Position numbers and translations under genes: made by a program
Source: an uncultured Pseudomonadota bacterium
GTDB lineage: Bacteria > Pseudomonadota > Gammaproteobacteria > Burkholderiales > Burkholderiaceae_C
Assembly (NCBI GenBank): GCA_945952465.1
Contig: CAMFIB010000001.1
Coordinates: 1,612,001-1,676,000, forward strand
Length of the DNA stretch: 64,000 nt
Direction of reading: 5' to 3'
Shown here: piece by piece, positions 1-64,000 of the stretch
How the letters are laid out: each line of letters opens with the position of its first letter
How positions within the stretch are numbered: position 1 is the stretch's first letter
The notes under the pieces: generated by a model
What the model was told of the DNA's origin: nothing
Seen by the model: the letters and a program-made list of their open reading frames with translations, nothing else
The model's database searches: none

Positions 1-921
1 GGCCTGCCGGGCGTGGGGCGCTTTCGCATCAGCGCCATGCACCAGCGCGGCACCTGCGCGGCGGTGGTCCGCCTGGTCAGCCCGCACATCCCGCGGCTTG
101 AAGACCTGCAGTTGCCGGAGGTGCTGCGGCAACTCGTCATGCGCAAGCGCGGGCTGATTCTGCTGATCGGCGCAAGCGGCGCCGGCAAGAGCACCACGCT
201 GGCCGCCATGCTCGACCACCGGAACGAGCACGCCGCCGGGCACATGCTCACGCTGGAAGACCCGATCGAATACACCTTCGAGAACAAGCGGTCCATCATC
301 AACCAGCGCGAAATCGGCACCGACACCGCGTCGCTGGCGGTCGGCCTGAAGAACGCGTTGCGGCAGGCGCCCGACGTCATCATGATCGGCGAGATCCGCG
401 ACCGCGAAACCATGTCGGCCGCCATTGCCTACGCGCAGTCGGGCCACCTGTGTCTGGCCACGCTGCACGCCAACAACAGCTACCAGGCGCTGAACCGCAC
501 GCTGTCGTTCTACCCGGTAGAGGTGCGGCCCACCCTGCTGGGCGACCTGAGCACGGCGCTGCAGGCCATCGTGTCGCAGCGGCTGCTGCGCACGCTGGAC
601 GGCGGCCTGACGCCGGCGGCCGAAGTGATGCTGAACACGCAATTGGTGTCTGAACTCATCGAGAAGGGCGATTTCTCCGGGGTGAAGGAAGCCATGGAAA
701 AGTCGCTGGCCGAAGGCTCCCAGACCTTCGAGGAAGACATTGCGCGCCTGATCGGGCAGGGCAAGGTCACCCGCGAGGAGGGCCTGCTGCACGCCGATTC
801 GCCGACCAACCTGATGTGGAAGCTGGAAAACGGCTTCAAAGCCGGGCAGCCGGCACCGGCGGTGGTGCGCGAGGAAGAGCCGCGCTTCTCCGATTTCACG
901 CTGGACGTGACCCCGCGATGA
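1..921 (+). CDS. pilU: PilU-type twitching motility ATPase (5' end outside window)
   Basis: Hexameric secretion-type ATPase of the PilT/PilU group, which powers type IV pilus retraction at the inner-membrane base. The reading frame is open from base 1, so the start lies upstream; 306 residues are visible. It carries a Walker A (GASGAGKS, near base 170), an Asp-box region (LTLEDPIEY), a Walker B-like stretch (VIMIGEIRD) and the His-box ([12 protein letters not shown]). The C-terminal stretch with [12 protein letters not shown] and DSPTNLMW is the kind seen in PilU rather than PilT, which is why PilU is preferred. The stop overlaps the dapE start (ATGA), so the two are probably co-transcribed. 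A pilT gene would be expected just upstream but is out of view. Confidence 0.9.
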
Positions 922-2111
922 CGGCCACCCTGCATTTGGCTGAGGCGCTGATCGCCCGCGACTCGGTCACGCCGGCCGACGGCGGCTGCCAAGACCTCAT
1001 CGCCGAACGGCTGAAGCCGCTGGGCTTCGTGTGCGAAGACCTCTCCAGCGGACCCGACAGCTTCCGCGTGCGCAACCTGTGGGCCATTTTGAAACAAAAT
1101 CGGCCGCAAGTCAGCGCCAGTGCTGAATATGTTGCTCCTGAAACCATAGTGTTCGCGGGCCACACCGACGTCGTGCCCACCGGCCCGGTCGATCAATGGA
1201 CGAGCGACCCCTTCGTGCCCACGCACCGCGGCGGCAAGCTGTACGGCCGAGGCGCGTCGGACATGAAGACCTCGCTGGCGGCCATGGTGGTGGCGGTCGA
1301 GGAATTCCTCGCGGCCACGCCGCAGCCGGCCATCAACATCGCCTTCCTGCTGACCAGCGACGAGGAAGGCCCGGCCCACGACGGCACCGTGAAGGTCTGC
1401 GAGGCGCTGCAGGCGCGCGGCGAGAAATTGAGCTGGACCATCGTCGGCGAGCCGACCTCGGTGGAGCGCACCGGCGACATGATCAAGAACGGCCGCCGCG
1501 GCACCATGAGCGGCAAGCTCACGGTGAAGGGCGTGCAGGGCCACATCGCCTACCCGCAGCTCGCGAAGAACCCCATCCACCTGGTGTCTCCCGCGCTGGC
1601 CGAACTGGTGGGTGTGGAATGGGACCGCGGCAACGCCTTTTTCCCGCCCACCACCTGGCAGGTCAGCAACATCCACGGCGGCACCGGCGCCAGCAACGTG
1701 ATTCCCGGCACGGTGGTGATCGACTTCAACTTCCGTTTCTCCACCGAATCCACGCCCGAGGGCCTGCAGCAGCGCCTGGCCGCCGTGCTGGACCGCCACG
1801 GGCTGGACTACGACCTCGCCTGGACCATCGGCGGCCGCCCCTTCATCACGCCGCCCGGCACGCTGGTAACGGCGGTGCAACAGGCCATCTTGGCGGAGAC
1901 CGGCATCACCACCGAACTCTCCACCACCGGCGGCACCAGCGACGGCCGCTTCATCGCGCAGGTCTGCCCGCAGGTGATCGAACTGGGCCCGCCCAACGCC
2001 ACCATCCACAAGATCGACGAACACGTCGCGGTGGCCGACATCGAGCCGCTGAAGAACATCTACCGCCGCGTGCTGGACAACCTGCACGCGGGCGCCGCCC
2101 ACAACAAATGA
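918..2111 (+). CDS. dapE: Succinyl-diaminopimelate desuccinylase
   Basis: Zinc-dependent M20-family hydrolase of the lysine/meso-diaminopimelate pathway; it cleaves N-succinyl-LL-DAP to succinate and LL-DAP in the cytoplasm. 397 residues, a normal length. Metal-ligand motifs are visible: [12 protein letters not shown] with His near residue 82, [11 protein letters not shown], and the [11 protein letters not shown] stretch with the catalytic Glu pair. The ATG at 918 is chosen because it overlaps the pilU stop (ATGA) and gives the normal N-terminus; an upstream extension of the frame lies inside pilU. Odd point: residues about 60-78, just before the HTD motif, are encoded by a 55-bp dispersed repeat (1096-1150) that is richer in AT than its surroundings. 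The gene stop overlaps the prmB start. Confidence 0.96.
1096..1150 (+). repeat. 55-bp dispersed repeat, copy 1 (inside dapE)
   Basis: A 38-bp arm (1096-1133) containing the core CGGCCGCAAGTCAGCGCC is followed by a 17-bp end (1134-1150) starting GCT and ending AGT in place of the usual AGC. It shares a 32-base core (AAAAT to CTGAA) nearly identically with the copies at 21207 and 56825. It is read in frame by dapE as a peptide containing NRPQVSA, in the same frame as the cobU copy. Confidence 0.85.
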
Positions 2112-2989
2112 ACGTCCTGGACCTGATCGCCTCGGGCGCCGACCGCCTGACCGAGGCCGGCGTGGCATTCGGCCACGGCACCGACAACGCGCACGACGAG
2201 TCGGCCTGGCTGGTGCTGTGGGGCCTCGGCCTGCCGCTGGACGCCGAAGACGACGACCTCGCCGCCCGCGAGGTCGACCACACCGACGAAATGCGGCTCG
2301 ACGCGCTCTTTCGCGAACGCATCGAGACCCGCAAGCCCGCCGCCTACCTGACGCAGGAAGCCTGGCTGCAGGGCGTGCCCTTCTACGTGGACGAACGCGC
2401 CATCGTGCCGCGCAGCTTCATCGCCGAACTCATCACCGACCCGGCCTTCGACACCTGGCTGCGGCCCGGCACCGAACGTGTGCTGGACCTGTGCACCGGC
2501 AACGGCAGCCTGGCCGTGCTGGCAGCCAGGGTCTGGCCGGAGGTGCGGGTGGACGCGTCCGACCTGTCCACCGACGCGCTGGCGGTGGCCGCCATCAACC
2601 GCGAGCGCCACGAGCTGCAGGGCCGCATCCGCCTGCAGCAGTCTGACGGCCTGGCCAACGTGCCCGGCCCCTACGACCTCATTCTGTGCAACCCGCCCTA
2701 CGTCAACGCCGCCAGCATGGCCGCGCTGCCGGCCGAGTACCGGGCCGAGCCCGAACTGGCGCTGGCCGGCGGCGCCGACGGCATGGACTTCGTGCGGGCC
2801 CTGCTGCGCGACGCGCCGTCGCGCATGAACCCCGGCGCCGTGCTGGTGCTGGAGATCGGCAACGAGCGCCACCATTTCGAGGCCGCATTCCCGCGGCTCG
2901 AGGCCATCTGGCTCGACACCAGCGCCGGTGAAGACCAGGTGCTGCTGCTGAGCCGCGAGGCCATCGTCCAAGGACTCTCAGACCAATGA
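2108..2989 (+). CDS. prmB: Ribosomal protein L3 N5-glutamine methyltransferase
   Basis: SAM-dependent methyltransferase of the PrmB/HemK group that methylates a glutamine side chain, in PrmB's case on ribosomal protein L3. 293 residues. The SAM-binding motif I ([16 protein letters not shown]) lies near residues 125-140 and the signature NPPY near residue 198. The region after NPPY (E-Y-x-x-E-P-E-L-A-L-x-G-G-x-D-G) is typical of PrmB/PrmC. PrmB is favoured over PrmC because of the N-terminal [17 protein letters not shown] stretch, where PrmC proteins usually differ. The start at 2108 overlaps the dapE stop and its own stop overlaps the next start, so it sits in the middle of a translationally coupled chain. 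Confidence 0.92.
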
Positions 2990-4911
2990 TCACCCTGCGC
3001 GACGTCACGCTGCGGCGCGGCGTCAAGGTGCTGCTCGACAGCGCCTCCGTCACCCTGAACCCGGCCGAGAAGGTCGGCCTCGTCGGCCGCAACGGCGCCG
3101 GCAAATCGACGCTGTTCGCGCTGCTCAACGGCACGCTCCACGAAGACGCCGGCGACTTCTTCGTGCCGCCGCAATGGCGCATGGCGCAGGTCGCTCAAGA
3201 CATGCCCGAGACCGAACAGGGCGCGACCGACTTCGTCATCGAAGGCGACGTCACGCTGCTGGCCGCCCAGCGCGAGGTGGCCGAGGCCGAGGCCGGCGAC
3301 GACGGCGACCGCATGGCCCACGCCTACATGGCGCTGCACGACGCCGGCGCCCACGACGCGCCAGCCCGCGCGCAGGCGCTCATCCTCGGCCTGGGCTTCA
3401 AGACCAGCGAACTCGACAACCCGGTGAGCAGCTTCTCCGGCGGCTGGCGCATGCGGCTGCAGCTCGCCCGCGCGCTGATGTGCCCCAGCGATCTGCTGCT
3501 GCTCGACGAACCGACCAACCACTTGGACCTGGATGCGCTGGTCTGGCTCGAAGCCTGGCTGAAGCGCTACGCCGGCACGCTGCTGGTCATCAGCCACGAC
3601 CGCGAATTCCTCGACGCCGTGACCGGCGTGACGCTGCACATCGACGCCGGCAAGCTGGTGCGCTACGGCGGCAACTACAGCAAGTTCGAAGACATGCGCG
3701 CCGAACAGATGGCGCTGCAGCAGAGCGCCTTCGCGCGCCAGCAGGACAAGATCGCCCACCTGCAGAAGTTCATCGACCGCTTCAAGGCCAAGGCCAGCAA
3801 GGCCAAGCAGGCCCAGAGCCGGGTCAAGGCGCTGGAGCGCATGGAGAAGATCGCGCCCATGCTGGCCGACGCCGACTTCAGCTTCGAGTTCAAAGAGCCG
3901 GCCAACCTGCCCAACCCCATGCTGGCCATGCACGAGGCCAGCTTCGGCTACCCGGCACCTGAAGACGCACCCGAAGGCACGCCGCCCACCACCATCGTGC
4001 GCAACGTGAGCCGATCGGTGCTGGCCGGCCAGCGCATCGGCATTCTCGGCGCCAACGGCCAGGGCAAGTCCACCCTGGTGAAGACCGTAGCCCGCGCGCT
4101 GGCGCCGCTCGGCGGCGACGTGACCGAAGGCAAGGGCCTCAACATCGGCTATTTCGCGCAGCAGGAACTCGACGTGCTGCGCCCCGGCGACACGCCGCTG
4201 GAGCACATGATCCGGCTGGCCAAGGAGGCCACCGCCGCCGGCCTGAACCACGGCCAGGGCACGCGCGAGCAGGATTTGCGCAGCTTCCTGGGCATGTTCA
4301 ATTTCAGCGGCGACATGGTCAAGCAGGCCGTGGGCAGCATGAGTGGCGGCGAAAAGGCGCGGCTGGTGCTGTGCATGATCGTCTGGCAGCGCCCCAACCT
4401 GCTGCTGCTCGACGAGCCGACCAACCACTTGGACCTCGCCACCCGCGAAGCGCTCAGCGTGGCGCTCAACGAGTTCGAGGGCACCGTCATGCTGGTCAGC
4501 CACGACCGCGCGCTGCTGCGCGCCGTCTGCGACGAATTCTGGATGGTCTCGCGCGGCGGCGTGGCGCCCTTCGACGGCGACCTCGACGACTACCAGCGCT
4601 ACCTGCTCGACGAAGCCAAGCGCCAGCGCGAAGCCGCCAAACAGGCCGCATCAGCTCCTCAAAAGATAGCGACAAAGCCAGTAACGACGGTGGCTGGCAG
4701 CCAAAAAACCCTGAAAAAGGAACTGGAGGCGGTGGAGCGCAGCATGGCCGAACTCACCGCCGAACAAGGCCGCATCGAAGACCGGCTGACCCACCCGCTC
4801 AACGCCGCCGACATGGCCAGCCTCGGCAAGCGGCTGAAGGCCATCCAGGCCGAGCAGGCGACGCTGGAAGGCCGATGGCTGGAGCTGGGCGAGGCCCTGG
4901 AAGCGACCTGA
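2986..4911 (+). CDS. ABC-F family ATPase (YheS-like)
   Basis: Soluble protein with two ABC ATPase domains and no membrane part. This is the ABC-F arrangement, whose members act on ribosomes. 641 residues, close to E. coli YheS. Walker A motifs GRNGAGKST (near residue 36) and GANGQGKST (near 350), ABC signatures SSFSGGWRMRL and GSMSGGEKARL, and two LLLLDEPTNHLDL Walker B/D-loop stretches are visible. The linker between domains is lysine-rich, as expected for the P-site tRNA interaction motif. The C-terminal coiled coil begins after residue about 555 and is interrupted by a repeat-derived segment (residues about 557-575, from the 55-bp repeat at 4654-4708). The start overlaps the prmB stop. The gene converges on the DUF808 gene with an 8-nt gap. 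Confidence 0.92.
   Translation: MITLRDVTLRRGVKVLLDSASVTLNPAEKVGLVGRNGAGKSTLFALLNGTLHEDAGDFFVPPQWRMAQVAQDMPETEQGATDFVIEGDVTLLAAQREVAEAEAGDDGDRMAHAYMALHDAGAHDAPARAQALILGLGFKTSELDNPVSSFSGGWRMRLQLARALMCPSDLLLLDEPTNHLDLDALVWLEAWLKRYAGTLLVISHDREFLDAVTGVTLHIDAGKLVRYGGNYSKFEDMRAEQMALQQSAFARQQDKIAHLQKFIDRFKAKASKAKQAQSRVKALERMEKIAPMLADADFSFEFKEPANLPNPMLAMHEASFGYPAPEDAPEGTPPTTIVRNVSRSVLAGQRIGILGANGQGKSTLVKTVARALAPLGGDVTEGKGLNIGYFAQQELDVLRPGDTPLEHMIRLAKEATAAGLNHGQGTREQDLRSFLGMFNFSGDMVKQAVGSMSGGEKARLVLCMIVWQRPNLLLLDEPTNHLDLATREALSVALNEFEGTVMLVSHDRALLRAVCDEFWMVSRGGVAPFDGDLDDYQRYLLDEAKRQREAAKQAASAPQKIATKPVTTVAGSQKTLKKELEAVERSMAELTAEQGRIEDRLTHPLNAADMASLGKRLKAIQAEQATLEGRWLELGEALEAT
4654..4708 (-). repeat. 55-bp dispersed repeat, copy 6 (inside ABC-F gene)
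   Basis: The 17-bp end GCT-N11-AGC is at 4654-4670 and the 38-bp arm at 4671-4708, so the repeat is oriented opposite to the gene. The arm is more diverged (TTGGCTGCCAGCCACCGTC in the repeat sense), but the 38+17 spacing is exact. It is read through in frame, between the second ATPase domain and the C-terminal coiled coil. Confidence 0.7.
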
Positions 4912-4919
4912 GCCGGCTG

Positions 4920-5846
<927 letters not shown>

Positions 5847-5978
5847 CGCGTGATCCCGCAAAGCATGAAACAAGGTGCCGATTGTGGCGCGGCCGGCCAC
5901 GCACCCGGCCGGTGTCGGGGCATCGCCCCCATGACAGGAGCGTGACACGCGGCAAAGGCACAATCGGCCGCAACCGCC

Positions 5979-6305
5979 ATGCCCGATACCGGCCCAGCCA
6001 CCGTCGTCCCCGCCTTCCAGGCCCGCGTCGAGCCCGCCGGCTGGAGCTTCCCCGCCCCGCCCGGCACGCCGTTGCTGCAGAGTGCGGAGGAAGCCGGCCT
6101 GGCACTGCCGTCGTCGTGCCGCAATGGCACCTGCCGCAGCTGCGTGAGCCGGCTGCTGGCCGGTGAGGTCACCTACCGCATCGCATGGCCCGGCCTCAGC
6201 GCAGAGGAAAAGGCCGACGGCTGGATATTGCCGTGCGTGGCCCATCCGCTGACCGACGTGGTGCTGGCGCAGCGCGGTGCGAAACCCCGGTTCCCCGAAG
6301 CCTGA
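5979..6305 (+). CDS. Plant-type 2Fe-2S ferredoxin
   Basis: Small electron carrier of 108 residues with the beta-grasp 2Fe-2S ligand pattern C-x4-C-x2-C ([11 protein letters not shown], residues about 46-56) and a fourth Cys in ILPCVAHP near residue 86. The preceding [13 protein letters not shown] stretch is also typical. No separate reductase domain is fused. It ends in a TGATG overlap with the peptidase gene, so the pair is probably one transcript, but no functional link is obvious. The partner reductase or oxygenase is not in the window. Confidence 0.88.
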
Positions 6306-7336
6306 TGGCCGACGCCGGTTTCGACGAAATGACGACCTGGCTGGCCCTGCTGGAGCGGGGCCGCCAGCACCTGGCCGTGGAGCAGGTCTGCACCGCTGAA
6401 GGTCGGGGACAGCGCTTCCCGGTACACGCCGCCTCGCTGGGCAGCCAGGACCCGGAGGCACCCGCGGTCGGTTTCTTCGGCGGCATTCATGGCCTGGAAC
6501 GCATCGGCACGCAGGTGGTGCTGCATTACCTGGCGGCACTGCTGGCCCGGCTGGAATGGGACGAATCGCTGCACCAGCAGCTGCAAACCGTGCGGCTGGT
6601 GTTCATGCCCATCGTCAACCCGGTGGGCATGTGGGCCGGCACCCGCAGCAATGGCAACGGCGTGGATCTGATGCGCAATGCGCCGCAGTTGGCGGAATCG
6701 CGCGTCCCCTTTCTCGCCGGCGGGCAGCGCGTCGGTTCCTGGCTGCCGTGGTACTGCGGCCAACCCGGCGCGCCGATGGAGGCCGAGAGTGCGGCCATGC
6801 TCGGCGTGGTGGCGCGCGAACTGGCGGCCCGACCGTTCAGCCTGGCGCTGGACTGCCACTCCGGCTACGGTTGGGGAGACAGCATCTGGTTCCCCTACGC
6901 CAAGACGCACCGGCTCATGCCCCACCTGCCCGAGATGTACGCGCTGAAAACCATGCTGGACCAGTCGCACCCGCACCACGGCTACAGCTTCGAGCCACAA
7001 AGCCACCAGTACCTGCTGCACGGCGACCTCTGGGACCACGCCTACGACCTCGCACCGCCGGAGAACACCTTCCTGCCGATGACGCTGGAGCTGGGCTCCT
7101 GGCTGTGGATCCGCAAGAACCCGGGCCAGATCTTCTCGCGCCACGGCATCTTCAACCCGATCAAGCAGCACCGCATCAAACGGGTGCTGCGCCGCCACGC
7201 CACCCTGCTCGACTTTCTGACCCGCGCGGCCTTCGGGGCGCCGCGGTGGCTGCCGCGCGTCGACCGGCGCGAGCGACTGGCGGGTTACGCGACCGGCTAC
7301 TGGGCTCGTCCCGCGGCCGCTTCCGCGCGGCGATAA
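6305..7336 (+). CDS. M14-family zinc carboxypeptidase-like protein
   Basis: 343-residue protein with the layout of an M14 (carboxypeptidase A/succinylglutamate desuccinylase-like) metallohydrolase. It shows [11 protein letters not shown], with the His and Glu metal ligands in H-x-x-E, near residue 60. Then come [22 protein letters not shown], a substrate-binding Asn-Arg region, and the third ligand in LDCHSGYG near residue 182. A glutamate in [10 protein letters not shown] near residue 263 is a plausible general base. No signal peptide is visible, so it is probably cytoplasmic. The true substrate cannot be told from sequence; peptide or N-acyl amino acid are both possible. The start codon overlaps the ferredoxin stop (TGATG). 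Confidence 0.8.
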
Positions 7337-7372
7337 TGCCCGGTTAAGGCAACGCGGCCAGGCTGCGCGCCG

Positions 7373-8785
7373 ATGCCGAACACCACCGAGATTCCGCCGC
7401 CCGACCGGCGAACCGCACGATCCGTGACCCCCCACATGGCCTCCCACTCTCCCCACCGACCCGGCCTCGTCGGGTGGCTGCAGGCCGCCGGCGTGCTGGG
7501 CCACCCCCAGGCCCGCCCGGCCGATGTGCTGCTGGCGGCCGGCCTGCCGCTGTGCTTCCTGTTCTATTTCGTCGTGCGCGGCCACATCACCGGCGCATTG
7601 GTGGGCATGTTCCTGCTGTCGGTGGTGGTGCTGGCCTTCGACAGGTCTGCAGACCGGCCGCACGGCCCGGAAACGGCCCGAATGGCGTGCTGGCTGGCCA
7701 TCGCGCTCGCCCTGCCCTTCGTGGCCGTGGGGCTCACCCAACTGCTGCACAGGGAATGGGTGCCGCGGCATTTCGATCCCATGCTCAGGCTGATGCTCTC
7801 GGGCGTGATTTTCCTGTGCCTGTTGAAGCGGCGCATCAACTTCCTGGTGCTGGCGCAATGGTGTCTTCCACTGGCCCTGCTGCTGTGCGCCGCGGCCATC
7901 TTCGTGTACCCGCACGCCGCCGACTACTACTGGGACGACGGGCGCCTCGCCACCTACTTCATGGATCCGCTCACGCTGAGCCAGCACGCCGTCATCGTCG
8001 GCTTCATGTGCCTGTTCATGGTGAACATGAACGGCCGTGAGCCGGTGCTGCTCAAGGCGCTGCAATATGGCGCCTTTGTGGCCGCCATCGCGATATCGGT
8101 CGGCACCAAGTCGCGCAGCGGGTGGATCCTGCTGCCCGTGCTCGGCCTGCTCTGGCTGGTCGGCCTGCGTCGCCACCGCAGGCCGCTGGAACTGGTGTTG
8201 GCCCTGAGCGCGGTCGTCGCGCTCTGCCTGGCGCTGTACGGGTGGGTTCCGGTGGTGAGAGACCGCGTCGACCTGGCCGCATTGGAGATCGGCCAGTATT
8301 TCCATGGTGGTGACCGCGACACCTCCACCGGCCTGCGCATCTCGATGTGGCGCGCCAACTGGGTGCTGTTCCTGGAGCAGCCGTGGTTCGGCTGGGGCTA
8401 CACGCGGCCCGCCGATCTGCACGCGGTGCCCGAGATCATGGCCTTCCTCACCCCCATGTTCGAGCTGTGGTACACCAAGCACGGCGGCCACAACGAGTTT
8501 CTCAGCAACATGATGCAGACCGGCCTGCCTGGCCTCGTGTCGCGGCTGATGGTTTTTGGCGTGCCCTTCGTGCTGTTCTGTTCGGCCATCCGCTCCGGCA
8601 CGCCGCGCCGCCGGGTGGCCGGCTACATGGGCCTGGCGCTGGTGCTGGGCTACGCCATTGCCGGCATCAACACCGAGGTGTTCAACCTCGTCTACACCGC
8701 ATCCTTCTATGGCCTGATGTTGGCCGCGCTGGCCGCCACCGCGCTGTACCCCGAGGCACCCGACCATGACCCAGCCACACCCTGA
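7373..8785 (+). CDS. O-antigen ligase / Wzy-like membrane protein
   Basis: 470-residue multi-pass membrane protein of the O-antigen ligase (WaaL)/polymerase superfamily. About ten hydrophobic segments start near residue 40. The conserved late region reads GTKSRSGWILLP, then a large periplasmic loop with WFGWGYTR and HNEFLSNMMQTGLPGL. The His-Asn-Glu in that loop matches the His conserved in the Wzy_C domain. It likely links glycan units on an undecaprenyl carrier or ligates them to an acceptor in the periplasm. The start is uncertain: the ATG at 7373 gives a long charged leader, and an alternative ATG lies at 7436. The last 20 nt overlap the following glycosyltransferase gene. Confidence 0.82.
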   Translation: MPNTTEIPPPDRRTARSVTPHMASHSPHRPGLVGWLQAAGVLGHPQARPADVLLAAGLPLCFLFYFVVRGHITGALVGMFLLSVVVLAFDRSADRPHGPETARMACWLAIALALPFVAVGLTQLLHREWVPRHFDPMLRLMLSGVIFLCLLKRRINFLVLAQWCLPLALLLCAAAIFVYPHAADYYWDDGRLATYFMDPLTLSQHAVIVGFMCLFMVNMNGREPVLLKALQYGAFVAAIAISVGTKSRSGWILLPVLGLLWLVGLRRHRRPLELVLALSAVVALCLALYGWVPVVRDRVDLAALEIGQYFHGGDRDTSTGLRISMWRANWVLFLEQPWFGWGYTRPADLHAVPEIMAFLTPMFELWYTKHGGHNEFLSNMMQTGLPGLVSRLMVFGVPFVLFCSAIRSGTPRRRVAGYMGLALVLGYAIAGINTEVFNLVYTASFYGLMLAALAATALYPEAPDHDPATP

Positions 8786-9599
8786 CGTCGCGATCACCTT
8801 CGCCTGCTACAACCAGGTGGCGTACACGAAGCTGTGCGTCGACAGCCTGGTGCGCCACGGTTTCGACCTCGGCCGGCTGGTGGTGGTCGACAACGGCTCC
8901 ACCGACGACACCCGCAGCTACCTGCAGGGGCTGCCGCTCGGCGGGCGCCTCTACAACCGCGAGAACCTCGGCTGCGGCGTGGCCTGGAACCAGGGCGCTC
9001 TGGCGCTGCAGGCCGAGTGGACGATCGTGATGAACAACGACGTGCTGGTCTCGGCCGGCTGGATCGAGGGTCTGATCGGCGCGGCCGAGCGTTTCGGCCT
9101 GAAGTTCGCCTCGACCTCGCTGGTCGAGGGCGACCACGACTACGACTTCGACGCCTTCGCGGCGGACGCATCGGCGCGCATGGCGAGCGAGGTGCGGCGC
9201 GGCGCGCGCCACGGCGTCTGCATGCTGGTGCACCGCTCGGTGTGGACGCAGATCGGCTACTTTCAACCCACCCCCAGCCTCTGGGGCTACGAAGACACGC
9301 TGTTCTTCCACCAGCTCGACCGGGCCGGCATTCCCAGCGGCACGGTCGGTGCGTCGTGGCTGCACCACTTCGGCTCGATCACGCAGAAGGCCATGAAGCA
9401 GGAGCGCGGCCTGTCGCAGCGCGACGGCCTCGGCGACCGCCACAACCACCGGCTGCTCGGCCAGTCGTTCCTGGCGCGCAAATGGGCCAAATTGCAGCGC
9501 GAGCGCCAACGGGCGGCCTGGAACCGCGGCGAAGTGGCACGCCACGGCATCAGCATGCACGGCCTGCGTGAACACGGCCGGTTCGACTGGCGCTACTGA
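8766..9599 (+). CDS. GT2 family glycosyltransferase
   Basis: 277-residue GT-A fold glycosyltransferase. The N-terminal strand (VAITFACYNQ), the nucleotide-binding VVVDNGSTDDT (residues about 37-47) and the ENLGCGVAWNQG motif are followed by a DxD-like MNNDV near residue 94. WGYEDTLFFHQLDRAG near residue 178 is the usual acceptor/catalytic ED motif. No membrane helix is seen. It is translationally coupled to the O-antigen-ligase-like gene by a 20-nt overlap, which suggests a role in the same surface glycan. The stop codon (9597-9599) lies inside the 17-bp end of a dispersed repeat, so the last residues RY are repeat-encoded. Confidence 0.88.
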   Translation: MTQPHPDVAITFACYNQVAYTKLCVDSLVRHGFDLGRLVVVDNGSTDDTRSYLQGLPLGGRLYNRENLGCGVAWNQGALALQAEWTIVMNNDVLVSAGWIEGLIGAAERFGLKFASTSLVEGDHDYDFDAFAADASARMASEVRRGARHGVCMLVHRSVWTQIGYFQPTPSLWGYEDTLFFHQLDRAGIPSGTVGASWLHHFGSITQKAMKQERGLSQRDGLGDRHNHRLLGQSFLARKWAKLQRERQRAAWNRGEVARHGISMHGLREHGRFDWRY

Positions 9600-9646
9600 A
9601 TCAATAGCTGACTATCCAGCATTGGCGCTGACTTCAGGCCAAAAAA
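9592..9646 (-). repeat. 55-bp dispersed repeat, copy 4 (between convergent genes)
   Basis: The GCT-N11-AGC end is at 9592-9608 and the arm at 9609-9646; in repeat orientation the core is GGCCTGAAGTCAGCGCCAAT. It fills the junction between the glycosyltransferase and the asmA-like gene and contains the stop codon of the former. The end can fold as GCTAtt/agTAGC. Confidence 0.85.
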
Positions 9647-9654
9647 GCTCTCAA

Positions 9655-11733
9655 TCAGCGAGCCATATTCGCCACCCGGGCGTTTGAAGCCGCAGAAGCC
9701 GCGGCGGCAGGCACTTCGTTGGCCGCAGGCTCTGCCACCTGCCGGCCCGCACCGCGCGGCCGCACCAGGGGGGCGCCGGCCTTGGCCAGCACCTGCACGC
9801 AGTTGGCGTCTTCGCCAGGGCCGGGCTCGAAGGTCGCGGCCAGCGCCAGCAGCGGGTTCACGGTGCCCAATGCAATCGCCGCGCCCGCGCGCAGCGCCAA
9901 GGCGCCCTTGTCAGGCCCGCCGGTGGGGCTGGCGAAAGTGCCGCCGATGTGGATGGGCGACCGCAGGCTGAGGATGCTGCGGTCCTTGGGTTGCGGCCGC
10001 AGCGTGAGGTCCATTTTCTCGGTGGCCAGGCTGACCTGGCCTTCGCCCATGACCACGGTGTCGGTGGTGTCGAGCACCAGGGTGCGGGTGTTCATCAGGC
10101 CGTTCTTCACGTCGAATGCGGCGGCCGCGCACCGCATCCGCACATTGCGGTCGCCGCCGACGAGAAACTTGATGATCTCGCCTCCGTCCAGGCCAATGAA
10201 CTCGAGCAGGATGTTGCTGATCTGGCCGCGCCCGGTGAGCAGCGCCAGGTTGCCGTTGGCCGACGCCAGCACAGCCGCCGTGCTGTTGCCGCGGCCTTCC
10301 AGATCGACCTTGCCGGTGATGGTGCCCAGGCCGCTCTTGGTGAGCGCCTCCGCCGGAAACAGCTTGTTCAACTGAAGGCGCCGGGCATCGAGCCGGGTGG
10401 CCACCACCGCAGGCGTGGTCGCCGAGTCGATGCGCACGCTGCCGGCCAATGTGCCGCCCGCCACGCCCAGTTCCATCGGGTCCAGCTTCAGCAGGCCCGA
10501 CTTCAGGTCGATGTGCACCTTGGCGCGCTCCAGCGGCAGCTCTTTCACGTGGCGGATGTCGGCGATGTCGTAGCGCACGTCGGCATTCATTTCCTTCAGC
10601 AGGGCGAAGTCCAGCGGCGTGTCGGGCAACACCTTGCCTGGCCGCTGCACCACCTTGTTGGTCTGCGCCGGCTTGTCGCTCGCCTTGGCGCCGATGACGG
10701 GCGCGAGGTCGTTGAAATCCAGCGATCGCGTGCGCAGGTTGCCGCTCAGCATCGGCGTGGCGCCGGACTTGTCGAAGGTGAGGTCGCCGGCCACGTCGGA
10801 GCTGCCCAGCTTGCCGTTCATGCCGGCAACGCGCCAGACCGCACCCTGCTTGTCGAGCCGGCCGGCCAGCGCGTAGCGCGGCGTGGTCGGCAGCACCACG
10901 CCAATGAATTTGTACAGGTCCGACAGGCTGCGGCCACGGATGTCGAAGGTGGCCTGCGTGTTGTCCAGCGTGGCGAGCTGGCCGATGGTCGCGGCGCCCT
11001 TCAGTGCGGTAGCGCCCGCCTTGGCGTCGATCTCCAGTGGAAAGGGCTGCTGAGCGCCGCCCATGCTGAGTTGCAGCACGCCGCCGGTGCGGCCCTCTGC
11101 CGAGAACGGTTCCTTGTTCCAGGTGCCCTTGGCCTTGTAGCTCAGCGGCAGCGGGTTCGGCGTACCGTCGGCCTTGGTTTCACCTTCGAGCGTGACCTGT
11201 GTGGTGATGTCGGCGCCGTAACCGGGCGCCATGAAATTGACGGTACCCCCGTCGATGACGAACGCACCGATCTTCGGCACCGTGCTGGTGTCGCTGGTGT
11301 CCTTGCCCAGCGCCCAGGAGCGCCGGCCGTCTTCCTGCAACTGCAATCCCAGCACGGGTTGTGTCAGGCTCACCAGCGGCAATTCCAGCGTGCCCGTCAG
11401 CAGCGGCCAGAACCGCACGTCGATCTCGGCCGCTTCGGCCCGCACCAGGTGGGGGTCGCGCGCCCACCCGGGGTTCGCGAACTCGATGCCGTCGGCCAGC
11501 ACGCGGATGGTGGAGCCCAGCTTCACGTCGAGCCGGCGCGTGATCTCGAAATGGCGGCCGGTGGATTCGCTCACGATGCGGTTCACCGGGCCGCGCAGCA
11601 CGTCCCACGGAAAGAACAGCACCACCAGCACCAGCACCGCCACCAGCGCCACGAACCCAACCACGATGCGCAGCAGCCAGTGGCGTCTGGTCGGTCGGGG
11701 TGGCGTCGTGGCTGGGGTGTGCACGATGTCCAT
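9655..11733 (-). CDS. AsmA family protein
   Basis: 692-residue AsmA-like envelope protein. One N-terminal transmembrane anchor (residues about 19-45) is followed by a domain with the typical GRHFEITRRLDVKLG and FANPGW stretches. The long beta-rich body ends in the AsmA C-terminal domain (GRGQISNILLEFIGLDGGEIIKF near residue 520). Family members span the periplasm and are linked to outer-membrane lipid balance. A basic, Ala-rich C-terminal tail follows. The start is an ATG at 11733, nine nt downstream of the lipocalin stop, so lipocalin and AsmA form a two-gene operon. The 3' end is 8 nt from a dispersed repeat. Confidence 0.9.
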   Translation of the reverse strand: MDIVHTPATTPPRPTRRHWLLRIVVGFVALVAVLVLVVLFFPWDVLRGPVNRIVSESTGRHFEITRRLDVKLGSTIRVLADGIEFANPGWARDPHLVRAEAAEIDVRFWPLLTGTLELPLVSLTQPVLGLQLQEDGRRSWALGKDTSDTSTVPKIGAFVIDGGTVNFMAPGYGADITTQVTLEGETKADGTPNPLPLSYKAKGTWNKEPFSAEGRTGGVLQLSMGGAQQPFPLEIDAKAGATALKGAATIGQLATLDNTQATFDIRGRSLSDLYKFIGVVLPTTPRYALAGRLDKQGAVWRVAGMNGKLGSSDVAGDLTFDKSGATPMLSGNLRTRSLDFNDLAPVIGAKASDKPAQTNKVVQRPGKVLPDTPLDFALLKEMNADVRYDIADIRHVKELPLERAKVHIDLKSGLLKLDPMELGVAGGTLAGSVRIDSATTPAVVATRLDARRLQLNKLFPAEALTKSGLGTITGKVDLEGRGNSTAAVLASANGNLALLTGRGQISNILLEFIGLDGGEIIKFLVGGDRNVRMRCAAAAFDVKNGLMNTRTLVLDTTDTVVMGEGQVSLATEKMDLTLRPQPKDRSILSLRSPIHIGGTFASPTGGPDKGALALRAGAAIALGTVNPLLALAATFEPGPGEDANCVQVLAKAGAPLVRPRGAGRQVAEPAANEVPAAAASAASNARVANMAR

Positions 11734-11742
11734 GGGTCGTCG

Positions 11743-12417
11743 TCAGCGAGCGGGCTTGTCGATCGGTTCCACGAGTGACGTAGCCGCCACCGGCGTCGCG
11801 CCCATCACCTGGGGCGTGCGGGTCACCCGCTCCACCGGAAATCCGAGTTCGCGTGCCTTGGCCAGCCACTGGTCGAGCTGGGCCTGCGGCAGGTCGGGCC
11901 GGCGGGACAGCACCCACAGGTATTCGCGGTTCGGCGTGCCGACCAGAGCGGACTGGTACTGGGCATCCAGCCCGATGATGGCGTAGTCGCCCCATGCGAA
12001 CGGCACCCACGAGAGCCAGTTGGGCAGAAAGCGCACCTCCAGGCGACCGGCATCGCCGGTCGGCGCCAGGGTGTCGTTCGAAGCGGTCACCCGGCGCGCC
12101 ACGCCCTCGCTCTGGATGCGTTCGCCGTCGCCGTCTATGCACTGGTTCACCACCGTGACCTGGCCATCGGCCTTCAGCGCATAGTCGGCGGTGACCCGCG
12201 ACGCGCACTTGCGCTGAAAGTAATTCGGCAAACGCGCCACTTCATACCAGGTGCCCGCGTAGCGGCTCAGGTCCACGTGCGGCACCACGGGCAACGGCTC
12301 CGTAGCGGCCTGCGCGCGGGTGGCGATCGCGGCCAGCGTGGCCAGAGCCAGCGCCACGATCACGACCCCGGCGATGCGGCCCCGGCGCGCCGGGCGCTGC
12401 GGCGGTGGCGTGTGCAT
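11743..12417 (-). CDS. blc: Bacterial lipocalin (Blc-like)
   Basis: Calycin-fold lipid-binding protein of the Blc group, acting in the periplasm or outer membrane. The lipocalin signature is clear (DLSRYAGTWYEVARLPNYFQ), followed by VTADYALKADGQVTVVNQC, WGDYAIIGLDAQYQSALVG and YLWVLSRRP. A hydrophobic stretch (VVIVALALATLAAIATRAQA) is a signal or anchor helix; no lipobox Cys follows it, unlike E. coli Blc. The ATG at 12417 gives a sensible signal peptide (224 residues). The frame stays open to 12576, and an alternative ATG lies at 12432; no clear ribosome site decides between them. The gene lies directly upstream of the AsmA-like gene on the same strand. Confidence 0.87.
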   Translation of the reverse strand: MHTPPPQRPARRGRIAGVVIVALALATLAAIATRAQAATEPLPVVPHVDLSRYAGTWYEVARLPNYFQRKCASRVTADYALKADGQVTVVNQCIDGDGERIQSEGVARRVTASNDTLAPTGDAGRLEVRFLPNWLSWVPFAWGDYAIIGLDAQYQSALVGTPNREYLWVLSRRPDLPQAQLDQWLAKARELGFPVERVTRTPQVMGATPVAATSLVEPIDKPAR

Positions 12418-12895
12418 GCGCCACACCGGCATGGGGGCCGGACGGCGCAGGCCGTCTGCAATCGACCGGCGGGCCGGCGGCGCGACCCCCGTGCCTCGCT
12501 CCGATCGGCTCGCTGCCGGAGAAACAGACGACGGTTGTTGCGGGGTCTCCCGAGGGCGAAAGAATGCAGTGGGCATGCCGGTAGTGTGGCGTGCCCCTGG
12601 CAGGGCGTTGATCGGCGCCAGCCCCCAGCCGTTGTGGGATTTGTCCTACGCAAACGGCCGCGCGCGGGCAGCGGCTCACAGCTCGGTTGTGCACCAGCGA
12701 AAAATTTCAGCGGCGGTTCATCTGACACCCGCAAACAACACATCACGGCCGCCATCGCGAGGTGTAGGCAATGTCCTACAGACATGCGAAGGGCCTGCTG
12801 ACACGATGAACGTGGCCATTTCGCTACAGTGCGTTGCAGATTCTGGGCATTGCCGCAGGGGCAACACAGATCCTACAAACGGACCGACCAGCCCA
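12418..12895. other. Intergenic region between lipocalin and receiver gene
   Basis: Divergent control region of about 480 bp (about 320 bp if the lipocalin starts at 12576). It is less GC-rich than the flanks around 12690-12840. It contains repeated GTCCTAC/TCCTACA-like words (near 12641, 12771 and 12870). No gene, RNA or strong hairpin was recognised. Confidence 0.5.
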
Positions 12896-13270
12896 GTGCA
12901 GCTCAGAACCTACATCGTGGAAGACAACCCGACCATTCGGGAGAATTTGATCAGCACGCTCGAGGAGCTGGCTTCGATCAAACCGGTCGGCACGGCCGAA
13001 ACAGAAAACGACGGAAAGTCCTGGCTCGTGTCCAACGGCGAACTGTGGGACCTGGCCATCGTCGACCTGTTCCTCAAGCAAGGCAGCGGCCTGGGCGTGA
13101 TCAGCGCGCTGCGGGGGCGCAAGCCGCATCAGCGCGTGGTGGTGCTCAGCAACTACGCCACGCCCGACATCCGCAAGCGCTGCGCGCAACTCGGTGTCGA
13201 CGCCGTGTTCGACAAATCCAACGAGATCGACGGCCTGATCGACTACTGCATCAATTACAGCGCGGCCTGA
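12896..13270 (+). CDS. Stand-alone CheY-like response regulator
   Basis: 124-residue single receiver domain with no output domain. The acidic pair is at residues 9-10 (YIVEDN), the phospho-acceptor Asp near residue 57 (AIVDLFL), the switch Ser near residue 85 (VVLSNY) and the conserved Lys near residue 107 (VFDKSNE). The start is taken as GTG at 12896 because it yields the normal receiver N-terminus; an in-frame ATG at 12806 would add about 30 unrelated residues. It converges on a LuxR-type regulator gene with a shared terminator between them. A histidine kinase gene lies just beyond, so it may be a second target or a phosphate sink for that kinase. This is inference from position only. Confidence 0.82.
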   Translation: MQLRTYIVEDNPTIRENLISTLEELASIKPVGTAETENDGKSWLVSNGELWDLAIVDLFLKQGSGLGVISALRGRKPHQRVVVLSNYATPDIRKRCAQLGVDAVFDKSNEIDGLIDYCINYSAA

Positions 13271-13303
13271 GCCGCCCGGGCTCGCTCCGCGGAGCACCAA
13301 CAC

Positions 13304-13328
13304 AAAGGGCCGGTCGAACCGGCCCTTT
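13304..13328. terminator. Bidirectional intrinsic terminator
   Basis: Perfect 11-bp stem AAAGGGCCGGT / ACCGGCCCTTT with a CGA loop, extendable to 17 bp with one mismatch (CAAC...GTTG). The A/T flanks of the stem allow termination in both directions. It sits in the 75-bp gap between two convergent regulator genes. Confidence 0.85.
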
Positions 13329-13345
13329 GCGTTGGGGGAAGCCGA

Positions 13346-13981
13346 TCAATCGATCAGCTTGTTCTTCAGCGCGTAATAGGTCAGGTCGCTGTTGGAGCTG
13401 AGGTTCATCTTTTCCATCACGCGGGTGCGGTAGGTGCTGACCGTCTTCACGCTCAGCGACAGCGTCTTGGCGATGTCGCCAGCCGTCTCGCCGCGCGCCA
13501 GCTTCAGGAACACCTGGAACTCGCGCTCCGACAACTGCTCGTGCGGCTGCTGCGAGTCGTCCTTGCGGTTGAGCTGCTGCGCCAGCAGTTCGGCCACGGC
13601 CGGGGTCAGGTGGCGGCGGCCCAGCGAGATGGTGCGGATCGCCTCGACGATCTCCATCGGGTCGCATTCCTTGTTGAGGTAGCCGCTGGCGCCCTGGCGG
13701 ATCAGGTTCACGGCGTAATGCTCTTCCGGGTAGCCGCTGAGGATGAGGATGCCGAGGTCCGGCGCCTTGGCGCGCAGCTTGGCCAGCACGTCGATGCCGC
13801 TCTGACCGGGCATCGACAAATCCATCACGAGCACGTCCATCTCGGTGTTGCGCACCAGGTCGATCGCCTCGCTGCCGCTGCCGGCCTCACCGACGACGCG
13901 AAGGTCCACCTGGTCGCCGAAGAACTGCCGCAATCCCGAGCGCACGATCGCGTGGTCGTCCACAATCCCGACTTTGATCAT
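13346..13981 (-). CDS. NarL/LuxR-type response regulator
   Basis: 211-residue transcription factor: receiver domain (acidic pair VDDH at 8-10, phospho-acceptor Asp54 in VMDLSMPG, Lys near 103) followed by a LuxR helix-turn-helix. In the latter LSEREFQVFLKLARGETAGDIA and LSLSVKTVSTYRTRVMEKM are visible at residues about 148-190. The start at 13981 (MIKVGIVDD) is preceded by AGGAAT about nine nt upstream and fits the family; a longer frame to 14017 has no support. It is divergent from the histidine kinase gene (83 bp between starts), the standard arrangement for a cognate two-component pair. Confidence 0.92.
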   Translation of the reverse strand: MIKVGIVDDHAIVRSGLRQFFGDQVDLRVVGEAGSGSEAIDLVRNTEMDVLVMDLSMPGQSGIDVLAKLRAKAPDLGILILSGYPEEHYAVNLIRQGASGYLNKECDPMEIVEAIRTISLGRRHLTPAVAELLAQQLNRKDDSQQPHEQLSEREFQVFLKLARGETAGDIAKTLSLSVKTVSTYRTRVMEKMNLSSNSDLTYYALKNKLID

Positions 13982-14064
13982 TTCATTATTCCTGTTGGGT
14001 CGGGCCAGTCCATGCACAATGCGTTGAACCCGGCCCGTGCGCTGTGTGCGCCTGCCATGTCGTC

Positions 14065-15486
14065 ATGGATTATTCACGAATTCAATTGAACCTGTCTCCG
14101 GCGCGCCTGATCGAGCGGCTCACGTCCCACAAGCTGCGCTACAGCCTGCCCTTGGCCGTTCTTGCGGCGGCCGTGCTGATCTTCATCAATGAGGTGAGCT
14201 ACCACCGTTCGCAGGACGCGGTTGAAAGCACGGCCCACGCGCAGCGCACCCGCGCCGCGCTCAACTCCATCCTGCAGCAGTTGCTCGACGCCGAGACTGG
14301 GCAGCGCGGCTACCTGCTGACCGGCGACGTGCAGTACCTGAAGCCCTACGAGATCGCCAACAACGACATCAACCGCCAGCTCGCCACGCTGCGCGAGCTG
14401 TATGCGAGCCGGCCCGAAGAACTGGGCACCGTTGAAGAGCTGGCCAGCTTCATCGCCCGCAAGCAGGCCGAGCTCGACCTCACCGTTCGCATGCGCAAGC
14501 AGGGCAACGAGGACGCCTGGAAGTTCATCATCATGACCGACGTCGGCCTCGACCAGCTGAACGCCGTCCGCACCCAGGTCAACAAGCTGGTCGACGCCAA
14601 CACCGCCCGCATGGAGGCCGGCCAGCGCGAGATCACGCGCACCCTGCAGCTCTCGCGCATCGCGATCGCGCTGGTCACGCTGGTGGCGCTGCTCGCCTTC
14701 CACCGCTACCTGCAGCAATCCACGGCGCTGAAGACCGTGAGCGAGCGTGAACAGGAGGCCCTGCAAAAGGAACGCGACCAGCTCGAACGCCTGGTGGTGG
14801 AGCGCACCGAGCGCCTCGGCGCGCTGGCCACCCACCTACAGCACGTGCGCGAAGAGGAACGGGGCCATCTGGCGCGCGAACTGCACGACGAACTCGGTTC
14901 GCTGCTCACCGCCGCCAAGCTCGACGTGACGCGGCTGCGCTCCAAGCTCGACGCCGGCTCGCCCGAGGCGGCCGACCGGCTGCAGCATTTGACCGCCACG
15001 CTCAACAGCGGCATCGCGCTGTCGCGCCGCATCATCGAAGACCTGCGGCCTTCGTCGCTGGCCAACCTGGGCCTGGCGCCGTCGCTGGAAATCCTGGCGC
15101 GTGAATTCGAAGACCGCTCCGGCCTGCACGTCACCATCGAACAGGAGCCGGCCGAGCTGCCGCCCTCCAGCCAGCTCACCGTCTACCGCCTCATCCAGGA
15201 ATCGCTGACCAACATCGGCAAGTACGCCGACGCCCAGAACGTCACCATCAACCTGCAGTCGTTCTCGAACTACGTCACCGTGGACGTGAGCGACGATGGC
15301 AAGGGCTTCAAGCAGGCCGACGTGCGCCCCACGGCGCATGGGCTCATCGGCATGAAGCACCGGGTGGAGGTGGCGGGCGGCCGGCTGCACATCGTCTCGG
15401 TGCCCGGCCAGGGCACCCGTGTGTCGGCGGTGCTGCCCAAGCCCCGCGGCGACGCACCGTCCACCCTCGACGACACCCCCGCCTGA
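14065..15486 (+). CDS. CHASE3-containing NarX-type histidine kinase
   Basis: 473-residue membrane sensor kinase. The first TM helix (about 27-44) is followed by a periplasmic CHASE3 domain with the hallmark LLDAETGQRGYLLTGD, a second TM (about 193-215), and a coiled-coil linker. The HisKA_3 dimerisation box ARELHDELGSLLTAAK has the phospho-acceptor His near residue 274. The HATPase domain shows LIQESLTNIGKYADA and DDGKGF. HisKA_3 kinases pair with NarL/LuxR regulators, and one lies divergently next door. The start ATG at 14065 (MDYSRIQLN) is preferred; an upstream in-frame ATG at 14044 is possible. The signal sensed is unknown. Confidence 0.9.
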   Translation: MDYSRIQLNLSPARLIERLTSHKLRYSLPLAVLAAAVLIFINEVSYHRSQDAVESTAHAQRTRAALNSILQQLLDAETGQRGYLLTGDVQYLKPYEIANNDINRQLATLRELYASRPEELGTVEELASFIARKQAELDLTVRMRKQGNEDAWKFIIMTDVGLDQLNAVRTQVNKLVDANTARMEAGQREITRTLQLSRIAIALVTLVALLAFHRYLQQSTALKTVSEREQEALQKERDQLERLVVERTERLGALATHLQHVREEERGHLARELHDELGSLLTAAKLDVTRLRSKLDAGSPEAADRLQHLTATLNSGIALSRRIIEDLRPSSLANLGLAPSLEILAREFEDRSGLHVTIEQEPAELPPSSQLTVYRLIQESLTNIGKYADAQNVTINLQSFSNYVTVDVSDDGKGFKQADVRPTAHGLIGMKHRVEVAGGRLHIVSVPGQGTRVSAVLPKPRGDAPSTLDDTPA

Positions 15487-15734
15487 ATATTCCGGGCCAT
15501 GAACCACCGCCCTGCACCGGGTGGTGTGCGGCGTCGCCTGCGCCAAATGCCCGGCGCCGCGTCAGCCCTGTCCTACCCGGCGCCGTCACGGCTGCTTACA
15601 GGCGTATCCGCCGCCTGCCGATCACCGCGACCACACCCCGACTCTAAGCTTGCGCCATGGTGATTCGGCCCCGGTGGCCGGTCACATCAACCACCAAAAA
15701 ACACGGGCAAACACGCCCGACAAGGAGCTTGAAC

Positions 15735-15899
15735 ATGCTGCATTACTCGATCGTCTTTTTCATCATCGCGCTGATTGCAGCCGTCTTCGGCTTCGGTGGC
15801 ATCGCCGCCGGCGCGGTCGAGATCGCGAAGATCCTGTTCTTCATCTTCGCCATCCTGGCCATCGTCGGCTTCATTTCCAGCCTCATCCGCAAGGGTTGA
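15735..15899 (+). CDS. DUF1328 small membrane protein
   Basis: 54-residue protein made of two hydrophobic helices with a Gly-rich turn ([19 protein letters not shown]), typical of the DUF1328/YtjA family of small inner-membrane proteins. A strong ribosome site (AAGGAG) lies seven nt before the ATG. Family members are often stress-induced; that role is inference here. It leads a run of small envelope-protein genes on the same strand. Confidence 0.9.
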
Positions 15900-15952
15900 C
15901 GCGCCCAGGCGCGCTCACCCTCCCTTCCCTTCTTTCTTCAGGAACCCGACCC

Positions 15953-16315
15953 ATGACCCGCACTTCCACCTCCGCCCGCCAGCTTTCCGACGACGTGCTG
16001 CAAAGCGCCGCACAAGCCGTTGAAGACACTGGCGACGCTGCCAGCGACGCCCTGGCCCGCGCCGGAGAAAAAATCCGTGACCTGCGCCAGGAAGTGAAGC
16101 CGGCGTTGAAAGACCTCGCCGCCCGCGCGCAGGATTCGTTGAACCGCGGCCTCGACACCGCCAACGAAACCCGCTTGCGCGCCCAGCAGTCGCTGCAGCA
16201 ATACGCCGATGCGACCGGCCGCTACGTGGCCGAACAGCCGGTGAAGTCGGTGTTGATCGCCGCCGCTGCCGGCGCCGCCCTCGCAGCGCTGATCATCGCG
16301 GCCCGCCGCCGTTGA
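15953..16315 (+). CDS. DUF883 / YqjD-ElaB family protein
   Basis: 120-residue protein: a long amphipathic helical region (residues about 8-90, rich in Ala, Asp and Arg heptads) followed by a C-terminal hydrophobic anchor (SVLIAAAAGAALAALIIAARRR). This is the layout of YqjD/ElaB proteins, which are membrane-anchored and in E. coli can associate with ribosomes in stationary phase. EQPVKSVLIAAAAG before the helix matches the family's conserved end. It sits upstream of a YqjE-like gene, as in the yqjD-yqjE-yqjK neighbourhood. Confidence 0.87.
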   Translation: MTRTSTSARQLSDDVLQSAAQAVEDTGDAASDALARAGEKIRDLRQEVKPALKDLAARAQDSLNRGLDTANETRLRAQQSLQQYADATGRYVAEQPVKSVLIAAAAGAALAALIIAARRR

Positions 16316-16356
16316 TGCGCTCCGCCACCCATCTGTTGCCGGCTTGAACCCGCTTC

Positions 16357-16740
16357 ATGTTGCATCCGATCTTTTCGCTGCTGGTCCGCCGGCCGGACCT
16401 GGCGGTGGACCATGTGGCCGCCTATGCCTCACTCGTCCAGCAGGAAGCCGCCACCGCCAGCACCTTGTGGCTCAAACGGCTGCTGGCCTGGATCTTGTTC
16501 GGGTTGTCGGCCGGCGTGTTCCTCACCTTGGCGGGCGTGGCGGTGATGCTGGGCGTGATGCACAACCAGTTTCATTGGGCGCTCGTCCTCGTGCCAGCCG
16601 CCGTGCTGGTGGCCACGCTGATCGCGCTGCAATCCGCGCGTCGGCCCATGCCCGACCAGGCATTCGCCGAAGTGCGCGCCCAATTGGGTGCCGACCTGCA
16701 AGCCCTGCAGGCTGCCGGAGGCTCGCCACATGAGCGCTGA
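16357..16740 (+). CDS. YqjE-like (DUF1469) holin-family membrane protein
   Basis: 127-residue protein with a short N-terminal amphipathic region and two TM helices (residues about 43-68 and 73-93), matching the DUF1469/YqjE layout, often labelled phage holin superfamily although no phage genes are near. ASLVQQEAATASTLWLKRLLAW before the first helix is typical. It overlaps the next gene by 11 nt, so the pair is coupled. Confidence 0.85.
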   Translation: MLHPIFSLLVRRPDLAVDHVAAYASLVQQEAATASTLWLKRLLAWILFGLSAGVFLTLAGVAVMLGVMHNQFHWALVLVPAAVLVATLIALQSARRPMPDQAFAEVRAQLGADLQALQAAGGSPHER

Positions 16741-17215
16741 CACCATGCCTGCCGTCAGCCCGCAGCAGCGGCTGGCCCGCACCCGCCAGGCGATGCTGGC
16801 CGAGGTGCGCGGCGGTGCCCGCCGCGTGCCAGCGCGCAGCGCGGCGTCGGGAGAAGACAGCCAGGCTGCTGGCGCCGCCCGCCCTACCGGCGCTGATGGT
16901 GATGCCGACCCCTCGGGTTTCAGCATGATCCGCCGCGGCATCGGCGCGTGGTGGCAGGCCCACCCGGCACGCATCGCCGCGCATGTGGCCGAACCCGCGC
17001 TTCGGGAACTGGCCCGCGAGCAGCCGCTGAAGCTGGTCGGCATCGCCGCTGGCGTTGGCGCCGCCGCCGCGCTGCTACGGCCCTGGCGGCTGGTCTCGCT
17101 GGGCGCCGTTCTGGCCATTGCCTTGCGGCCGGTGAACTGGTCGAGCCTCATTCTCGGAATGATCGCCGGCGATCCGGCCCCACCCCCGCCCGACTCTGAA
17201 GGTCGGCGGCCATGA
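16730..17215 (+). CDS. Hypothetical YqjK-position membrane protein
   Basis: 161-residue protein starting at an ATG that overlaps the end of the YqjE-like gene. The N-terminal half is polar and low complexity. The second half has two hydrophobic stretches (residues about 99-117 and 123-140), followed by a Pro-rich tail. No domain was recognised. Its position after YqjD-like and YqjE-like genes is that of yqjK, but sequence support for that family is weak. Probably an inner-membrane accessory of the same module. Confidence 0.7.
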   Translation: MSADTMPAVSPQQRLARTRQAMLAEVRGGARRVPARSAASGEDSQAAGAARPTGADGDADPSGFSMIRRGIGAWWQAHPARIAAHVAEPALRELAREQPLKLVGIAAGVGAAAALLRPWRLVSLGAVLAIALRPVNWSSLILGMIAGDPAPPPPDSEGRRP

Positions 17216-17310
17216 CAGTTTTGCGGACCGGACGGCGTGGTGCGGCCGACCGGGACGCGTGTTTCGCCACAGCACCGCCAATTGACAACCTCTTTTATTG
17301 GGAGAAAAAC

Positions 17311-17628
17311 ATGAACTACGTTCGCGCACTCGCTTTCGCCGCCATGGCCGCTGCCACCGTCGTCACCGCCACCGGCTGCGCCGTGGCACGTGACCAGCAG
17401 ACCACCGGCGCCTACGTCGACGACGCCGCCATCACGACCAAGGTCAAGGCCAAGATGGTCGAAGACAAGACCGTTGCCGCCTCGTCCATCAGCGTGGAAA
17501 CGCTGAACGGCACGGTGCAGCTGTCGGGCTTCGCCAAGTCCAGCGCCGAACGCGCCCAGGCCGAGAGCATCGCCCGCTCCGTGGCGCATGTGAAGTCGGT
17601 GAAGAACGACATCGTCGTCCGTCCCTGA
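17311..17628 (+). CDS. BON-domain lipoprotein
   Basis: 105-residue protein with a lipoprotein-type signal (AAMAAATVVTATGC, Cys near residue 22) and one BON domain (DDAAITTKVKAKMVEDK ... ISVETLNGTVQLSGF ... AESIARSVAHVKSVKNDIVV). BON domains bind phospholipid in the periplasm, as in OsmY. The start is set by GGGAG seven nt upstream of the ATG at 17311. It follows the DUF1328-YqjD-YqjE cluster by 95 nt and probably belongs to the same envelope-stress group. Confidence 0.9.
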   Translation: MNYVRALAFAAMAAATVVTATGCAVARDQQTTGAYVDDAAITTKVKAKMVEDKTVAASSISVETLNGTVQLSGFAKSSAERAQAESIARSVAHVKSVKNDIVVRP

Positions 17629-17789
17629 GCCTGAACATGGCCGCAGCGGTGGCCGACCCTGAGCCCAGCCACCGCTGACGAACTTTTACAAAAACGGATG
17701 CCTATCCGCATCCCAGCCGCCGAGCGCCGATGGACTCACACCCCCACCGAACCGCGCCCCACGCCGGACCACCGCCGGCGGCGACCCCC

Positions 17790-18509
17790 CTATTTCAGCT
17801 GGACAGAACCCGACACCGTGACGGTGACGGTGCTCTTGCCGGCTTCGGCCGGAACCGGCGCGTCGGCCGCCTCGCTGCGGGCGGCCATCACCATGAACTT
17901 GGGATGAGGCGACACCGGATCGGTGGCGTTGAGCGACACCTCCCGCAGGGTGTAGCCGCCAAAGCCAAACTGCCTGGCCACCTCGCCGGCCTTGGCGCGG
18001 AACTGCGCGATGGCGGCGGCTTGCGCCTCAGCCTCCACCTTGCTGCGCTGCTCGCGGCTCAGGTTGAACGCCACGCCCGACAGCGTGAGCGTCTGGATCT
18101 TTCCGGCCACGGTGCCAATACGCGCGATGTCGCGCCCCTCGAGCACCAGCTCCGTCGTGCCGACCCAGCCGTTGATCTTGCCGTCCTTGGCGTAGCGCGG
18201 CCTGAGGTTGAAGTTGCCGGTGCGCACCTCGAGCTGGCCGGGCTGCGCCGAACGGCGGGCTTCCGTGAGCGCGGCGTCGAGCGCGGCCTTCAGTTGGGCC
18301 TGCACGCCGGTGGCGTCGGTGCCGTCGCGAGTGGTGCCGAGCGTGATGGCGATCAGGTCCTGCTGCACCTCGACCGAACTGCTCGCGGAAAGCTGCACCA
18401 CGTTTTCGGGCACGGGCGGCCACGGCGCGGCCTGGGCCCACGCGGAGCCACTGGCCGCCAGGGCCAGCAGGCCGGCGCCAACCAGGCGGGACACGGATTT
18501 CGTCGTCAC
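17790..18509 (-). CDS. SIMPL (DUF541) domain periplasmic protein
   Basis: 239-residue secreted protein: a signal peptide (VGAGLLALAASGSAWAQA) followed by a DUF541/SIMPL domain. VVQLSASSSVEVQQDLIAITLGTTRDG is the usual domain opening, and RPRYAKDGKINGWVGTTELVLEGRD is the central conserved part. Such proteins occur in oxidative-stress and envelope contexts; the biochemical role is not settled. The start is a GTG at 18509, seven nt after AAAGG; no ATG fits. It lies downstream of a small secreted-protein gene on the same strand. Confidence 0.87.
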   Translation of the reverse strand: MTTKSVSRLVGAGLLALAASGSAWAQAAPWPPVPENVVQLSASSSVEVQQDLIAITLGTTRDGTDATGVQAQLKAALDAALTEARRSAQPGQLEVRTGNFNLRPRYAKDGKINGWVGTTELVLEGRDIARIGTVAGKIQTLTLSGVAFNLSREQRSKVEAEAQAAAIAQFRAKAGEVARQFGFGGYTLREVSLNATDPVSPHPKFMVMAARSEAADAPVPAEAGKSTVTVTVSGSVQLK

Positions 18510-18591
18510 ATCGAACCTTTCTGGGAAATGAAAATGAAAAGGGACGCCGCGATGGGCGTCCCCGCGCGGCCGACGGCGCCGTCGGCCACGG

Positions 18592-18864
18592 TCAGCGGTA
18601 CTGCTGGCGCAACTGGTCGCGCAGCGTGGCGCGCTCCTCGGGCGACAGCTGGCGCATGCCGCCGGGCTGATGCGGCGCACCATCCGACGGATCGGCCTGG
18701 TTGCGGCCTTGCGCCTTCATCAAAGCCGAACGCAGATCGATGCGGCGCTGGTCGTTCTGCGCCTGCTGCGGCATGTTGCGCGACGGCTGCTGGGCCTGCA
18801 CCCAGGCCGGCGCCGCCGCGCACGCCAGCACAACACACATCAGCCGAAGCTCTTTGGTTTTCAT
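18592..18864 (-). CDS. Small secreted protein, unknown function
   Basis: 90 residues with a signal peptide (LMCVVLACAAAPAWVQA) and a polar, Gln/Arg-rich mature part ending in LSPEERATLRDQLRQQ, an amphipathic helix with a heavy-metal-sensor-like (CpxP/Spy-type) flavour but no clear LTxxQ motif. Ribosome site AGAGG lies about eight nt before the ATG. It is 82 nt upstream of the SIMPL gene and divergent from the OmpR-type regulator. A periplasmic stress role is plausible from these neighbours, not proven. Confidence 0.72.
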   Translation of the reverse strand: MKTKELRLMCVVLACAAAPAWVQAQQPSRNMPQQAQNDQRRIDLRSALMKAQGRNQADPSDGAPHQPGGMRQLSPEERATLRDQLRQQYR

Positions 18865-18997
18865 GCCATTTACCTCTCACCGCCACACAACGTGCGATGC
18901 CTCCATTGGTTCACACCATTGTCGCCAAGCGTCTGTCCGATGTCACAAGTTTTGTAACCATGTGTCAGACCCCGGCAACGTTTGGCGAGCCCGCGCG

Positions 18998-19013
18998 TTT
19001 TGCAATTGCGAAA
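18998..19013. promoter_or_regulatory. Palindrome upstream of OmpR-type regulator
   Basis: TTTTGCAATTGCGAAA, an almost perfect dyad centred on GCAATTGC, lies 28 bp before the regulator start in the 176-bp divergent region. It is a candidate operator or autoregulation site; the protein that binds is unknown. Confidence 0.4.
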
Positions 19014-19040
19014 TGACTCTGTTACAACTGCGATAAGGCC

Positions 19041-19778
19041 ATGACAACAACAACCACCCCCACCCGCACCGACAAAATCCTCGTCACCGACGACGACACC
19101 CGCATCCGCGACCTGCTCCGGCGCTACCTGACGCAGGAGGGTTTCGAGGTCATCCTGGCCGAAGACGGCAAGGCCCTCACCCGCGCGCTGCTGCGCGACT
19201 CGGTGGACCTGATCGTGCTCGACCTGATGATGCCCGGCGAAGACGGCCTCTCGATCTGCCGGCGGCTGCGGGCCGCCAACGACAAGACGCCCATCATCAT
19301 GCTGACGGCCAAGGGCGAGGACGTCGACCGCATCGTGGGGCTGGAGGTTGGCGCAGACGACTATTTGGCCAAGCCCTTCAACCCGCGCGAGCTGCTGGCC
19401 CGGGTGCACGCGGTGCTGCGCCGCCGGCCGCCCGCCGAAGTGCCGGGCGCACCGTCGAGCGAAGACGAAACGGTGAATTTCGGCCCCTTCGTGTTCGACA
19501 TGGGCAAGCGCACGCTGCACAAGAATGGCGAGGAACTGGCACTGACCACCGGTGAGTTCGCGATGCTGAAGGCGCTGGTGCGCCACCCGCGCCAGCCCAT
19601 GTCGCGCGAAAAGCTCGCGCAACTGGCGCGCGGCCGCGGCTTCGAGCCGTTCGACCGCAGCCTGGACGTGCAGATCTCGCGCCTGCGCAAGATGGTCGAG
19701 GCCGACCCGGCCGTGCCGCGCCACATCCAGACGGTGTGGGGCGTGGGCTACGTGTTCGTGCCGGACGGAGCGACCTGA
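19041..19778 (+). CDS. ompR: OmpR-family response regulator
   Basis: 245-residue winged-helix response regulator. Receiver with ILVTDDDTRIRDLL, phospho-acceptor Asp61 (IVLDLMMPGEDG), the conserved Thr in MLTAKGE, and Lys in DDYLAKPFNPRELL. The OmpR/PhoB DNA-binding domain contains LTTGEFAMLKALVRHP and SLDVQISRLRKMVEADP, ending in the wing GVGYVFV. It is OmpR-like rather than PhoB-like because of the RGRGFEPFDRSLDVQ stretch. The partner kinase gene follows after 4 nt. Confidence 0.9.
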   Translation: MTTTTTPTRTDKILVTDDDTRIRDLLRRYLTQEGFEVILAEDGKALTRALLRDSVDLIVLDLMMPGEDGLSICRRLRAANDKTPIIMLTAKGEDVDRIVGLEVGADDYLAKPFNPRELLARVHAVLRRRPPAEVPGAPSSEDETVNFGPFVFDMGKRTLHKNGEELALTTGEFAMLKALVRHPRQPMSREKLAQLARGRGFEPFDRSLDVQISRLRKMVEADPAVPRHIQTVWGVGYVFVPDGAT

Positions 19779-19782
19779 GAAG

Positions 19783-21198
19783 GTGTCGTCCGCCCCCCTC
19801 GGCCGCACGGCCGCGCCTCCGCCAACGGCCGCGAGGCCCACGCGCCAGAAACGTGTGGGCCTCAGCCTTTTCTGGCGCACGTTCTTCATGCTGGCCACGC
19901 TGCTGTTCGGCAGCATCTTGATCTGGCAGCAAACCTTCCGCGCGCAGGAGTTCGACCCGCGCGCCGTGCAGAGCGCCCACCAGATCGCCACGCTGGTCAA
20001 CCTCACCCGGGCGGCGCTGGTCTATGCCGACGCCATTGCCCGGGTCTCGCTCATCAAGACGCTGGCCGACCAGGAAGGCGTGCGCATCACGCCCCGCGAG
20101 CCGGGAGACGCCTACACCTCCTACGCCAGCGATTCGCTCTCCGAGCGCATCACCGCCGAACTCACCCGCACGCTCGGCTCGGGCACCGTGGTGGCCAGCA
20201 ACGTGAACGGGCAGGCCGGCCTGTGGGTGGGTTTCACCATCGACGGCGACGCCTACTGGCTGCTCACAGACCCGGAGCGCATCGGCCCCGTTGGCGGGCG
20301 CACCTGGCTGATCTGGCTGGGCAGCGCGGCGCTGCTGTCTCTGCTGGGCGCTGCGCTGATGGCGCGGCTGATCAACCGGCCGCTGCAGCGCCTCTCGTTC
20401 GCCGCCAGCCGCGTGCGCGACGGCGATTTCGCCGCCAGCCGGCTCGACGAAGAGGTGGTGACCAGCGAGATCCGCGACGTCAACGTCGGCTTCAACCGCA
20501 TGGCCGAACAGCTCTCGAAAATCGAGCAGGACCGTGCCGTGATGCTGGCCGGCATCTCGCACGACCTGCGCACGCCGCTGGCCCGGCTGCGGCTGGAAAT
20601 CGAGCTGAGCGTGCAGGACGCCGACGCCCTCGACCACATGGCGGCCGACATCGCGCAGCTCGACGCCATCATCGGCAAGTTCCTCGAATACGCGCGGCCG
20701 GAGCACGTGGAACTGGTGCCCGTGAGCCTGAACGAGGTGCTGGAACGGGCGATCTACGCCGTCAAAGAGTACCCGGACGTGACGCTGGTGCTCGACGTTG
20801 CGCCCGGTCTGGTGGTGCAGGCCGATCCCGTGGAGCTGCTGCGCGTGATTTCCAACCTGCTGGAGAACGCGCGGCGCTACGGCCAGAGCGCGGACACCGG
20901 CGTCGCGGTGGTTCACATCTCGGCAAGCGAGCGTGACGCGCAGGTGCTGCTGAAGGTGCGCGACGAGGGCCCCGGCGTGCCGCCGGACGTGTTGAAGCGG
21001 CTGACCACGCCCTTCTTCCGCGGCAACCCCGCGCGCACCGCCGCCAAGGGCGCGGGGCTGGGGCTGGCCATCGTGGACAAAACCATTGCCCGCATGGACG
21101 GCACCTTCGAACTGCTCAACGCACCGGGCGGCGGCCTGGCGGCGCACATCGCGCTGCAGCGGGCCAAAACGGCCAAAAAAGCCGACAAGAAGGCTTGA
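19783..21198 (+). CDS. envZ: EnvZ-type sensor histidine kinase
   Basis: 471-residue inner-membrane kinase, partner of the preceding OmpR-type regulator. TM1 (about 27-47), a periplasmic sensor of about 115 residues, TM2 (about 170-190), then HAMP (NRPLQRLSFAASRVRDGDF). HisKA has the H-box MLAGISHDLRTPLARLRLEIE and His near residue 260. HATPase shows NLLENARRYG, DEGPGVP and KGAGLGLAIVDK. The start is a GTG at 19783, after GAGAAGGT; no ATG fits well before TM1. The tail is Lys-rich. The stop is followed within 10 nt by a dispersed repeat shared with the convergent ispF 3' end. Confidence 0.9.
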   Translation: MSSAPLGRTAAPPPTAARPTRQKRVGLSLFWRTFFMLATLLFGSILIWQQTFRAQEFDPRAVQSAHQIATLVNLTRAALVYADAIARVSLIKTLADQEGVRITPREPGDAYTSYASDSLSERITAELTRTLGSGTVVASNVNGQAGLWVGFTIDGDAYWLLTDPERIGPVGGRTWLIWLGSAALLSLLGAALMARLINRPLQRLSFAASRVRDGDFAASRLDEEVVTSEIRDVNVGFNRMAEQLSKIEQDRAVMLAGISHDLRTPLARLRLEIELSVQDADALDHMAADIAQLDAIIGKFLEYARPEHVELVPVSLNEVLERAIYAVKEYPDVTLVLDVAPGLVVQADPVELLRVISNLLENARRYGQSADTGVAVVHISASERDAQVLLKVRDEGPGVPPDVLKRLTTPFFRGNPARTAAKGAGLGLAIVDKTIARMDGTFELLNAPGGGLAAHIALQRAKTAKKADKKA

Positions 21199-21206
21199 TT
21201 CAGAAG

Positions 21207-21261
21207 AAAATCGGCCGCAAGTCAGCGCCAATACTGAATACTTCGCTATCGATAAAGTAGC
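21207..21261 (+). repeat. 55-bp dispersed repeat, copy 2 (envZ/ispF junction)
   Basis: The best-preserved copy: arm 21207-21244 (AAAATCGGCCGCAAGTCAGC and onward) and end 21245-21261 (GCTATCGATAAAGTAGC, 4-bp GCTA/TAGC stem). It occupies the whole 47-bp gap between the convergent envZ and ispF genes, and its end contains the ispF stop codon. Confidence 0.9.
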
Positions 21262-21746
21262 GCCGCGGCGCGCGCCTCGATGGCCAGGCCCTGCCCCACC
21301 GGGCCGAATTTCTCAGCCGTCTTGGCCTTCACGTTGACCTGCGGCGTCGCCACGCCGAGCGCCGCCGCCAGATTGGCGCACATGCCCGGCACATGGGCGG
21401 CCAGCCGCGGGGCCTGCGCGACGATGGTGGCGTCCACGTTGCCAATCTGCCAGCCCGCCGCCCGCACCCGCGCCGCGGCCTCGGTCAGCAGCGCCAGCGA
21501 ATCGGCGCCGGCGAAGCGCGCGTCGGTGTCGGGGAAATGGCGGCCGATGTCGCCCAGCCCGGCGGCGCCGAGCAGCGCGTCGGTCACCGCATGCAGCAGC
21601 GCGTCGGCGTCGGAATGGCCCAGCAGGCCGGCGCTGTGCTCGATGGCCACGCCGCCCAACACCAGCGCGCGGCCCGGCACCAGCGCGTGGATGTCCCAGC
21701 CCTCGCCAATGCGGAACGGTGGCGGGGTGTTGGGTGGGGTGCTCAT
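21246..21746 (-). CDS. ispF: 2-C-methyl-D-erythritol 2,4-cyclodiphosphate synthase
   Basis: Fifth enzyme of the MEP isoprenoid pathway, forming the cyclodiphosphate with release of CMP; trimeric zinc enzyme. 166 residues. Metal ligands are in [13 protein letters not shown] (D-x-H) and the later [46 protein letters not shown] and [21 protein letters not shown] are also conserved. The start ATG at 21746 overlaps the ispD stop (ATGA), so ispD-ispF are coupled. The last residues (LLYR) and the stop come from the end of a dispersed repeat. Confidence 0.95.
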
Positions 21747-22474
21747 GCGCGGCTCCTCAAAATCGCTTCGGCGAGGTCGAAATCTTCGGGGTAGGTCAGC
21801 TTGAAATTCTGCGGGTGGCCGGGCACGAGGCGCGGCGCGCGGCCGGTGAATTCGATGGCGCTGGCCTCGTCTGTCACCGCATCGCCGGCCGCCGCCAGCG
21901 CATCGGCGAGGTCGCCCAGGCGGAACATCTGCGGCGTCTGCGCCAGCCACTTGTCGCTGCGGTCCACCGTGGCGGCGACGCGGCCGCCACGCTCGGCCTT
22001 CAGCGTGTCGGGCAGGCGGCAGGCCAGCAGCCCCCCCACAGGGTCGGGCAGGCAGGCGTCGATCAGCGCGTCGATCAGTTGGGGCGTGATCAGACAGCGG
22101 GCGGCGTCGTGCACCAGCACCCAGTCACCCGGCTTCGCACGGCCTCGCAGCGCCGCCAGGCCGGCGGCCACGCTGGCCGCGCGGGTGGCGCCGCCGCAGC
22201 GCACCACGCTGAATGCGGGCTCGTCGGCGGCGCCGTTCCAGAAGGTGTCGTCCGGGCTGGTCACCACCAGCGTGTGCGCGATGCGCGGCACCGCGCGAAA
22301 GGCGTCGAGCGTGTGGTGCACCACGGTGCGGCCGGCAACGATGCGGTACTGCTTGGGGCCACCGGCCCCGGCGCGCGACCCGGCGCCGGCGCTCGGTATC
22401 AGGGCGAAGCAGCGCGGGGCCATGGGATCTGAATCGGGATTGGGCAAGGTGTTGGGCGCGGGTTGTTGAGACAT
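21743..22474 (-). CDS. ispD: 2-C-methyl-D-erythritol 4-phosphate cytidylyltransferase
   Basis: Third enzyme of the MEP pathway, transferring CMP from CTP to MEP. 243 residues. The nucleotide-binding Gly-rich loop ([13 protein letters not shown], then PKQYRIV) is near residues 24-43. [20 protein letters not shown] and the C-terminal [23 protein letters not shown] are typical. The N-terminal 17 residues before MAPRCF are poorly conserved in style, so translation could start at either ATG. It is divergent from mfd with 65 bp between starts, and the downstream ispF overlaps it. Confidence 0.95.
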
Positions 22475-22491
22475 TCTAAAATCGCGCCTTC

Positions 22492-22528
22492 CACCCCCCG
22501 TTTTGCCGCGGGGGGTGTTTTGCTTTTT
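22492..22528 (+). terminator. Terminator-like hairpin in the mfd leader
   Basis: Perfect 9-bp stem CACCCCCCG (22492-22500) / CGGGGGGTG (22509-22517) with an 8-nt loop, followed at once by TTTTGCTTTTT. This has the form of an intrinsic terminator facing mfd and ends only about 12 nt before the mfd start, so it could act as an attenuator or block read-in from upstream. On the opposite strand it would be in the ispD leader but lacks a U-tract there. Confidence 0.7.
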
Positions 22529-22539
22529 CCGAGAAGCCC

Positions 22540-25500
22540 GTGGACCTTCCCCGCCTCGTACCCGGCAAGCGCTACACGCTGCCCCGCCCCGCCGGCTCTG
22601 CCGACGCGCTGCTGCTCGCCCGCTTCGGCGAACGCGAGGCCCAGGCCGGGCACCGCACGCTCATCGTCACCAGCGACGCGACCGACGCGCAGCGCCTGAT
22701 CGACGAGATGGCGTTCTTCGCGCCCGGGCTGCGCTGCGCGCTGTTCCCCGACTGGGAGACGCTGCCCTACGACAGTTTTTCGCCGCACCAGGACCTGATC
22801 AGCGAGCGCCTGGCCACGCTGTGGCGCATCTCGCAGGGCGAAGCCGACGTGGTGCTGGTGCCGGCCACCACCGCGCTGTACCGGGTCGCGCCGCCGTCTT
22901 TCCTGGCGGCCTACACCTTCCATTTCAAAGTCAAGCAGAAGCTCGACGAAGCGCGGCTGAAGGCGCAACTCACGCTGGCCGGCTATGAGCACGTGACCCA
23001 GGTGGTGAGCCCCGGCGAATACGCGGTGCGCGGCGGGCTGATCGACCTGTTCCCGATGGGCTCGCCGGTGCCCTACCGCGTGGATTTGTTCGACGACGAG
23101 ATCGACTCGATCCGCACCTTTGACCCCGACAGCCAGCGCAGCCTTTACCCGGTGCCCGAGGTGCGGCTGCTGCCCGGCCGCGAGTTCCCAATGGACGACG
23201 CCGCCCGTGCGCGTTTCCGCAGCCGCTGGCGCGAACTGCTCGAAGGCGACCCGACCAAGAGCCGCATGTACAAGGACATCGGCAACGGCGTGGCCACAGC
23301 CGGCATCGAGTACTACCTGCCGCTGTTCTTCGAAGACACCGCCACCGTGTTCGACTACCTGGCGCCCGAAGGCCGCGACGACGCCGCCACCGTGGTGCTG
23401 CACGGCGACCTGGAGCCCGCCTTCCAGCGCTTCTGGCAGGACACCCGCGACCGCTACCGGCTGGTGCAGAGCGACCCGGAGCGGCCGGTGCTGCCGCCGG
23501 AATCGCTGTTCCTGGGCACCGAGGCCTTCTACGCCCGCGCGAACCGCCACGCCCAGTTGGCGGTGCGGCCCGGCGTGGCCGACGTGGAAGACAACGCGCA
23601 CTTCCTCAAGCTGGAAAATCTCTCGGTGGTGCGCGGCGCCGAAGAGCCGCTGCAGCGGCTGCAGGACCACATCCGCAACACCCGGCAGCGCGTGCTGCTG
23701 CTGGCCGAAAGCGCGGGCCGCTTGGCCAGCCTGCTCGACTTTTTACGCGCCGGCGGCGTCTCGCCGCCGGCCTTCGATTCGCTGGCCGAGTTCGAGGCCA
23801 GCGACGAGAAGACCGGCATCGCCGTCGCGCCGCTGGCGGTGGGCTTCGGCTGGCTGGAAGCCGGCGTCGACTTCGTCACCGAAACCGAGCTGTTCGCCGC
23901 CGGCCCCACCACGCGGCGCCGCCGCAAGCAGGAGCAGGTCAGCGACGTCGAGGCGCTGATCAAGGACCTGAGCGAGCTGAACGTGGGCGACCCTGTGGTG
24001 CACAGCGCCCACGGCATCGCCCGCTACCGTGGTCTGGTGAACCTGGACCTGGGCGAGAAGGACGCGAATGGCGAGCCCGCGCTGCAGGAATTCCTGCACC
24101 TGGAATACGCCGACAAGGCCACGCTCTACGTGCCGGTGAGCCAGTTGCACCTGATCAGTCGCTACACCGGCGTGAGTGCCGACGAAGCGCCGCTGCACAA
24201 GCTGGGCAGCGGCCAGTGGGAAAAGGCCAAGCGCAAGGCCGCCGAACAGGTGCGCGACACCGCGGCCGAGCTGCTCAACATCTACGCCCGCCGCGCCGCA
24301 CGCGAGGGCTTCGCGTTCCGCTTCGCCGCCAAGGACTACGAGAGCTTCGCCAACGACTTCGGCTTCGACGAAACGGCCGACCAGAACGCTGCGATCCACG
24401 CCGTCATCCAGGACATGATCTCGCCGCGGCCCATGGACCGGCTGGTCTGCGGCGACGTCGGCTTTGGCAAGACCGAGGTGGCGCTGCGCGCTGCCTTCAT
24501 CGCCGTCACCGGTGGCAAGCAGGTGGCCTTGCTCGCGCCCACCACGCTGCTGGCCGAGCAGCACTACCAGACGCTGAAAGACCGCTTCGCGAAGTGGCCG
24601 GTGAAGGTGGCGGAGGTCAGCCGCTTCCGCTCCACCAAGGAAGTGAACGCCACCGTGAAGGGGCTGGCCGACGGCACCGTGGACATCGTGGTCGGCACCC
24701 ACAAGCTGCTGAGCGAATCGACCAAGTTCGCCAACCTGGGCCTGCTCATCATCGACGAGGAGCACCGCTTCGGCGTGCGCCATAAAGAGGCCATGAAGGC
24801 GCTGCGCGCCGAGGTCGACGTGCTCACGCTCACCGCCACGCCCATCCCGCGCACGCTGGGCATGGCGCTGGAAGGCCTGCGCGATTTGAGTGTGATCGCC
24901 ACCGCGCCGCAACGCCGGCTGGCCATCAAGACCTTCGTGCGCAACGAGGGCAACGGCGTGATCCGCGAAGCGGTGCTGCGCGAACTCAAGCGCGGCGGCC
25001 AGGTGTACTTCCTGCACAACGAGGTCGAGACCATCGAGAACCGGCGCGCCAAGCTGGAGGAAATCCTCCCCGAAGCGCGCATCGTCGTGGCCCACGGCCA
25101 GATGCCGGAACGCGAGCTGGAACGCGTGATGCGCGAGTTCGTCGCGCAGAAGCACAACCTGCTGCTGTGCTCCACCATCATCGAGACGGGCATCGACGTG
25201 CCCACGGCCAACACCATCGTCATCAGCCGCGCCGACAAGTTCGGCCTGGCCCAGTTGCACCAACTGCGCGGCCGCGTGGGCCGCAGCCACCACCAGGCCT
25301 ACGCCTACCTGATGGTGCCCGACAAGGAAGGCCTCACCAAGCAGGCCGCGCAACGGCTAGACGCCATCCAGCAGATGGAAGAACTTGGCTCAGGTTTCTA
25401 CCTGGCAATGCACGACCTGGAGATTCGTGGCGCAGGCGAAATGCTCGGCGAAAACCAGAGCGGCAACATGCTGGAGGTCGGCTTCCAGCTCTACAACGAG

Positions 25501-26025
25501 ATGCTCTCAGAGGCCGTGCGCGCGCTCAAGGCCGGCCACGAACCCGACCTGCTGAGCCCGCTGCACGTCACCACCGAGATCAACCTGCACGCGCCCGCCC
25601 TGCTGCCCAACGACTACTGCGGCGACGTGCATTTGCGGCTGTCGTTCTACAAGAAGCTCGCCACCGCGAAGAACGCCGCGCAGATCGACACGCTGCAAGA
25701 AGAAATCGTCGACCGCTTCGGCAAGCTGCCGCCGCAGGCGCAGACACTCATCGACGTGCACCGCCTGCGCGTGCTCGCCCGCCCCTACGGCGTGGTGAAA
25801 GTCGACGCCGCGCCCGGCGTCACCCACATCACCTTCCGGCCCAACGCGCCTGTCGAAGCGATGCGCATCATCGCGCTGATCCAGAAGAACCGGCACATCC
25901 GGCTGGTCGGCAACGAGAAGCTGCGCATCGAGCGGGAGTTGAAGGAACCGAAGGATCGGGCGCAGATCGTCCGGGATGTGTTGCGCAGTCTGGGAGAGCC
26001 GGTCGAGGGGCGAATGAATGCTTAA
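22540..26025 (+). CDS. mfd: Transcription-repair coupling factor
   Basis: DNA translocase that removes RNA polymerase stalled at lesions and recruits UvrA. 1161 residues, standard length. The N-terminal UvrB-like domains (GLRCALFPDWETLPYDSFSP) are followed by the RNA polymerase-interacting domain (GDPVVHSAHGIARYRGL near residue 485). The SF2 motor has Walker A GDVGFGKTEVAL near residue 640, DEEH (IIDEEHRFGV) near 737, TATPIPRTLGMAL and a motif VI region QLRGRVGRS. The C-terminal TRCF domain closes it. The start is GTG at 22540; no ATG exists near the domain start. Its stop codon (26023-26025) lies inside the terminal core site of the last integron attC. Confidence 0.96.
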   Translation: MDLPRLVPGKRYTLPRPAGSADALLLARFGEREAQAGHRTLIVTSDATDAQRLIDEMAFFAPGLRCALFPDWETLPYDSFSPHQDLISERLATLWRISQGEADVVLVPATTALYRVAPPSFLAAYTFHFKVKQKLDEARLKAQLTLAGYEHVTQVVSPGEYAVRGGLIDLFPMGSPVPYRVDLFDDEIDSIRTFDPDSQRSLYPVPEVRLLPGREFPMDDAARARFRSRWRELLEGDPTKSRMYKDIGNGVATAGIEYYLPLFFEDTATVFDYLAPEGRDDAATVVLHGDLEPAFQRFWQDTRDRYRLVQSDPERPVLPPESLFLGTEAFYARANRHAQLAVRPGVADVEDNAHFLKLENLSVVRGAEEPLQRLQDHIRNTRQRVLLLAESAGRLASLLDFLRAGGVSPPAFDSLAEFEASDEKTGIAVAPLAVGFGWLEAGVDFVTETELFAAGPTTRRRRKQEQVSDVEALIKDLSELNVGDPVVHSAHGIARYRGLVNLDLGEKDANGEPALQEFLHLEYADKATLYVPVSQLHLISRYTGVSADEAPLHKLGSGQWEKAKRKAAEQVRDTAAELLNIYARRAAREGFAFRFAAKDYESFANDFGFDETADQNAAIHAVIQDMISPRPMDRLVCGDVGFGKTEVALRAAFIAVTGGKQVALLAPTTLLAEQHYQTLKDRFAKWPVKVAEVSRFRSTKEVNATVKGLADGTVDIVVGTHKLLSESTKFANLGLLIIDEEHRFGVRHKEAMKALRAEVDVLTLTATPIPRTLGMALEGLRDLSVIATAPQRRLAIKTFVRNEGNGVIREAVLRELKRGGQVYFLHNEVETIENRRAKLEEILPEARIVVAHGQMPERELERVMREFVAQKHNLLLCSTIIETGIDVPTANTIVISRADKFGLAQLHQLRGRVGRSHHQAYAYLMVPDKEGLTKQAAQRLDAIQQMEELGSGFYLAMHDLEIRGAGEMLGENQSGNMLEVGFQLYNEMLSEAVRALKAGHEPDLLSPLHVTTEINLHAPALLPNDYCGDVHLRLSFYKKLATAKNAAQIDTLQEEIVDRFGKLPPQAQTLIDVHRLRVLARPYGVVKVDAAPGVTHITFRPNAPVEAMRIIALIQKNRHIRLVGNEKLRIERELKEPKDRAQIVRDVLRSLGEPVEGRMNA

Positions 26026-26077
26026 CGTTGGCGCTAAGCGGCAGCCGGAGGACGTCCGCTTGAGCAACGGGTTAGCT
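26020..26077 (-). repeat. Integron attC site 4 (distal end, abuts mfd)
   Basis: 58-bp imperfect palindrome read on the minus strand as AGCTAAC ... GTTAAGC. Inner boxes CTCAAGCGG and CCGCTTAGCG have the usual attC asymmetry. It follows the stop of cassette gene 4 by 10 nt. Its left R box AGCTAAC is complementary to the GTTAGCT at the head of cassette 4, as expected for a true cassette. The outer GTTAAGC overlaps the mfd stop codon. Confidence 0.88.
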
Positions 26078-26086
26078 GCCATGGTG

Positions 26087-26395
26087 CTACTCCCGCGAGA
26101 TAACCCGAACGCCGCCACCGCTGAGCACCCAACCCGTGTGACCACTTGGTGCTTGAACTTTGAGAGTCTCGAAGTCCTTGCCATAGCGAACACGCAGAAC
26201 CTGTAGTGCCTGCCCAGGCTGCAGCGTTTCGATGGACGGATTGACCTCAGGGTACTCGTGCGGAGGCAATGCGAGCAGCGATTCGGTGCCTACGACAGTT
26301 ACGACATACCGACGGTCTGCCGCGACATCTGCCAGCCAGAACACTGCGGCAGCAAGCGCAACAGCGGCAATGGCAACGGCGCTTCGTTTCAGCAT
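26087..26395 (-). CDS. Integron cassette 4: membrane-anchored SH3-like protein
   Basis: 102 residues. An N-terminal hydrophobic helix (residues about 5-24, AVAIAAVALAAAVFWLADVA) acts as signal or anchor. The rest is beta-rich, ending in LQVLRVRYGKDFETLKVQAPSGHTGWVLSG, which resembles a bacterial SH3 (SH3_3-type) domain, where Gly-x-x-Gly-Trp-Val is typical. The start is 10 nt from the upstream cassette junction, the usual compact cassette arrangement. Not a resistance gene that I recognise; function unknown. Confidence 0.75.
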   Translation of the reverse strand: MLKRSAVAIAAVALAAAVFWLADVAADRRYVVTVVGTESLLALPPHEYPEVNPSIETLQPGQALQVLRVRYGKDFETLKVQAPSGHTGWVLSGGGVRVISRE

Positions 26396-26404
26396 GCGAG
26401 GGGC

Positions 26405-26462
26405 AGCTAACGCCTGACATCAGCCGCCGCCAAAGGCCGTCGGCTGGAAGGAAATGTTAGGC
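26405..26462 (-). repeat. Integron attC site 3
   Basis: 58-bp palindromic site read on the minus strand as GCCTAAC ... GTTAGCT, with inner boxes CCAGCCGACGG and CGGCGGCTGATG. It lies between cassette gene 3 (stop 42 nt before it) and the start of cassette gene 4. Confidence 0.9.
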
Positions 26463-26503
26463 CTTGGTGCCGGCAGAGCGCGCCAACGATGCTGCATGAT
26501 CAG

Positions 26504-26827
26504 CTACCCAATTCGCCACCGAACGCTAGGCCCAATGCCGGGAGCCAGCTTTGCGCAAGCCATTGCTTCGGCGAGAGAAAGGAAAGCTCCGCCACCGGCA
26601 TTGAAAACTCCCCGCTCACTAGTTGAGCCATATTGAACATAGAACGCTTCTCGATCTTGGTCATTCTGAACTCCAGGCGGATCTTGGTAGTCCCTGCTCC
26701 CGTACAGAACCGGGCTTCGAATGACTCGGATGTCGCATTCGATTTCTCCAGCATAGAGAAATGTTCCCACCATCACCACGATTTCGCCCGGTTGGAATTC
26801 ACTAACACAAGGCCTAACGTTTGACAT
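26504..26827 (-). CDS. Integron cassette 3: hypothetical protein
   Basis: 107 residues, no recognised domain. A beta-rich opening (GEIVVMVGTFLYAGEIECDIRV), a polar centre (GSRDYQDPPGVQNDQDREAF) and a Gly/Ala-rich end (GVFNAGGGAFLSLAEAMACA) suggest a small globular cytoplasmic protein. The only in-frame ATG near the start (26825-26827) lies within the attC of the previous cassette and gives MSNVR. The alternative starts inside the cassette (GTG/GTG/ATG near 26773-26779) would cut into the protein. Codon use and GC are lower than in the flanking core genes. Confidence 0.65.
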   Translation of the reverse strand: MSNVRPCVSEFQPGEIVVMVGTFLYAGEIECDIRVIRSPVLYGSRDYQDPPGVQNDQDREAFYVQYGSTSERGVFNAGGGAFLSLAEAMACAKLAPGIGPSVRWRIG

Positions 26828-26889
26828 GAGCTGTGGGTGGAGGCGGGCGAAGCCCGCCGGAAGCCGTCAGATCGATGGAATGGCTAGGC
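26812..26889 (-). repeat. Integron attC site 2
   Basis: 78-bp site, longer than the others because of a perfect GGCGGGC-ttc-GCCCGCC-type hairpin in its middle. Read on the minus strand it begins GCCTAGC (one change from the RYYYAAC consensus) and ends GTTAGGC. It directly follows the stop of cassette gene 2. Confidence 0.87.
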
Positions 26890-26890
26890 A

Positions 26891-27616
26891 TCACAGGCCA
26901 GCGACTGACACGCTTTTTCCCTCGGCTTTAATGGCTTCCAGATCTGAATCGCTGAGATCAAACCACTCACCTTCGAGCCGCTTGGCGTGATACCTCAGAT
27001 GAAAGCTTCGTTCAGCTTGTGTGTAGTCTTCAAACCAAGCGTAGTGTTCAACAGAGGTATGAAAGGGTAGGCGCACTGCAAATAGCCTAGTTCTGCTTCT
27101 GAGATTTACGGTCTTGCCGATCTTGAAGCCGAGTTTCGAACGTATGACGTAAACATATCCCCCTGTCGGCGAAGACGACGGTCTTGACGTGCGGTCAGAT
27201 GCTGGCGGTTGTACACCAAACTCAAGGTTCGCAAATTCTGGGAAGTGCTCAGCGAACAATACTTCGAGCAGATAGCGCTCGACTACATCTTTGGCATACC
27301 CAAAGAATGGTTTGGTCTGTGTCCACCATCTCCGCCCGGCTGGGTTGGGCCGGAATCTGATTTCAACAGGGCGCCAATCGACTTCTGCGGAGGCAAACGA
27401 GCGTTCGACTTCTCGAACGACACCGAGAGCTTCGACTCTTCCCAATTGAGATTCCGCATCCCAACTCGCCAAGGTGATACCGTGCCGAGGGCGGATTTTG
27501 TGGATCAATTCTCGCGGCAACTCAACCGAGACGGCGGAGTTCAGCGACGCCATCGGAGACGCAGAATTCGCAATAGGCCTTAGTCGCCAAAACTGTTTCG
27601 GAGACGGTGACGTCAT
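26891..27616 (-). CDS. Integron cassette 2: GIY-YIG (T5orf172/MUG113-like) nuclease-domain protein
   Basis: 241 residues. The C-terminal domain (about 153-230) has the GIY-YIG superfamily layout of the T5orf172/MUG113 branch: GYVYVIRS, then FKIGKTVNLRSRTR, and the late EGEWFDLS. This domain cleaves DNA in homing endonucleases and phage-related proteins; catalysis here is inferred. The N-terminal 140 residues (Trp/Arg-rich centre WRPVEIRFRPN, then KDVVERYLLEVLFAEHFPEF) match nothing I recognise. The ATG at 27616 is nine nt from the cassette junction. It is followed at once by an attC site. A defence or mobile-element role is plausible. Confidence 0.78.
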   Translation of the reverse strand: MTSPSPKQFWRLRPIANSASPMASLNSAVSVELPRELIHKIRPRHGITLASWDAESQLGRVEALGVVREVERSFASAEVDWRPVEIRFRPNPAGRRWWTQTKPFFGYAKDVVERYLLEVLFAEHFPEFANLEFGVQPPASDRTSRPSSSPTGGYVYVIRSKLGFKIGKTVNLRSRTRLFAVRLPFHTSVEHYAWFEDYTQAERSFHLRYHAKRLEGEWFDLSDSDLEAIKAEGKSVSVAGL

Positions 27617-27624
27617 TTTGTGAT

Positions 27625-27682
27625 ACCTAACGTTTGAATTCACCGGCCGCCTGAGGCGGTCCGGTGGAATGATGGGTTAGGC
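27625..27682 (-). repeat. Integron attC site 1
   Basis: 58-bp site read on the minus strand as GCCTAAC ... GTTAGGT, with inner boxes TTCCACCGGACCGCC and GGCGGCCGGTGAATTC forming a strong stem. The last 13 codons and the stop of cassette gene 1 lie inside it. Confidence 0.92.
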
Positions 27683-28275
27683 AGTTCAACCATAGTGGAC
27701 AAACCCTTCGATTTACGAAACTTGCCAAGCTCTCCAGCCCAAACACGGCTCACTTCCAGGAGAGTGAACGCGAGAGGACCAACGCATTCCGGCGTGAAAA
27801 ATGTGTTCTCGGGTCCAAGGTCTCGGTTGATGAACTCGAAGATATCTCCATGACAAATGTTGTTCCGCTGTCGTACGACTTCAACATCTATGCGATTAGG
27901 CTTCGCTGTATTCAGATTTTCCAGGAAATTGGTTTCACCGGGAAATGCTAGTGCCTCCACGGGCATGCCAACTTCTTGGGCGTTGAGAATTAGGTTGTTG
28001 CTCAGAACGCGATACGGGGATAGCTCATCAAGCGGCTTCCCTACCGATGCGCCAGACACCTGGGCGATGGTGACGCGTAAGCTGGCCTCGACGCCATTTA
28101 GCAATGAGGACACGCCAGGAACGTAGTATTCATTCCGGATCGCGTCTAAACCTTGAACGAAGAACCAGTGGAATTCTGCTGCACAGAGCGTCTCGAAGAA
28201 GTGATTGCGCTCCTGTGCCCAAGGAGCATTCTTTACGAAGTGCTCAATGATGTGTTGCGCGTGAGACTTCTCCAT
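27640..28275 (-). CDS. Integron cassette 1: HEPN-like protein
   Basis: 211 residues, mostly helical by composition. Residues 137-142 (RNNICH, in VVRQRNNICHGD) fit the R-x4-H motif of HEPN domains, whose members include RNase toxins and abortive-infection proteins. The preceding helices (HWFFVQGLDAIRNEYYVPG near 36-54, LLNGVEASLRVTI near 58-70) fit a HEPN-type bundle, but fold assignment by eye is tentative. The start ATG is seven nt from the attI-side core site. The final residues 199-211 (PNPSFHRTASGGR) are encoded by the attC, a feature known for cassette genes of chromosomal integrons. No antitoxin gene accompanies it. Confidence 0.7.
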   Translation of the reverse strand: MEKSHAQHIIEHFVKNAPWAQERNHFFETLCAAEFHWFFVQGLDAIRNEYYVPGVSSLLNGVEASLRVTIAQVSGASVGKPLDELSPYRVLSNNLILNAQEVGMPVEALAFPGETNFLENLNTAKPNRIDVEVVRQRNNICHGDIFEFINRDLGPENTFFTPECVGPLAFTLLEVSRVWAGELGKFRKSKGLSTMVELPNPSFHRTASGGR

Positions 28276-28390
28276 CTTGCTGCCTAACGTGTTTTCGCGA
28301 ACATTTTTCCAATATAACCCCAAACAAGTCATACATCGATGACGCTTCAAACGGCTTCAATGCCTCGTCCAAGCGAATTTTGTGGATTGA
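28276..28390 (-). promoter_or_regulatory. Probable attI region with core site and cassette promoter
   Basis: The first cassette is joined at a GTTAGGC core site (28282-28288 read on the minus strand), which has no attC palindrome to its right, as expected for attI. The stretch to the integrase remnant is AT-rich. A TATATT hexamer (28311-28316, minus strand) could be the -10 of the cassette promoter, although no good -35 at 17 bp is visible. Confidence 0.6.
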
Positions 28391-28409
28391 ACTAAAAAAG
28401 CAGTTCAAT
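28386..28409. promoter_or_regulatory. Palindrome ATTGAACT-N8-AGTTCAAT
   Basis: Perfect 8-bp inverted repeat with an A-rich 8-nt spacer at the 5' edge of the integrase remnant. It does not match a LexA box (CTGT-N8-ACAG). It could be an operator or a leftover recombination-site arm. Confidence 0.4.
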
Positions 28410-29118
28410 CGACGCAACCGCCGCCGCCCTCTCCTTGCCTGCTCGATCAGTTGCGTGCGCGGCTGCGGTACCGGCATTACAGCTTGGCCACGGAGAAGCT
28501 GTACGTGTATTAGGCGCGATTCTTCGTGCGGCTCCACGGCTCGCGCCATCCCAAGGACATGGGCGGGGCGGAGGTGGAAGCGCTTTTGTCGCATCTGGCC
28601 AATGAGCGCCAAGTGGCGCCGTCCACGCACAAGCAGGCGCTGGCCGCCAGCCTGTTTCTCTACAGGGAAGTGCTGCAAATCGATCTGCCGTGGAGGAACG
28701 AAATCGGTCGGCCACGCACGCAGCACCGCATCCCGGTGGTTCTGACGGTTCCGGAGGTTCAACAGACGCTGGCGCTGCTGGATGCCGGCCATCTGGTGCA
28801 TGGCCTGCTGGCGCGGCTGCTGTACGGCACGGGCATGCGCATCATGGAGGCCGGCTGCGCGTGAAGGATGTCGATTTCGATGACGGCGCCACCGTGTTGC
28901 GAGAAGACGAGGGTGGCACATCTGCTGCACCGTGGCACCGGCATCCGCACGGTGCAGGCACTGTTAGACCACACCGACGTGCGCACCACTATGCCCCCCC
29001 CGTGCGCTGAAGATCGGCGGGGGGGGTGGTGAGCCCGCTCGATGTGCTGATGCCCACGGCGGCCACCGGCGCGCCTTCCCGCGAAGCGCTGGAACACATC
29101 AACGCCATGCCGCTCTGA
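28391..29118 (+). pseudogene. intI: Decayed integron integrase (IntI-type tyrosine recombinase)
   Basis: Clear remnant of an integron integrase, divergent from the cassettes as in a normal integron. The N-terminal part reads LLDQLRARLRYRHYSLATEK, then YVY-stop-ARFF: an in-frame TAG (28511-28513) stands where the family has Trp. The frame resumes with [34 protein letters not shown] and LLYGTGMRI. It shifts frame near 28856 ([14 protein letters not shown]), then jumps to HLLHRGTGIRTVQALLDHTDV. The centre with the catalytic Arg/His boxes is therefore gone. A C8 run follows where MIYTH, with the catalytic Tyr, should be. The end SPLDVLM to TGA 29118 matches the family C-terminus. No activity is possible. 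Confidence 0.92.
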
Positions 29119-29153
29119 GGCGGCGAGTGCGTACAATTCCATCAAAATCCTGC

Positions 29154-29208
29154 CTGTCGAGGCCTCAGCCAGCGTCAGATAAGGATCATCCGCTTCTAAA
29201 TTTGTAGC
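29154..29208 (+). repeat. 55-bp dispersed repeat, copy 8 (serB leader)
   Basis: Diverged copy: arm about 29154-29191 (GAGGCCTCAGCCAGCGTCAG) and end 29192-29208 (GCTTCTAAATTTGTAGC). It ends seven bp before the serB start codon. The arm alignment is off by one base relative to the other copies. Confidence 0.65.
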
Positions 29209-29215
29209 ATTCCGC

Positions 29216-29932
29216 ATGCCCCCCGAAGATCGCTCCCTCCCCGGCCTCGTCATCCAGCGCTTCACACCGCCGCTGCGACTCGCCGATTTCAAATTGATCG
29301 CGTTCGACATGGACTCGACGCTGATCAACATCGAGTGCATCGACGAGATCGCCGACGCGGTGGGCAAGAAGGCGGAGGTGGCCGCCATCACCGAGGCGAC
29401 GATGCGCGGCGAGATCAAGGACTTCAAGGAAAGCCTGCGTCGCCGTGTCGCGCTGTTGCGCGGCGTGCCGACGGCGTCGTTGCAGCAGGTCTACGACGAG
29501 CGGCTGCGTCTGAATCCGGGCGCCGACACCCTGGTCGCTGCCGCCAAGGCAGCCGGACTCAAGGTGCTGCTGGTTTCCGGCGGTTTCACCTTTTTCGCCG
29601 ACCGCGTCGCGGCGCGGCTGGGCATCGACTACGCGCGCTCCAACCTGCTGGGCGAAGCCAATGGACACCTCACCGGTGAGGTGGTGCCGCAAGCCTGGGG
29701 CGACATCTGTGACGGCGAGGAAAAGCGCCGCACGCTGCTGGCCACCTGCGCAGAGCTGGGCATCGAAGCGAAACAGGCCATCGCGGTCGGCGACGGCGCG
29801 AATGACTTGCCGATGATGGGCGTTGCCGGCCTGTCGGTCGCCTACCACGCCAAACCCAAGGTGCGCGAGCAGGCGATGGTGGCGATCAACGACGGCGGGC
29901 TGGACCGCCTGTTGGAAGTCGTGCGGCCCTGA
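29216..29932 (+). CDS. serB: Phosphoserine phosphatase
   Basis: HAD-family enzyme for the last step of serine biosynthesis. 238 residues. Motif I FDMDSTLI (nucleophile Asp near residue 31), with the substrate-binding Glu in NIECIDEIAD. Motif II is VSGGFTFF, then Lys in EEKRRTLL, and motif III is VGDGANDLPMMG. No N-terminal ACT domain, so this is the short form. The ATG at 29216 is immediately preceded by a dispersed repeat and has no recognisable Shine-Dalgarno sequence. In related bacteria serB commonly lies beside mfd, so the integron appears inserted between them (this comparison is from memory, not from the window). Confidence 0.94.
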   Translation: MPPEDRSLPGLVIQRFTPPLRLADFKLIAFDMDSTLINIECIDEIADAVGKKAEVAAITEATMRGEIKDFKESLRRRVALLRGVPTASLQQVYDERLRLNPGADTLVAAAKAAGLKVLLVSGGFTFFADRVAARLGIDYARSNLLGEANGHLTGEVVPQAWGDICDGEEKRRTLLATCAELGIEAKQAIAVGDGANDLPMMGVAGLSVAYHAKPKVREQAMVAINDGGLDRLLEVVRP

Positions 29933-29938
29933 CCGCGC

Positions 29939-30526
29939 TCAGAGCACCTGGCAGGCCTGCTCGAAACTGAGCCGCGGGTTGCGCGGATGGATGTGGGCCG
30001 GGTCGGCGTGGCCCAGGTTGCACAGGAAGTTGGCCTGCCAGCGCCCGTCGGGGAAAAATTCGGCGTTGACCTTGTCGGCGTCGAAACCGCCCATGGGGCC
30101 GCAGTCCAGGCCCAGCGCCCGCGCGGCCAGCATGAAGTAGGCGCCGCTCAGCGTGCCATTTTTGACCGCGGTGCCCTGCGACGAGGCCGGGTTGGCGGCG
30201 AAACGCTCCATCGCGCCCTTGCCGTGCCAGATCTGCGGCATGTGTTCGTAGAAGCGGGTGTCGTGCGCGACGATGACCGTCACCGGCGCTTCCATCGTCT
30301 TCTTCAGGTTGCCTTCTGCCAGGGCCGGCCGCAGCCGTTCGCGCGATTCGGCGCTCATCAGGAACACGTAACGCGCGGGCTGCGTGTTCATCGAAGTGGC
30401 GCCCATGCGGGCCATCTCGTAGACCTGCTTCAGCAGTTCCACCGGCACGGGGGTATCGAGAAAACCGCTGGGGGTGCGGGCCTCGAGGAACAGTTGGCTC
30501 AGCGCGTCGTCGCTCAGTCGGGTCAT
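29939..30526 (-). CDS. RutE/HadB-type nitroreductase
   Basis: 195-residue FMN-dependent nitroreductase-fold protein of the malonic semialdehyde reductase RutE/HadB group. Conserved blocks: LFLEARTPSGFLDTPVPVELL, GATSMNTQPARYVFL, and the late GLDCGPMGGFDADKVNAEFFPDGRW followed by NFLCNLGHADP. The start ATG (30526) overlaps the stop of the DUF2721 gene (ATGA), so they are coupled. No other rut genes are near, so the natural substrate is open. It converges on serB with a 6-nt gap. Confidence 0.87.
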   Translation of the reverse strand: MTRLSDDALSQLFLEARTPSGFLDTPVPVELLKQVYEMARMGATSMNTQPARYVFLMSAESRERLRPALAEGNLKKTMEAPVTVIVAHDTRFYEHMPQIWHGKGAMERFAANPASSQGTAVKNGTLSGAYFMLAARALGLDCGPMGGFDADKVNAEFFPDGRWQANFLCNLGHADPAHIHPRNPRLSFEQACQVL

Positions 30527-30996
30527 GCTTCGGGCTTTGAAAGGGGCGCGAGCGGTGGCCGCGCGAAATTGAGGAGCCGTGTCGCCATCAGCGTTTCGGC
30601 GAGAAAACACACCAGCGCCAGCAGGAAGCAGCCGACGCCGGCGAGAAAGCTGGCCACGGCGATCCGCAGGATCTGCCATTCGATGGTCTCTCCCAGGAAC
30701 AGCACGATGATGGTCAACCCGATCATGAAGCCGCACAGGGTCAGCAGCGCGATCGCGCCATTGGCCAGCAACCCGCGCTTGCGCAGCTCAGACAGCTCCC
30801 GCCAGGCGGCCTGCTGAGGTTCACCCTCGGGCGCGGTCGCGATGCGGGCCTCGACGATGCGGGCGCGGTCGATGATGCGGGCCAGCCGGCTGGCAACGGT
30901 GCCAATCATGCCGGACACGGCGGTCAGCAGGAACACCGGCGCTACCGCCAGCTGGATGCCGTGCGAGATGGCGTCGGTATCGACGGGAAAGGCCAT
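30523..30996 (-). CDS. DUF2721 family membrane protein
   Basis: 157-residue inner-membrane protein with three hydrophobic helices. [32 protein letters not shown] near the N-terminus is the DUF2721 hallmark, including the basic [10 protein letters not shown] loop. Two more helices (about 85-110 and 115-140) follow a helical cytoplasmic insert. Function unknown. The start at 30996 (MAFPVDTDA) is chosen over an open extension to 31056. It overlaps the nitroreductase gene and is divergent from the LLM oxidoreductase gene. Confidence 0.85.
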
Positions 30997-31067
30997 GCGG
31001 GTTCGCTCGCTGTCGGGTTTTGGATGGCGCCGCCTGCAGCGGCTGCGGATGTGCATTATGGTCGCTC

Positions 31068-32052
<985 letters not shown>

Positions 32053-32078
<26 letters not shown>

Positions 32079-32766
32079 ATTCCGTCACGCCGGGCTCACC
32101 CGCCAGCGCCTGTGCCAGCCGCTCCAGCGGCGCGCGCATGGTGCGCACCATCATGCGGTACTCGAAACCCTCTGCTTCGCTGCCGGCCGCGCCGAAAGCG
32201 TAGCTCAGGTTGGCCACGTCGAAACCGTACCGGGCCAGCAACGCACGCAGATCGGCCTCGGCCATCGGCATGTCGGGGCGGAAACGCACGACCAACTGCG
32301 CGTAATGGTGGGTCGGCATTCGCAGCTCGATGTGGCGGAACAGCGCCAGTACACCCAGTGTGAGCGCCGTGGCCAGAAAGCCCGCAAAGAAGAAGCCGAT
32401 GCCCATCAGCACGCCTATGGCCGACGTGATCCAGATCGACGCGGCCGTGGTGAGCCCGCGCACGCTCAGGCCTTCCTTGAAGATCACTCCGGCGCCGAGA
32501 AAACCGATGCCGGTCATGATGCCCTGGGCCATGCGCGTCGGGTCCACGCGGACCACTTCGCTGGCGTTGGCGCCGAACCAATACGACTGGTACAGCGTGA
32601 CCAGCATCAGCAGGCTGGACGCCAGGCACACCAGCGTGTGGGTGCGGAAGCCGGCAGGTCGACCGTGGAAGCTGCGCTCGAACCCGATCAGCCCGCCCGC
32701 CAGCAACGCGGCCAACAGGTGCAGCGCGATCTCTCGGTACAGGGACCCATCGGGTGAAAGGGACAT
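32053..32766 (-). CDS. MgtC/SapB family membrane protein
   Basis: 237-residue protein with four to five TM helices in the first 150 residues and a soluble C-terminal domain. MgtC signatures are [31 protein letters not shown] and [31 protein letters not shown]. MgtC proteins are linked to growth at low magnesium and modulate membrane ATPases; which role applies here is unknown. Its tail overlaps the LLM gene on the other strand. Confidence 0.92.
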
Positions 32767-32819
32767 GCGCCGATGCTAAGGCCGCCGGGGCCCGCCCTTT
32801 CGACCGTTTCGCAATATCC

Positions 32820-33788
32820 TCATGCCGGCAAGCGGCTCGGGGGTGTGCGCGTGGAACCTGTCGCCCGGTTTTCACCAGGCGCAGGCTCCAGCAGTGTGGC
32901 CAGCAGACGGGCCGCCCCGGAGGTCGGTTGCGGGGTGGCCAGATGGCAGACCCGCAACTCGCGGCTGGCCCAGGCGTCGATCAGCGGCAAGACCCGCACA
33001 TCCGGCCGAAGGCACCGCTGCGCCGCATGCCGCGGCAGCACTGCGGCGCCGACACCTTGCGCCACAACGTCGGCAACCGCCTCGAAGGATTTCACCTGCA
33101 CCCGGTACCGCAGCGACCGACCAGCCAGCAGCGCCTGCTGGCGCAAAAAGCGGGTCAGGCCCGCGCCATCGGACAACCCCACGACAGGGTGGTCACTCAC
33201 GTCGGCGAAGGCCACAGCCCGCCGCCGGCCAAAGCGGCTTCCGGGGCCTGCCAGCACCACGAGTTCGTCGGTGCGGAAAGGCTGCGCCACCAGGCCGCTG
33301 GGGTCAACGTGGTCGGCCACGATGCCGATGTCGGCGCGCGACAGGTGCAGCGCCTGCAAGACCTCCTGGCTACCCGCCTCCTGAAGGTCGATGTCCAGCC
33401 TCGGGTTGGCCGCCAGAAAGCGGCCGATCAGGGGCGGCAGGTACTCGCTGGCGGCCGCTGTGTTGCACCACAGCCGGATGGTGCCGCGCAGCCCGCGCGC
33501 ATGCGGCGCCATCTCGTCGTGCAGCGCGTCCAGCTCACGCAGCAGGCGGCCGGCGCCACGCAACAGCGTCTGGCCGGCACCCGTCGGCGTCACGCCCCGC
33601 TTGGCCCGCTGGAGCAGCGGCGTGCCCATGCCGTGTTCCAGTTGGGTCAGCCGGGCACTCGCCGCCGCCAGCGACAGGCTCACGCTGCGCGCACCGGCGG
33701 TGATGCTGCCCTGCCCCACCACCGCCATGAACAGGCGCAGGTCGAACGGGTCTATGCGGTAGGCGCTCGCGCGCAGGGATTGGGCCAT
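32820..33788 (-). CDS. LysR-family transcriptional regulator
   Basis: 322-residue LTTR. The N-terminal winged helix-turn-helix (FDLRLFMAVVGQGSITAGARSVSLSLAAASARLTQLE) is followed by a periplasmic-binding-type effector domain (LRGTIRLWCNTAAASEYLPPLIGRFLAANPRLDIDL). The start at 33788 is fixed by GGAGG five nt upstream; an ATG four codons earlier (33800) falls inside the palindromic operator candidate. It is divergent from the TauE/SafE gene, with 86 bp between starts and a 23-bp dyad inside, a classic LTTR target-gene layout. The ligand is unknown, possibly linked to the exporter's substrate. Confidence 0.92.
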   Translation of the reverse strand: MAQSLRASAYRIDPFDLRLFMAVVGQGSITAGARSVSLSLAAASARLTQLEHGMGTPLLQRAKRGVTPTGAGQTLLRGAGRLLRELDALHDEMAPHARGLRGTIRLWCNTAAASEYLPPLIGRFLAANPRLDIDLQEAGSQEVLQALHLSRADIGIVADHVDPSGLVAQPFRTDELVVLAGPGSRFGRRRAVAFADVSDHPVVGLSDGAGLTRFLRQQALLAGRSLRYRVQVKSFEAVADVVAQGVGAAVLPRHAAQRCLRPDVRVLPLIDAWASRELRVCHLATPQPTSGAARLLATLLEPAPGENRATGSTRTPPSRLPA

Positions 33789-33798
33789 GCTCGCCTCC

Positions 33799-33821
33799 AT
33801 CCTTCGGAAAATCCGAAGGAT
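33799..33821. promoter_or_regulatory. LysR-type operator candidate
   Basis: Perfect 10-bp inverted repeat ATCCTTCGGA-AAA-TCCGAAGGAT, containing the LTTR box TCGGAAAATCCGA (T-N11-A). It lies in the divergent region, 10 bp before the lysR start and 53 bp before the TauE-like gene. Confidence 0.75.
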
Positions 33822-33874
33822 AACCGCGCTGGTTTGCGTTCGACACACACCCGCCCGCCGGGCACGATGCCCCC

Positions 33875-34627
33875 ATGGAAAACCCGTTCAGTCACGCATC
33901 TGCGGCGATTGCCGCCATCTTTCTGCTCGCCGGCGTCGTGAAGGGCGTCTCGGGCATGGGCCTGCCCACCGTGGCGATGGGGCTGCTGGGCCTGTGGATG
34001 CCGCCGCCGGCCGCCGCAGCGCTGCTGGTGCTGCCGTCCTTGCTGACCAATGTGGCGCAGTGCCTGGGGCCAGACGGGCCCGCGCTGTGGCGCCGCCTGT
34101 GGCCGCTGTGGCTGACCATGGTGCTGGCCACCCTGGCCAGCCCCCTGCCCGACCTGGGTTCCGCGGGGGCGGCGGCGCGGCTGACGCTGGGCGCCGTGCT
34201 GGTGGTGTACGGTGGCTGGGGCCTGATGCGGCCCTCCCTCCCACAACCCGGACGGCACGAGCGCTGGTTGGCACCTGTGGCCGGCCTCGGCACCGGCCTG
34301 CTGACGGCGGCGACCGGCGTGTTCGTGGTGCCGGTCGTTCCCTTCCTTCAGGCGCTGCGCCTACCGCGCGAACCCCTGGTGCAGGCGCTGGGCATCACCT
34401 TCACGTTGACCACGCTTTCGCTGGCCGCGCGGCTGTGGTGGAGCGGGCAATGGAGCGGAGACGCCGCCGCAGACTGGTGGGTCCAGGCGCTCGCGCTGCT
34501 GTCAGCCCTCTTGGGCATGGGGGCCGGTGCACGGCTGCGGCGCCACTTGGCCGGCCCGCGCTTTTCGGCGGTGCTGTTCGGCATGTTCGTGGTGCTGGGC
34601 GCGCTGATGCTGGCACGCGGTGGCTGA
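33875..34627 (+). CDS. TauE/SafE family transporter
   Basis: 250-residue membrane protein with about eight TM helices in two similar halves. Each half starts with a Gly-rich motif (LLAGVVKGVSGMGLPTVAMGLLGL near 17-40 and GLGTGLLTAATGVFVVPVVPFLQAL near 137-161), as in the TauE/SafE/DUF81 family of sulfite, sulfoacetate or organic-anion exporters. It is divergently transcribed from a LysR regulator that probably controls it. It converges on the PBP gene with three nt between stops. The substrate cannot be told. Confidence 0.88.
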   Translation: MENPFSHASAAIAAIFLLAGVVKGVSGMGLPTVAMGLLGLWMPPPAAAALLVLPSLLTNVAQCLGPDGPALWRRLWPLWLTMVLATLASPLPDLGSAGAAARLTLGAVLVVYGGWGLMRPSLPQPGRHERWLAPVAGLGTGLLTAATGVFVVPVVPFLQALRLPREPLVQALGITFTLTTLSLAARLWWSGQWSGDAAADWWVQALALLSALLGMGAGARLRRHLAGPRFSAVLFGMFVVLGALMLARGG

Positions 34628-34630
34628 ACC

Positions 34631-37243
34631 TCACTCCACCCGGCCTTCGACAGCGGGGACTCTGGCAGGCTGGCCAGCGGGTTTCTGTCCGTCGATGGCC
34701 GTGGACCTGTCAGGCACTGGCTCCGGCAATGCGGCGGCGTCATTCCGCCCGCCTCCGTCGCGCGCGCCAGCCGTCCTGGGGCCGACGACCACCAGCGAGG
34801 TGCCGTTTTCCAGTTTGCGGTTGCTGCCGGCTTCGGGCATGAACACCTCGTACCCCGGCCGGCTACCGCCGCGCGCGCCAGTCCCGCTCCCTTCGGCGGG
34901 CACGTTTCGCACCGTTCGCATGCCCGGCTCCGGTGGCGGAGCCGATGGCATGGCGGGCGGGGCGCCGTCGTAGCTTCCGCCGGGTGTCGGGCCGGGCACC
35001 GGAATGATCTGCAGGCCGCCACTGCCGTCGGGCGGCAGCGGCTGGCCGCCGGCGTCGGGGGCCGGCGTGACCTGCAAGGCATCGCTTTCCATCGGCGGGG
35101 TGGCGCCATCGACCGTTTGCAGCAACTCCGGCTGGTCGGCCAGGCGGGGAGCGGGGAAGCGTTCGTCGCCACGGATGACGCCGCGCTTGAGCCCCTGCTG
35201 AAAGAAATCGCCGACGATGAACAGCGCGTTGTGAGCGCCCTGCCCCCAATAGTTGCTGCGCATGGTCACGCGGTTGTCGTTGAAGCCCATCCAGGCGCCG
35301 CCCACCACCTGGGGGTGCATCAGGATGAACCAGCCGTCGGTGTTGTTCTGCGTGGTGCCGGTCTTGCCCGCCACGTCGGCCTGGATGCCGAACTGGCTGC
35401 GGATGCCGGTGCCGGTGCCCTGGTCGATGACGCCACGCATCACGTCGAGCAGCGTCTGAGCGCTGGCGTTGGACATGGCCGGCTCCGGCGCCTTGGGCGC
35501 GAACGTCTCCAGCACTTTGCCGTTGCGGTCAACGATCTGAGTGACCAGCACCGGTTGGATGTAGCTGCCGCCGTTGGCGATGGTGCCGTAGGCAGACACC
35601 ATTTCCATCAGCGTGACCGGGCTGGTGCCCAGCGCCAGCGACGGCACCTCGTCCAGCTTGCTCTGGCGAATGCCCATGGCGTGCGCCAGCTGCGCCACCT
35701 TCGAGGGGCCCACCTGCTGCATCACCTGCGCGGTGATGGTGTTCTTGGAGTACGCCAGGCCCTGGCGCAGGCTCATCTCGCCACCGCTGGGCTGGCCCGC
35801 GTCGGTGGGCCGCCACACCGTGTTGCGGCCCCAGCGGATCTCCACCGCCTGGTCGAGGAAGGTGTCGGTCGGGCGAGCGCCTTGCTCGAAGGCCGCGCCG
35901 TACACGAAGGGCTTGAAGGTGGAACCCGGCTGGCGCCGCGCCTGCGCGACGTGGTCGAACTGGTCGACGGAGAAGTCGCGGCTGCCCACCCACGCGCGCA
36001 CCTGGCCGTTCTGCGGGTCCACCGCGAGAAAGCCGGCCTGCAGGCGCGTCTTGTCGTCGATCAGCGCCTTCATGAATTTGGCGTCGCCCATCAAACGCTT
36101 CAGTGCGGCAGCGCTGTCCTCGCCTTCGCGGTGCGCCTCCTGAAAGGCCGTCGATTCGCGCACGAAGGTTGCGAGCATGGCCTTGTTGCCGCTGATGCCG
36201 GCGCGCGCGCCACCGGCACCGTCGGCCACCTTCTGCAGCTTGTCGGCCTGGCGCTCCACGGCGTCGTTGGCCATTTCCTGCAGGCGCGAATCGATCGTGG
36301 TCTGCACGCGCAGGCCGTCGTCGTAAATTGAGTAGCCGTTCTTGTCGGCCCAGTCCACCAGCCAGCGGCGCAGCTGCTGCGTGAAGTGCGGGGCGGCGCC
36401 GAGATCGGTGTCCTGCCGCTCGAAGTCGATCTTCATCGCCTTGGCCTGCAGGCCCTTGAGTTTGGCCTCGGGCAGCTTGTTGTGCTTGACCATCTGCGCC
36501 AGCACCAGGTTGCGGCGCTGCTTGGCGCGCTCGGGGTTCAGCACCGGGTTGTAGTAGCTGGTGCCCTTCAGCATGCCGATCAGCGTGGCGCTTTCCAGCA
36601 CGTCCAGCTTGTTGGCGGATTTGTCGAAATAGGTGCGCGCCGCCATCTCGATGCCCTGCGCGTTGTACAGAAAGGGCACCGTGTTCAGGTAGGTCTCGAG
36701 GATCTCGTCCTTGGTGTAGACCGACTCGATCTTCAGCGCGGTGATCGCTTCCTTGATCTTGCGCGTCAGCGTCGGCGCGCGGCCGATGTCTTCGGGGTAG
36801 AGGTTGCGCGCGAGCTGCTGCGTGATGGTGGAGCCGCCCTGTTGCCGGCCCGCCGCCGTGTGGAACACCGCCGCCGCGGTGCGTTTCAGGTCGATGCCGT
36901 GGTGCTGGTAGAAGCGGTGGTCTTCGGTGGCGATCAGCGCGCCCGTCACGCTGGGGGAAATGTCGCTCAGCGCCACCCAGTCGCGGTTGGCGCGGCGGAA
37001 GGCCGCCAGTTCCTTGCCGTCGGCCGACAGGATGATGGCCGGCTGCTCGGTCTTGGCCTTGCGGATGTCGCCGATGCCCGGCGTGAACGGCACGAGGATC
37101 AGCACGTAGAGCGCCAACAGGGCCGGCACCGCAACCGCGCCCCACAGGCCAGTCTTCCAGGGGTGAGCCTGGGCCCAGAGCCACGCCTTGCGGCCGCGTT
37201 CGGCGGCCATGTCTTTCCAGAGCTCGATCGTCGGGTGCATCAC
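34631..37243 (-). CDS. Class A penicillin-binding protein (PBP1)
   Basis: 870-residue bifunctional peptidoglycan synthase. Cytoplasmic tail, one TM helix (about 31-53), then a GT51 transglycosylase domain with the catalytic Glu in ATEDHRFYQHHGID (about 107) and GGSTITQQLARNLY. The transpeptidase domain has the acyl-Ser in QPGSTFKPF (about 440), the SxN motif SKNT, and KTGTT (about 624). A Pro/Gly-rich C-terminal extension of about 150 residues follows. It lacks the UB2H region of E. coli PBP1B. Two Met codons compete for the start (37243 or 37240). The extension is low complexity and probably disordered. Confidence 0.93.
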   Translation of the reverse strand: MMHPTIELWKDMAAERGRKAWLWAQAHPWKTGLWGAVAVPALLALYVLILVPFTPGIGDIRKAKTEQPAIILSADGKELAAFRRANRDWVALSDISPSVTGALIATEDHRFYQHHGIDLKRTAAAVFHTAAGRQQGGSTITQQLARNLYPEDIGRAPTLTRKIKEAITALKIESVYTKDEILETYLNTVPFLYNAQGIEMAARTYFDKSANKLDVLESATLIGMLKGTSYYNPVLNPERAKQRRNLVLAQMVKHNKLPEAKLKGLQAKAMKIDFERQDTDLGAAPHFTQQLRRWLVDWADKNGYSIYDDGLRVQTTIDSRLQEMANDAVERQADKLQKVADGAGGARAGISGNKAMLATFVRESTAFQEAHREGEDSAAALKRLMGDAKFMKALIDDKTRLQAGFLAVDPQNGQVRAWVGSRDFSVDQFDHVAQARRQPGSTFKPFVYGAAFEQGARPTDTFLDQAVEIRWGRNTVWRPTDAGQPSGGEMSLRQGLAYSKNTITAQVMQQVGPSKVAQLAHAMGIRQSKLDEVPSLALGTSPVTLMEMVSAYGTIANGGSYIQPVLVTQIVDRNGKVLETFAPKAPEPAMSNASAQTLLDVMRGVIDQGTGTGIRSQFGIQADVAGKTGTTQNNTDGWFILMHPQVVGGAWMGFNDNRVTMRSNYWGQGAHNALFIVGDFFQQGLKRGVIRGDERFPAPRLADQPELLQTVDGATPPMESDALQVTPAPDAGGQPLPPDGSGGLQIIPVPGPTPGGSYDGAPPAMPSAPPPEPGMRTVRNVPAEGSGTGARGGSRPGYEVFMPEAGSNRKLENGTSLVVVGPRTAGARDGGGRNDAAALPEPVPDRSTAIDGQKPAGQPARVPAVEGRVE

Positions 37244-37318
37244 CCCTCAGTCTAAGCGGCGGATGGGGTGGCGATGTGTAGGACGGCGGCGCGATGCAGC
37301 GCGACGACAATAGCCGCC

Positions 37319-37921
37319 ATGCCGCCCCGCCTCGAACCGCCCTCCGCCGACGCCATCGCGTTGCTCGAACCTTTCGAGCGGCTGCTGATGGACCGCATCA
37401 CGCTGTGCGCCACCGGCGACCAGGCCCGCCGCGCGCGCGAGGAACTGCTGCGCGCCGGCGCCTGGGGCTTCGACACCGAGTCCAAGCCCACCTTCGTGCG
37501 CGACGAAGTCTCCGACGGGCCGCACACGCTGCAGTTGGCCACGCCGGAGCGTGGTTACGTGTTCCAGTTGCACGACGCCGACTGCCGGGCCGAAGCCGGC
37601 GCGCTGATGGCCGTGCCGGGCATCGTGAAAGCGGGTTTCGGCCTGGGCGACGATCTGCGGCGCATCGTGCGCAAGCTGGGCGTGGTGCCGGTCGGCGTGC
37701 TGGAACTGAACACCGTGTTCCGCGCGCGCGGCTACCGCAGGGACATGGGCGTGAAGGCCGCCGTGGCCGTGCTGTTCAACCAGCGCTTCGCCAAATCGAA
37801 AAAGGCCAGCACCTCGAACTGGGCCAGCCCACGGCTCACCGAAAGCCAGCTCGTCTATGCCGCCAACGACGCCTGGGCCGCCTTGCGCGTGTACCAGGCA
37901 CTGGGAGCACCTCAGCCATGA
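37319..37921 (+). CDS. RNase D-like 3'-5' exonuclease domain protein
   Basis: 200-residue DnaQ-like (DEDD) exonuclease. The Exo I motif is WGFDTESKPTF (D-x-E, about residues 53-58). Exo II is in KAGFGLGDDLRRIVRKLG (about 106-123). Exo III has Y and D in QLVYAANDAWAALRVYQAL (about 178-196), i.e. the DEDDy pattern. HRDC domains of true RNase D are missing, so this is the short stand-alone type. The start ATG at 37319 sits just after a divergent PBP start region. It overlaps the next gene by 4 nt (ATGA). Confidence 0.85.
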   Translation: MPPRLEPPSADAIALLEPFERLLMDRITLCATGDQARRAREELLRAGAWGFDTESKPTFVRDEVSDGPHTLQLATPERGYVFQLHDADCRAEAGALMAVPGIVKAGFGLGDDLRRIVRKLGVVPVGVLELNTVFRARGYRRDMGVKAAVAVLFNQRFAKSKKASTSNWASPRLTESQLVYAANDAWAALRVYQALGAPQP

Positions 37922-38154
37922 CCGGACGGAACAAGGGCAGCGACTGGGCCGACAAGGTGCTGGCGGTGCTGAAAAGCGGCAACACCAGCGCCGCGATCGC
38001 GCAGATCAAGGTAGCGCCCACCGTGAAGGACCTGAAAGCGCTGCAGACCGCGATGGTGCTGGGCAAGCTCACCGGCCGCTGGCGCAACGTGGACGAAGCG
38101 GTCACCGACAACCTGGCGCTGCTGTCGGCCCCGCGACTGCACCGGGCCCCCTGA
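37918..38154 (+). CDS. Small hypothetical protein
   Basis: 78 residues, soluble, predicted helical, with two basic patches (MTGRNKGSDWADK and LGKLTGRWRNVDE). LKALQTAMVLGKLTGRW could form a helix-turn unit. No family recognised. Coupled to the exonuclease gene by an ATGA overlap, which is the main support for its being real. A nucleic-acid role would fit the coupling but is a guess. Confidence 0.7.
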   Translation: MTGRNKGSDWADKVLAVLKSGNTSAAIAQIKVAPTVKDLKALQTAMVLGKLTGRWRNVDEAVTDNLALLSAPRLHRAP

Positions 38155-38181
38155 GCGGCATGCAGTGATTAGACTGCCGCC

Positions 38182-38427
38182 ATGCACAACCTCTTCAAGG
38201 CGGCCTGCCTCATCGTCTACCTCGCTGCGCTGGTCGGCGCGGTCTGGCCCTTTCCCGGCGCGGCGCTGGTGCAATATCTGGCGCTGGGCCTGATCGCCCT
38301 GCACGCGCTGGAACTGGTGGTGGCGCTGCGCGTCATCCGCCAGCAGCCCGGGCCGCTGATCGACGGCGTGACGCTCACGCTGCTGTTCGGCCTGCTGCAC
38401 TGGGCGCCGCTGGCCAAGAAGCGCTGA
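38182..38427 (+). CDS. DUF1145-like small membrane protein
   Basis: 81 residues with three hydrophobic helices (about 5-22, 27-50 and 60-76). AALVGAVWPFPGAALVQYLALGLIALHALELV resembles the DUF1145/YhhL family. Third in the exonuclease-hypothetical-DUF1145 row, 27 nt after the previous stop. Function unknown. Converges on the flavin oxidoreductase gene. Confidence 0.75.
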   Translation: MHNLFKAACLIVYLAALVGAVWPFPGAALVQYLALGLIALHALELVVALRVIRQQPGPLIDGVTLTLLFGLLHWAPLAKKR

Positions 38428-38433
38428 GCCGTT

Positions 38434-39681
38434 TCAGGCGCGCAGCCGGCGGGTGCGGAAGCTGCCCCAGCCGCTGTGCGCGACCGACGCCAGAAAAGCC
38501 CACAAGCCGCTCTCGCCCGGGCGCGGCTCCCCGCCGTCGCCGATGCGCTTGAGCTGGCGGGTGTACCACATCACTTCCATCATGGCCGCGCGGTCCACCA
38601 AGCCAATGCCGGTGCGGATGGGCTGCACCCGTTGCGGGCTGTCGTGCCCGCCCAGCAGCCTGGCCGGCGCGTCGGGGTCGATGGCGAGCAGGCGGGCGAT
38701 GCCCACCAGGTCGAGCGCGCCGCTCGCCAGCGCCGCATTCATGCCGGCCGCGCTGCGGAAGCCGCCGGTCACCATCAGCGGCACGTTGACCGTGCTGCGC
38801 AGCGTCTCGGCGAAGCTCAGAAAGTAGGCCTCGCGCTCCACGGTCGACGCCTTCTTCGCGGTCACGCCGGTCATGGCCGGCGCCTCGTAGGTGCCGCCGG
38901 AGACCTCGATCAGGTCGATGCCCGCATCGGCCAGCGCGCGGATGGTGGCGGCCGACTCCGCCTCGTCCATGCCGCCGCGCTGGAAGTCGGCCGAATTCAG
39001 CTTGATGCCGACCGGAAATTCCGGTCCCACCTGCCGGCGGATTTCGGCGTACACCGCCAGCACGAAACGGCGGCGCTTCTCAGGCGTGCCGCCCCAGCCG
39101 TCCGTGCGCTGGTTGTGGTGCGGCGACAGGAACTGGCTCACCAGATAACCGTGCGCGCCATGGATCTGCACGCCGCTGAAACCGGCCTTCTTGCAGATCG
39201 CCGCGCTGCGGCCGAAGCGCTGGATGACGTCTTCGATCTCGGCTTCTGTGGCCTCGTGCGGGGTCTCGAAGAAATTCGTCAGGTCGGCGCGGAACGGCAC
39301 CGCCGAGGGCGAGATGTTGCGCGCGTTCAGCCCCTTGGGCGACTGCTTGCCCGGGTGGTTGAGCTGCACCCAGATGGCCGCGCCCTGTTCGGTGGCGGCG
39401 CCTGCCCATTGGCGCAGCAGCGGCAGGTCGGACTCGTCTTCGATCACCACGTTGCCCGGCTCGCCCAGCGCGCGCCGGTCGATCATCACGTTCCCGGTCA
39501 TCAGCAGGCCGATGCCCGACTTCGCCCAGCGCCGGTACAGCGTGACCAGCCGTGGCGTGACGTGGTTGTCGTAGGTGCCGAGCGCCTCGCTCATCGCCGA
39601 CTTGACGAGCCGGTTGCGCAGCACGGTGCCGTTGGGCAGACGAAGGGGTTGGTTGAGCAGGTGTGGGGACATCGTGCGCAT
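38434..39681 (-). CDS. Old-yellow-enzyme-like NADH:flavin oxidoreductase
   Basis: 415-residue FMN-binding TIM barrel of the OYE/2,4-dienoyl-CoA reductase-like group. LRNRLVKSAMSEALGT near the N-terminus, WVQLNHPGKQSPKG, the substrate His pair in GVQIHGAHGYLVSQFLSPHHNQRTDGWGG (about 175-203), and the phosphate-binding VTGGFRSAAGMNAAL / GIARLLAIDPD region are present. It lacks the extra Fe-S and NADP domains of full-length dienoyl-CoA reductase. The physiological substrate is unknown, probably an activated alkene. The end is basic and lies 6 nt from the convergent DUF1145-like gene. Confidence 0.9.
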   Translation of the reverse strand: MRTMSPHLLNQPLRLPNGTVLRNRLVKSAMSEALGTYDNHVTPRLVTLYRRWAKSGIGLLMTGNVMIDRRALGEPGNVVIEDESDLPLLRQWAGAATEQGAAIWVQLNHPGKQSPKGLNARNISPSAVPFRADLTNFFETPHEATEAEIEDVIQRFGRSAAICKKAGFSGVQIHGAHGYLVSQFLSPHHNQRTDGWGGTPEKRRRFVLAVYAEIRRQVGPEFPVGIKLNSADFQRGGMDEAESAATIRALADAGIDLIEVSGGTYEAPAMTGVTAKKASTVEREAYFLSFAETLRSTVNVPLMVTGGFRSAAGMNAALASGALDLVGIARLLAIDPDAPARLLGGHDSPQRVQPIRTGIGLVDRAAMMEVMWYTRQLKRIGDGGEPRPGESGLWAFLASVAHSGWGSFRTRRLRA

Positions 39682-39741
39682 TACAGCACCGCGGTTCCCC
39701 TGCCCCTGCGCCCGATGCGACGCGCGGCTAGACGGACGCCT

Positions 39742-40299
39742 CTAAAGCCGCGCCGCTCCGGCACCCGCAGACGCACCGGCCAGGTCCTCGTAGTAACGGA
39801 AGGCGCTGCAACTGGTCGCCCAGTGGCGGCTGGTGGCCTGGCGCGTGCCGACGCCAATCAGCGTGCGGCCGGCGGCCTTGATCTTCTGCGCGACAGGCAT
39901 GAAGTCGCTGTCGCCGCCAATGATGACCACCGTGCCGATGTGCGGGAAACGCGCGATGTCTTCGGTCGCGTCGAGGCAGAGCTTGATGTCGGCGCCGTTC
40001 TTCGCCGCGCCGCCGGGCGGGAACAGCTGCAGCAGCTCGACCGCGTTCTGCAGCAGCGCGTCGCGGTAGCGGCCGAAGAACTGCCAGTTGCAATAGGCGC
40101 GGTTGATGGCCACCGGCCCGAACGAGGCCGCCAGTTCGACGATGGCCTGCACGTCGACCAGCGGCTCCTGCGGCTTGAAGCGGTTGTCGGGCCGGCCGTA
40201 GCTGCCGGGGTCTTTTTCTTCGCAGAGCCCGGCGTGCAGGTTCTCGAAATCCCAGTACAGCGCGACGGAGCGCAGCTCGTCGTGGTCGGCGCGTGGCAT
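39742..40299 (-). CDS. NYN-domain (LabA-like) protein
   Basis: 185-residue PIN-like NYN domain protein. Acidic residues of the predicted nuclease site are in VALYWDFENLHAG (about 12-24), NGADIKLCLDATED (about 96-109) and VVIIGGDSDFMPVAQKIKAAGR (about 118-140), a pattern typical of the NYN/LabA/DUF88 family of putative RNases. No C-terminal OST-HTH domain. The start codon overlaps the aminotransferase stop (TGATG), so the pair is coupled although no common pathway is evident. Confidence 0.86.
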   Translation of the reverse strand: MPRADHDELRSVALYWDFENLHAGLCEEKDPGSYGRPDNRFKPQEPLVDVQAIVELAASFGPVAINRAYCNWQFFGRYRDALLQNAVELLQLFPPGGAAKNGADIKLCLDATEDIARFPHIGTVVIIGGDSDFMPVAQKIKAAGRTLIGVGTRQATSRHWATSCSAFRYYEDLAGASAGAGAARL

Positions 40300-41492
40300 C
40301 ACAGCGCCCGGCCCAGCCGCGCCACGCCCTCGTCGATCTTCGCGAGGTCGGCGGTGGCGAAACTCAGGCGCAGCGTGGCGCGGTCGGGGTTGGCCGCATA
40401 GAACGGCACGCCGGGCACGAAGGCCACGAGCTGCTCGATCGCGCGTTGCGCGAAGGCGGCAGCGTCGGTGGTCTTGCCATTGGCGCCGGTCAGGCGGGCC
40501 CAGAAGAACAGGCCGCCCTGCGGCTGGGTGAAGGCGATGGCGTCGCCGAGTTCGCGAGTGAGCGCGGCACCCATCGCCGCCGCGCGTTCGGCGTAGACCC
40601 CGCGCACCTTGGCCAGCGTGGCGGGCATGCGGCCGGCCTTGAGGTACTGCGCGGCGGTGGCCTGCGCGAAGGTGCTGGTGTGGGCGTCGCTGAACTGCTT
40701 GCACATCGTGGCCTTGGCCAGCAGTTCGGGCGGCGCGATCATCCAGCCCACCCGCAGGCCGGGGCTCAGCACCTTGCTCAGGCTGCCGCAGTGCACCAGC
40801 CGCTCGCGGCTGCCCGGCACCTCGGGGCTCAGCGCCAGCAGGCTGGGCGGCGGCGGTTCGGCGCCGAAGTACAGCTCGCCGTAGGGGTCGTCCTCGACCA
40901 CGACCACGTCGTGCTGCACCGCCAGTTCCAGCACCCGGCGGCGCCGCTCAGCGCTGAGCAGCGCGCCGCTCGGGTTGCCGAAGGTGGGGATCAGGTAGAC
41001 GAACTTCGGCCTGTGCTGAACGATCAGTTCCTCCAGCCGGTCCGTCTGCACGCCTTGCCCGTCGATGGGGGCGCTGACCAGCTCGGCCCCGTAGAGCCGG
41101 AAGCACTGGATGGTGGCGAGGAAGGTCGGCCCTTCGACGATGACCTTGTCGCCCGGGCTGATGAGCGTCTTGCCGATCAGGTCCAGCGCCTGCTGGCTGC
41201 CGGTGGTGACGATCAGCCCTTCCGGCGCCACGTCGCGCGCGCCCTTGGCCTGCATGAAGGCCGCGATCTGCTCGCGCAGCGGGCCGTGGCCCTCTGTGGC
41301 GCCGTACTGCAGCGCCGCGCCGGGTTCCTCGCGCAGCGCGGCCTCGCTGGCTTCGCGGATGCCGTCAACGTCGAACATGGCGCTGTCGGGGAAGCCGCCG
41401 GCAAAACTGATGATGCCGGGCTTGCCGAGCAGCTTGAACAGCTCGCGGATGGCCGAGGTTTCGATGGCGTCGAGGCGGGAGGCGAATTGCAT
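40299..41492 (-). CDS. PLP-dependent aminotransferase (LysN/2-aminoadipate type)
   Basis: 397-residue class I/II fold-type I aminotransferase. ISFAGGFPDSAMF near residue 28, LQYGATEGHGPLREQIAAFM, TTGSQQALDL (phosphate loop), PTFGNPSGALLS, and the Schiff-base Lys in GSLSKVLSPGLRVGW (about 236) are present. This set is typical of LysN/MocR-like 2-aminoadipate or broad-specificity aminotransferases. No N-terminal GntR DNA-binding domain, so it is the enzyme form. The 5' leader is a dispersed repeat ending four bp before the ATG; no Shine-Dalgarno is visible. Coupled to the downstream NYN gene. Confidence 0.88.
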   Translation of the reverse strand: MQFASRLDAIETSAIRELFKLLGKPGIISFAGGFPDSAMFDVDGIREASEAALREEPGAALQYGATEGHGPLREQIAAFMQAKGARDVAPEGLIVTTGSQQALDLIGKTLISPGDKVIVEGPTFLATIQCFRLYGAELVSAPIDGQGVQTDRLEELIVQHRPKFVYLIPTFGNPSGALLSAERRRRVLELAVQHDVVVVEDDPYGELYFGAEPPPPSLLALSPEVPGSRERLVHCGSLSKVLSPGLRVGWMIAPPELLAKATMCKQFSDAHTSTFAQATAAQYLKAGRMPATLAKVRGVYAERAAAMGAALTRELGDAIAFTQPQGGLFFWARLTGANGKTTDAAAFAQRAIEQLVAFVPGVPFYAANPDRATLRLSFATADLAKIDEGVARLGRAL

Positions 41493-41495
41493 GGC

Positions 41496-41550
41496 GCTAT
41501 TTTATTAAGAGCAAACAAACCAGTATCGGCGCTGACTCAAAGCCGATTTC
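41496..41550 (-). repeat. 55-bp dispersed repeat, copy 5 (aminotransferase leader)
   Basis: End box 41496-41512 and arm 41513-41550; in repeat sense GAAATCGGCTTTGAGTCAGC and onward to GCTCTTAATAAAATAGC. It forms the immediate 5' leader of the aminotransferase gene, three nt from the start codon. Confidence 0.85.
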
Positions 41551-41587
41551 ATTCACAAAATGGGCCCCGATGGCCGTGCAGGCCCCG

Positions 41588-43369
41588 TCAGAGCCGGCAG
41601 GAGGGGGCATTGTCCACGCTGGCGGCGCGCGGCCTGGCCGGCACCACCAGCGCAGCCCGGTCGGGCCGCACGATGGGCAGCGGCTGGCCCTCGGCGCTGG
41701 ACGGCACCGGAATGCCCAGAATGCCGGCCAAGGTGGGCGCGATGTCCACCACCTGCACCGGCGCGTCGATGCGGCCAGCCACCACCCAGCGCGGGCCGTA
41801 CAGCGCGACGGGCACATTCGTGTCGTAGCTGTGCGGCGAGCCGTGGGTGGCACCGCTGGAGCCCACCATCCAGTTCGGCTTCACGGTGAACTGCACGTCG
41901 CCCGACACCTCGGGGTGCCAGGAGCGGCGCATCTGCTGGAAGTACGGCGCGTCGGCACCGCCCGCGTCGGCCGCGCCGGCCAGCAGCTCGCGCGAGGTGT
42001 AGGCGGCGGCGATGCCGGGCTCGGCCAGCACCAGTTGGCGTGCGGCCTCGGCCACCTCGCCGGTGGTCAGCGCCCGGCCCTGCGCGGCAACCAATTGGCG
42101 GTTCACCAGCAGGCTGGAGCCGGAATAGGCCACCCACTGGCCCGGCCCGAACCTCGCGGCCAGGCCGGCGTTGAGGCGGTCGCGCATCGGTCCCAATGCG
42201 ATGCGGCCGGTGTCGGTCGCGCCGCGGGCCGCTGCCACTTCCGGCGCGGGCTGGAAGCCGTGGTCGGCGGTGAAGACCACCATGTAGTTGTCGGCGCCCA
42301 CGAGGTTGTCGAGCGAGCGGAAGAAGGCCTGGAACAGCCGGTCGAGCTGCAGCAGGTGGTCGTGCGACAGCCGCGACTCGGCGCTGAACGCGTGGTTCAC
42401 GTAGTCGTGGCCTGAGAGGCTGACCGTCAGCACGTCGGTCACGCCGCGCTGGCCGAGCTGTTCGCCGACGATGGCGGCACGCGCGAAGTCCAGCGCCAGC
42501 GCGTCGGCGAAGGGGCTGCGCAGCAGCGAGGCGTAGAACGCCGGAGTGGGAGCGGGCTGGTCGGCGTCGGCCATGTCCATGGGCAGGCGGTTCGGCCCCT
42601 TGGCGAACCACGGCTGGGCGTCGGGCACGTCGCCGGCATAGGCGGCCTCGGGCAGCAGCGGCAGCCACTGCTGGCGGAAGTAGCGGTCGGCCGGCTTGGC
42701 GGCGTTGAAGTCGTTCACCCAGGCCGGGTGCTGCGTCATGTAGGCCGTGCTGGAGGCAAAGCCGCCGCTGGCGCTCATGTACATGTAGGCGGTACCGGTC
42801 TTGCCGGCCGGCAGGATGGCGCCGCGGTCCTTGCCCGAAATGCCGATCACCTTGCTCTGCGGGCTGGCGTGCTTCAGCACGTCGCCCACCGTCTCGGCGC
42901 GCAGGTTCTTGGGGCTGGTGCCGTCGAGCGGCTTGGTGGCGTGGCCGATGTACCGGGCCGACGTGTCCATCGTGCAGTACACCTCGGCGCCGCTCTCGAT
43001 GTCTTTCCAGTCGTTGCCGATGATGCCGCTGCGGTGCGGGTAGGCGCCGGTCAGCATGGTCGCATGGCCGGCGGCAGTGACGGTGAAGGCGTGGCCGTAA
43101 TGGGCCTGCGAGAACCAGGCGCCGCGGTCCAGCAGCCGGGCCAGGCCGTCGGGCGCGAGCTGCGCCCGGTAGTCCACCACCTGGCGCTGCGGCAGGCCGT
43201 CGACCACCAGCAGCACCACGAGCTTGGGCTTGGCGCCTGCGGCGTTCCCGACGGCTGGCGGCGTCGCACAGGCCGCCAGCAGGCCGGTGGCCGCCAGCGC
43301 ACCGGCAGCAAGCAGATGGCGGCGCGAGAAAGACCAGGAGGAGGCGAAAAGGCGGAACGTGAATGGCAT
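41588..43369 (-). CDS. Alkaline-phosphatase-superfamily lipoprotein (Tat-type signal)
   Basis: 593-residue exported phosphatase/phosphodiesterase. The signal has a twin-arginine motif (SFSRRHLLAAG) running into a lipobox (TGLLAAC), so probably a Tat-exported lipoprotein. The mature domain starts LVVLLVVDGLPQ, with the metal Asp of the superfamily, and VTAAGHATMLTGAYPHRSGIIGN provides the nucleophile Thr region. VSLSGHDYVNHAFS, FTADHGFQ and THGSPHSYDTNVPVALYGP carry the remaining metal ligands. It resembles PafA-like or type I phosphodiesterase proteins. The start at 43369 has GGAGG four nt upstream. Divergent from nth. Confidence 0.88.
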   Translation of the reverse strand: MPFTFRLFASSWSFSRRHLLAAGALAATGLLAACATPPAVGNAAGAKPKLVVLLVVDGLPQRQVVDYRAQLAPDGLARLLDRGAWFSQAHYGHAFTVTAAGHATMLTGAYPHRSGIIGNDWKDIESGAEVYCTMDTSARYIGHATKPLDGTSPKNLRAETVGDVLKHASPQSKVIGISGKDRGAILPAGKTGTAYMYMSASGGFASSTAYMTQHPAWVNDFNAAKPADRYFRQQWLPLLPEAAYAGDVPDAQPWFAKGPNRLPMDMADADQPAPTPAFYASLLRSPFADALALDFARAAIVGEQLGQRGVTDVLTVSLSGHDYVNHAFSAESRLSHDHLLQLDRLFQAFFRSLDNLVGADNYMVVFTADHGFQPAPEVAAARGATDTGRIALGPMRDRLNAGLAARFGPGQWVAYSGSSLLVNRQLVAAQGRALTTGEVAEAARQLVLAEPGIAAAYTSRELLAGAADAGGADAPYFQQMRRSWHPEVSGDVQFTVKPNWMVGSSGATHGSPHSYDTNVPVALYGPRWVVAGRIDAPVQVVDIAPTLAGILGIPVPSSAEGQPLPIVRPDRAALVVPARPRAASVDNAPSCRL

Positions 43370-43437
43370 GCTGCCTCCGATTGTGCCGGGCCACCGGCGG
43401 CCAGCCGCCACCATACCGCATCGATAGAATCGCCGCG

Positions 43438-44121
43438 ATGCCGAGCAAGCCCACGCCAGCCACGGGTGCCCCTGCGGGCCTGATGCCCGCGGCCGACATT
43501 CCCCCCTTCTTCGAAACGCTGCGCGCGGCCAACCCCCACCCCACCAGTGAGTTGGCCTACACCACCGTGTTCGAGCTGCTGGCCGCCGTGCTGCTCAGCG
43601 CGCAGGCCACCGACGTCGGCGTGAACAAGGCCACCCGCAAGCTGTTCCCCGTGGCCAACACGCCGCAGAAGATCCTCGACCTCGGGCTGGAAGGGCTGGA
43701 GGGCTACATCAAGACCATCGGCCTGTACCGCAGCAAGGCGCGGCATTTGATGGAGGCCTGCCGCATGCTGGTGGAGCAGCATGGCGGCGAGGTGCCGCGC
43801 ACCCGCGAGGCGCTGGAGGCGCTGCCCGGCGTGGGCCGCAAGACCGCCAACGTGGTGCTGAACTCGGCCTTCGGCATGCCGACCTGCGCGGTCGACACCC
43901 ACATCTTCCGCGTCGGCAACCGCACCGGCCTGGCGCCCGGCAAGACGCCGCTGGCGGTGGAGCAGCAACTGATGCAGCGGGTGCCCGACGCCTACCTCGT
44001 GAACGCGCACCACTGGCTCATCCTGCACGGCCGCTACGTCTGCGTCGCGCGCAAGCCGCAGTGCTGGAAGTGCCCGGTGGCCACCTGGTGCCGCTACCAG
44101 CCCAAGACGCCACCGCCCTGA
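43438..44121 (+). CDS. nth: Endonuclease III
   Basis: Base-excision-repair DNA glycosylase/AP lyase for oxidised pyrimidines. 227 residues, slightly longer than E. coli Nth because of about 20 extra N-terminal residues. Helix-hairpin-helix LPGVGRKTANVVLN (about residues 131-144) contains the catalytic Lys. The catalytic Asp is in CAVDTHIFRVGNR. The 4Fe-4S ligands C-x6-C-x2-C-x5-C are intact (CVARKPQCWKCPVATWC). ATG at 43438. Convergent with the histidine phosphatase gene. Confidence 0.96.
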   Translation: MPSKPTPATGAPAGLMPAADIPPFFETLRAANPHPTSELAYTTVFELLAAVLLSAQATDVGVNKATRKLFPVANTPQKILDLGLEGLEGYIKTIGLYRSKARHLMEACRMLVEQHGGEVPRTREALEALPGVGRKTANVVLNSAFGMPTCAVDTHIFRVGNRTGLAPGKTPLAVEQQLMQRVPDAYLVNAHHWLILHGRYVCVARKPQCWKCPVATWCRYQPKTPPP

Positions 44122-44146
44122 GTGGGCGGCGGCGCCGGGCGTGCCC

Positions 44147-45790
44147 TCACAGGGCGACGTGGCCGTAGCAGAGCTTGAGCTGGGTGTAGTCGTAGTAGTG
44201 GCTGGTGGGCGAAATCTTCGCCGAGTCGCAGCCGGCCTTGAAGTCGGTTTCCTTTTCGTTGAACAGCATGCGCACCAGCAGCGTGCCAGCGGCGTTGCGG
44301 TAGATGTCCCACTGCATGTTCGACGCCATCGGCGACACGTATTCGCCGCGCCAGGTGTTGTTGTCGTAGCTGTACAGCGTGGCCAGCGGCGCCTGCTGGC
44401 GCACCGTCTTGAGGTCCATCGCGGTGGCGAACGGGATCATGATTTCGGCGTGCGTGAAGCGCAGCTTGGCGGCGTGGCCGAGGTCGCCCTTGGCGATCAG
44501 ATCGACTTCGTTGAAGAAGTCGTCGATCAAAATCTGCGCCATGCGCCAGGTCACGTCGCCCTTCTCGGTGATGCCGGGGCCTTTGCTGTAGAAGTCCGAC
44601 GCGTCGTTCACGAAAGCAAAGTACTTGGCCTGGTCAGGCGGCAGGTAGGCGGAGAAATCGACGTTGGCTTCGGCCGTCATGGCGGGGGCGATGCTGTACA
44701 GCTCGTACAGCAGCGAGCCCGCATCGGCCAGCGACTTGATCGTGGTCTTGCCGTCGCCAGTCAGCGTGCTGGTGAACTGGCCGTCGTCGCTGGTGTAGGT
44801 CATCGTGCCGCTGTTAGCGAAGGTGAGCGTGCCGGTGTCGATCTTGTCGACGAAAGCCTTGGTGAACAGCCGCTCCAGGGCCACTCGGCCGGCCGCTTTC
44901 GCCGCCGGGTTGGCGACGATGGCGGCCTGCTTGGCGGCCTGGTCGGTGTCGCTGCCGTAGGCCTGGAAGGCCTGGCTGTCCTGGTAGGTCTTGTACAGCG
45001 GGTCGGTGTTGTCGACCACCGCGTCGGTGGCGGCCAGCAGCTTGTGGAAGTACAGCAGGAAGTGGTTGGTGCCGGCCGGCTGTGCCACCGGCGCGCTCTT
45101 GGGATAGGGCCCCGGTGCGGCAGGCTTGGTGATCAGCGGCGTGAGGTTGGCCTGGTTGCCGGTGAGCGAGCTGACGAAGTAGTTGCCGCTGTCCACCGCG
45201 CGGTCCACGCCCGAGGTAACGAACACGATCTGGCGCGGCGCGCTGGTGGCGGTGTCGCCCACCGATTTCCAGTACGCCGGCAGGCGGCCGAGCAGGCGCG
45301 CCGCAAGCTGCTGGTGCTCGCGGATGCCGACCTGCGTCTCGTTGCCGTAGCCCGGCTTGGAAATGCCGTTCACGCCGTAGCCCAGCAGGAAGTTGGCCTT
45401 CATGATCTTCAGCACGTCAGGGCCGAGCTTGGCGCCGAGGTCGGTCAATGCGCCGTCGGCCGCGGCGCGCTGCCACATGTTGTAGATGGCCAGGTCGTAC
45501 TTCAGGCTGGAGAGGCCGCGTGAACCGTGCCGCGCCACCAGCTCGGTGTACACCGCCGAATAGCCGGACGGCGGCGCTTCGTAGGTGGCGGCGTCCTGCT
45601 GGGGCGCGTAAGGCGTCTTGGTCTGGAAGAACACCGGGGTCGGTGCGGGTGCTGGAGCAGGTGCCGGCGTGGGCGCCGGAGCCGGCGTGGCGGCGGTCGA
45701 GGTGTCGCCGCCGGAGCCGCCGCCGCAGGCGGCAAGCAAACTGATCAGGGCAAAGCAGGCGCCCAAGCGCTGCAGGTGTCGGGTGTTCAT
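44147..45790 (-). CDS. Histidine-type acid phosphatase lipoprotein
   Basis: 547-residue secreted phosphatase of the branch-2 histidine phosphatase clan, similar in layout to multiple inositol-polyphosphate phosphatases. Lipoprotein signal ALISLLAAC (Cys near residue 21), then a low-complexity Pro-Ala linker (about 36-52). The catalytic RHG motif is in ELVARHGSRGLSS (about 80), and the proton-donor HAE in LRFTHAEIMIPFATAM (about 460). Conserved Cys near the end may form a disulfide. Likely releases phosphate from phytate-like or other phosphoesters in the periplasm or on the surface. Start set at 45790. Confidence 0.85.
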   Translation of the reverse strand: MNTRHLQRLGACFALISLLAACGGGSGGDTSTAATPAPAPTPAPAPAPAPTPVFFQTKTPYAPQQDAATYEAPPSGYSAVYTELVARHGSRGLSSLKYDLAIYNMWQRAAADGALTDLGAKLGPDVLKIMKANFLLGYGVNGISKPGYGNETQVGIREHQQLAARLLGRLPAYWKSVGDTATSAPRQIVFVTSGVDRAVDSGNYFVSSLTGNQANLTPLITKPAAPGPYPKSAPVAQPAGTNHFLLYFHKLLAATDAVVDNTDPLYKTYQDSQAFQAYGSDTDQAAKQAAIVANPAAKAAGRVALERLFTKAFVDKIDTGTLTFANSGTMTYTSDDGQFTSTLTGDGKTTIKSLADAGSLLYELYSIAPAMTAEANVDFSAYLPPDQAKYFAFVNDASDFYSKGPGITEKGDVTWRMAQILIDDFFNEVDLIAKGDLGHAAKLRFTHAEIMIPFATAMDLKTVRQQAPLATLYSYDNNTWRGEYVSPMASNMQWDIYRNAAGTLLVRMLFNEKETDFKAGCDSAKISPTSHYYDYTQLKLCYGHVAL

Positions 45791-45883
45791 GCGGGAGGGG
45801 TGCGGAGATGGCCGCACCGGATGTGTGGGAATGGCCGGCAGTCTGCGGGCACGCGGTGACGGCCGCGTGACAGCGCCGCCCCC

Positions 45884-46576
45884 TCAGCCGCGCACCCGAC
45901 CCCGCACCACGAAGATCGCGTCGAACCAGAACGTCTCGACCTCGACGTCGTCCAGCGCGTCGGCGAGCCGGTCCCAGGGCTGCCGCAGCCCTTCGAGCGA
46001 GGTCACCGAATGCAGCGCCGCCCCCAGCACCAGCCAGTTGACCGGCCAGCTCCAGCCACCCGCCCACTTGAGGCCGGTGGCGACCACGGTGGCGCCGGGC
46101 CGCAAGTGGGCCAGCACGTGGTCGATGGCGCCGGGCTCGCGCAGGATGTCGTGGGTGAAATGGAAGAAGGCCGCATCGGCGCGGGCCGGCAGGCGCGACA
46201 GGTGCACCGGCTGGCACTCCAGCCGCACGTTGCGCCAGCCGCCGTCGTGCACCCGGCTGCGGGCGATGGCGAGCATGTCGGGCGACTGTTCCACGCCGAC
46301 CACCTGCCCCCGCCCGCCCACCGCCTCGCGCAGCCGGTTGAAACTCAGCCCGGTACCGCAGCCGATGTCGAGCACCGTGTGCCCCTCCTCCAGCGCAAGC
46401 CGCTCCACCGCCCGCTCACGGATCGGCTCGAAGGCGGTCAATTCGAAGTCGTAGATGTCGGCGCGGCGCCGGTATTGCTCGAGCGCCTGCGCGCGGCGTG
46501 CCGCGAGTGGGTCGGGCAACGGGGAATGTGGGGAATGGGGTGCATGGCCGCGCGAGGCGGCCCGGGTCGTGGCCAC
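45884..46576 (-). CDS. Class I SAM-dependent methyltransferase
   Basis: 230 residues. Motif I VLDIGCGTGLSFNRLREAVG (about 69-88) with GVEQSPDMLAIARSRV as motif II region. The post-motif III region has FFHFTHDILREPGAIDHVLAHLRPGATVV. Overall it resembles ubiquinone/menaquinone-type or generic small-molecule methyltransferases, and no membrane segment is clear although the region around WSWPVNWLVLGAAL is hydrophobic. It lies six nt from the UspA gene on the same strand; the substrate is unknown. Confidence 0.85.
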   Translation of the reverse strand: MATTRAASRGHAPHSPHSPLPDPLAARRAQALEQYRRRADIYDFELTAFEPIRERAVERLALEEGHTVLDIGCGTGLSFNRLREAVGGRGQVVGVEQSPDMLAIARSRVHDGGWRNVRLECQPVHLSRLPARADAAFFHFTHDILREPGAIDHVLAHLRPGATVVATGLKWAGGWSWPVNWLVLGAALHSVTSLEGLRQPWDRLADALDDVEVETFWFDAIFVVRGRVRG

Positions 46577-46582
46577 CGGAGG

Positions 46583-47020
46583 TCAGGTGGTGATGGCCAC
46601 CAGCACGCTGCAGGGGGAATGTTCAATGAGCGACGCCGACACCGAACCCCGCCACCAGCGGGCGGCCCAGCTGTCGAGGTGCTTGTGCCCGACGACGATC
46701 AGGTCGGCTTCGATCTTGGTCGCGTAGCGCGCGATCTCGTGCACCGACTCGCCCACCAGCACCTCGCCGGTGGCCTTGTAGCCGCATTCGGCAAGGCGCT
46801 TCAGGCCATCGGCCAGCACGCCTTCGTAGCGCTCGTGTTCGCGGTCGGCCAGTGCATGGTCGTACACGCCGCCTTCCACGCTGACGATGCCCATGGTGGC
46901 CGGCATCACCGCCACCAGCACCAACTCAGATTGCGCCCAGCCTGCCACCTCGCGGCAGTCGAGCAGCGCCTTCTGGCCGGAGTCCGATCCGTCGTAGGCG
47001 AGCAGGATGCGTTTGTACAT
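46583..47020 (-). CDS. Universal stress protein (UspA family)
   Basis: 145-residue USP. RILLAYDGSDSGQKAL at the N-terminus and DLIVVGHKHLDSWAARWWRGSVSASLIEHSPCSVLVA at the C-terminus give the nucleotide-binding G-x2-G-x9-G-S region in variant form (the usual GxxG is replaced by HKHLDSW), so ATP binding is uncertain. Upstream of a methyltransferase gene on the same strand. Confidence 0.9.
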   Translation of the reverse strand: MYKRILLAYDGSDSGQKALLDCREVAGWAQSELVLVAVMPATMGIVSVEGGVYDHALADREHERYEGVLADGLKRLAECGYKATGEVLVGESVHEIARYATKIEADLIVVGHKHLDSWAARWWRGSVSASLIEHSPCSVLVAITT

Positions 47021-47140
47021 GGCGTCGTCTCCTCAGAAGGCCGTGAGTCGCGGTTGCGACACCCGATGCGGCGAGGATAGACCGCATTCGTGGCAACGGC
47101 AACCGCGCGGGATTAGCCCTTGCTGCCCGCGCGGCCGCGT

Positions 47141-47218
47141 TCAAAACACGCCGAAAAGCTTCAGCAGAATGATGACGCTGATCGGCACGCCAAGAATCCA
47201 GAGAATGATCGATTGCAT
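47141..47218 (-). CDS. 25-residue small membrane protein
   Basis: Tiny open frame: ATG at 47218, stop TGA at 47141-47143. The product is a single hydrophobic helix (MQSIILWILGVPISVIILLK then LFGVF). A strong Shine-Dalgarno AGGAG lies eight nt upstream, which with the wholly hydrophobic content argues for a real gene. It sits between uspA and cobT. Its role is unknown; similar micro-membrane proteins occur in betaproteobacteria, as far as I recall. Confidence 0.7.
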   Translation of the reverse strand: MQSIILWILGVPISVIILLKLFGVF

Positions 47219-47323
47219 GAGAGGTCTCCTGAAGTTGATGGGACCACTCTAGGGGCGGCGCAAGGCCCGCACCGTCGGCGCCGCGCCGCACCCCGCGTAG
47301 GCGAAGACCCCGAAGAAACCGGG

Positions 47324-48373
47324 TCAGTTCTTCTGTGAGACGCCGGCCGAATCGAAGCTGGCCATCTCGCGCAGCACCGCGCAGGCCGACACCAGCAGCG
47401 GCCAGGCCAGCGCCGCGCCAGAGCCTTCGCCGAGCCGCAGCCCGAGGTCGAGCAGCGGCTGTGCCTGCAGGTGCTGCAGCAGCAGCGCATGGCCACGTTC
47501 GCCGGAGCGGTGGGCGAACACGCAGCGTTGCAGCACCCGGGTGTCGAGCGCCTGTGCCAGCAGCACCACCGCGCTGGTGATGAAGCCGTCGACGACGATG
47601 ACGCGGTTCTCCTCGGCCGCCTGCAGCACCGCGCCCAACATGGTCGCCATCTCGAAGCCGCCGAACGCAGCCAGCACGTCGAGCGGCGCGGTGGCCCCGG
47701 CGTGGCGTAGCAGCACTTCGCGCAGCACGGCGGTCTTGCGGGCGATGCCATCGCCGTCGAGCCCGGTGCCGGCGCCGGTGCAATCGGCGATGTCGAGGCC
47801 GCACAAGCGCGCCATGACCAGCGAGGCGGCTGAGGTGTTGCCAATGCCCATTTCGCCGGGCAGCAGCACGTTGCCGGGCAGGCGTTGGACCAGATCGCGG
47901 CCGTTCTGGATGGCGCGGTCACGTTGTTCGGCCGTCATCGCCGGGCCACTGAACGCGTCGGCGGTGCCGAGGGCGATCTTGGCGTTCACCAGCGCGGGCC
48001 TCGGCGCGAAGTCGTGCGCCACGCCGCAGTCGACCACCGTCAGCGCGATGCCGTGCTGGCGCGCCAGCACGCTCACACAGGCGCCGCCGGCAAGGAAGTT
48101 CTCGACCATCTGCCACGTCACGTCGCTCGGGTAGGCCGACACACCGCGCGCCGCCAGGCCGTGGTCACCGGCGAACACCACCAGTTGCGGTTCGCGCAGT
48201 TCCGGCGTCTCGCTGCCAAGGATGAGGCCAACGCGCAGCGCCAGCGCTTCGAGCTGGCCGAGCGAACCGAGCGGCTTGGTCTTGTGGTCGAGCTTGTGCT
48301 GCAGCGCCGCCCGCAGTTCGGGGCGGGCCAGGTCGGCCAGCGTCACCGCGCGTTCAGTGGCAGCCGCAGCCAC
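47324..48373 (-). CDS. cobT: Nicotinate-nucleotide:dimethylbenzimidazole phosphoribosyltransferase
   Basis: Makes alpha-ribazole phosphate for the lower ligand of cobalamin. 349 residues. [19 protein letters not shown] near residue 31, [53 protein letters not shown], and the catalytic Glu region near the C-terminus ([18 protein letters not shown]) are all characteristic. It is the last gene of the B12 operon, and its start overlaps the bioB stop by 20 nt. No cobS (cobalamin synthase) follows in the window. Confidence 0.94.
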
Positions 48374-49448
48374 CGCCGTGGCTGTGGCCCGCCGCCGCAG
48401 CGGCCGGTGCCAGGTTTTCCGTCGCCACCGATGCCGCCTCTTCGCCCGGCTTGCGGCCGCGCGGGTACATGCCGAGCTTGCCGAGCAGCGCCACGTCGTC
48501 CAGCGTTTCGGGGTTGTCGGTGGTCAGCAGCTTCTCGCCGAAGAAGATGGAGTTGGCGCCAGCCATGAAACACATGGCCTGCACCGCCTCGCCCATCTGG
48601 CGCCGGCCGGCCGACAGCCGCACACGCGCCTTGGGCATCGCGATGCGGGCGACCGCGATGGTGCGCACGAATTCCAGCGGGTCCAGGTCTTCCTGGTCGG
48701 CCAGCGGCGTCCCCTCGACCTTGACCAGGTGGTTGATCGGCACCGATTCGGGGTACGGATTCAGGTTGGCGAGTTGCGCGATCAGTGCGGCGCGTTGGCG
48801 GCGCGTTTCGCCCATGCCGACAATACCGCCGCAGCAGACCTTGACGCCGGCCGTGCGCACATGGCCCAGCGTGTCGAGTCGGTCCTGGTATTCGCGGGTC
48901 TTGATGACCTGGCCGTAGAACTCCGGCGCGGTGTCGAGGTTGTGGTTGTAGTAGTCCAGCCCCGCGTCGGCCAGCGCCTGCGCCTGGCCTTCTTCCAGCA
49001 TGCCCAGCGTGGCGCAGGTCTCCAGACCCAGCGACTTCACGCCGCGCACCAGCTCCGACACCTTTTCGATGTCGCGGTCTTTCGGCGCGCGCCAGGCCGC
49101 ACCCATGCAGAAGCGGGTGGCGCCGGCGTCTTTCGCGGCGCGGGCAGCGGCCAGCACGTCGTCGGGGCCCATCAGCTTGGTGGCTTCCACGCCGGTGTCG
49201 TAGCGAGCGGCCTGCGGGCAGTAGGAGCAGTCTTCCGGGCAGCCGCCGGTCTTCACCGACAGCAGCGTGGCGAACTCGACCTCGCAGGGGTCGAAGTTGG
49301 CGCGGTGCACGACCTGGGCACGGTGCATCAGTTCGGGCAGCGGCAGCGCCATCAGCGCGTCCACGGCGGCGACCGTCCACGGCGCGGCGGCGGCGCGTTG
49401 TTCGGCATCACGGACGGCGGCCAGCGCCTGACTTTCGGTGGAACCCAT
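48354..49448 (-). CDS. bioB: Biotin synthase
   Basis: Radical-SAM enzyme inserting sulfur into dethiobiotin. 364 residues. The radical-SAM Cys triad is in [12 protein letters not shown] (about 68-78). [26 protein letters not shown] and the [2Fe-2S] ligand region ([20 protein letters not shown]) are present. The C-terminal tail [11 protein letters not shown] is rich in His and Cys and could bind metal. The start ATG at 49448 has GGAG eight nt upstream. Notable for its place inside a cobalamin operon between cobQ and cobT; no other bio gene is nearby. Confidence 0.95.
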
Positions 49449-49484
49449 CAACTTCTCCAGAGGCAAGAAAACAGCGGTGGCCGG

Positions 49485-50954
49485 TCAGCGAACCAGCCCC
49501 TTCAACACGCCGGGCGCGCAGTGCGCCTCGACAAAATCGGCGAGCCCGTCGAATGTTGCATCGAGCGTCGGCACTTTTGCGGACAGGCCGGGCACATTTG
49601 GCGCCAGCCCGCCGGCGAACAGCGCCTGCAAGACCGCGGCATCCTCGAACAGGCCGTGCAGGTAGACACCCAGCACGTTGCCAGCCCCATTTTGCCACGC
49701 CAGCCCCTCCGGCATGACCGCGCGGACGGGCGCCATTCCCGGGTGCTGCGCGGTCTGGCCGTGGTGGATTTCATAGCCCTTCGCGACCACGCCGGACAGC
49801 GCCTGCCACGGCCCGGTCAGCTCGCCGAACGCGGCCTCGCGGTGCCGCACGGTTTTCTCCGGCGCGAAGGTGGTCACCAGCGGCAGCAGCCCAAGGCCGG
49901 GCGCGTTGCCGTCGATGCCGTGCGGGTCGACCAGCGCCTCGCCCAGCACCTGCAGCCCGCCGCAGATGCCGAGCACCGCCCCGCCCTTCGCCGCATGGGC
50001 GGCCACCGCGGCGTCCAGCCGCTGCGCGCGCAGCCAGGCCAGGTCGGCGCTGGTGTGTTTGGAGCCGGGCAGGATGAGCCAGTCGGCACGCGCCAGCGCC
50101 GCCGGGCCACGCGCCCAGACCAGCCGCACGCCGGGGATGTTCTTCAGCGGCTGGAACTCGTCGAGGTTGCTGATGCGCGGCCACGCGACGACGGCAATGG
50201 TCAGGTTCGCCTCCCCCGGCGTGGCGCCCATGTCGAAGACGCCGTCTTCCTCGGGCAGGCCATGCTGCCACAGCATGGGCAGCGTCGCCACGGTCGGTAC
50301 GCCGGTCATCGCTTCGAGCTGCTGCGGACCAGGCGCCAGCAGCGACGCATCGCCCCGGAACTTGTTCAGCACGAAACCGGCCAGCCGCGCGCGGTCGGCG
50401 TCGTCGAGCAGCGCCCAGGTGCCGTAGAGGTGCGCAAAGGCGCCGCCGCGGTCGATGTCGGTCACCAGCAGGCAGCGCGCGTCGGCGTGGTGGGCGCTGC
50501 GCATATTGACGATGTCGCTGTCCTTCAAATTGATCTCGGCCGGTGAGCCAGCGCCTTCCATCACGACCACGTCGTTCTCGGCCAGCAGTTCGTCGAGAGC
50601 GCCGGCCACCTGCGGCCAGACCGAGGCGCTGCGGCCGCGCCACGCCATCTTCGACAGCCGCTCGTCGACCCGGCCGAGCAGCACGACCTGGCTGCGTGTG
50701 TCGGCCTCGGGTTTCAGCAGCAGCGGGTTCATGCGCACGTCGGGCACGGCGCGGGCGGCGAGTGCCTGGAAATACTGCGCGCTGCCGATCTCGCCACCCG
50801 CAACGACCCGGGCGTTGTTGCTCATGTTCTGCGCCTTGAACGGCGCGACCTTGTAGCCTTGGCGCGCGTACCAGCGGCACAGCGCGGTGGCGACCCAGCT
50901 CTTGCCGGCACCGCTGGTCGTGCCCAGCACCATGACGGCTTTGGCGCGCGTCAT
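49485..50954 (-). CDS. cobQ: Cobyric acid synthase
   Basis: Glutamine-dependent amidotransferase that amidates four carboxyl groups of adenosylcobyrinic acid diamide. 489 residues. N-terminal P-loop-like domain: MVLGTTSGAGKSWVATALCRWYARQG, then PFKAQNMSNNARV and DIDRGGAFA. C-terminal class I-type glutaminase domain: catalytic Cys in VLGICGGLQVLGEAL (about 330) and His in GVYLHGLFED (about 430). The start overlaps the stop of the preceding decarboxylase gene (ATGA). Confidence 0.95.
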   Translation of the reverse strand: MTRAKAVMVLGTTSGAGKSWVATALCRWYARQGYKVAPFKAQNMSNNARVVAGGEIGSAQYFQALAARAVPDVRMNPLLLKPEADTRSQVVLLGRVDERLSKMAWRGRSASVWPQVAGALDELLAENDVVVMEGAGSPAEINLKDSDIVNMRSAHHADARCLLVTDIDRGGAFAHLYGTWALLDDADRARLAGFVLNKFRGDASLLAPGPQQLEAMTGVPTVATLPMLWQHGLPEEDGVFDMGATPGEANLTIAVVAWPRISNLDEFQPLKNIPGVRLVWARGPAALARADWLILPGSKHTSADLAWLRAQRLDAAVAAHAAKGGAVLGICGGLQVLGEALVDPHGIDGNAPGLGLLPLVTTFAPEKTVRHREAAFGELTGPWQALSGVVAKGYEIHHGQTAQHPGMAPVRAVMPEGLAWQNGAGNVLGVYLHGLFEDAAVLQALFAGGLAPNVPGLSAKVPTLDATFDGLADFVEAHCAPGVLKGLVR

Positions 50955-51955
50955 GCCATCACCTGTTCAACGGCCAACGCCAGTTCGTCCTGCGCCTCGG
51001 GCGGCAGCACCGACAGCCGCACCAAGCCCGGCAGGCCGAACGACGCGCAGTCCCGCAGCTTGATGCCCCGCTCGCGCAGTGCCGACAGCAGCCGCGCCAC
51101 GCCGCGCGGGCCGTCCACCGGCGGCCGCGCGCAGAAGAAGTTCGCCAGGCTGGGCTCGCAGCGCCAGCCGGCCGATTCGCACCACGCCACCTGCCGCTGT
51201 TTCCATGCGGCCAGCGCGACCATGCTGCCCGCCAGCCAGGCCTGCGCGGACAGCGTGGCCCAGGCCGACAGCAGCGCCACGCCATGGGCACCCAGCACCC
51301 ACGACGGCGCCCGCTGCACCAGCGTGCGCACCGCGTCGTCGGCGCCTTCAGGCGCGATCGCATAAGCGCCGCGCACGCCCGTCAGCCCCATCGCCTTGTT
51401 CGGCGACCAGAGCTGCCAAATGGCGTCGAGCTGGTCGGGGGTGTGGGCGATCGGCTCGCCCAGGCGCAGCGGCTCGTAGGCGCGGTCGAGCACGACGGTG
51501 GGGCCGCGTCGGATGGTCAGCAGGGCCGGCAGATCGGCATCGCGCTGGCCGAGCGGGCTGGACGGCTCGCAGCACCAGGCCAGCGCGGCCCTCTCTGCGT
51601 CGGCGCTGATCCGCAGGCCGTGCGCCATCGCAGCCGCCGCGTAGTCGCCATAGCCGTGCCGCGGCAGCACGACGCCGCCATTGCAGGTGGACGCCACCCA
51701 GCCGCTGATGCGAAAGATGAATTCGCTCGCGCTGCCGCCGACGACGATGCGGCCCGGTGCCACACCGTGCCAGTCGGCCAGTTGCTCGCGCAGCGCGGTG
51801 TAGGCGGGGTCGGGGTAGGCCGTGGCGTCGGCGGCGGTGACTGCGGCGCGCACGGCCGGGCAAGGGCCGCAGCCGTTGCTGTTGCTGGAGAAATCGAGCC
51901 GGGGCACACCAAGCGCGTCGGGGCCGCCGTGCTGACGGGTGGGGTCGTGGGCCAT
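50951..51955 (-). CDS. cobC: Threonine-phosphate decarboxylase-like PLP enzyme
   Basis: Fold-type I PLP enzyme (called CobC in the Pseudomonas scheme, CobD in Salmonella) that supplies aminopropanol phosphate for the nucleotide loop. 334 residues. DFSSNSNGCGPCP near residue 21, YPDPAYTALREQLADWHGV, the phosphate loop GGSASEFIFRI, and the Schiff-base Lys in LWSPNKAMGLTGVRGAYAI (about 190) are visible. It is somewhat short and Cys-rich, and the canonical D-x-A/Y Asp region is less clear, so specificity is by context. It begins two nt after the cbiB stop. Confidence 0.87.
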   Translation of the reverse strand: MAHDPTRQHGGPDALGVPRLDFSSNSNGCGPCPAVRAAVTAADATAYPDPAYTALREQLADWHGVAPGRIVVGGSASEFIFRISGWVASTCNGGVVLPRHGYGDYAAAAMAHGLRISADAERAALAWCCEPSSPLGQRDADLPALLTIRRGPTVVLDRAYEPLRLGEPIAHTPDQLDAIWQLWSPNKAMGLTGVRGAYAIAPEGADDAVRTLVQRAPSWVLGAHGVALLSAWATLSAQAWLAGSMVALAAWKQRQVAWCESAGWRCEPSLANFFCARPPVDGPRGVARLLSALRERGIKLRDCASFGLPGLVRLSVLPPEAQDELALAVEQVMA

Positions 51956-51957
51956 GG

Positions 51958-52959
51958 TCAGATCCGAAACAGCCACCACGGCGCTATGAAAACAAGAGCT
52001 ATAAACCCAATCGGGACACTGACCAGCAGTGCATTTGATGCATGAACAAGGGCCTGCACCACATCGGCCGCCCGGGGCTCCCGGCCCGCAGCGTTGAGCA
52101 CATAGACGCCCGGTTTGCCCAATCGCACGCCGATCAGCAGCGCCATCGCGCCCATCGGCCAGCCGCCGTTGGGCGACGGCGTCAGCCGGGCCTCGGCGCG
52201 CAGGCGGCCGAGCGAGAGTTCGCCTGCGCGGTTGGCGCCGATCGCCAGCAGCATCGCGGTGAGGCGGGCCGGCAGCCACGACAACACGTCGTCGGCCCGG
52301 GCGGCCCAGCGGCCGGCGTGCGTCCAGTCGCGGCCGTTGCGCTCGCCGCGGTAGCCCCACATCGCGTCGGCGGTGTTGGCGAAGCGGTACAGCACCGCGC
52401 CCGGCAGGCCGAGCAACACGAACCAGAACAACGGCGCGACGACCGAGTCGTTGAGGTTCTCGGCCAGCGACTCGATTGCGGTCTCGCGCACCTCGGCCTC
52501 GCTGAGGCTGCCCGTGTCGCGGCTGACCAGCCACGCCAGGCGCTCGCGCCCGGCTTCCAGCGATTCGGCCAGCGCAGCATCGACCGCCCGCACCTCGTCC
52601 TTCAGCATGCGCCAGGCCAGCATGGGTTTCAGCGCCAGCGCCAGCACCGGCAACGCGAGCCAGAACGGCATGTCGCGGGCCACCGACTGCTGCAGCCACC
52701 AAGCGCCGCCGGTGACCAGCGCCGCGCCGAAGCACCAGGCCAGCGCGCCGCCGATAAACGCCGCCGCCGGCGAGCGCCGCGGAATGCGCCGGCCCGCCGC
52801 ATCCAGGTACAGGCCGAAGCCGACCACCGGGTGCAGCGCGGCCGGCGGCTCACCCCACAGCCGGTCGATCAGCAGCGCCAGCAGCATCACGCCGCCCAGC
52901 AGCAGGCCAACTTCGTCCTGCGGGGTCAGGTGGACGGCGGGAAGACCACCGTGGGTCAT
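51958..52959 (-). CDS. cbiB: Adenosylcobinamide-phosphate synthase (CbiB/CobD)
   Basis: Integral membrane enzyme attaching aminopropanol phosphate to cobyric acid. 333 residues, several TM helices. The signature LLIDRLWGEPPAALHPVVGFG lies near residue 29, SRDTGSLSEAEVRETAIESLAENLNDSVVAPLFW in the middle, and ANTADAMWGYR near residue 195. The final helix (about 308-326) is encoded by a dispersed repeat (51983-52037), yet remains hydrophobic and membrane-compatible. The start overlaps the cobO stop by 1 nt. Confidence 0.93.
   Translation of the reverse strand: MTHGGLPAVHLTPQDEVGLLLGGVMLLALLIDRLWGEPPAALHPVVGFGLYLDAAGRRIPRRSPAAAFIGGALAWCFGAALVTGGAWWLQQSVARDMPFWLALPVLALALKPMLAWRMLKDEVRAVDAALAESLEAGRERLAWLVSRDTGSLSEAEVRETAIESLAENLNDSVVAPLFWFVLLGLPGAVLYRFANTADAMWGYRGERNGRDWTHAGRWAARADDVLSWLPARLTAMLLAIGANRAGELSLGRLRAEARLTPSPNGGWPMGAMALLIGVRLGKPGVYVLNAAGREPRAADVVQALVHASNALLVSVPIGFIALVFIAPWWLFRI
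51983..52037 (-). repeat. 55-bp dispersed repeat, copy 7 (inside cbiB)
   Basis: The end box GCTATGAAAACAAGAGC is at 51983-51999 and the arm at 52000-52037. The arm is strongly diverged from the core (in repeat sense AAATGCACTGCTGGTCAGTG), so membership rests on the exact 38+17 layout, the GCT-N11-AGC end and the AT-rich content. Confidence 0.55.
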
Positions 52960-53528
52960 CAGTCCTCGATGCCGCGCTGAGCCGGAATGCCGGCGTTGAA
53001 CGCGTGTTTGATCTTGGTCATCTCGGTCACCGTGTCGGCCAGTTCGATGATCTCGGGCGGGCAGCGCCGGCCGGTCAGGCAGACGTGCACGTCCTTGGGC
53101 CGCTCGCGCAGCGTGGCCAGCACGTCGTCCAGCGGCAGCCAGCCGTAGATCAGCGGGTAGGTGATTTCGTCGAGCACGACGAGGAAATGTTCACCCCCGA
53201 GGATGGTGGCTTTGGCCTTCTGCCAGCCGTCGCGTGCGAGCTGTGCGGAGTGCTCCAGGTCCTGACTTTTCCATGAAAAACCGTCGCCGAGCCCTTCGAT
53301 CGGCAGGCCGATCTGCTCGAACATGCGGTGCTCGCCGAAACGCGCGCTGGGCACCTTCATGAACTGGTAGATCTTCACCGCCTTGCCGCGGCCGTGGGCA
53401 CGCAGCGCGAGGCCGAAGGCTGCGGTGCTCTTGCCCTTGCCGTCACCGGTGTTGACGATGACGAGGCCGCGACGCTCGCCCTCGGGCTTCTCATAGGGTT
53501 TGGCGGTGGGCGGGGTTTCGATCTGCAT
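52959..53528 (-). CDS. cobO: Cob(I)yrinic acid a,c-diamide adenosyltransferase
   Basis: CobO/BtuR-type ATP:corrinoid adenosyltransferase, making the Co-C bond of adenosylcobalamin. 189 residues. The P-loop GDGKGKSTAAFGLALRAHGRG (about 29-49), KIYQFMKVP, VVLDEITYPLIYGWLPLDDV (about 117) and LTGRRCPPEIIELADTVTEM are typical. It lies 19 nt after the ABC ATPase gene and overlaps cbiB by 1 nt. Confidence 0.95.
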   Translation of the reverse strand: MQIETPPTAKPYEKPEGERRGLVIVNTGDGKGKSTAAFGLALRAHGRGKAVKIYQFMKVPSARFGEHRMFEQIGLPIEGLGDGFSWKSQDLEHSAQLARDGWQKAKATILGGEHFLVVLDEITYPLIYGWLPLDDVLATLRERPKDVHVCLTGRRCPPEIIELADTVTEMTKIKHAFNAGIPAQRGIED

Positions 53529-53547
53529 GGTGATTCTCAGAATTCGG

Positions 53548-54309
53548 TCATCGGGGCACGGCCAGCCACTGCTGGCCGATGCGGTGCACCGCGAGGCGCT
53601 GGCCGAAGACGGCGCTCAGTGCGGCGTGGGTGGCGGGGTGGTCGCAGGGGCCGTGGTGCAGCACGCGGCCGCCGTCCATCACGACGAGGTCGTGCGCCTG
53701 CAGCGCGATCGAGATCTCGTGCAGCACGCTGACCACCGTGCGGCCGGCGGCGGTTTCGGCGCGCACCAGGTCCATCCAGTCGGCCTGGTGTGGCGGGTCG
53801 AGGTTGGCGAGCGGTTCGTCCATCAGCAGCAGATCGGCCTGCACCGCCAGCGCGCGGGCCAGCAGCACCCGCTGGCGCTCGCCACCGGAGAGCGCACCGA
53901 GCGAGCGAGCGCGCCAGTCCCAGGCCTGAGTGGCGCGCAGCGCCGCCTCCACCGCCGCGCGGTCGGCGGCCGAGGGCGGCGCCAGCCAGGGCTGGTGCGG
54001 CAGCCGGCCGAGCATGGCGACGTCGAACACGCTGAGGTCTTCGGCGCCGGTCTCGCCCTGGCCCAGCCACGACATCGCGCGCGCCCGTTCGCGGCCCGGC
54101 AGCCCCGTCAGCGGCCGGCCGAACAGCGCGACCTCGCCGCGGTGCGGCAGCAAACCAGCCAGCGCTTTCAGCAGCGTCGATTTGCCGGCGCCGTTGGGGC
54201 CGACGATGGCGGTCCATCGGCCGCGCGGCACAGCCACGTCTATGCCATGCAGCACCTCGGTACCGCCGAGCGACGCAGTGAGGCCACGCGCTTCGATCGC
54301 CGCGTTCAC
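53548..54309 (-). CDS. btuD: Vitamin B12 ABC importer, ATP-binding subunit
   Basis: 253-residue FepC/BtuD-type ATPase. Walker A GPNGAGKSTLLKALAGLL (about 36-53), Q-loop in MSWLGQ, signature LSGGERQRVLLARALA (about 142), Walker B LLLMDEPLANLD, and a switch His in VSVLHEIS. The start is GTG at 54309, overlapping the btuC stop (GTGA); an open extension upstream to 54351 lies inside btuC. With BtuC and BtuF it would move cobalamin across the inner membrane. Confidence 0.93.
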   Translation of the reverse strand: MNAAIEARGLTASLGGTEVLHGIDVAVPRGRWTAIVGPNGAGKSTLLKALAGLLPHRGEVALFGRPLTGLPGRERARAMSWLGQGETGAEDLSVFDVAMLGRLPHQPWLAPPSAADRAAVEAALRATQAWDWRARSLGALSGGERQRVLLARALAVQADLLLMDEPLANLDPPHQADWMDLVRAETAAGRTVVSVLHEISIALQAHDLVVMDGGRVLHHGPCDHPATHAALSAVFGQRLAVHRIGQQWLAVPR

Positions 54310-55313
54310 AGCACACCCCCCTCGCGGCCACGGCGACGGTGCATCAGCCACAGCAGGTAGCTGCCGCCGAGCAGCGCGGTGAGCACCCCCACCGGCAGTT
54401 CCTGCGGCGCGATGATCCAGCGGGCCAGCACGTCGGCGGCCACCAGCAGCGTGCCGCCCATCAGCGCGCTCAGCACCACCAGCCGGCCGTGGGTGGTCTT
54501 GACGATGGAGCGCACCAGGTGCGGCGCGGCCAAACCCACGAAGGCGATCAGCCCCGTCTGCGCGACCGCTGCGCCGGTCGAGAGCGCCAGCACCGCGACC
54601 AGCGCCACGCGCACCGCCGCCAGCGGCAGGCCCAGGCTGGCGGCCGTAGCCTCGCCGAGCGCCAGCCCGTCAAGCGCGCGACCCAGCGCCCAGGCCACCA
54701 GCGCAGCCGGCAGCAGCACGGCCACCATCACGCCGCACGAGGCCCAGCCGACGAAACCGGTGCTGCCCAGCATGAAGGCCTGCATGGCCTGCAGGATGTC
54801 CGGCGCCGCCAGCGTGACGAGGTCGCGCGCGGCGCCCAGCACCACGCCGACGATGACGCCGGCCAGCAGCAGCCGCAGCGTGTGCTGCGCGCCCTTGGCC
54901 AGCGCCAGCGTCAGCAGCACACCGGCCACCGCGCCGGCGAAGGCCGCGCCGGTCAGGCCCAGCCGCACCAGCCACTGCGTGGCGAACGGCGAGGCACCGA
55001 ACAACGCCAGCGCCAGCGCCACGCCGAGCGCCGCGCCGGTCGCGCTGCCCAGCAGGTAGGGGTCGGCCAGCGGGTTGCGGAACAGGCCTTGCGCCACCGC
55101 GCCAGCCAGCCCCAGCAGGCCGCCGGCCACCCAGGCGCCCAGCGTGCGCGGCAGCCGGATCTCCCAGACGATCTGCCACGCCACCGGGTCGTGCCACGCG
55201 CGCAGCACGCTCTCGAAACCGGTGCTGCCCACGCCCACGCCCACCGCGAGCACGGCCAGGCCCACCAGCAGCAGGCCAATCGCGAGGGCGGCCGCCCGGC
55301 CTGCGCTGCTCAT
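54306..55313 (-). CDS. btuC: Vitamin B12 ABC importer, permease subunit
   Basis: 335-residue FecCD/BtuC-family permease with about ten TM helices. Key stretches: RLPRTLGAWVAGGLLGLAGAVAQGLFRNPLADPYLLGSATGAALG (about 54-98), SLGLPLAAVRVALVAVLALSTGAAVAQTGLIAFVGLAAPHLVRSI (coupling region, about 226-270), and ELPVGVLTALLGGSYLLWLMHRRR at the end. The start at 55313 lies five nt after the VOC gene stop. B12 specificity is assigned from the operon. Confidence 0.92.
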   Translation of the reverse strand: MSSAGRAAALAIGLLLVGLAVLAVGVGVGSTGFESVLRAWHDPVAWQIVWEIRLPRTLGAWVAGGLLGLAGAVAQGLFRNPLADPYLLGSATGAALGVALALALFGASPFATQWLVRLGLTGAAFAGAVAGVLLTLALAKGAQHTLRLLLAGVIVGVVLGAARDLVTLAAPDILQAMQAFMLGSTGFVGWASCGVMVAVLLPAALVAWALGRALDGLALGEATAASLGLPLAAVRVALVAVLALSTGAAVAQTGLIAFVGLAAPHLVRSIVKTTHGRLVVLSALMGGTLLVAADVLARWIIAPQELPVGVLTALLGGSYLLWLMHRRRGREGGVL

Positions 55314-55317
55314 CCGG

Positions 55318-55710
55318 TCACTTGCCGTCGTGCCACTGTGCGAAGTGCAGCAGCACACCGGCCGGGTCGATCACATGCGTGACCAGCGCGCCGTAAGGCT
55401 GCTCGGCCGGCGGGCTGACGCGCGCGCCGGGAAACTCGCCGGTGGCAATGACGCGCTCGGCGAGCGCGTGCCAGGCCATCGCGTCGTCCACCGACAGGTG
55501 CAGCATGGTGTTCTCGGCCCACTCCTTCTGGTAGTAGGCCTGCAGGTAGAAACGGGTGTCGCCGCGCTCCAGCAGCGCGAGGTTGGCGTCGGCGTAGCCT
55601 TCCGTCCATCCGAGCGCGGCGTAGAAGCGGCGCGACAGCGCGTAGTCTTTCGCGGGCACGAAGGCCCGCAGGTCGGTCGCGTGGGGTTGCGGTTGTGTGT
55701 TTGCGGTCAT
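55318..55710 (-). CDS. VOC (glyoxalase/bleomycin-resistance) family protein
   Basis: 130-residue single-module VOC protein. LRAFVPAKDYALSRRFYAALGWTEGYADANLALLERGDTRFYLQAYY gives the first beta-alpha-beta-beta-beta unit, and YGALVTHVIDPAGVLLHFAQW the second. Metal-binding His/Glu residues are possible in MLHLSV and LLHFAQW. The ATG at 55710 (after AGGTGG) is one nt downstream of the btuF stop. It interrupts the btuF-btuC-btuD importer set, so it is certainly in the same transcript. Its role in B12 metabolism is unknown. Confidence 0.87.
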   Translation of the reverse strand: MTANTQPQPHATDLRAFVPAKDYALSRRFYAALGWTEGYADANLALLERGDTRFYLQAYYQKEWAENTMLHLSVDDAMAWHALAERVIATGEFPGARVSPPAEQPYGALVTHVIDPAGVLLHFAQWHDGK

Positions 55711-55711
55711 G

Positions 55712-56581
55712 TCATCCACCTTTCTCGATCAGACATTTCGCCATCAGCCGGGCTGCCTCGGCCATGCGCGGCCCGGGCCGCACCAGCACGTCGGACTCGT
55801 CGGCGGTGAACACGCAGACGCGGTCTTCGCGCAGCGCGCGCATGCCGGCCCAGCCGGGGCGCTGCGCCATGCCCTGCACGTTGCGCTGGCCGATCATGAT
55901 GACGTCGGGGTTGGCGCGCACCACGTATTCGGGGTTGATGCGCGGGAACGGGCCCAGCTCCGGCGTGACGATGTTGCGCGCACCCAGCCGCGCCATCAGC
56001 TCGCCGATGAAGGATTGTGGCCCCGCCGCGAAACCGCCGATGCTCACCTCGTAGTACACGCGCAGCGGCGCCGCGCGCCGGGGCATGGCCTGCGCCACCG
56101 CCGACACGCCGGCGTCGATCGCTCGCCAGATGCGCCCCGCGTCGCGCACCTCCAGCAGCTCGCCGATGCGGGCCATCACGCGCTGCGCGCCGGCCGCGCT
56201 CTTGGGTTCCATGGCCAGCACCTTCAGCCCCAGCGCTTCCAGCCGCTCCACGCCGCGCGAGCTGATGGCGGCCAGCACCACGTCGGGCTTCAGCGCCACC
56301 ACGGCCTCGATGTTGGGGTCGACACCCCCACCCACCTGCGGCAGCGCCTTCACCGCCGCCGGAAAGTTGGAGTAGCGGTCGACGCCGACGAGGCGCCGGC
56401 ATTCGCCCAGCTCGCAGACCGTTTCGGTCAGCGACGGCAGCAGCGAGACGATGCGCTGCGGCGGCTGCGCGAAGGTGACGGTGACGCCCCGGTCGTCGGT
56501 CACCGTCACCGGCGCAGACCGGGCGGCGGCGGCCAGCGCGGCCAGCGCCACGCACGCGAGCGCTTTTTTCCAGAAACTCAT
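55712..56581 (-). CDS. btuF: Vitamin B12 periplasmic binding protein
   Basis: 289-residue class III periplasmic binding protein with a signal peptide (LACVALAALAAAARSA). The Fe/B12-type domain has PQRIVSLLPSLTETVCELG, LVGVDRYSNFP, IEAVVALKPDVVLAA, and a second lobe with NPEYVVRANPDVIMIGQRN. A single long helix joins the lobes. It captures cobalamin delivered by BtuB and hands it to BtuCD. The start overlaps the cobU stop (ATGA). Confidence 0.92.
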   Translation of the reverse strand: MSFWKKALACVALAALAAAARSAPVTVTDDRGVTVTFAQPPQRIVSLLPSLTETVCELGECRRLVGVDRYSNFPAAVKALPQVGGGVDPNIEAVVALKPDVVLAAISSRGVERLEALGLKVLAMEPKSAAGAQRVMARIGELLEVRDAGRIWRAIDAGVSAVAQAMPRRAAPLRVYYEVSIGGFAAGPQSFIGELMARLGARNIVTPELGPFPRINPEYVVRANPDVIMIGQRNVQGMAQRPGWAGMRALREDRVCVFTADESDVLVRPGPRMAEAARLMAKCLIEKGG

Positions 56582-57192
56582 GTCGCGCAGTCCTTCACGG
56601 TCAGCGGCAGGCCGGCCACCATCAGCGTCACGCGGGCGCAGGCGGCCGCCACCGCCTGGTTCAGCCGGCCCAGTTCATCGACGAAGCCGCGCACCTCGCG
56701 GCCCATTGGAATCACGCCCAGCCCGATCTCGTTGCCGACCAGCACCACCGGGCCCGGCGCGCCCGAGATTGCTCCTGAAAGTGAAGCAAACTCTTCAGCA
56801 ATGGCGCCGACTTGCGGCCGATTTTTCATGAAATCAGAAGTGTTGGCCGGCATCAGGCGGTGGGTGAGCCAGAGCGTGAGGCAGTCCACCACCACCAGCG
56901 TGTCGGCGCGGCTGTTCGCGGTGATGGCCTCGGCCAGAGCCAGCGGCTCCTCCACCGTGGCCAGGCCCGGCACCCGTTCGGCACGGTCGCGCCGGTGACG
57001 GGCAATGCGCTCGGCCATCTCGGCGTCACCGGCCTGGGCGGTGGCAATGAGCACCGCGCGGCGCGGCGCGGCGCCGGCCAGCCAGGCCGCAGCCATCGCC
57101 TCGGCCCGTCGCGACTTGCCGCTGCGCTGCCCGCCGAGGATCAGTTCCGAGCGGGCGATGGTCACGGTGGGTTCAGGCACGGGTTCGGTCAT
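56578..57192 (-). CDS. cobU: Adenosylcobinamide kinase/guanylyltransferase
   Basis: CobU/CobP bifunctional enzyme: kinase then GMP transfer to adenosylcobinamide. 204 residues from the ATG at 57192; a GTG at 57216 would add eight. P-loop LILGGQRSGKSRRAE (about 18-32), IATAQAGDAEMAERIARHRRDR with the guanylylated His, TLVVVDCLTLWLTHRLM, and VLVGNEIGLGVIPMGREVRGFVDELGRLNQAVA are present. Between the DCLTLWL and VGNEIG motifs an extra segment of about 19 residues (about 123-141, NRPQVGA near its start) is encoded by a dispersed repeat. The gene follows btuB by 45 nt. Confidence 0.93.
   Translation of the reverse strand: MTEPVPEPTVTIARSELILGGQRSGKSRRAEAMAAAWLAGAAPRRAVLIATAQAGDAEMAERIARHRRDRAERVPGLATVEEPLALAEAITANSRADTLVVVDCLTLWLTHRLMPANTSDFMKNRPQVGAIAEEFASLSGAISGAPGPVVLVGNEIGLGVIPMGREVRGFVDELGRLNQAVAAACARVTLMVAGLPLTVKDCAT
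56771..56825 (-). repeat. 55-bp dispersed repeat, copy 3 (inside cobU)
   Basis: The end box GCTCCTGAAAGTGAAGC is at 56771-56787 (plus-strand reading) and the arm at 56788-56825, sharing the 32-base core with copies 1 and 2. It is read in the same frame as in dapE, giving NRPQVGAIAE against [10 protein letters not shown]. Confidence 0.88.
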
Positions 57193-57237
57193 GTCGGAAG
57201 CGGTGGAGCTTGCCACAGGGGCCGAACCCGCGTTGCC

Positions 57238-59058
57238 TCACTGCGGCTGGAAGCGCAGCGTCAGGTAGAACGCCCGACCCGCCTGGTTGTAGCCATAGGC
57301 CGTTTCGTAGGTCCGGTCCGTGGCGTTGTTCACGCGGGCCTGCAGCGTCCACGCCTTGCTCAGCGCGTAGTCGGCGGCGAGGTCCAGCGTGGTGAAGGCG
57401 CCGAGCGGCAGGGTGTTGGTGGCGTTGTCGAAGCGGTTGCCCAGGTGCAGCAGCGAGCCGCCGAACTTCCATGCGCCCACGCGGTAGTCGGCACCCAGCG
57501 TGGCCTGCTGTTCGGCGCGCCGGGGCAGCAGCTTGCCGGTCAGCTCGTTGCGCGGGTCCAGCGAGTCGAGCGACGCACGCAGTTGCAGGGCGCCGAGGTC
57601 GCCCTCGTACGACAGCGTCCACCCCTCGATGCGGGCCTGCGGCACGTTCTGCGGCAGCGTGGTGTTGGTGATGAAGCCGCGGATCTTGTTCTCGAAGCGC
57701 ACCAGCTTCACGACCTGGCCGGCTGCGCTGTAGCTGATGCCAACGTCGGTGTTGCGTCCGCGCTCGGGCTGCAGGTCGGGGTTGCCGAAGTTGGGAAAAT
57801 AGAGCTGGTTGAACGAGGGCGCCACGAAGCTGGTGCCGTGCGAGACGTTGAAGCGCCACGCCGGCAGGAACTGGTAGCCGTAGCCGGCGAACCAGGTGTT
57901 GGCGCTGCCGAACTGCGAGTTGCGGTCGCGCCGCACATTGACCTGCCAGCTGTGGCTGCCCGCGCTGCCGTTCAGGCCGGCGAACACGGCATCGATGCTG
58001 CGCGACTTCAACACGTAGTTGGTGGTGCTGTCCACGTCCTGGTCGCGCCGCTCGATGCCGACCAGCGCCACGCCGAGCGGCGTGTCGATCTCGTTCTGCC
58101 ACGAGACCTCGTTCTGCTCGGTGTTGAAGCGGCCGGGGCTGGACGCCACCGGGCTGTAGCTCTTGTCGCGGCTGGTGGACGCGCGCAGCTCGGTGCGCCA
58201 GATGTCGGAGACCTTGCCCTTCACGCCAAGGCCCAGCACCTGCGTGTTGAGCTTGGTGATGGAGTCGAGGCCCGGGCCGTCGTCGATGTGCGTCAGGCCG
58301 TTCGAGAGCAGCAGCGTGCCCGACACCGACCAGTCCTTGTTGACGGCATAGCTGAAAGAGCCATTGACGGCGTCCTGGTCGAAGGGGTCGCGGTCGGCGT
58401 TGTAGTTGCCAAACTGCACGTTCGGGTTGGTGGCCGAGAAGCCCTTCTCGCGGGTCTTCTGCAGCCCGATCGCGTAGGTCAATGCCCCCTGGCCACCGGT
58501 GGTACCGGCGGCGATCTGGCCGTAGCCCCGGCTGCCCACCGTGGCCGACGCATAGGGGTGCGAGCCGTCGGTGCCGCGGCGCGTGAAGATCTGCACCACG
58601 CCGCCCACGCCTTCGCTGCCGTACAGCGCCGAGGCCGGGCCCTTCAGCACCTCGATGCGCTCGATCATCTCGACCGGGATGTTGTCGAGGCTGGGCGTGC
58701 CGGCGGTGGCCGAGCCGTAGCGCACGCCGTCGATCAGCAGGATGGTGTGGCGGCTTTCGGTGCCGCGGATGAAGATCGACGAGGTCTTGCCCAGGCCGCC
58801 GTTGGCGCTCATCTGCACACCGGCCTGGCGCGTCAGCAGCTCGGAGAGCGTGCGGGCCGTCGAGCTCTCGATCGCCTGGCGGTCGATGACGACGACGTCG
58901 CTCACCAGCTCGTCGGTGCGGGTCGCGGTGCGCGTGGCGGTGATCACCGTTTCGGCCAGCGGGCGCTCGCCGGCGGTGGATTGGGCAACGGCCGGGAAAG
59001 CCGTGGTGATGGCGATCGCGCATGCGGCGAGCCGGAACGAAGGAACTCGAGTGGTCAT
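57238..59058 (-). CDS. btuB: TonB-dependent vitamin B12 receptor
   Basis: 606-residue outer-membrane receptor with a signal peptide (LAACAIAITTAFPAVAQ). A TonB-box-like stretch (AETVITATRTATR) is followed by the plug domain (ELLTRQAGVQMSANGGLGKTSSIFIRG, RIEVLKGPASALYGSEGVGGVVQIFTRR). A 22-strand barrel ends in LTLRFQPQ, close to the usual terminal aromatic. It is the first gene after the B12 riboswitch and is therefore expected to be repressed by cobalamin. The neighbouring btuFCD and cob genes confirm the assignment. Confidence 0.95.
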   Translation of the reverse strand: MTTRVPSFRLAACAIAITTAFPAVAQSTAGERPLAETVITATRTATRTDELVSDVVVIDRQAIESSTARTLSELLTRQAGVQMSANGGLGKTSSIFIRGTESRHTILLIDGVRYGSATAGTPSLDNIPVEMIERIEVLKGPASALYGSEGVGGVVQIFTRRGTDGSHPYASATVGSRGYGQIAAGTTGGQGALTYAIGLQKTREKGFSATNPNVQFGNYNADRDPFDQDAVNGSFSYAVNKDWSVSGTLLLSNGLTHIDDGPGLDSITKLNTQVLGLGVKGKVSDIWRTELRASTSRDKSYSPVASSPGRFNTEQNEVSWQNEIDTPLGVALVGIERRDQDVDSTTNYVLKSRSIDAVFAGLNGSAGSHSWQVNVRRDRNSQFGSANTWFAGYGYQFLPAWRFNVSHGTSFVAPSFNQLYFPNFGNPDLQPERGRNTDVGISYSAAGQVVKLVRFENKIRGFITNTTLPQNVPQARIEGWTLSYEGDLGALQLRASLDSLDPRNELTGKLLPRRAEQQATLGADYRVGAWKFGGSLLHLGNRFDNATNTLPLGAFTTLDLAADYALSKAWTLQARVNNATDRTYETAYGYNQAGRAFYLTLRFQPQ

Positions 59059-59148
59059 TGGAAACGAACGAAGGGACAGTGTCCTCGCCGGCCTCCCCGC
59101 CAGCGCATGGACGTGACAGCCCGCCGCAAGGCGCGACGGACCACTGCG

Positions 59149-59360
59149 TTGGCCGGTATCCGGGCTGACGGACCTGCTCCGACCGCCTTCCCGGCCGCGC
59201 ATGCGCGCTCGCCAGTGGCTGTTGATCGAAGCCGAACCGGTGTGAGAACCGGTTCGTCCGCTTACCGTTGCGGGGGCAGCGCAGGTTGGTCGGGCACCGT
59301 TGCGGCCCCTTCCCCCTGCTTCCCGTTGAACTGCGGGGTGTGAACCACACCGCGAGCACC
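59149..59360 (-). promoter_or_regulatory. Cobalamin (B12) riboswitch
   Basis: Read on the minus strand it starts with GGTGCTCGCGGTG, then GGGAAGCAGGG, the hallmark GCTGCCCCCGCAACGGTAAG (59261-59280), a GAACCGGTTCTCACACCGGTTC hairpin, AGCCACTGG, GGGAAGGCGG, and closes with CCCGGATACCGGCC. This is the conserved order of an adenosylcobalamin riboswitch. It ends about 90 nt before the btuB start, and a TAGAAT hexamer upstream (near 59386) may be the promoter -10. Confidence 0.95.
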
Positions 59361-59407
59361 AACCCTGATATTCTAAGCTCGCCCCCGCACCTACAATCAC
59401 CGCGACC

Positions 59408-59632
59408 ATGCCGGATTCTTCGCCCATCGACCAGATCGCCGAACGCGTGGACCGTCTGCTGGTGCGCTACGACGAACTGCAGCGCACCAACGCGCTGCTC
59501 GCCGCCCGCCTCGACGCGGTCACGCACGAGCGCGATTCGCTGCAGTCGCGCCTGAACGCCGCACGCACCCGCGTCGAAGCGCTGCTGGAGCGCCTGCCCG
59601 AGCCGGCCACCCCCAAGGACGGCACCGAATGA
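59408..59632 (+). CDS. ZapB-like coiled-coil protein
   Basis: 74 residues, almost entirely a coiled coil (IAERVDRLLVRYDELQRTNALLAARL, then SLQSRLNAARTRVEALLERL). The gene overlaps zapA by 4 nt (ATGA), the usual position of a small ZapB/TIGR02449-like coiled-coil partner in betaproteobacteria. A role in Z-ring organisation is inferred from position and shape. Divergent from the B12 riboswitch. Confidence 0.8.
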   Translation: MPDSSPIDQIAERVDRLLVRYDELQRTNALLAARLDAVTHERDSLQSRLNAARTRVEALLERLPEPATPKDGTE

Positions 59633-59958
59633 ACCAACTCGAGGTGCAGATCATGGGCCAGAGCTATCTGCTCGGCTGCCCGGAGGGCGGCGAGGCCCGC
59701 CTGCTCGAAGCGGTGGAACGGGTGGACACGCAGATGTGCAAGCTGCGCGACGCCGGCAAGGTGAAGGCACGCGACCGCATCGCGGTGCTGGCGGCGCTGA
59801 ACCTGGCCTTCGAATCGGTCGCCGCGCCGGCGCCCGTGACGCCCGCGCCGGTGGCCAGCGCCCACGCCGCGCCGCGCGACCCGGAAGAAGCGGCCAAACT
59901 CGCCGCTCTGCTGCAGAAGCTCGACGAAGCGCTGGGCGACGACGGCCGCCTGCTCTGA
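59629..59958 (+). CDS. zapA: Cell division protein ZapA
   Basis: 109-residue FtsZ-binding protein that cross-links protofilaments at the Z-ring. The N-terminal globular part has LEVQIMGQSYLLGCPEGGEARLLEAVERVDTQMCKLRDAGKVKARDRIAVLAALNLAFE, typical of ZapA. The C-terminal half is helical with an Ala/Pro-rich insert (about 65-80) before the coiled coil. No 6S RNA was seen downstream, as only 10 nt separate it from the convergent hydrolase gene. Confidence 0.9.
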   Translation: MNQLEVQIMGQSYLLGCPEGGEARLLEAVERVDTQMCKLRDAGKVKARDRIAVLAALNLAFESVAAPAPVTPAPVASAHAAPRDPEEAAKLAALLQKLDEALGDDGRLL

Positions 59959-59968
59959 GCGTGCCGCC

Positions 59969-60967
59969 TCAGACGTAGCGCGTGTCGATGAACTCGCGCA
60001 CGCGGCGGTACAGATCCACGCGGTTGATCTCCAGCGCCATGGCGTGCGTGCCGCGCGCCAGCATCTCCAACCGCTTGTAGGGCGCGGCCACCAGTTTGGA
60101 AAACAGTTCCTGCGCCATGTAGGGCGGCGTGTCCACGTCCCACTCGCCCAGCAGCAGCAGCGTGGGCACGCGGATGTCTTCCGGCACATAGGTCGGCTTG
60201 TTCGCGCACCAGCGCTCCATGAGGTCGGCCATCACGCCGTTGGGCGCCCGCACACCGTCGCCGCGCCGGGGCTCGGGTTCCAGCGCGGCCAGCGCGTCCC
60301 ACCAGCGGTCGTATTCGGCCTTGGGAATCACCTGCTCGGCGGTGGCGGCGTCGAGGCCGCTGACCCAGCGCTGGCGCATCTCGCCACGCGTCACGGTGCG
60401 GTAGGCGCTCATGAAGCTGTGGGCACTGGCCGCCAATGGCGCCGCCAGTTGCATCCAGCGCGCCATGGCGGCCGGCGCGCTGCGAATGACCCACAGCGGC
60501 GCGAACATCGTGAGGTGGCGCACCTTGTCGTTGTGGAGGGCGGTGTAGCCGCCGCCGATCGCCGTTCCCCACGACCAGCCGATCAGGTTGACGCGCTGCA
60601 CGCCCGCGCGCTGCCGCACAAACTCGACCACCGCCGCCAGATCGGCCACCGCCTCGGGTGTGCGTGCATAGGGTGCTCGCCGCTGCGGCGTGGCGGAACG
60701 CATGGCGGCCGAGCGGGTGGATCTGCCGTAGCCACGCACGTCGAACAAGTAGCTGTCGAAACCGTGGCGGGCCATGTAGTCCATCCACGAGCCGCCGCCG
60801 AACATCGGGTGGTCGAACGCCATCGAGCCGGGATAGGTGGCGCCGTGGATGAACACCACCACCTTCTGCTCGTCGAACCGCGCCACGCCTTCCGGCCGCT
60901 TGTTGCGGACGTGGATCTCCACGCCCCGCTCGGTGCTCGGAACGCGGAAGTCTTCGCTCACCACCAT
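59969..60967 (-). CDS. Alpha/beta hydrolase
   Basis: 332-residue alpha/beta-hydrolase. Oxyanion-hole region VVVFIHGATYPGSM (about 38-51), nucleophile elbow LIGWSWGTAIGG (Ser near residue 134), acid Asp near GEWDVDTPPYMAQELF (about 270), and a base His in ARGTHAMALE. No secretion signal. It overlaps the phaC stop by 1 nt (TGATG), so it is translated with PHA synthase; a PHA-depolymerase, thioesterase or lipase role is possible. The region between nucleophile and acid has a helical cap. Confidence 0.85.
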   Translation of the reverse strand: MVVSEDFRVPSTERGVEIHVRNKRPEGVARFDEQKVVVFIHGATYPGSMAFDHPMFGGGSWMDYMARHGFDSYLFDVRGYGRSTRSAAMRSATPQRRAPYARTPEAVADLAAVVEFVRQRAGVQRVNLIGWSWGTAIGGGYTALHNDKVRHLTMFAPLWVIRSAPAAMARWMQLAAPLAASAHSFMSAYRTVTRGEMRQRWVSGLDAATAEQVIPKAEYDRWWDALAALEPEPRRGDGVRAPNGVMADLMERWCANKPTYVPEDIRVPTLLLLGEWDVDTPPYMAQELFSKLVAAPYKRLEMLARGTHAMALEINRVDLYRRVREFIDTRYV

Positions 60968-62541
60968 CAGGACTGCGGGACTTCTTCCAGCACGTAGGAA
61001 CCCGGAGCCGGCTCGATCGGCTTGTGCTGCGCGTTGCCCAGCGTTTTCGGTGCGGCGACCTTCTTGCCCGCATGGGCGGCGGCCCAGTCGTGCCAGCCGG
61101 TCCACCAACTGCCGGCGCGCTTCTCGGCACCGGCCAGCCACGCGTCGGGGTCGGTGGTCTTGGGGCCGTTGACCCAATGGCTCTTCCGCGTCTTGGCCGG
61201 GTGGTTGATGATGGTGCCGGAGACGTGGCCGCCTTCGGTCAGCATGAAATCAACCTCGCCCCCCACCAGCTCGAGCGCGGCCAGCGTGGTCTTCCACGGC
61301 ACGATGTGGTCTTCGGTGGCCGAGACGAAGCACACCGGCATGTCGAGGTTGCCGACATCGACCTTGCGGCCGCGCAGGCTCAAGGCCCCCGGCTCGCGCA
61401 GCAGGTTCTTCCAGTACATGTTCTCGACGTAGAACTGGTACAGCTCGCCCGGCACGTTGGCGGTGTCGCTGTTCCAGAACAGCACGTCGAACGGCGGGAT
61501 GTTGTCGCCCAGCAGGTAGTTGCTGACCCAGAAATTCCAGATCGAGTCGTTGGCGTGCAGCATCGCCATCGCCTTGGCGAGGTCCTGCCCCGGCATCACG
61601 CCGCGCGAACGCACGCGGGGCGTGAACGCGCTGATCTGTTGCTGGTCGACAAAGACCTCGACATCTCCCGGGTCGGAGTAATCGACCAGCGTGGTCAGAA
61701 AGGTGGCCGACGCGATCTTCTTCTTTTCGGCCGGCGTCATGACCGCCAGCGCCGACACAGACAGCGCGCCGCCGATGCACCAGGCCATCAAATTCAGCCT
61801 GGGCGACTTGCCGATGTCGCAGGCGGCATCGACCGCCGCGATCACGCCGTCGAACACATAGTCTTCCCAACCGTGGTCCGTGCTGTTGGCATGCGGGTTG
61901 CGCCACGACACCATGAACACGTTGTGGCCCTGCTCCAGCAGCCAGCGCACCATGGACTTGTTTTCGTTCAAGTCGAACGCGTAGAACTTGTTGACGCAGG
62001 GCGGCACGATCAGCAGCGGCACCGCGTGCACCTGCGCCGCGCGCGGCGTGTACTGGATCAGCTGGAAGATCTCGTTCTGGAACACCACGCTGCCCGGCGT
62101 GTTGGCGAGGTTGCCGCCCACCTTGAAGGTGGCCTTGTCGGTCGAGGCCGGCAGCGCATTGCGCTGAAGGTCCGACAACATGCGCAGCGCGCCGGTCGCC
62201 ACGCTGTGGCCGCGTGTTTCGGCGGCCTTCTGCAGGGCCTGCGGGTTGGTCCAGAAGAAGTTGGACGGCGCCAGCGCGTCGACCGCGTAGTTCACGTAAA
62301 AGTCCCACACCCGCTTCTGGTGAGCCGGCAGGTTGGCCCCCAGCCCGCCCACCTGTGAGGCGATCTTGCCGGCGAGCTGGTACCAGGTCAGCAGCGACTG
62401 GCCATACGGCGTGTTGGCCCAGGCCGGGTCCTTGAAGCGGGGGTCTGTGGTGAGCGGGTTGGGCGAAGCCCCCGTGGCGCTCGCCGGCGCGGACCAAGCC
62501 TTGACCCATGCATCGAACAGGGATTGCAGGTTGTCGGCCAT
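60967..62541 (-). CDS. phaC: Polyhydroxyalkanoate synthase family protein
   Basis: 524-residue PhaC-like synthase (polymerises 3-hydroxyacyl-CoA). PHA synthase N-terminal domain, then PPCVNKFYAFDLNENKSMVRWLLEQGHNVFMVSWRNP. The lipase-like box is LMAWCIGGALS with the catalytic Cys near residue 255; the first position is Ala instead of the usual Gly. The catalytic Asp lies in FVSATEDHIVPW and His in LTEGGHVSGTIINHP. It is shorter than class I enzymes of about 590 residues. No phaA/phaB/phasin genes are in the window. Confidence 0.87.
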   Translation of the reverse strand: MADNLQSLFDAWVKAWSAPASATGASPNPLTTDPRFKDPAWANTPYGQSLLTWYQLAGKIASQVGGLGANLPAHQKRVWDFYVNYAVDALAPSNFFWTNPQALQKAAETRGHSVATGALRMLSDLQRNALPASTDKATFKVGGNLANTPGSVVFQNEIFQLIQYTPRAAQVHAVPLLIVPPCVNKFYAFDLNENKSMVRWLLEQGHNVFMVSWRNPHANSTDHGWEDYVFDGVIAAVDAACDIGKSPRLNLMAWCIGGALSVSALAVMTPAEKKKIASATFLTTLVDYSDPGDVEVFVDQQQISAFTPRVRSRGVMPGQDLAKAMAMLHANDSIWNFWVSNYLLGDNIPPFDVLFWNSDTANVPGELYQFYVENMYWKNLLREPGALSLRGRKVDVGNLDMPVCFVSATEDHIVPWKTTLAALELVGGEVDFMLTEGGHVSGTIINHPAKTRKSHWVNGPKTTDPDAWLAGAEKRAGSWWTGWHDWAAAHAGKKVAAPKTLGNAQHKPIEPAPGSYVLEEVPQS

Positions 62542-62557
62542 GGCGTGCGCGCCTTCG

Positions 62558-63463
62558 TCAGGGTTGGGGGTTGATCAAGCCGATGATGCTCGAGAAGTCG
62601 AGGCCACCGTGACCGGCCTTGCTGTGCGAGGCATACAGCTCGCGGGCAAGGCCCCCCAGCGGCACGCAGGCACCGGAGCCCAGCGCGGCTTCGAGTGCCA
62701 GACCGACGTCCTTGAGCATCAGGTCGGTACCGAAGCCGCCAGTGTAGCCGCGCGATGCCGGCACACCCTCCATCACCCCAGGGACCGGGTTGTATTTCTC
62801 CAGCGTCCAGTTGCCGCCGGAACTGCGGCGCATCACCTCCGACAGCACCTTGGGATCGAGGCCGAGCGACTTGCCCAGCGACAGCGCCTCGGAGGTGCCG
62901 ATCATCAGAATGGCCAGCAGCATGTTGTTGCACAGCTTGGCGCCCTGCCCGGCCCCATGGCCGCCGGCGTGGAAGATGTTGGCGCCCATGGATTTGATGA
63001 GCGGCGTGGCGCGCTCCAGCACCGCCGTGTCGCCGCCGACCATGAAGGTCAGCGTGCCGGCGGCAGCGCCCGCGGTGCCGCCGGACACCGGCGCGTCGAG
63101 AAATTCCAGGCCTCTGGCGGTGGCCGCTTCGGCGACCTTGCGCGCGCTGACCGGCGCGATGGTGCTGGAGTCCAGCACCAGCGTGCCCGGCTCCAGCAGC
63201 GCCAGCAGGCCCTTGTCGCCGAGGTAGAGGCCTTCGACGTGGCGGCTTGCCGGCAACATCGAGACGACGATCTTCGCGCCCTTGACCGCGTCGGCGGCCG
63301 ATGCGGCGATGGTGGCGCCGCCTTCGGCGACCTTCTTGCAGGCGTCGGCACTGAGATCGAAGGCCTTCACCGGGTAGCCGGCCTTGGCCAGGTTGATGGC
63401 CATCGGGCCACCCATGTTGCCCAGGCCGATGAAGCCCACCGGGGTGCTGTTTGCGTCGCTCAT
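62558..63463 (-). CDS. mmsB: 3-hydroxyisobutyrate dehydrogenase family enzyme
   Basis: 301-residue NAD-dependent beta-hydroxyacid dehydrogenase. The Rossmann motif is VGFIGLGNMGGPMAINLAKAGYPVKAFD (about 8-36). Substrate motifs are LDAPVSGGTAGAAAGTLTFMVGG (about 121-143) and the catalytic Lys region GAGQGAKLCNNMLLAILMIGTSEAL (about 169-194). It oxidises 3-hydroxyisobutyrate in valine degradation, or possibly tartronate semialdehyde. AGGAG stands eight nt before the ATG. The neighbouring hydrolase gene acts one step earlier in valine catabolism, which supports mmsB. Confidence 0.92.
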   Translation of the reverse strand: MSDANSTPVGFIGLGNMGGPMAINLAKAGYPVKAFDLSADACKKVAEGGATIAASAADAVKGAKIVVSMLPASRHVEGLYLGDKGLLALLEPGTLVLDSSTIAPVSARKVAEAATARGLEFLDAPVSGGTAGAAAGTLTFMVGGDTAVLERATPLIKSMGANIFHAGGHGAGQGAKLCNNMLLAILMIGTSEALSLGKSLGLDPKVLSEVMRRSSGGNWTLEKYNPVPGVMEGVPASRGYTGGFGTDLMLKDVGLALEAALGSGACVPLGGLARELYASHSKAGHGGLDFSSIIGLINPQP

Positions 63464-63492
63464 GTTCGATCTCCTGTGTTCGTTGTCGGGTG

Positions 63493-64000
63493 TCAGACCA
63501 GGTCGGCCAGCGGGTGCGGCGCCTGCATGAAACTCTGGATGTAGGCGTCGCTCACGTCGGCTAGGCGGGCGGGCCGCCAGCGCGGGTTGCGGTCCTTGTC
63601 GATGATCAGCGCACGGATGCCCTCGGCGAAATCGCCGATGCGCGCGCAGGTCACCGACACGTGGTATTCGAGGCGCAGCACGTCGGCCATCGACAGGTGC
63701 AGCACCCGGCGCCACAGCGCGAAGGACAGCGCGGCCGAGGTGGGCGAGCCCTTCACGAAATTGGTGGCAGCGGCGGCAATCCACGCGTCTTCGTGGGTGG
63801 TCAGCGCCTGCAGCCGCCCGGCGATGTCCAGCAGGCTGTCGTTGCCGATGGTGGCGTCGAGCAGGTCGTAATGTTTGCGCACCTGCGCTTCGGGCAGGCC
63901 CTCGCGCAACGCCAGCCGGTCGAGCGAGCGGCTGAGCTGGTTCCGGTTGTCGGCCGCAGCGTCGGACCAATGCCCGCCGGCGATGCTGGCCAGCACCCTG
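63493..64000 (-). CDS. 3-hydroxyisobutyryl-CoA hydrolase, C-terminal part (runs off window)
   Basis: C-terminal 168 residues of an enoyl-CoA hydratase/isomerase-family protein of the ECH_2 type (3-hydroxyisobutyryl-CoA hydrolase). FVKGSPTSAALSFALWRRVLHLSMADVLRLEYHVSVTCARIGDFAEGIRALIIDKDRNPRW is the characteristic ECH_2 region, with the conserved S-P-T and DFxEG-R-A-x-x-x-DK stretches. The active-site N-terminal half lies beyond base 64000. The stop at 63493 is 29 nt upstream of the mmsB start, so the two are one unit for valine breakdown. Confidence 0.9.
   Translation of the reverse strand, partial: RVLASIAGGHWSDAAADNRNQLSRSLDRLALREGLPEAQVRKHYDLLDATIGNDSLLDIAGRLQALTTHEDAWIAAAATNFVKGSPTSAALSFALWRRVLHLSMADVLRLEYHVSVTCARIGDFAEGIRALIIDKDRNPRWRPARLADVSDAYIQSFMQAPHPLADLV

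Follow-up and report, generated by a model that had tools for sequence, protein, structure and literature searches.

Integron cassettes mostly carry genes of unknown function, and one such cassette, in the 64,000-nucleotide stretch of DNA analysed here (the window), raises the question of what a short protein would do with a nuclease domain fused to an N-terminus that sequence comparison does not recognize. The preliminary description of this locus had claimed an open reading frame (ORF) in which a GIY-YIG module is joined to residues it could not place, and had suggested an uncharacterised DNA-targeting protein inside an integron cassette. Our analysis points to a single-protein type IV (modification-dependent) restriction enzyme as the best explanation, which we regard as reasonably probable. 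The ORF and its two domains lie at the following positions:

26891 to 27616, minus strand: 241-residue ORF with a predicted EVE/YTH-like N-domain and a GIY-YIG (MUG113/T5orf172) C-domain, from ORF reading, Pfam and relatives
27221 to 27595, minus strand: predicted N-terminal EVE/YTH (PUA-like) domain, residues about 8-132, from AlphaFold2, Foldseek/VIA and alignment
26924 to 27160, minus strand: GIY-YIG nuclease domain, residues about 153-231, from Pfam and a 25-domain alignment

The reading frame is intact from an ATG at 27616 to a stop at 26891, with the motifs GYVYVI at residues 153-158, FKIGKT at 164-169 and GEWF at 216-219, and the plus-strand reading over the same interval is riddled with stops. 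Two Cupriavidus copies of the gene differ by 33 synonymous and 14 non-synonymous changes, giving a dN/dS of 0.12 overall, 0.19 for the N-half and 0.08 for the C-half, so both halves of the protein are under purifying selection. The Cupriavidus pair was used in place of a Pseudomonas pair that has too few changes for such an estimate, and for the window gene against its Pseudomonas counterpart dS was saturated. Because full-length relatives at 39-59% identity occur in distant bacteria and selection is evident in the Cupriavidus pair, the sequence comparisons exclude a chance ORF; the reading frame is real, and its two-domain fusion recurs in relatives.

The C-terminal GIY-YIG module was confirmed by two Pfam profiles scoring above their cut-offs, MUG113 (PF13455; 44.7 bits against a cut-off of 22.3, E = 2e-11) and T5orf172 (PF10544; 30.8 bits against 20, E = 4.3e-7), both of which matched 9/9 aligned family members. 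NCBIfam and PADLOC matched no part of the 241-residue protein, and PHROGs matched its C-terminal part only. In an alignment of 25 MUG113-type domains, drawn from the EVE-like/GIY-YIG family and from other families, Tyr156, Lys165, Gly167, Arg175, Glu202 and His206 are invariant. Neither of the two findings that would speak against a GIY-YIG nuclease, a failure to match its profiles or the loss of the Tyr/Arg/Glu residues, was made, as Tyr156, Arg175 and Glu202 are retained throughout. The YIG tyrosine is replaced by Lys165, and all 25 aligned domains have KIG or KVG at this place, so by its sequence the C-domain is filed with the MUG113-type subfamily rather than with canonical GIY-YIG domains. 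This lysine, present here and in all aligned relatives, could also be taken to mean that the protein is catalytically dead and acts as a reader or regulator only. We think that quite improbable, since lysine at this position is the rule across the MUG113-type set, Tyr156, Arg175, Glu202 and His206 are all invariant, and selection on the C-half, at the value given above, is strong. Separately, we observed another family of MUG113-type nucleases, about 240-260 residues long and sharing a different N-terminus, that recurs in the same order (L033, L034, L035, L063, L064 and L065).

No sequence profile recognized the N-terminal region. Residues 1-151 scanned alone, the separate search that had been proposed for this part, gave no Pfam match, and the N-domain found no match in Pfam, NCBIfam, PHROGs, PADLOC or a PDB sequence profile search. 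The EVE profile PF01878 matched 0/8 N-domains at E values up to 1, and hhalign comparison with 14 canonical EVE sequences taken from relatives aligned the expected strands at a probability, 1.7, that is not significant. The earlier verdict that the N-terminus could not be placed therefore stood for sequence profiles and fell to structure prediction, which found an EVE/YTH fold. The N-domain of the AlphaFold2 model of the window protein has pLDDT mostly above 80, and VIA matched this model first to VcaM4I (EVE-HNH; Z 8.9, rmsd 3.3, 114 aligned residues), then to EVE and YTH domains and to the N-terminal domain of Thermococcus McrB. An AlphaFold2 model of the Shewanella N-domain, 36% identical, had pLDDT 87.8 and pTM 0.80; its best 50 Foldseek rows were all EVE or YTH (top E 9e-5, probability 1.00), and VIA matched it to PH1033 (EVE; Z 10.4, rmsd 3.2, 110 aligned), YTHDC2 (Z 10.2) and VcaM4I (Z 9.5). 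The two models, which were both built with one small set of relatives and are not fully independent, agree on a clear predicted EVE/YTH fold, a branch of the PUA superfamily. A viral structure library returned one named EVE-domain protein among mixed matches and is not part of the main evidence. Since PF01878 did not match and the hhalign result was not significant, we call the domain EVE/YTH-like and not a PF01878 member, its membership being assigned by predicted fold alone.

Across the 8-member alignment of N-domains R11, G59, G94, W98, F105, Y115 and L117 are invariant, and W98, F105 and Y115 are candidates for the aromatic residues of a base pocket. On the modelled fold the preferred base may be either modified cytosine, as for VcaM4I, or 6mA, as for YTH domains. 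The YTH likeness bears on the kind of nucleic acid as well: YTH is the joint best fold match, many of the matched YTH domains are m6A RNA readers, and there are proposals of type IV systems that target RNA (CoCoNuTs, PMC11090510). The protein might thus be an effector whose YTH/EVE-like domain reads modified RNA and whose nuclease cuts RNA, leading to growth arrest instead of restriction. We consider this unlikely, as the characterised T5orf172/GIY-YIG enzymes that the literature search turned up cut DNA.

The EVE-like N-domain and the nuclease occur together in ten proteins, the window protein included. Searches of 84,980 species genomes recovered eight full-length relatives, 39-54% identical when the full alignment is counted (two from Pseudomonas, two from Cupriavidus, and one each from Shewanella, Pigmentiphaga, a Burkholderiales MAG and an Anaerolineales MAG), and a ninth, from Variovorax sp. 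WDL1 at 31% identity, came from a plasmid collection. Apart from the window genome, none of 399 order, 398 phylum and 200 family genomes held a full-length relative; these searches gave C-domain matches only, and those that were read out come from another MUG113-type family, whose N-terminus is different. The few and scattered occurrences of the combination in this sequence sampling suggest that it has spread horizontally.

The same pattern extended to phages, where 50,697 phage records yielded no full-length relative and IMG/VR profile scans yielded C-domain matches or nothing. Some phage proteins have a C-domain that is 36-39% identical, and work on phage homing-type nucleases (PMC10448857) discusses T5orf172 domains, which would fit a selfish nuclease akin to the phage T5orf172 homing endonucleases, with an N-domain that binds a specific DNA sequence. 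The predicted N-domain fold is EVE/YTH, however, with no homing DNA-binding module, and the fusion did not appear in either phage search, so we give this explanation very little weight.

The genomic neighbourhoods of several relatives, which the preliminary description had proposed to check for defence islands or cassettes, contain defence genes. Both Pseudomonas genomes, P. orientalis and P. cichorii, carry a Gabija GajA/GajB pair about 1 kb from the relative; the P. orientalis genes match at 8e-108 (GajA) and 7e-49 (GajB), and this species additionally encodes an Mrr-type nuclease in the vicinity. The relative in the Burkholderiales MAG is near a type I restriction subunit, and upstream of the Shewanella relative, with one unknown gene between, is an AAA_15/AAA_21 ATPase with a likeness to candidate defence proteins. 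The association is descriptive and covers a handful of loci. Pigmentiphaga and the Burkholderiales MAG also share a conserved gene of no known function directly upstream (34% identity; L008:3666-4952 and L009:1559-2656), a possible operon partner.

These neighbourhoods also bear on a role in DNA repair or quality control, in which the GIY-YIG domain would nick, as UvrC does once damage has been recognised, beside a damaged or spontaneously altered base found by the EVE-like domain. The GIY-YIG fold is common to UvrC, EVE and PUA domains read altered bases generally, and anatomy alone does not separate damage from modification. We nevertheless judge a repair enzyme improbable, because the distribution is very patchy, with the order, phylum and family genomes holding no full-length relative beyond the window genome, and because the clearest cases neighbour defence genes and not repair genes.

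The features of the array in which the restriction enzyme candidate lies are, from the integrase outward:

28439 to 28993, plus strand: pseudogene of an integron integrase, covering model positions 1-135 (interrupted by a TAG) and, beyond these, 270-295 only
27640 to 28275, minus strand: first cassette ORF, 211 residues, no family match in Pfam, NCBIfam, PHROGs or PADLOC
27627 to 27681, minus strand: attC of the preceding cassette, bounding the EVE-like/GIY-YIG cassette on its 5' side (R'' GCCTAAC ... R' GTTAGGT)
26814 to 26888, minus strand: attC of the EVE-like/GIY-YIG cassette (R'' GCCTAGC ... R' GTTAGGC)
26407 to 26461, minus strand: attC of the next cassette, which has a 107-residue ORF at 26504-26827
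26087 to 26395: last cassette ORF, 102 residues, with a hydrophobic segment at its start and weak SH3_3 similarity below cut-off
26022 to 26076, minus strand: attC-like site of the last cassette, ends conserved, single-strand fold no better than shuffles

All four attC sites have one orientation and share ends near GCCTAAC...CGTTAGGC. Folding was judged on single strands against shuffled sequences, and both sites that bound the EVE-like/GIY-YIG ORF fold better than shuffles (z -4.9 for the 5' site and -2.2 for its own attC). The cassettes point away from the integrase remnant, which NCBIfam models PRK15417 (3.7e-37) and integrase_gron (7.5e-34) identify on 28526-28861. By its sequence this integrase is a pseudogene, because it has an internal stop and only the two listed segments are left, model positions 136-269 having been lost; with the integrase broken, the array is stranded, and its own integrase can no longer shuffle the cassettes. 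Several genomes of the same family carry intact integron integrases. The GC content drops from about 0.68 to 0.55 in the cassette part of the window, as expected for acquired cassettes, and a promoter scan found no sigma-70-like promoter near the head of the array. The ORF thus sits between attC sites in a four-attC array whose adjoining intI is only a pseudogene, which upholds the proposal that it is an integron cassette.

Other observations were made around the array. In the sequence of the first cassette ORF we read RNNICHGD, which has the R-x4-H pattern known from HEPN ribonucleases, and this is possibly another defence or toxin cassette. About 95 kb from the integron, two more attC-like cores, CCTAACGTTTGA and CCTAACGTGTGA, lie on the minus strand about 780 bases apart (L078, G000:C1:1540500-1546500); a simple attC scan of this region found no complete attC, and the cores are perhaps a second cassette cluster that lacks an integrase. 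The window also contains a cobalamin riboswitch at 59134-59378 on the minus strand (Rfam RF00174, 70.5 bits).

As a type IV restriction enzyme, the protein would use its EVE/YTH-like N-domain to scan incoming DNA, and an aromatic pocket of this domain would hold a modified base that has been flipped out. The GIY-YIG domain, tethered through about 20 residues of flexible linker, would cut the strand close by with the help of Tyr156 and Arg175, while Glu202 would bind a metal ion. Phages and plasmids with modified bases would be destroyed, and unmodified host DNA would be spared. From this anatomy, a nuclease by sequence and a reader by predicted fold, we infer the base flipping, base specificity, DNA cleavage and anti-phage effect, and for each mechanistic step analogy offers a known precedent: VcaM4I for base flipping, the wH-GIY-YIG enzymes for a sensor joined to a nuclease, and CMoRE for type IV defence. 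Modification-dependent restriction is further supported by the lack of a methyltransferase among the four cassette ORFs (ORF list, Pfam and NCBIfam) and by the recovery of reader and nuclease through profile and predicted fold. Points against it are that EVE profiles do not see the N-domain, that EVE/YTH domains also read RNA, that the YIG tyrosine is a lysine and that no promoter was found. The idea of a DNA-targeting protein is consistent with these results, and the EVE/YTH-like fold together with the GIY-YIG domain narrows it to predicted modification-dependent restriction.

Several described proteins resemble this one in part. Numerous EVE/GIY-YIG fusions were predicted in silico as type IV restriction enzymes by Bell et al. 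2020 (PMC7641849); each of them likewise unites an EVE-family reader and a GIY-YIG-superfamily nuclease in a single chain, and the role predicted for them is the same, whereas the window protein has an EVE-like domain invisible to Pfam, a MUG113/T5orf172-type nuclease and an integron-cassette location. This comparison was made by description, and the subfamily may already figure among those fusions. VcaM4I (PMC7897488), the best VIA match of the window model, is an EVE-HNH modification-dependent restriction endonuclease whose EVE domain flips the base into a pocket of P24, W82 and Y130; it is also a compact single protein with an N-terminal EVE reader and a C-terminal nuclease, but that nuclease is HNH and not GIY-YIG. 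Ahi29725I and Apa233I (PMC11037411), wH-GIY-YIG endonucleases tested as type IV enzymes, similarly fuse a modification sensor to a GIY-YIG nuclease, although they sense Gm6ATC through a winged helix and not an EVE/YTH fold.

CMoRE / PD-T4-3 (PMC12923530), which protects against T-even phages, is a single-component type IV enzyme that also has a GIY-YIG nuclease, with a GIYxY-YIG motif and inhibitory acidic loop as its own feature. Its nuclease is N-terminal and its sensor fold unrelated, and with the domain order reversed and an EVE/YTH-like N-domain the window protein was rejected as a member. PADLOC likewise assigned it to no known defence system. ICP1 Gp88 (Odn; PMC8263062) has a T5orf172-type nuclease, shown to cut DNA, behind an N-terminal domain that targets DNA, and its catalytic Arg and Glu are retained while its motif otherwise departs; it differs in being phage-encoded and in targeting through a RepA-like origin-binding domain.

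The literature search found no experimental study of an EVE/GIY-YIG fusion, so the label "uncharacterised" holds for experiment and lapses for prediction, such fusions having already been reported in silico. As they were already predicted by Bell et al., the window protein fits best within the predicted EVE/GIY-YIG kind, as a new and divergent member, and does not make a new kind. More doubtfully, this protein and its relatives could represent a distinct class of modification-dependent restriction that pairs an EVE/YTH-like reader, diverged too far for sequence profiles to recognise, with a MUG113-type nuclease, occurs in defence islands and an integron cassette, and reads a base that is maybe not 5mC/5hmC; by analogy, 6mA, as for YTH, or a phage hypermodification may be examples.

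One use proposed for compact modification-dependent nucleases is the mapping of modified bases (PMC12923530). Many integron cassettes encode phage defence, according to a passage of PMC12444791 that cites such work, and the location of this predicted type IV restriction enzyme adds to reports of phage defence genes in cassettes. As an enzyme of 241 residues with a possible ability to read modified DNA, it would be a concrete and easily tested example of a cassette product, and results on it would bear on the role of the whole EVE/GIY-YIG class.
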